Shown here piece by piece: positions 1 to 10,620 of a DNA stretch of 10,620 bases. The number at the start of each line of letters is the position of its first letter. Position 1 is the first letter of the stretch. Origin of the DNA: Clostridiales bacterium. GTDB taxonomy: Bacteria; Bacillota; Clostridia; Oscillospirales; Oscillospiraceae. The stretch lies in NCBI GenBank assembly GCA_029098065.1, contig JAQXNP010000032.1, positions 1 through 10,620 on the forward strand, given 5' to 3'. The position numbers and the translations under genes are program-made. The notes under the pieces were generated by a model, which made no database searches, was not told the DNA's origin, and saw only the letters and a program-made list of their open reading frames with translations.

Positions 1-2
1 TC

Positions 3-974
3 GACAAGTCCAATGTGAGCTACGTGATCCACTACAATATGCCCAAAAGTCTGGAGGCGTACTATCAGGAGGCGGGCCGGGCGGGCCGGGACGGGGAGCG
101 GGCCGAGTGCATCCTTCTCTTTTCCCCCGGCGACATCCGAACGGCCCGGTTTCTGATTGACAACAGCCATGACAATGAGGAACTCACCCCCCGGGAGCGG
201 GCGGAGGCCCGCCGCCGGGATTATGACCGGCTGGATGCCATGACGGCCTACTGCCGGACCCGGGACTGTCTCCGGGGGGTCATTCTGGATTATTTCGGGC
301 AGCCCCATTCCCCCCGGTGCGGAACCTGCGGGAACTGTCTGGAGGGATATGAGCTGACGGATATCACGTCCCAGGCCCAGATGATCCTCTCCTGCATCGA
401 GCGCATCCGGGTCAAGCTGGGATACTGTGTGGGGCCGGTGCTGGTGAGCCGGGTCCTCCGGGGCAGCCGGGACAAGCGGGTGCTGGAGCTGGGGCTGGAC
501 ACCGTGACCACCTATGGGCTGATGCGGGAGACCCCGGGGGCCCGGGTGAAGGAGTATCTGGATTACCTGGAGGCTCAGGGCTACACCCGGGTGGACCCGG
601 ACCACGGCGCCCTCCGCATTACCCCCGCGGCCAGGGGAGTCCTCTTTCACGGGGAGCGGGTGTCCATGCCGCTGCCCCGGGAGACAAAAACGGCGGAGCG
701 TGTCCGCCGGGCCAGGGGAGAGGCGGAACCCCTCACCGGGGAGGAAGAGCGCCTCTTTACCACCCTCAAGGACCTGCGGTACCGGCTGGCCCAGAAGGAG
801 GGAGTGCCCCCCTTCGTCATCTTCTCCAACGCCTCCCTCCGGGACATGGCGGTGCGGAAGCCCCGCAGCATGGCGGCCTTTCTGCAGGTCTCCGGCGTGG
901 GGGAGACAAAGGCCCGGAAATACGGCCCGGCCTTCCTGCCGGCCATTCAGGGCCAGGAGGAGTCCGCCAGATAA
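3..974 (+). CDS. recQ: ATP-dependent DNA helicase RecQ, C-terminal part (5' end outside window)
   Basis: This is the C-terminal 323 residues of a RecQ-family 3'-5' DNA helicase, which unwinds recombination and replication intermediates in the cytoplasm. The reading frame is open from base 3 and the N-terminal DEAD-box half lies upstream of the window. Visible in order, numbered from the first complete codon: the end of helicase domain 2 with motif VI (QEAGRAGRDG, about residues 22-31); the RecQ zinc site with C89, C106, C109 and C112 (CGTCGNC), matching the one-plus-three Cys pattern of E. coli RecQ; an RQC winged helix (about 117-225); and an HRDC domain (about 244-318). The presence of both RQC and HRDC separates it from short RecQ-like proteins. 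The gene ends 29 nt before the next start, so it probably heads or belongs to the downstream transcription unit. The GTG at base 15 is an internal Val, not a start. Confidence 0.95.
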   Translation, partial: DKSNVSYVIHYNMPKSLEAYYQEAGRAGRDGERAECILLFSPGDIRTARFLIDNSHDNEELTPRERAEARRRDYDRLDAMTAYCRTRDCLRGVILDYFGQPHSPRCGTCGNCLEGYELTDITSQAQMILSCIERIRVKLGYCVGPVLVSRVLRGSRDKRVLELGLDTVTTYGLMRETPGARVKEYLDYLEAQGYTRVDPDHGALRITPAARGVLFHGERVSMPLPRETKTAERVRRARGEAEPLTGEEERLFTTLKDLRYRLAQKEGVPPFVIFSNASLRDMAVRKPRSMAAFLQVSGVGETKARKYGPAFLPAIQGQEESAR

Positions 975-1003
975 AGACACGTTCCATGGAAAGGAAAACA
1001 GAT

Positions 1004-2047
1004 ATGCTGATTCGGGAACCCGTTTATCATCAAGACTATCAGTGCCTGGCGGGGGACTGCCCCCACACCTGCTGCGCTTTGTGGGAGGTGCCTGTGGATC
1101 CGGACACCGCCGGATATTACCGGACCCTTCCGGGGGAACTGGGAGACCGGCTCCGTGCTGCCCTCCGGACGGACGAGGAGGGGGAGAACTGCTTTCAGCT
1201 CCGGGGCGGGACCTGCCCGTTTCTGGACGGAGAGGGGCTCTGTGAGATCCACTGCAGGCTGGGGCAGGAGCGCACCGGCCTGATCTGCCGCACCCATCCC
1301 CGGTTTCAGAATGACTTCGGCTTCCTGCGGGAGCGGGGGCTGTGCGCCTCCTGCCCCGCCTGTGCCGCGCTGGTGCTGTCCCACGATTTGAATTTTTTGG
1401 AATGGGAGGACGGGACGGCCCCGGAGGAGGCGGCCCCGGAGCTGCTGGGCCCGCTTCTGGAGGCCCGGGACACCGCGTTTTTTCTCCTGAGACAGCGCCG
1501 GTTTTCCGTGGCCCGGCGGCTCCAGGCCCTGCTCCTCTTCGCCAATGAGGTGCAGGTGCTGCTGGACCAGGAGGAGGGAAGTGTCCATGAGCTGTGCACA
1601 GTCTACCGGGAGGAATTTCCGCTGCTGGAGGAGTCCGGCTCTTCCCCCCGGCAGGAGGTCCGGAGCAGGGCCGTGTCTCTTCTGAAGAGGCTGGAGCCCC
1701 TTCAGCCCGGCTGGCGGGGAGAGCTGGACGCCCTGGCGGAGCGGTTGGAGCGGGGCGGGGACTTTCCGGCCCAGGACCCTGAGGCGCTGGAGCGGACGGC
1801 CTGTTATTTCCTCTACCGCCACTGGCTGCGGGGCGTATGGGACGGCGATGTGCTCTCCTGGGCGGAGCTGACAGTCCTCTCTGCCGCTGTGACGGCCCTA
1901 CTGGCGGGAGAGGACTACCCCGGGGCGCTGCGGCGGTACTGTCTGGAGATCGAGCACTCCCAGCCCAATCTGGAGGCCCTTCAGGACGCCTTCTGGGATG
2001 AGTTCAGCCTGTCTGAGCTGCTGGTGCTGGCGGGAGGTGTGTCGTAA
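1004..2047 (+). CDS. FliB / YkgJ-type cysteine-cluster protein (annotated in relatives as flagellin lysine-N-methylase)
   Basis: A protein of 347 residues resembling the clostridial family usually named flagellin lysine-N-methylase (FliB-like). It is built on a YkgJ-type cysteine cluster thought to bind an Fe-S centre or zinc. The N-terminus has C14, C19, C23 and C24 (CLAGDCPHTCC). A second group, C71, C80, C84 and C95 (CPFL..GLCEIHC..LICRTHPRF), is followed by a third, C114, C117 and C120. The C-terminal half is helical and poorly characterised. I chose the ATG at 1004 because GGAAAGG at 988-994 sits 9 nt before it; the in-frame ATG at 986 has no ribosome site and would add six non-conserved residues. 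The methylase name comes from Salmonella FliB. No flagellar gene is present here, so the substrate is open. It is followed after 4 nt by the nuclease gene, implying translational coupling. Confidence 0.8.
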   Translation: MLIREPVYHQDYQCLAGDCPHTCCALWEVPVDPDTAGYYRTLPGELGDRLRAALRTDEEGENCFQLRGGTCPFLDGEGLCEIHCRLGQERTGLICRTHPRFQNDFGFLRERGLCASCPACAALVLSHDLNFLEWEDGTAPEEAAPELLGPLLEARDTAFFLLRQRRFSVARRLQALLLFANEVQVLLDQEEGSVHELCTVYREEFPLLEESGSSPRQEVRSRAVSLLKRLEPLQPGWRGELDALAERLERGGDFPAQDPEALERTACYFLYRHWLRGVWDGDVLSWAELTVLSAAVTALLAGEDYPGALRRYCLEIEHSQPNLEALQDAFWDEFSLSELLVLAGGVS

Positions 2048-2051
2048 TCCC

Positions 2052-3008
2052 ATGGAGAAAAAACGGATCGGAGCCCTGGCCGGGGCCCTCCTTCTGTGCC
2101 TGACCCTGGCCGCCTGCCGGGAAATGGTGCCGGCGGAGGACGCCGGGCTCTCTCTGGAGGAGGTGCCGGACTACACCGGGGAACCCTGGGTGGAGCTGGA
2201 GAACGGCCAGCCTGATTTTTCCCCGGAAGACAGGACGGACACCGCCGCCTTTGAACAGTACAGCGAGCTGGATTATCTGGGCCGGTGCGGTCCCGCCTAC
2301 GCCAACGTCTGCCCCGAGACCATGCCGGAGGAGGAGCGGGGAGAGATCGGGCAGATCAAGCCCTCGGGCTGGCATCTGGCCAAGTACGACTGTGTGGATG
2401 GCAAGTACCTCTACAACCGCTGCCACCTTATCGGCTATCAGCTCACCGGAGAGAACGCCAACGAGAAAAATCTCATCACCGGAACCCGATATCTGAATGT
2501 ACAGGGAATGCTGCCCTTTGAGAATCAGGTGGCGGATTATGTGGAGGAGACGGGCAACCACGTGCTCTACCGGGTGACGCCGGTGTTTGACGGACTGGAT
2601 CTGGTGGCCTCCGGCGTGGAGATGGAGGCCTGGTCGGTGGAGGATGAAGGAGCCGGGATCTGTTTCCACGTCTACGTCTACAACGTCCAGCCCGGAGTGG
2701 TTATCGACTACGCCACGGGAGAGAGTTGGGCGGAGGAGGAGCCGCCGGAGACTTCCGCCGAATCATTCCCCCGGCCGGAGAACACGCCCGCTCCGACCGG
2801 CGGCGGAAGCCCGGAGAGCCCTGCGCCTGCCGGGAGCGGAACGCCGTCGGAGACGCACTATGTGATCAACGTCAAATCGGGCCGGTTCCACCTGCCGGAC
2901 TGCTCGGGGGCGGCCTCCATGAGTGAGAAAAACCGGGAGGACTTCACCGGCGACCGGCAGGAACTTCTGGACCGGGGACTGGTGCCCTGCGGCCAGTGCA
3001 AACCGTGA
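2052..3008 (+). CDS. Lipoprotein DNA/RNA non-specific endonuclease with C-terminal Cys/CxxC module
   Basis: A 318-residue secreted, membrane-anchored nuclease. Residues 1-22 form a lipoprotein signal peptide: basic MEKKR, a Leu/Ala core, and lipobox L-A-A-C with the lipidated Cys at 22. The middle (about 60-225) is a DNA/RNA non-specific (beta-beta-alpha metal) endonuclease domain. The usual DRGH motif appears as NRCH with candidate general base H125, and the candidate metal-binding Asn is N158 in PFENQVADYV. A Pro/Ser/Glu/Gly-rich linker (about 230-270) leads to a C-terminal module (about 272-318) with C284 and the pair C313/C316 (PCGQC). This module is also seen at the ends of secreted thermonuclease-like and competence-related proteins and probably binds metal. 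The ATG at 2052 is chosen because the lipoprotein signal begins there and GGGAGGT lies at 2032-2038; a longer reading from 1998 lacks such a signal. Plausible roles are nutrient scavenging from extracellular DNA or DNA processing at the surface. Confidence 0.85.
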   Translation: MEKKRIGALAGALLLCLTLAACREMVPAEDAGLSLEEVPDYTGEPWVELENGQPDFSPEDRTDTAAFEQYSELDYLGRCGPAYANVCPETMPEEERGEIGQIKPSGWHLAKYDCVDGKYLYNRCHLIGYQLTGENANEKNLITGTRYLNVQGMLPFENQVADYVEETGNHVLYRVTPVFDGLDLVASGVEMEAWSVEDEGAGICFHVYVYNVQPGVVIDYATGESWAEEEPPETSAESFPRPENTPAPTGGGSPESPAPAGSGTPSETHYVINVKSGRFHLPDCSGAASMSEKNREDFTGDRQELLDRGLVPCGQCKP

Positions 3009-3027
3009 GAGAAAGGCGGAGAGAGCC

Positions 3028-3414
3028 ATGCGCAAGCTGCTGATGTCCATCGGACCGGAACACGTTGCCCACATTCTGGATGGGAGCAAGAAATTTGAGT
3101 TCCGCCGCACCCTGTGCCGCCGGAAGGCGGAGGCCATCCTGCTCTATGCCACAGCGCCGGCAGGACTGGTGGTGGGGGAGGCCGAGATCCTCGGAACGGT
3201 GATGGGGACTCCGGAGGAGGTCTGGGCCCGCACCGGCCACGCCGCCGGCATCTCCCGGGCGGAGTTTGACCGCTATTTTGCGGGAAAAGAACGGGCGGGG
3301 GCCTATGTTCTGGGGCGGACAACGCGGTTTTCCCGCCCCAGGACGCTGGCGGAATACGGAGTGTCCCGTCCCCCACAGAGTTTTTTGTACGTTGAGGAAC
3401 CAGAACGGAATTAA
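3028..3414 (+). CDS. ASCH-domain (PUA-like) protein
   Basis: A small cytosolic protein of 128 residues made almost entirely of one ASCH domain, a beta-barrel of the PUA-like fold associated with RNA binding and with some nucleoside or tRNA-modification contexts. The family signature GxKxxExR is intact at residues 19-26 (GSKKFEFR). It is followed by the usual strand motif ILLYATAP and a C-terminal PPQSFLY segment. The start at 3028 is preceded by a purine-rich GGCGGAGAG about 5 nt upstream and gives the normal family N-terminus (MRKLLMSIGPEHV). An earlier in-frame start at 2923 would lie inside the nuclease gene and is rejected. The 19-nt gap from the nuclease stop suggests it is the last gene of the left-hand transcription unit. 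I see no catalytic residues that would define a reaction, so the biological role is unknown. Confidence 0.85.
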   Translation: MRKLLMSIGPEHVAHILDGSKKFEFRRTLCRRKAEAILLYATAPAGLVVGEAEILGTVMGTPEEVWARTGHAAGISRAEFDRYFAGKERAGAYVLGRTTRFSRPRTLAEYGVSRPPQSFLYVEEPERN

Positions 3415-3471
3415 AAATAATGAAAATCAAAGGGAAATTACAAATAACTATGGCGCAAATTGGGTTTTTTT

Positions 3472-3479
3472 GATATAAT
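3472..3479 (+). promoter_or_regulatory. Extended -10 promoter of the radical SAM gene
   Basis: TG at 3471-3472 followed by one base and a perfect TATAAT at 3474-3479 forms an extended -10 element (TGATATAAT), 60 bp before the radical SAM start. The -35 position at a 17-bp spacing reads TGGCGC, a poor match, which fits an extended -10 promoter that does not need a strong -35. A heptamer TGGCGCA occurs at 3451-3457 and again at 3495-3501, bracketing the -10. Confidence 0.7.
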
Positions 3480-3539
3480 AAGTCAGTTCAAATTTGGCGC
3501 AGCCCTCAGCGGGCCTGCCGATGAAGGAAGGACCTGAAT

Positions 3540-4907
3540 ATGCCCATCAAGGAAAACGTACAGGCGGCCCTGATCAAATCCGCCTACGCTTATCTGGATA
3601 AGGATCCGGAAAGCAATATCCCCAAGCTGCTGGATCTGGCCGACAAAGTTGACTCCGGCGCGTTTCAAAGCGCTTTGGCCGTGGTCCGCAAGGAACTCAC
3701 GGATAAGGACAGCAACTGGTATAAACTGGTGCTCAGCCTGTGGAGTGATATCGACGCCGGTGTCCGCAAGCGTCTGTTTGAAAACTTCGTGATCAACGCG
3801 GTCCTCAAGTGGGCCCCCCGGCGTGACGCGGCAGAAAAGCAATATAACTGCAATGTGCCCTGGGCGATTTTGATGGACCCCACTTCCGCCTGTAACCTCC
3901 ACTGTACCGGCTGCTGGGCCGCGGAGTACGGCGACAAGCTGAACATGGATCTGGACACCCTGGACTCCATTATCCGCCAGGCCAAGGAACTGGGCGTCCA
4001 CATGTTCCTCTACTCCGGCGGTGAGCCTCTGGTGCGGAAGAAGGACATCATCACCCTGTGTGAAAAGCACTCCGACTGTGTGTTCACCTGCTTCACCAAC
4101 GGCACCCTCATTGACGAGGCCTTTGCCGACGAGATGCTGCGGGTGGGCAACTTCGTCCCCGGCATCAGCGTGGAGGGCTTTGAGGAGGCCACTGATTTCC
4201 GCCGGGGCAAGGGTACCTACGCCAAGGTGGAGAAGGCCATGAAGATTCTCCATGAGAAGAAACTGCCCTTCGGCGTCTCCTGCTGCTACACCTCTCAGAA
4301 CTATCAGTCCATCGGCAGCGAGGAGTACTTCGACTGGCTGGTCAACATGGGGGCCAAGTTCTGCTGGCTGTTTACTTATATGCCCGTGGGCAACGGCGCC
4401 CCCACCGACCTGATGGTCACCGCCGAGCAGCGGGAGTACATGTACCACAAGGTGCGGGGTTACCGCAAGACCAAGCCGATCTTTACCATGGACTTCTGGA
4501 ATGACGGCGATTACGTGGGCGGCTGCATCGCCGGCGGACGGGATTATCTCCACATCAACGCCAACGGCGATATCGAGCCCTGCGCTTTTATCCACTACTC
4601 CGATTCCAACATCCATGAGAAGACTCTGCTCCAGGCCTTCCAGTCCCCTCTGTTCATGGCCTACCGGAAGGGACAGCCCTTCAGCGACAACCTGTACCGG
4701 CCCTGCCCTCTGCTGGATAATCCGGGGGCGCTGTCGGGCATGGTGGACGCCTCCGGCGCCCACTCCACCGACCTTCAGGCTCCCGAGGATGTCCATAAGC
4801 TCTCCGACAAATGCACGGAGAAGGCCGAGGGGTGGAAGCCTACGGCGGATAAGCTCTGGGAAGCGCACTGCTGCCAGTGCCGGCAGCGTTCTCAGGAGGA
4901 AAAGTAA
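3540..4907 (+). CDS. Radical SAM protein with Cys-rich C-terminus, function unknown
   Basis: A 455-residue radical S-adenosylmethionine enzyme, predicted to hold a [4Fe-4S] cluster and generate a 5'-deoxyadenosyl radical. The cluster motif CxxxCxxC is intact as C118, C122 and C125 (CNLHCTGCW), followed by the SAM-contacting YSGGEP at 158-163. A helical N-terminal extension of about 105 residues precedes the core. The C-terminal half carries further cysteines suited to a SPASM/twitch-like auxiliary cluster: C329 (GGCIAGGR), C348 (EPC), C389 (RPCP), C425, and C444, C445 and C447 (HCCQC). I recognise the overall sequence as a conserved clostridial family but know no reaction for it. The start is set by AAGGAAGG at 3524-3531, 8 nt upstream. 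It has its own extended -10 promoter and a strong terminator, so it is probably monocistronic. No RiPP precursor or maturation partner is visible beside it. Confidence 0.85.
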   Translation: MPIKENVQAALIKSAYAYLDKDPESNIPKLLDLADKVDSGAFQSALAVVRKELTDKDSNWYKLVLSLWSDIDAGVRKRLFENFVINAVLKWAPRRDAAEKQYNCNVPWAILMDPTSACNLHCTGCWAAEYGDKLNMDLDTLDSIIRQAKELGVHMFLYSGGEPLVRKKDIITLCEKHSDCVFTCFTNGTLIDEAFADEMLRVGNFVPGISVEGFEEATDFRRGKGTYAKVEKAMKILHEKKLPFGVSCCYTSQNYQSIGSEEYFDWLVNMGAKFCWLFTYMPVGNGAPTDLMVTAEQREYMYHKVRGYRKTKPIFTMDFWNDGDYVGGCIAGGRDYLHINANGDIEPCAFIHYSDSNIHEKTLLQAFQSPLFMAYRKGQPFSDNLYRPCPLLDNPGALSGMVDASGAHSTDLQAPEDVHKLSDKCTEKAEGWKPTADKLWEAHCCQCRQRSQEEK

Positions 4908-4921
4908 ACCCCTTGAACAGA

Positions 4922-4958
4922 AAGAGCTGCCACAGGGTCCCGTGGCGGCTCTTCTTTT
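4922..4958 (+). terminator. Rho-independent terminator after the radical SAM gene
   Basis: A 12-bp stem pairs 4922-4933 (AAGAGCTGCCAC) with 4942-4953 (GTGGCGGCTCTT), with a single T-G wobble and an 8-nt loop. It is followed by a T-rich tail, TTCTTTT. It begins 15 nt after the radical SAM stop codon and should separate that gene from the sigma54 activator. Confidence 0.85.
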
Positions 4959-4963
4959 CCAGG

Positions 4964-4972
4964 TGTTATAGA
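4964..4972 (+). promoter_or_regulatory. Possible extended -10 promoter of the sigma54 activator gene
   Basis: TGTTATAGA (TG, one base, TATAGA) lies about 50 bp before the activator start and just after the terminator. The match to TATAAT is partial and no -35 box is seen at 16-18 bp. It is offered because the activator needs its own promoter downstream of the terminator and nothing better occurs in the 64-bp gap. Confidence 0.3.
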
Positions 4973-5022
4973 GGCCCGCGGAGGAGAATCCGACTCCGTC
5001 CAACGGTCCAGGAGGCAAGACT

Positions 5023-6489
5023 ATGTACGACAGCGACTACAAATATATTTTTTCAGAAATGCTCCGGATGTCCGATGACGGATTCATTGTTGTGGACAAA
5101 GAGGGCATTGTCGTCGATATCAATGAACTCTACTGCCAGTTTCTCGGAAAGGCCCATGATGATATCGTGGGCCGGCCCATCACGGATACGATCCCCAATT
5201 CCAAAATGGTGGACATTGTGACCAAGGGATACCGGGAAGAACTGGCCTTTCACAAGTTTGTCCCCGGCTTTGTACGGGATGCCGACAATGACTTCGTGCT
5301 GGTGAGCCGCTCCTGCGTGCTGAACGGCAGCGGCCAGGCGGTGGCCGGCGTGGCGCAGGTCCACTTCCGCCAGCAGGCCGTCCAGGTGGCCAAGCGGATG
5401 ACCAAAGCCTACAACGAGCTGGAATTCTACAAAGAGCAGTATTCCAACATGGATGACCACCAGTATACATTCCGCAACATCGTAGGCAGCAGCAAGATCT
5501 ATCAGGAGCGCATCCGGGAGGGACTCCAGGCCGCCAAGACCAACTTCCCCGTCCTGCTGACCGGGGAGACCGGTACCGGCAAGGAGGTCTTTGCCCGGGC
5601 GATCCACAACACCTCCAGCCGCGCGGACAAACCCATGGTGAGCATCAACTGCGCCGCCATCCCCGCCGACCTGCTGGAATCGGAGCTCTTCGGCTACGAG
5701 GAGGGCGCCTTCACCGGGGCGAAAAAGGGCGGAAAAAAGGGAAAGTTCCAGCTGGCTGACGGCGGCACCATCTTTCTGGACGAGATCGGAGACATGCCCC
5801 TGATGATGCAGGCCAAGCTCCTCCGGGTACTCCAGGAGAAGGAGATCGATCCGGTGGGCGGCCGGGGGCCCATCCCCATCGACGTGCGGGTCATCTCGGC
5901 CACCCGGCGGGATCTGTCCTCCATGATCCGCAGCGGAGAGTTCCGGGAAGACCTCTATTACCGCCTCAACGTCATCAACATTGAGATGAGCCCTCTCCGG
6001 GACCGCCGGGAGGATATTCCCGAACTGGCGGACTATTTCCTGGCCCGGCTGAACAACGAGTACAAGCAGTCGGTGACCTTTCAGCCCCATGTCATCGAGA
6101 GCTTCTGCCGCTATAACTGGCCGGGCAACCTCCGGGAGCTGGACAACGTGATCAAGGGGGCCTATGCCACCTGTGACGGATTTACCATTGAGCCGGGGGA
6201 CCTGCCCAGCAAGTTCCATGTGGAAGATTTTGATCCCGAGGGCGCTCAGAGCGCCGAAGTCCGGGCTCTGAGCACATTGCCCGATGAGATGGACGAAACG
6301 GCGGGGCTGATGCGGCCGATTCCCATGAAAGAGCGGCTGGAACGCATTGAATATTCAATGATCCAAAAATCGTACGAGCGCTTCAAAAGTGTGAGGAAAG
6401 CGGCGGATTATCTGGGCATGAGCATGGCCACGTTTGTCAGAAAAAAGAATTCCTATGCCGAAAAATACGGAAATGAGACGAATGAGTAG
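5023..6489 (+). CDS. PAS-domain sigma54-dependent transcriptional activator
   Basis: A 488-residue bacterial enhancer-binding protein. The N-terminal PAS sensor domain (about 8-115) is joined by a probable coiled-coil linker (about 117-140) to an AAA+ sigma54-interaction domain (about 150-385). The ATPase is complete: Walker A GETGTGKE (181-188), the sigma54-contacting GAFTGA loop (228-233), Walker B with LDE at 252-254, and REDLYYRL (308-315) with arginine-finger candidates R308 and R314. The C-terminus has a Fis/TyrR-like helix-turn-helix (about 455-475, [12 protein letters not shown]). There is no response-regulator receiver domain, so activation is probably by a small ligand on the PAS domain rather than phosphorylation. 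GGAGG at 5011-5015, 7 nt before the ATG, sets the start. The gene lies directly before a -24/-12 promoter and the acyl-CoA operon, which is its most likely target. The signal molecule is unknown. Confidence 0.93.
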
Positions 6490-6521
6490 TTTCGTTTTTG
6501 TGCAAAAACACGAAAACGAAA
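6490..6521. promoter_or_regulatory. 13-bp dyad, candidate enhancer site 1 for the sigma54 activator
   Basis: Arms TTTCGTTTTTGTG (6490-6502) and CACGAAAACGAAA (6509-6521) pair over 13 positions with one T-G wobble around a 6-nt centre. Within it, TTGTGCAA at 6498-6505 is repeated 30 bp downstream. It starts at the base after the activator stop codon and is not followed by a T-tract, so it does not look like a terminator. A role as an upstream activating sequence is inference. Confidence 0.5.
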
Positions 6522-6526
6522 AAAGA

Positions 6527-6536
6527 CTTGTGCAAG
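6527..6536. promoter_or_regulatory. Second TTGTGCAA site, candidate enhancer site 2
   Basis: CTTGTGCAAG is an imperfect palindrome (arms CTTG/CAAG) containing the same octamer TTGTGCAA (6528-6535) as the dyad upstream. The two octamers start exactly 30 bp apart, close to three helical turns, placing them on the same DNA face about 230-260 bp before the predicted transcription start. This is the arrangement expected for cooperative binding of an activator oligomer. Confidence 0.5.
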
Positions 6537-6578
6537 CACCTCAAACGATTCAAAAGTAAATCGCTCCAAAAATAGAAC

Positions 6579-6629
6579 GGCCCTGCCACATGTTCCGAAA
6601 ATGGAACGCACGGCGGGGCCAATTTTTTT
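6579..6629 (+). terminator. Rho-independent terminator of the sigma54 activator gene
   Basis: GGCCCTGCC (6579-6587) pairs with GGCGGGGCC (6612-6620), with one T-G wobble. After a 3x3 internal loop an inner stem pairs TGTTCC (6591-6596) with GGAACG (6603-6608). A run of seven T follows at 6623-6629. It lies 90 nt after the activator stop, so transcription of the acyl-CoA operon must start again downstream. Confidence 0.88.
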
Positions 6630-6665
6630 GATACCGAATTAAAAAATGAGATGGTTTCAGGAGGA

Positions 6666-6677
6666 AATCCGCGGATT
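6666..6677. repeat. Perfect 12-bp palindrome, possible operator
   Basis: AATCCGCGGATT is a perfect palindrome in otherwise AT-rich spacer, about 90 bp before the predicted sigma54 transcription start. Its GC core stands out from the surroundings. It could be an operator or a third activator site, but it does not share the TTGTGCAA core; function is not shown. Confidence 0.4.
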
Positions 6678-6695
6678 CTCTTTTCAAAAAATGCG

Positions 6696-6723
6696 CGAAA
6701 AAATTTTTTTAAAAATTTTTTCG
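6696..6723. repeat. A/T-tract inverted repeat, probable bent DNA before the sigma54 promoter
   Basis: Arms CGAAAAAATTTTT (6696-6708) and AAAAATTTTTTCG (6711-6723) form a perfect 13-bp inverted repeat around TT. A-runs centred near 6688, 6700, 6713 and 6725 recur about every 12 bp, and AnTn runs of this kind bend DNA. The element sits between the candidate enhancer sites and the -24 box (6739), where sigma54 promoters often need a bend to bring the activator to the polymerase. Confidence 0.55.
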
Positions 6724-6738
6724 AAATTTGACGAACAC

Positions 6739-6754
6739 TGGCACGCATTATGCA
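6739..6754 (+). promoter_or_regulatory. Sigma54 (-24/-12) promoter of the acyl-CoA operon
   Basis: TGGCACGCATTATGCA matches the RpoN consensus TGGCACG-N4-TTGCA at all but one base. The invariant GG (6740-6741) and GC (6752-6753) are separated by the required 10 nt. The predicted start of transcription is near 6765, giving a leader of about 73 nt before the crotonase gene. It lies downstream of the activator's terminator and just after an A/T-tract bend, so sequence and context agree. Confidence 0.88.
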
Positions 6755-6778
6755 ATGAAAACTAGGTGTTCACACAAA

Positions 6779-6797
6779 GTCCGATGAGAAATCGGAC
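6779..6797 (+). promoter_or_regulatory. Leader hairpin of the acyl-CoA operon mRNA
   Basis: GTCCGAT (6779-6785) and ATCGGAC (6791-6797) form a perfect 7-bp stem with a GAGAA loop, starting about 15 nt after the predicted transcription start. No T-run follows, so it is not a terminator. A 5' stem this close to the start can protect mRNA from decay; that role is inferred. Confidence 0.5.
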
Positions 6798-6837
6798 CGA
6801 GCCGTGTTAAAGACTAAAAGAGAAGGGATGAAAAAGT

Positions 6838-7644
6838 ATGAGCGAGAAAATCAAAGAACTGGCCGGCAAGCTCGAGAACATCAGAGTTGAGCAGGAGGGC
6901 GCGATGGTCATAGTGACCATGGCCCGCCCCAAGGCCATGAACGCCCTGAACAATCAGACCCTGGATGAACTGGAAGCCATCGTGGATACCGTGGCCGTGG
7001 AGAGCGACATCCTGGGCGTCATCATCACCGGCGAGGGCAAGGCCTTCGTGGCCGGCGCCGACATCAGCCAGATGAACGGCTACGGCGCTGAGGAAGGCCG
7101 CAACTACGCCGACAAGGCGCAGGGCATCTTCAGCAAGATCGAGAACCTGGAGAAGCCCGTCATCGCCGCGGTCAACGGCTACGCCCTGGGCGGCGGCTGC
7201 GAGCTGTCCATGAGCTGCGACATCCGCATCGCCTCCGACAAGGCCGTCTTCGGTCAGCCCGAGGTCAACCTGGGCCTGGTCCCCTGCTTCGGCGGCACCC
7301 AGCGCCTGAGCCGTCTGGTGGGCACCGGCATCGCCAAGGAGCTCATCTTCACCGCCCGTCAGATCAAGGCCGAGGAGGCCAAGGAGATCGGCCTGGCCAA
7401 CAAGGTCGTCCCCGCCGACTCCCTGATGGACGAGGCCAAGGCCATGATGTCCACCATCCTGACCAAGGCGCCCATCGCCGTGCGCTATGCCAAGGTCGCC
7501 GTCAACAAGGGCGTCAACCTGGATCTGGCCAACGGCCTGGAGCTGGAGAAGGACGTGGCCGCTCTGGCGTTCGCTTCCGACGATGCCAAGGAAGGCACTT
7601 CCGCGTTCCTGGCCAAGCGCCCCGCGCAGTTCCAGAACAAGTAA
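6838..7644 (+). CDS. Enoyl-CoA hydratase / 3-hydroxyacyl-CoA dehydratase (crotonase family)
   Basis: A 268-residue crotonase-family enzyme, cytosolic, expected to interconvert a 3-hydroxyacyl-CoA and the trans-2-enoyl-CoA (for example 3-hydroxybutyryl-CoA and crotonyl-CoA). The oxyanion-hole motifs are present: GKAFVAGADI (68-76) and NGYALGGGCEL (113-123). Both catalytic glutamates are retained, E122 and E142, spaced 20 residues as in E144/E164 of rat mitochondrial hydratase. In the usual loop PGFGGTQRL the Gly is Cys (C150), a minor difference. Retention of both acids argues for hydration/dehydration rather than another crotonase chemistry. GAGAAGGG at 6820-6827 precedes the ATG at 6838; the ATG at 6828 is out of frame. 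It is the first gene of the operon behind the sigma54 promoter and occupies the position of CaiD in a Cai-like set. Heavy use of GCC, ATC and AAG codons suggests high expression. Confidence 0.9.
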   Translation: MSEKIKELAGKLENIRVEQEGAMVIVTMARPKAMNALNNQTLDELEAIVDTVAVESDILGVIITGEGKAFVAGADISQMNGYGAEEGRNYADKAQGIFSKIENLEKPVIAAVNGYALGGGCELSMSCDIRIASDKAVFGQPEVNLGLVPCFGGTQRLSRLVGTGIAKELIFTARQIKAEEAKEIGLANKVVPADSLMDEAKAMMSTILTKAPIAVRYAKVAVNKGVNLDLANGLELEKDVAALAFASDDAKEGTSAFLAKRPAQFQNK

Positions 7645-7663
7645 TTTTGACGAAGCCATGACA

Positions 7664-7687
7664 GGACCGCGCAGTCCCGCGCGGTTC
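7664..7687 (+). other. Hairpin between hydratase and permease genes
   Basis: GGACCGCGC (7664-7672) pairs with GCGCGGTTC (7679-7687) over 9 bp with one G-T wobble and a 6-nt loop, in the 71-nt gap between the genes. No T-run follows, so read-through into the permease is expected. It may stabilise the upstream message and so set different levels for the soluble enzyme and the membrane protein. Confidence 0.5.
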
Positions 7688-7715
7688 CGAGAAATTAGAG
7701 AGTGGAGGAAAACAA

Positions 7716-9023
7716 ATGTCTGATATGATCGGCCTAATCGGCCTAATTGCGGCATTCGCCCTACTGATGTGGATGATCATGAAGGGCTTCAACATCTACC
7801 TGACGGTGTTTGCCTGTACTCTGGTGGTGGCGCTCACCAGCCAGATGAACGTCTACGAAGCTTACAAGGTCCACTTTATGACCGGCTTTACCAACTTCTT
7901 CAAGAACAACTTCCTGATCTTCCTGACCGGTACCCTGCTGGCCAAGGCCATGGATATCACCGGCGCGGCCAAGTCCATCGCAAAAGCCATCATCAAGATC
8001 ATGGGTACCAAATGGGCCTTCGTCTCCGTGCCTCTGGCCTGCGCCATTCTGTGCTACGGCGGCGTCACCGCCTTCGTGTGCTCCTTCGGCGTTATCTCCA
8101 TCGCCCTGCAGGTGTGGGAGGCCGCTGACCTGCCCCGCCGTGCCATCCCCGGCGCCCTGTGCTTCGGCTGCTCCACCTTCGCCATGATCGCCCCGGGCGC
8201 TGTCCAGATCCACAACAACGTGCCCGCCACCAACCTGGGCACCACCTACATGGCCGGCGCTGTCAATGGTTTCATCTCCTGCGGCTTCATGCTGATTGCC
8301 GGCATGATCTACCTGAAGTTCTGGCTGGATCGGGCCAAGAAGCGCGGCGAGCACTTCGTGGCCAAGGAAGGCGACGATATGGGTTCTGCCGATGAGGTTC
8401 TGCCCAATCCCATCGTGGCTCTGCTGCCCCTGGTTATCACCATCATCCTGGTGAACCTCAAGGTCGGCTCCTTCTCCTGCCCCCCCGAGGCCGGCGTGCT
8501 GGCCGGTGCTGTGTCCGCCGTACTTCTCATGAACAAGTACGTGGATATGAAGAGCATTCCCCAGGTGTTTGCTGACGCGGCTGCCATGGCCATTGTCTCC
8601 TGCACCAACACCTGCGCCGTCAACGGCTTCGGCGGCGTAGTTTCCAACAGCCCCGTGTTCTCCATCATCACCAATGCGGTGGTTGGCCTGCCCGGCCTGT
8701 TCGGCCTGCTGATCGGCACCAACATCATCTGCGGTATCTGCGGCTCCGCTTCCGGCGGCCTGGGCATCGCGGTGCCTATCCTGGGGCCTGCCTACGTCAA
8801 TGCGGGTATCTCTCCCGCCGCTGTCCACCGCGTAATGGCTCTGTCCTCCTCCGCGCTGGACTCCCTGCCCCACAACGGTTACATCGTCACCGTTACCAAC
8901 GGCCTGTGCCGCGAGACCCACAAGGATTCCTACGGTCTGACGTTCGTCCTCACCGTGGTTATCCCCTTCATCGGCGCTCTCATCGGCACCGTGCTGTTCA
9001 CCGTGTTCCCCAACCTGCCCTGA
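7716..9023 (+). CDS. GntP-family permease, probable hydroxy- or unsaturated-carboxylate transporter
   Basis: A 435-residue polytopic inner-membrane protein with about 11-12 hydrophobic segments (for example 5-23, 26-43, 62-79, 100-133, 145-162, 178-203, 232-248, 258-272, 284-305, 314-358, 407-431). There is a polar cytosolic-type loop around 204-230. The pattern fits the GntP/CitMHS-like anion symporter group. It includes intramembrane polar stretches such as HNNVPATNLGT (166-176) and SSSALDSLPHNGYIVTV (377-393), resembling the substrate-site repeats of these carriers. GntP members carry gluconate and other hydroxy acids; B. subtilis YxjC, a related permease, sits beside CoA-transferase and hydroxybutyrate dehydrogenase genes. 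GTGGAGG at 7702-7708 sets the start. Between a dehydratase and a CoA-transferase, it most likely imports the acid those enzymes handle, or exchanges it for the product. The substrate is inferred only. Confidence 0.8.
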   Translation: MSDMIGLIGLIAAFALLMWMIMKGFNIYLTVFACTLVVALTSQMNVYEAYKVHFMTGFTNFFKNNFLIFLTGTLLAKAMDITGAAKSIAKAIIKIMGTKWAFVSVPLACAILCYGGVTAFVCSFGVISIALQVWEAADLPRRAIPGALCFGCSTFAMIAPGAVQIHNNVPATNLGTTYMAGAVNGFISCGFMLIAGMIYLKFWLDRAKKRGEHFVAKEGDDMGSADEVLPNPIVALLPLVITIILVNLKVGSFSCPPEAGVLAGAVSAVLLMNKYVDMKSIPQVFADAAAMAIVSCTNTCAVNGFGGVVSNSPVFSIITNAVVGLPGLFGLLIGTNIICGICGSASGGLGIAVPILGPAYVNAGISPAAVHRVMALSSSALDSLPHNGYIVTVTNGLCRETHKDSYGLTFVLTVVIPFIGALIGTVLFTVFPNLP

Positions 9024-9071
9024 TGATTGGAATCAGGATTATTTGACTAACGCAGTTTTCCATCAAGACCC

Positions 9072-9129
9072 GTTCAGCGGTGCGGCGTTACCTCCACGGA
9101 ACCTTCCACCGTCAGCCGCACCGCTGGAC
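9072..9129 (+). other. Long-stem hairpin between permease and CoA-transferase genes
   Basis: GTTCAGCGGTGCGGC (9072-9086) pairs with GCCGCACCGCTGGAC (9115-9129) over 15 bp with one T-G wobble, closing a 28-nt loop. It lies in a 165-nt gap. What follows (CTAAGGGCTTTCACTG) is not a T-tract, so it is at best a weak terminator or attenuator; an mRNA processing or stabilising stem is equally likely. No known riboswitch fold was recognised. Confidence 0.6.
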
Positions 9130-9188
9130 CTAAGGGCTTTCACTGATTGATAATGGATTCATGGATACCAAGAAAGGAGCTTTCCCCT

Positions 9189-10427
9189 ATGTTTAAACCT
9201 CTTGAGGGTGTTAAAGTCATTGATCTGACCTACTTTGTAGCCGGCCCCGGCGCTGCCCGGATCCTGGCCGACTGGGGCGCCGACGTCATCAAGGTCGAGC
9301 CCAGCTTCGGCGATCCCGGACGCGGCACCGGCGCCACCATGTCCTGCCCGACCCAGCCCGACTGCAACCCCTTCTACACTGCCTATAACGCCAACAAGCG
9401 GGGCATGTCCCTGAACCTGAAGAGCGAAGAGGGCAAGGCCATTCTGGACAAAATGCTGGAGACCGCCGACGTCTTCGTGTCCAGCTACCGCACCGGCGCT
9501 CTGAAGCGTCTGGGCCTGGACTATGAGTCCATGAGCAAGAAGCATCCCCACATCATCTGGGCGCAGATCAACGGCTTCGGCGACTTCGGTCCCGCCAAGG
9601 ACAACGCCGGCTTCGATACCGTGGCCTTCTGGGCCCGCTCCGGCGCCATGATCGATCTGACCGAGAAGAATACCAGCCCCATCAACCCCCTCATCGGTTT
9701 CGGCGACGCCACCACCTCCTGCTCCCTGTCCGGCGGCATCTGCGCGGCCCTCTATCAGAAGGCCAAGACCGGCAAGGGCTGCAAGGTCATGGTTTCCCTG
9801 TTCTCCCAGGCCATCTGGAGCGAGAGCGCCGGCATGGTCTCTACCCAGTACGGCGACGAGTATCCCAAGAGCCGTCTGAATCCCGGTTCCCCCGTCATGG
9901 ATACCTACAAGAGCTCTGATGACAAGTGGTTCTACATGAGCATCCTGGAGCCTGACCGCTACAACAACGCCCTCTTCAAGGAACTGGGCCGGGAGGATCT
10001 GGTGGATCACCCCGACTACTCCACCGCCGCCGCCTCCAAGGCTCACAGCGCTGAGCTGGTGGAGATCCTGGCCGCGGAGTTCGCCAAGCACACCATGGAG
10101 GAGATCGAGGGCATGTTTGCCCGGGCCGACATCGCCTACGACCACGTGCAGCACATCAAGGAGGTCCTGGACGATCCCCAGGCGCTGGAGAACATGTACA
10201 TCGTGCCCGTGAAGAACAACGACGGCACCGTCACCAAGCAGCCCATGTCCCCCATCCGCTTCGCGCTCACCGAGCCCAAGACCATCGAGGATATCGCCCC
10301 CACCGTGGACCGTCAGGCGCCCCGTATCGGCCAGCACACCGTGGAGATCCTGAAGGAGTACGGCTATTCCGACGCTGAGATCGAGAAGTTCCTGGCCGAC
10401 AAGGTCGTGACTGCGGACAAGGCGTAA
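9189..10427 (+). CDS. Family III CoA-transferase (CaiB/BaiF; FldA/HadA-like)
   Basis: A 412-residue class III CoA-transferase, cytosolic, which moves CoA from an acyl-CoA donor to a free carboxylic acid without spending ATP. The N-terminus LEGVKVIDLTYFVAGPGAAR and ADVIKVE are typical of the family. The expected catalytic Asp, which forms the acyl-anhydride intermediate, is D143 in AGFDTVAFWARSG. From memory, the segments SSYRTGALKRLGLDYE and GFDTVAFWARSG, and the C-terminal HTVEILKEYGYSDAEIE, resemble clostridial FldA (phenyllactate) and HadA (2-hydroxyisocaproate) transferases more than formyl-CoA transferase. The start at 9189 has AAAGGAG at 9173-9179, 9 nt upstream; an in-frame TTG at 9147 has no such site. 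Its place in the operon parallels CaiB: it would load CoA onto the imported acid, probably from the saturated acyl-CoA product. No 2-hydroxyacyl-CoA dehydratase (HadBC/FldBC) is in view, so a 3-hydroxy or 2-enoic acid is a better guess than a 2-hydroxy acid. Confidence 0.88.
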   Translation: MFKPLEGVKVIDLTYFVAGPGAARILADWGADVIKVEPSFGDPGRGTGATMSCPTQPDCNPFYTAYNANKRGMSLNLKSEEGKAILDKMLETADVFVSSYRTGALKRLGLDYESMSKKHPHIIWAQINGFGDFGPAKDNAGFDTVAFWARSGAMIDLTEKNTSPINPLIGFGDATTSCSLSGGICAALYQKAKTGKGCKVMVSLFSQAIWSESAGMVSTQYGDEYPKSRLNPGSPVMDTYKSSDDKWFYMSILEPDRYNNALFKELGREDLVDHPDYSTAAASKAHSAELVEILAAEFAKHTMEEIEGMFARADIAYDHVQHIKEVLDDPQALENMYIVPVKNNDGTVTKQPMSPIRFALTEPKTIEDIAPTVDRQAPRIGQHTVEILKEYGYSDAEIEKFLADKVVTADKA

Positions 10428-10479
10428 TCATTTCATATCGCGTAGCCGCGTGTAGTGTAATCGAAGGAGGCTTATACTT

Positions 10480-10620
10480 ATGCAGCTGAATGAAGACCAA
10501 AAGATGATCCAGGAGCTGGCTCGGAACTTTGCGGAGAGCGAGCTTGCGCCGATCGCGGCGGAGATTGACAAAGAGGAGCGGATCCCGAAGGAGATCATCG
10601 AGAAGATGGCGGAGATCGGC
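10480..10620 (+). CDS. Acyl-CoA dehydrogenase, N-terminal part (3' end outside window)
   Basis: Only the first 47 codons are present and remain open to the window edge. The sequence begins MQLNEDQKMIQELARNFAE, followed by ELAPIAAEID and IPKEIIEKMAEIG. This is the characteristic N-terminal helical domain of FAD-dependent acyl-CoA dehydrogenases of the short-chain / butyryl-CoA type. AAGGAGG at 10464-10470, 9 nt before the ATG, supports the start. In this operon it would reduce the 2-enoyl-CoA made by the hydratase, with electron-transfer flavoprotein (EtfAB) as partner, as CaiA does with FixAB; EtfAB genes might follow outside the window. Its codon choice differs from the three operon genes before it: five of six Ala codons are GCG and none is GCC. 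The FAD and catalytic-base regions cannot be checked here. Confidence 0.88.
   Translation, partial: MQLNEDQKMIQELARNFAESELAPIAAEIDKEERIPKEIIEKMAEIG

Follow-up and report, generated by a model that had tools for sequence, protein, structure and literature searches.

A sigma-54 operon of gut Oscillospiraceae with a possible role in the reduction of a short 3-hydroxy acid

The window, a 10,620-nucleotide stretch of DNA from a gut bacterium of the Oscillospiraceae, carries from position 6838 to 10620 a crotonase, a GntP-type permease, a family III CoA-transferase and the start of an acyl-CoA dehydrogenase gene, acd1. This set may form a substrate-induced sigma-54 operon that reduces a short 3-hydroxy acid, the likeliest conversion being 3-hydroxybutyrate to butyrate (probability about 0.5). 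Gene content, order, conservation, promoter and catalytic residues are established below. The grouping is real and more than chance: crotonase, permease and transferase keep the same order and strand in all 16 distinct loci compared, which were picked by transferase similarity, and the dehydrogenase comes next in all 15 loci whose contig runs past the transferase (first codons only in the window, L034, L035 and L037; three frames in L064). The contig of L042 ends inside the transferase and stands outside the dehydrogenase count. The operon is also present in an isolate, Intestinimonas butyriciproducens. Genes were called with a codon-scored ORF caller for G+C-rich DNA, and with tblastn in the A+T-rich L044, where the caller finds nothing. 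The features are as follows.

5023..6489, + strand: PAS–sigma-54 activator (enhancer-binding protein), YctR-like; Sigma54_activat E 9.7e-72, PAS, HTH_50
6562..6579, no strand: possible imperfect second copy of the palindrome listed next, read by eye
6591..6608, no strand: candidate activator-binding palindrome TGTTCC-N6-GGAACG, from an arm/spacer pattern count
6739..6754, + strand: predicted sigma-54 -24/-12 promoter, TGGCACGCATTATGCA; core conserved upstream of the crotonase gene in 14 of 16 orthologous loci
6838..7644, + strand: crotonase / short-chain enoyl-CoA hydratase (ECH1); PF00378, 5z7r, both catalytic Glu
7716..9023, + strand: GntP-family permease; homologue names, PF02447 in homologues, predicted fold
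9072..9129, + strand: hairpin between the permease and CoA-transferase genes; 15-bp arms 9072-9086/9115-9129, z -2.26
9189..10427, + strand: family III (CaiB/BaiF) CoA-transferase; PF02515 E 5.8e-93, Asp173
10480..10620, + strand: acyl-CoA dehydrogenase acd1, 5′ end (47 codons), cut by the contig end; matches C133/C30

Rfam gives no match anywhere in the window. A canonical butyrate operon was rejected, as neither hbd nor a thiolase lies between 6838 and the window end.

Domain matches and conserved catalytic residues bear out the four enzyme classes named in the first-pass annotation. The best solved relative of the crotonase is the short-chain-enoyl-CoA hydratase 5z7r (273 bits), with the 3-hydroxypropionyl-CoA dehydratase 5zai second (226 bits), and the catalytic residues E122 and E142 are kept in 16 of 16 loci. 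The window transferase is 61% identical over 409 aa to the C. difficile CoA transferase P0260, and its D173 is kept in 16 of 16 sequences (15 compared loci plus a MaoC-type variant; L042 left out). For the dehydrogenase, read complete on contig C133, the nearest solved relative is 5ol2 (438 bits), which we take to be the C. difficile butyryl-CoA dehydrogenase–Etf complex; the caffeyl-CoA reductase CarC lies lower at 327 bits. Its E361 is kept in 12 of 12 sequences, two of these from sister modules. The GntP carrier is likewise upheld through homologues and predicted fold. Homologues of the permease are named GntP family permease, and many at 53–66% identity carry PF02447. The permease itself has no direct Pfam or PF02447 match at E 10 and no convincing solved relative by sequence, and its predicted fold resembles ArsB/TRAP/INDY carriers.

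Sigma-54 control, also claimed at first pass, is supported by the -24/-12 site at 6739, by a sigma-54 core ahead of the crotonase gene in 14 of the 16 loci (in the remaining two, the contig begins no more than 272 bp before it) and by a sigma-54 gene in the window genome. A PAS sigma-54 activator adjoins the operon on one side or the other in 10 of 16 loci, and is divergent in L044; it is absent from the 21 kb seen at L038 and out of view in five short contigs.

The set had been called uncharacterised, which does not hold for its architecture: this is not new, and matches the YctR regulon and the C. difficile crt1 operon. The predicted YctR/sigma-54 regulon comprises crt-gntT-caiB-bcd-etfAB (PMC6615313, Table 1), and C. 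difficile 630 carries crt1-CD0801-catB-bcd-etfBA2 with the regulator CD0806/YctR (PMC7438776, Table 4). This operon type has been in print since 2019–2020 as 'butyrate/butanol synthesis' or as an enzyme list, and the sections of both papers considered here name no substrate for it; in TY medium, the crt1 operon showed no sigma-54 effect (PMC7438776). Genes, order, -24/-12 promoter and an adjacent PAS-type activator are common to these systems and the window. In the Clostridioides copy, L063, the crotonase is 68%, the permease 53%, the transferase 61% and the activator 61% (over 398 aa) identical to those of the window genome, and the dehydrogenase is 59% identical to the C133 copy. The window genome differs in that no etfBA was found after the dehydrogenase, the activator lies upstream rather than downstream, and the dehydrogenase belongs to another subclade. 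A further known sigma-54-controlled system also has a GntT carrier, a CoA-transferase and butyryl-CoA steps, but lacks the crotonase-permease-CaiB-dehydrogenase set. The substrate-induced gamma-butyrobetaine cluster bbu of Emergencia timonensis, from gut Clostridia, shares with the window a class III CoA-transferase and an acyl-CoA dehydrogenase-type flavoenzyme. As described in the part of PMC8364193 considered here, bbu alone has two transferases, a ferredoxin, a betaine/carnitine/choline carrier and a thioesterase, it has no crotonase, and its flavoenzyme eliminates trimethylamine.

The 5′ end of acd1 in the window is identical to C133:1-141 and C30:3268-3408, and the window stops at an assembly fork. 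The first 82 bases of contig C107 are the 3′ terminus of a second acd1 copy, and in the relative L049 activator B lies beside Acd1-MaoC. Because of this arrangement and the start of C107, we prefer to join C30 with C133 and the window with C107, and reject C133 as the natural continuation of the window. C107, the likely continuation by this inferred join, has a hairpin but no etf, and the operon probably ends after acd1 without etfAB. The two acd1 copies of the window genome (G000) could come from two strains mixed in one bin. Downstream EtfAB, which the first-pass annotation proposed to look for, gave a divided answer. In the window genome, as far as traceable, it was found neither on C133, C30 and C107 nor genome-wide (EtfB query, PF01012; the PF01012 control was positive in 10 of 14 named genomes), an absence of little weight because the assembly is 90% complete. 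Among 11 relatives with the whole dehydrogenase in view, one of which (L040) ends 470 bases later, etfBA follows in three. Of the 16 genomes examined from the genus, 7 have a detected electron-transferring flavoprotein.

A second sigma-54 module in the window genome contains an R-type MaoC hydratase, another permease, another CoA-transferase and nearly the same acd1. On C133 the order is Acd1-MaoC-ECH2-family I transferase-permease. The tightest sister module, in the Intestinimonas relative L119, reads transferase-Acd1-permease-MaoC with a divergent activator; its transferase and permease share only 45% and 52% identity, respectively, with their C133 counterparts, which speaks against the twin-module reading given below. 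The sister MaoC matches the MFE-2 hydratase-2 model as well as PF22622 and PF01575, and the hydratase-2 residues G-D-x-N-x-[LIV]-H are kept in 12 of 12 sequences (10 R-modules, L027 and L045). The hydratase-2 motif, with its catalytic Asp, Asn and His, has Pro at the position where these MaoC proteins carry Leu.

In the dehydrogenase tree, S-modules (crotonase) and R-modules (MaoC) are intermixed, with 4 changes, at least two of them forced by starred branches, and the two groups are separated in 0 of 200 bootstrap trees. The S and R acd1 copies of the relative G088 are 96.2% identical as DNA, and 82.2% and 84.0% identical to the C133 gene; since they are closer to each other than to that gene, the two copies evolve together. 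The butyryl-CoA:acetate CoA-transferase model is passed on C30, L050 and L126 (794, 767 and 823, cut-off 675), in the latter two by a gene directly after MaoC, and at the start of C30 lies the tail of a 3-hydroxybutyryl-CoA dehydrogenase gene. Crotonases and MaoC hydratases are known as families for S- and R-specificity, respectively. The simplest reading of the sister modules is that (S)- and (R)-3-hydroxybutyrate converge on one crotonyl-CoA reductase, and two modules in one genome probably handle both enantiomers. More tentatively, Oscillospiraceae may have two sigma-54 operons that divide the enantiomers between them, each with its own activator and both relying on the same dehydrogenase, whose acd1 copies gene conversion keeps alike within a genome. 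The pair would turn both 3-hydroxybutyrate enantiomers, the host ketone body among them, into butyrate with no oxidation step. The S-module would then consist of crotonase, GntP permease a and family III transferase, and the R-module of MaoC hydratase 2, GntP permease b and a family I or butyryl-CoA:acetate-type transferase. Several genomes speak against such twins. The MaoC module of G014 combines a more distant dehydrogenase with a family III transferase that shares 84% identity with the window's, the R-module of G297 has a dehydrogenase other than Acd1, G218 and G329 have an S-module with no close MaoC found, and seven genomes have a close MaoC without the window-type transferase.

In the mechanism we propose for the window operon, the PAS activator would sense a ligand and open the -24/-12 promoter at 6739. 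Uptake of the acid would fall to the GntP permease, judged by its family and fold, and the transferase, with Asp173 present, would shift CoA onto it from an acyl-CoA. The crotonase, with both Glu present, would dehydrate the (S)-3-hydroxyacyl-CoA. Following dehydration, the acyl-CoA dehydrogenase would reduce the enoyl-CoA with electrons presumably supplied by an electron-transferring flavoprotein; the saturated acyl-CoA would donate its CoA to the next substrate molecule, and the product acid would exit. We infer the direction, substrate, stereochemistry and inducer of this pathway. The logic of uptake, CoA exchange, dehydration and reduction suggested earlier gains support, and genes of C4 metabolism lie close to the sister module. 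The 2-hydroxy acids suggested alongside it are unlikely, because crotonases act on 3-hydroxyacyl-CoA and the set of four includes no additional gene. Counting against 3-hydroxybutyrate, the C4 evidence stems from the sister module rather than the window operon, and the substrate does not follow from sequence. Further points against the proposal are the acryloyl-CoA reductase scores given below, the possible mixture of strains, the failure to find an electron-transferring flavoprotein in this assembly, and the lack of a sigma-54 effect on crt1 in TY medium.

A C3 version would begin with uptake and activation of 3-hydroxypropionate or acrylate; dehydration would yield acryloyl-CoA, and its reduction to propionyl-CoA would lead to propionate. 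This is a less likely reading, though it fits part of the dehydrogenase family. The acryloyl-CoA reductase model AcrC (NF042972) is the best NCBIfam model for the dehydrogenase. All 16 module dehydrogenases score 542–712 on it, against 504 and 511 for the dehydrogenases of two crt-hbd-bcd-etf operons, and five of the 16 pass the cut-off of 640: the S-modules L063, L044 and L036 (Clostridioides 696, E. yurii 712, L036 670) and the R-modules L124 (705) and L125 (683). The crotonase's next-best solved relative, 5zai, also acts on a C3 substrate, and an achiral acid would allow crotonase and MaoC to substitute for each other. However, window-type dehydrogenases stay below 640 (C133 copy 594, L062 580, L026 570, L065 586), two parallel modules with different permeases would be redundant for one achiral acid, and a transferase close to the sister module belongs to the butyryl-CoA:acetate type. 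Slightly less probable again is another short, branched or aryl 3-hydroxy or 2,3-unsaturated acid as electron acceptor. Family III transferases and acyl-CoA dehydrogenases accept many acids, no enzyme of the set fixes the chain, and the permease lacks a solved relative by sequence; against this, crotonase and dehydrogenase group with short-chain enzymes, as the CarC and 5ol2 scores illustrate.

An improbable alternative runs the pathway in reverse, with butyryl-CoA oxidised and hydrated and 3-hydroxybutyrate exported. The steps are reversible in principle, and such a direction is favoured by the tenfold higher 3-hydroxybutyrate reported in the large intestine of colonised compared with germ-free mice (part of PMC10290957). 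Fermenting anaerobes, however, need electron sinks, and a ligand-sensing sigma-54 activator would be better suited to uptake. The enterobacterial cai operon has a BCCT carrier, a CoA-transferase, a crotonase-fold hydratase and an acyl-CoA dehydrogenase, together with CaiC and CaiE. The carnitine-operon analogy of the first-pass annotation stands as logic (carrier, transferase, hydratase, dehydrogenase) and falls as membership; that the set is an operon for carnitine or crotonobetaine whose carrier has been swapped is very improbable despite the same enzyme classes. On the L-carnitine CoA-transferase CaiB model (NF002914) the transferase reaches 135 bits against a cut-off of 413, and on the crotonobetainyl-CoA dehydrogenase CaiA model (NF002885) the C133 copy reaches 213 against 540; both assignments were rejected, as was the BCCT carrier CaiT, the permease homologues being GntP family. 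Neither CaiC nor CaiE lies between the window genes.

If reduction of 3-hydroxybutyrate is correct, the operon would provide a genetic basis for gut bacteria turning a host ketone body into butyrate, and the I. butyriciproducens isolate is open to tests of both substrate and inducer. Faecal cultures convert D-beta-hydroxybutyrate to butyrate, with a dehydrogenase route assumed, and pure cultures of two Coprococcus species made no use of 3-hydroxybutyrate (PMC7244492). An oxidation-free route of both enantiomers to butyrate has no mention in the sections of that paper considered here. Added here is the second sigma-54 module that shares nearly the same acd1, with copies evolving together.

Two smaller elements accompany the operon. 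A palindrome with perfect 5-bp arms and a 6-bp spacer, a pattern defined after the sequences were looked at, occurs in 5 of 14 upstream regions and in none of the other nine (shuffle means 0.00–0.04 per region). For the hairpin between permease and transferase, 12 of the 14 orthologous spacers give z values between -1.2 and -4.7, and in eight z is -2 or lower.

Contig C32, one of 221 in a 1.71 Mb assembly (completeness 90%, contamination 2.6%), makes up the window and carries the following features.

5023-6489, PAS/sigma-54 activator, directly upstream of the operon
6739-6754, -24/-12 site, from a pattern search
6838-7644, crotonase
7716-9023, GntP permease
9189-10427, family III CoA-transferase
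from 10480, acyl-CoA dehydrogenase (acd1), first 47 codons

Upstream of the activator, 3540-4907 encodes a Radical SAM/SPASM protein; the 25 NCBIfam matches shown for it all lie far under cut-off, and no counterpart was seen among the annotated loci of relatives.

Excerpts of PMC6615313 list crt-gntT-caiB-bcd-etfAB as a YctR target in Clostridioides, class it under butyrate/butanol synthesis and catalogue related sigma-54 sets. The same genes appear in excerpts of PMC7438776 as C. difficile CD0800/crt1, with a mapped start site, CD0806/YctR as regulator and a sigma-54 effect that is absent in TY medium, and in part of PMC10458976 CD630_08000 is given as 3-hydroxybutyryl-CoA dehydratase (Crt1). 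The window operon therefore belongs to an already known operon type. An excerpt of PMC8428550 describes CD0802 as a biofilm-down-regulated protein with adhesin function, whereas its position in the crt1 operon would make it the CoA-transferase; the adhesin label may be a mix-up. The excerpts of these four papers name no substrate for the operon.

Loci of relatives were taken from GTDB contigs (15) and from genus, family and class genomes, and duplicates were dropped (L033 = L026, L039 = L027 and, matched by position or length of contig, L054-L058 = L034, L035, L064, L065, L062). A threshold of E 1e-120 recovers the transferase from 7/400 family and 2/391 class genomes, the window genome being counted each time. 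At about 59% identity or more, 17 loci remain after de-duplication, and 16 of them, window included, keep crotonase-permease-transferase in a single order and strand; the seventeenth (L027) reads permease-MaoC-transferase-dehydrogenase. No permease is seen beside the transferase at three loci of 51-56% identity (L045, L060/L066 and L059, the last viewed 1.5 kb per side). The transferase of Intestinimonas butyriciproducens (G218) is the same as protein P0149 from residue 2 onward, and that of a Clostridioides genome (G705) is 98% identical to the C. difficile CoA-transferase P0260, in the order crotonase-permease-transferase-dehydrogenase-EtfB-EtfA, then activator. Where the complete dehydrogenase is visible (11 loci), EtfBA follow it in three: L036, L044 and L063.

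The -24/-12 site is the only match in the window and has no mismatch, in a search that tolerated one. Taken alone it is weak, because 0.36 matches are expected by chance and 62/200 shuffles gave at least one; its weight comes from conservation, since a sigma-54 core lies upstream of the crotonase gene in 14/16 orthologous loci, its score being equalled by 0-10 of 300 shuffles of each upstream region. The two loci missing it (L041, L042) are on contigs that begin at most 272 bp from the crotonase gene. Sigma-54 itself is encoded in the window genome. Five of 14 upstream regions carry a perfect copy of a candidate activator site, a palindrome with 5-bp arms and a 6-bp spacer; no perfect copy was found in the other nine (shuffle means 0.00-0.04, for a pattern defined after the sequences were inspected).

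The window ends at an assembly fork: its final 141 bases are also the first 141 of contig C133 and the last 141 of contig C30. C133 continues with whole acd1, a MaoC hydratase, a second crotonase (ECH2), a family I CoA-transferase, a second permease, another dehydrogenase and fatty-acid synthesis genes. On C30 a sigma-54-like site, TGGCACGAAAAATGCA, precedes acd1, and a second sigma-54 activator (activator B) lies on the opposite strand. The first 82 bases of C107 are the tail of an acd1 copy, with 1 mismatch; a strong hairpin and unrelated genes come next. Two copies of acd1 are therefore present, carried by a single strain or by two strains that share one bin. The inferred joins window-acd1-C107 and C30-acd1-C133 are the likeliest, the latter being consistent with locus L049. 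Copies in the survey are as follows.

window 10480-10620, acd1
L009 1-1134, acd1
L010 3268-3408, acd1
L048 1-82, acd1
L064 7831-8960, acd1
L119 12011-13120, acd1

The window-genome copies are the same over the first 141 bases and over 81/82 final bases, and diverge immediately before the ATG and just past the stop. Several contigs break inside acd1, the outcome a collapsed repeat would give: contigs with the window's gene set stop 138 (L034), 149 (L037), 141 (window) and, in G360, 107 bases in, and the G360 contig with the MaoC set begins within an acd1's end.

The second set (R-module: MaoC hydratase, permease b, another CoA-transferase) recurs in relatives, as does the window's own type (S-module). 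MaoC matches at E 1e-60 occur in 21 family genomes, 11 of them close (at least 71%), and 10 of these 11 adjoin a whole or partial acd1-type dehydrogenase; the eleventh (L072) has ECH2 and an activator. In the tightest R-module (L119, genome G088) a family I transferase, Acd1 (89% to that of C133), permease b and MaoC stand with a divergent activator B. An R-type set is also present in 5/7 S-carrying family genomes (the window genome, G088, G297, G360 and, as variant L027, G014) and was not found in G218 or G329. The reductase is the part common to both modules. In the window genome permeases a and b share 34% identity, and no significant similarity was found between the two transferases or between crotonase and MaoC. 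Crotonases yield (S)- and hydratase 2 yields (R)-3-hydroxyacyl-CoA; the catalytic residues of the hydratase-2 motif are kept in 12/12 MaoC proteins checked. The common reductase, opposite hydratases and different carriers together point to twin modules serving two enantiomers of one acid.

The acd1 copies of both modules are near-identical per genome (in the window genome at the ends compared, and in G088), and the window-genome flanks are unrelated, as if the open reading frame alone had been copied or converted. S and R acd1 of G088 share 96.2% DNA identity over 1158 columns; their identities to the C133 gene are 82.2% and 84.0%. In this Intestinimonas relative the match to the S copy (L064) is split into three pieces that lie in different frames, and the R copy is open. 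When 22 dehydrogenases (10 S, 7 R, 5 outside both groups) are placed on a tree, 4 label changes are required, of which starred branches force at least 2, and either group is intact in 0/200 bootstrap trees; the labels are not significantly clustered, because 55-56/500 label shuffles score as low.

As substrate we rank 3-hydroxybutyrate first and 3-hydroxypropionate/acrylate second. On the C4 side, the closest solved relatives are a short-chain hydratase for the crotonase and 5ol2 for the dehydrogenase; a butyryl-CoA:acetate CoA-transferase above model cut-off lies near three R-modules (C30, L050, L126), with a cut relative scoring 316 at L051; and C30 carries the end of a 3-hydroxybutyryl-CoA dehydrogenase whose start piece is on C67. 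On the C3 side, L036, L125, L063, L124 and L044 score 670, 683, 696, 705 and 712 on the acryloyl-CoA reductase model, whose cut-off is 640. Eleven other dehydrogenases from the modules, which are of the window type or nearer to it and include L027, score 542-594, those of crt-hbd-bcd-etf operons 504 and 511 (L127, L128), and four outside both modules 465-523 (L045, L051, L121, L129).

A G+C-rich hairpin lies between the permease and CoA-transferase genes (9072-9129). Twelve of 14 orthologous spacers fold with z -1.2 to -4.7, eight at -2 or below, the window, L040 and L043 spacers being folded in part and L042 and L044 left out; the hairpin is weak in L036 and L063, its sequence differs among loci, and it matches no Rfam family. 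It may determine how much carrier is made relative to the enzymes.

Three further gene sets were seen in the survey. A sigma-54 set in G008 (L129 1600-8763) has a divergent activator, crotonase, family I CoA-transferase, dehydrogenase, EtfB and EtfA, and lacks a permease. Two others have two GntP permeases each: crotonase-permease-CaiB-permease (L117 5469-10250) and, with EtfBA upstream, permease-crotonase-permease-dehydrogenase-CaiB-CaiB-crotonase-dehydrogenase (L118 2256-15001).
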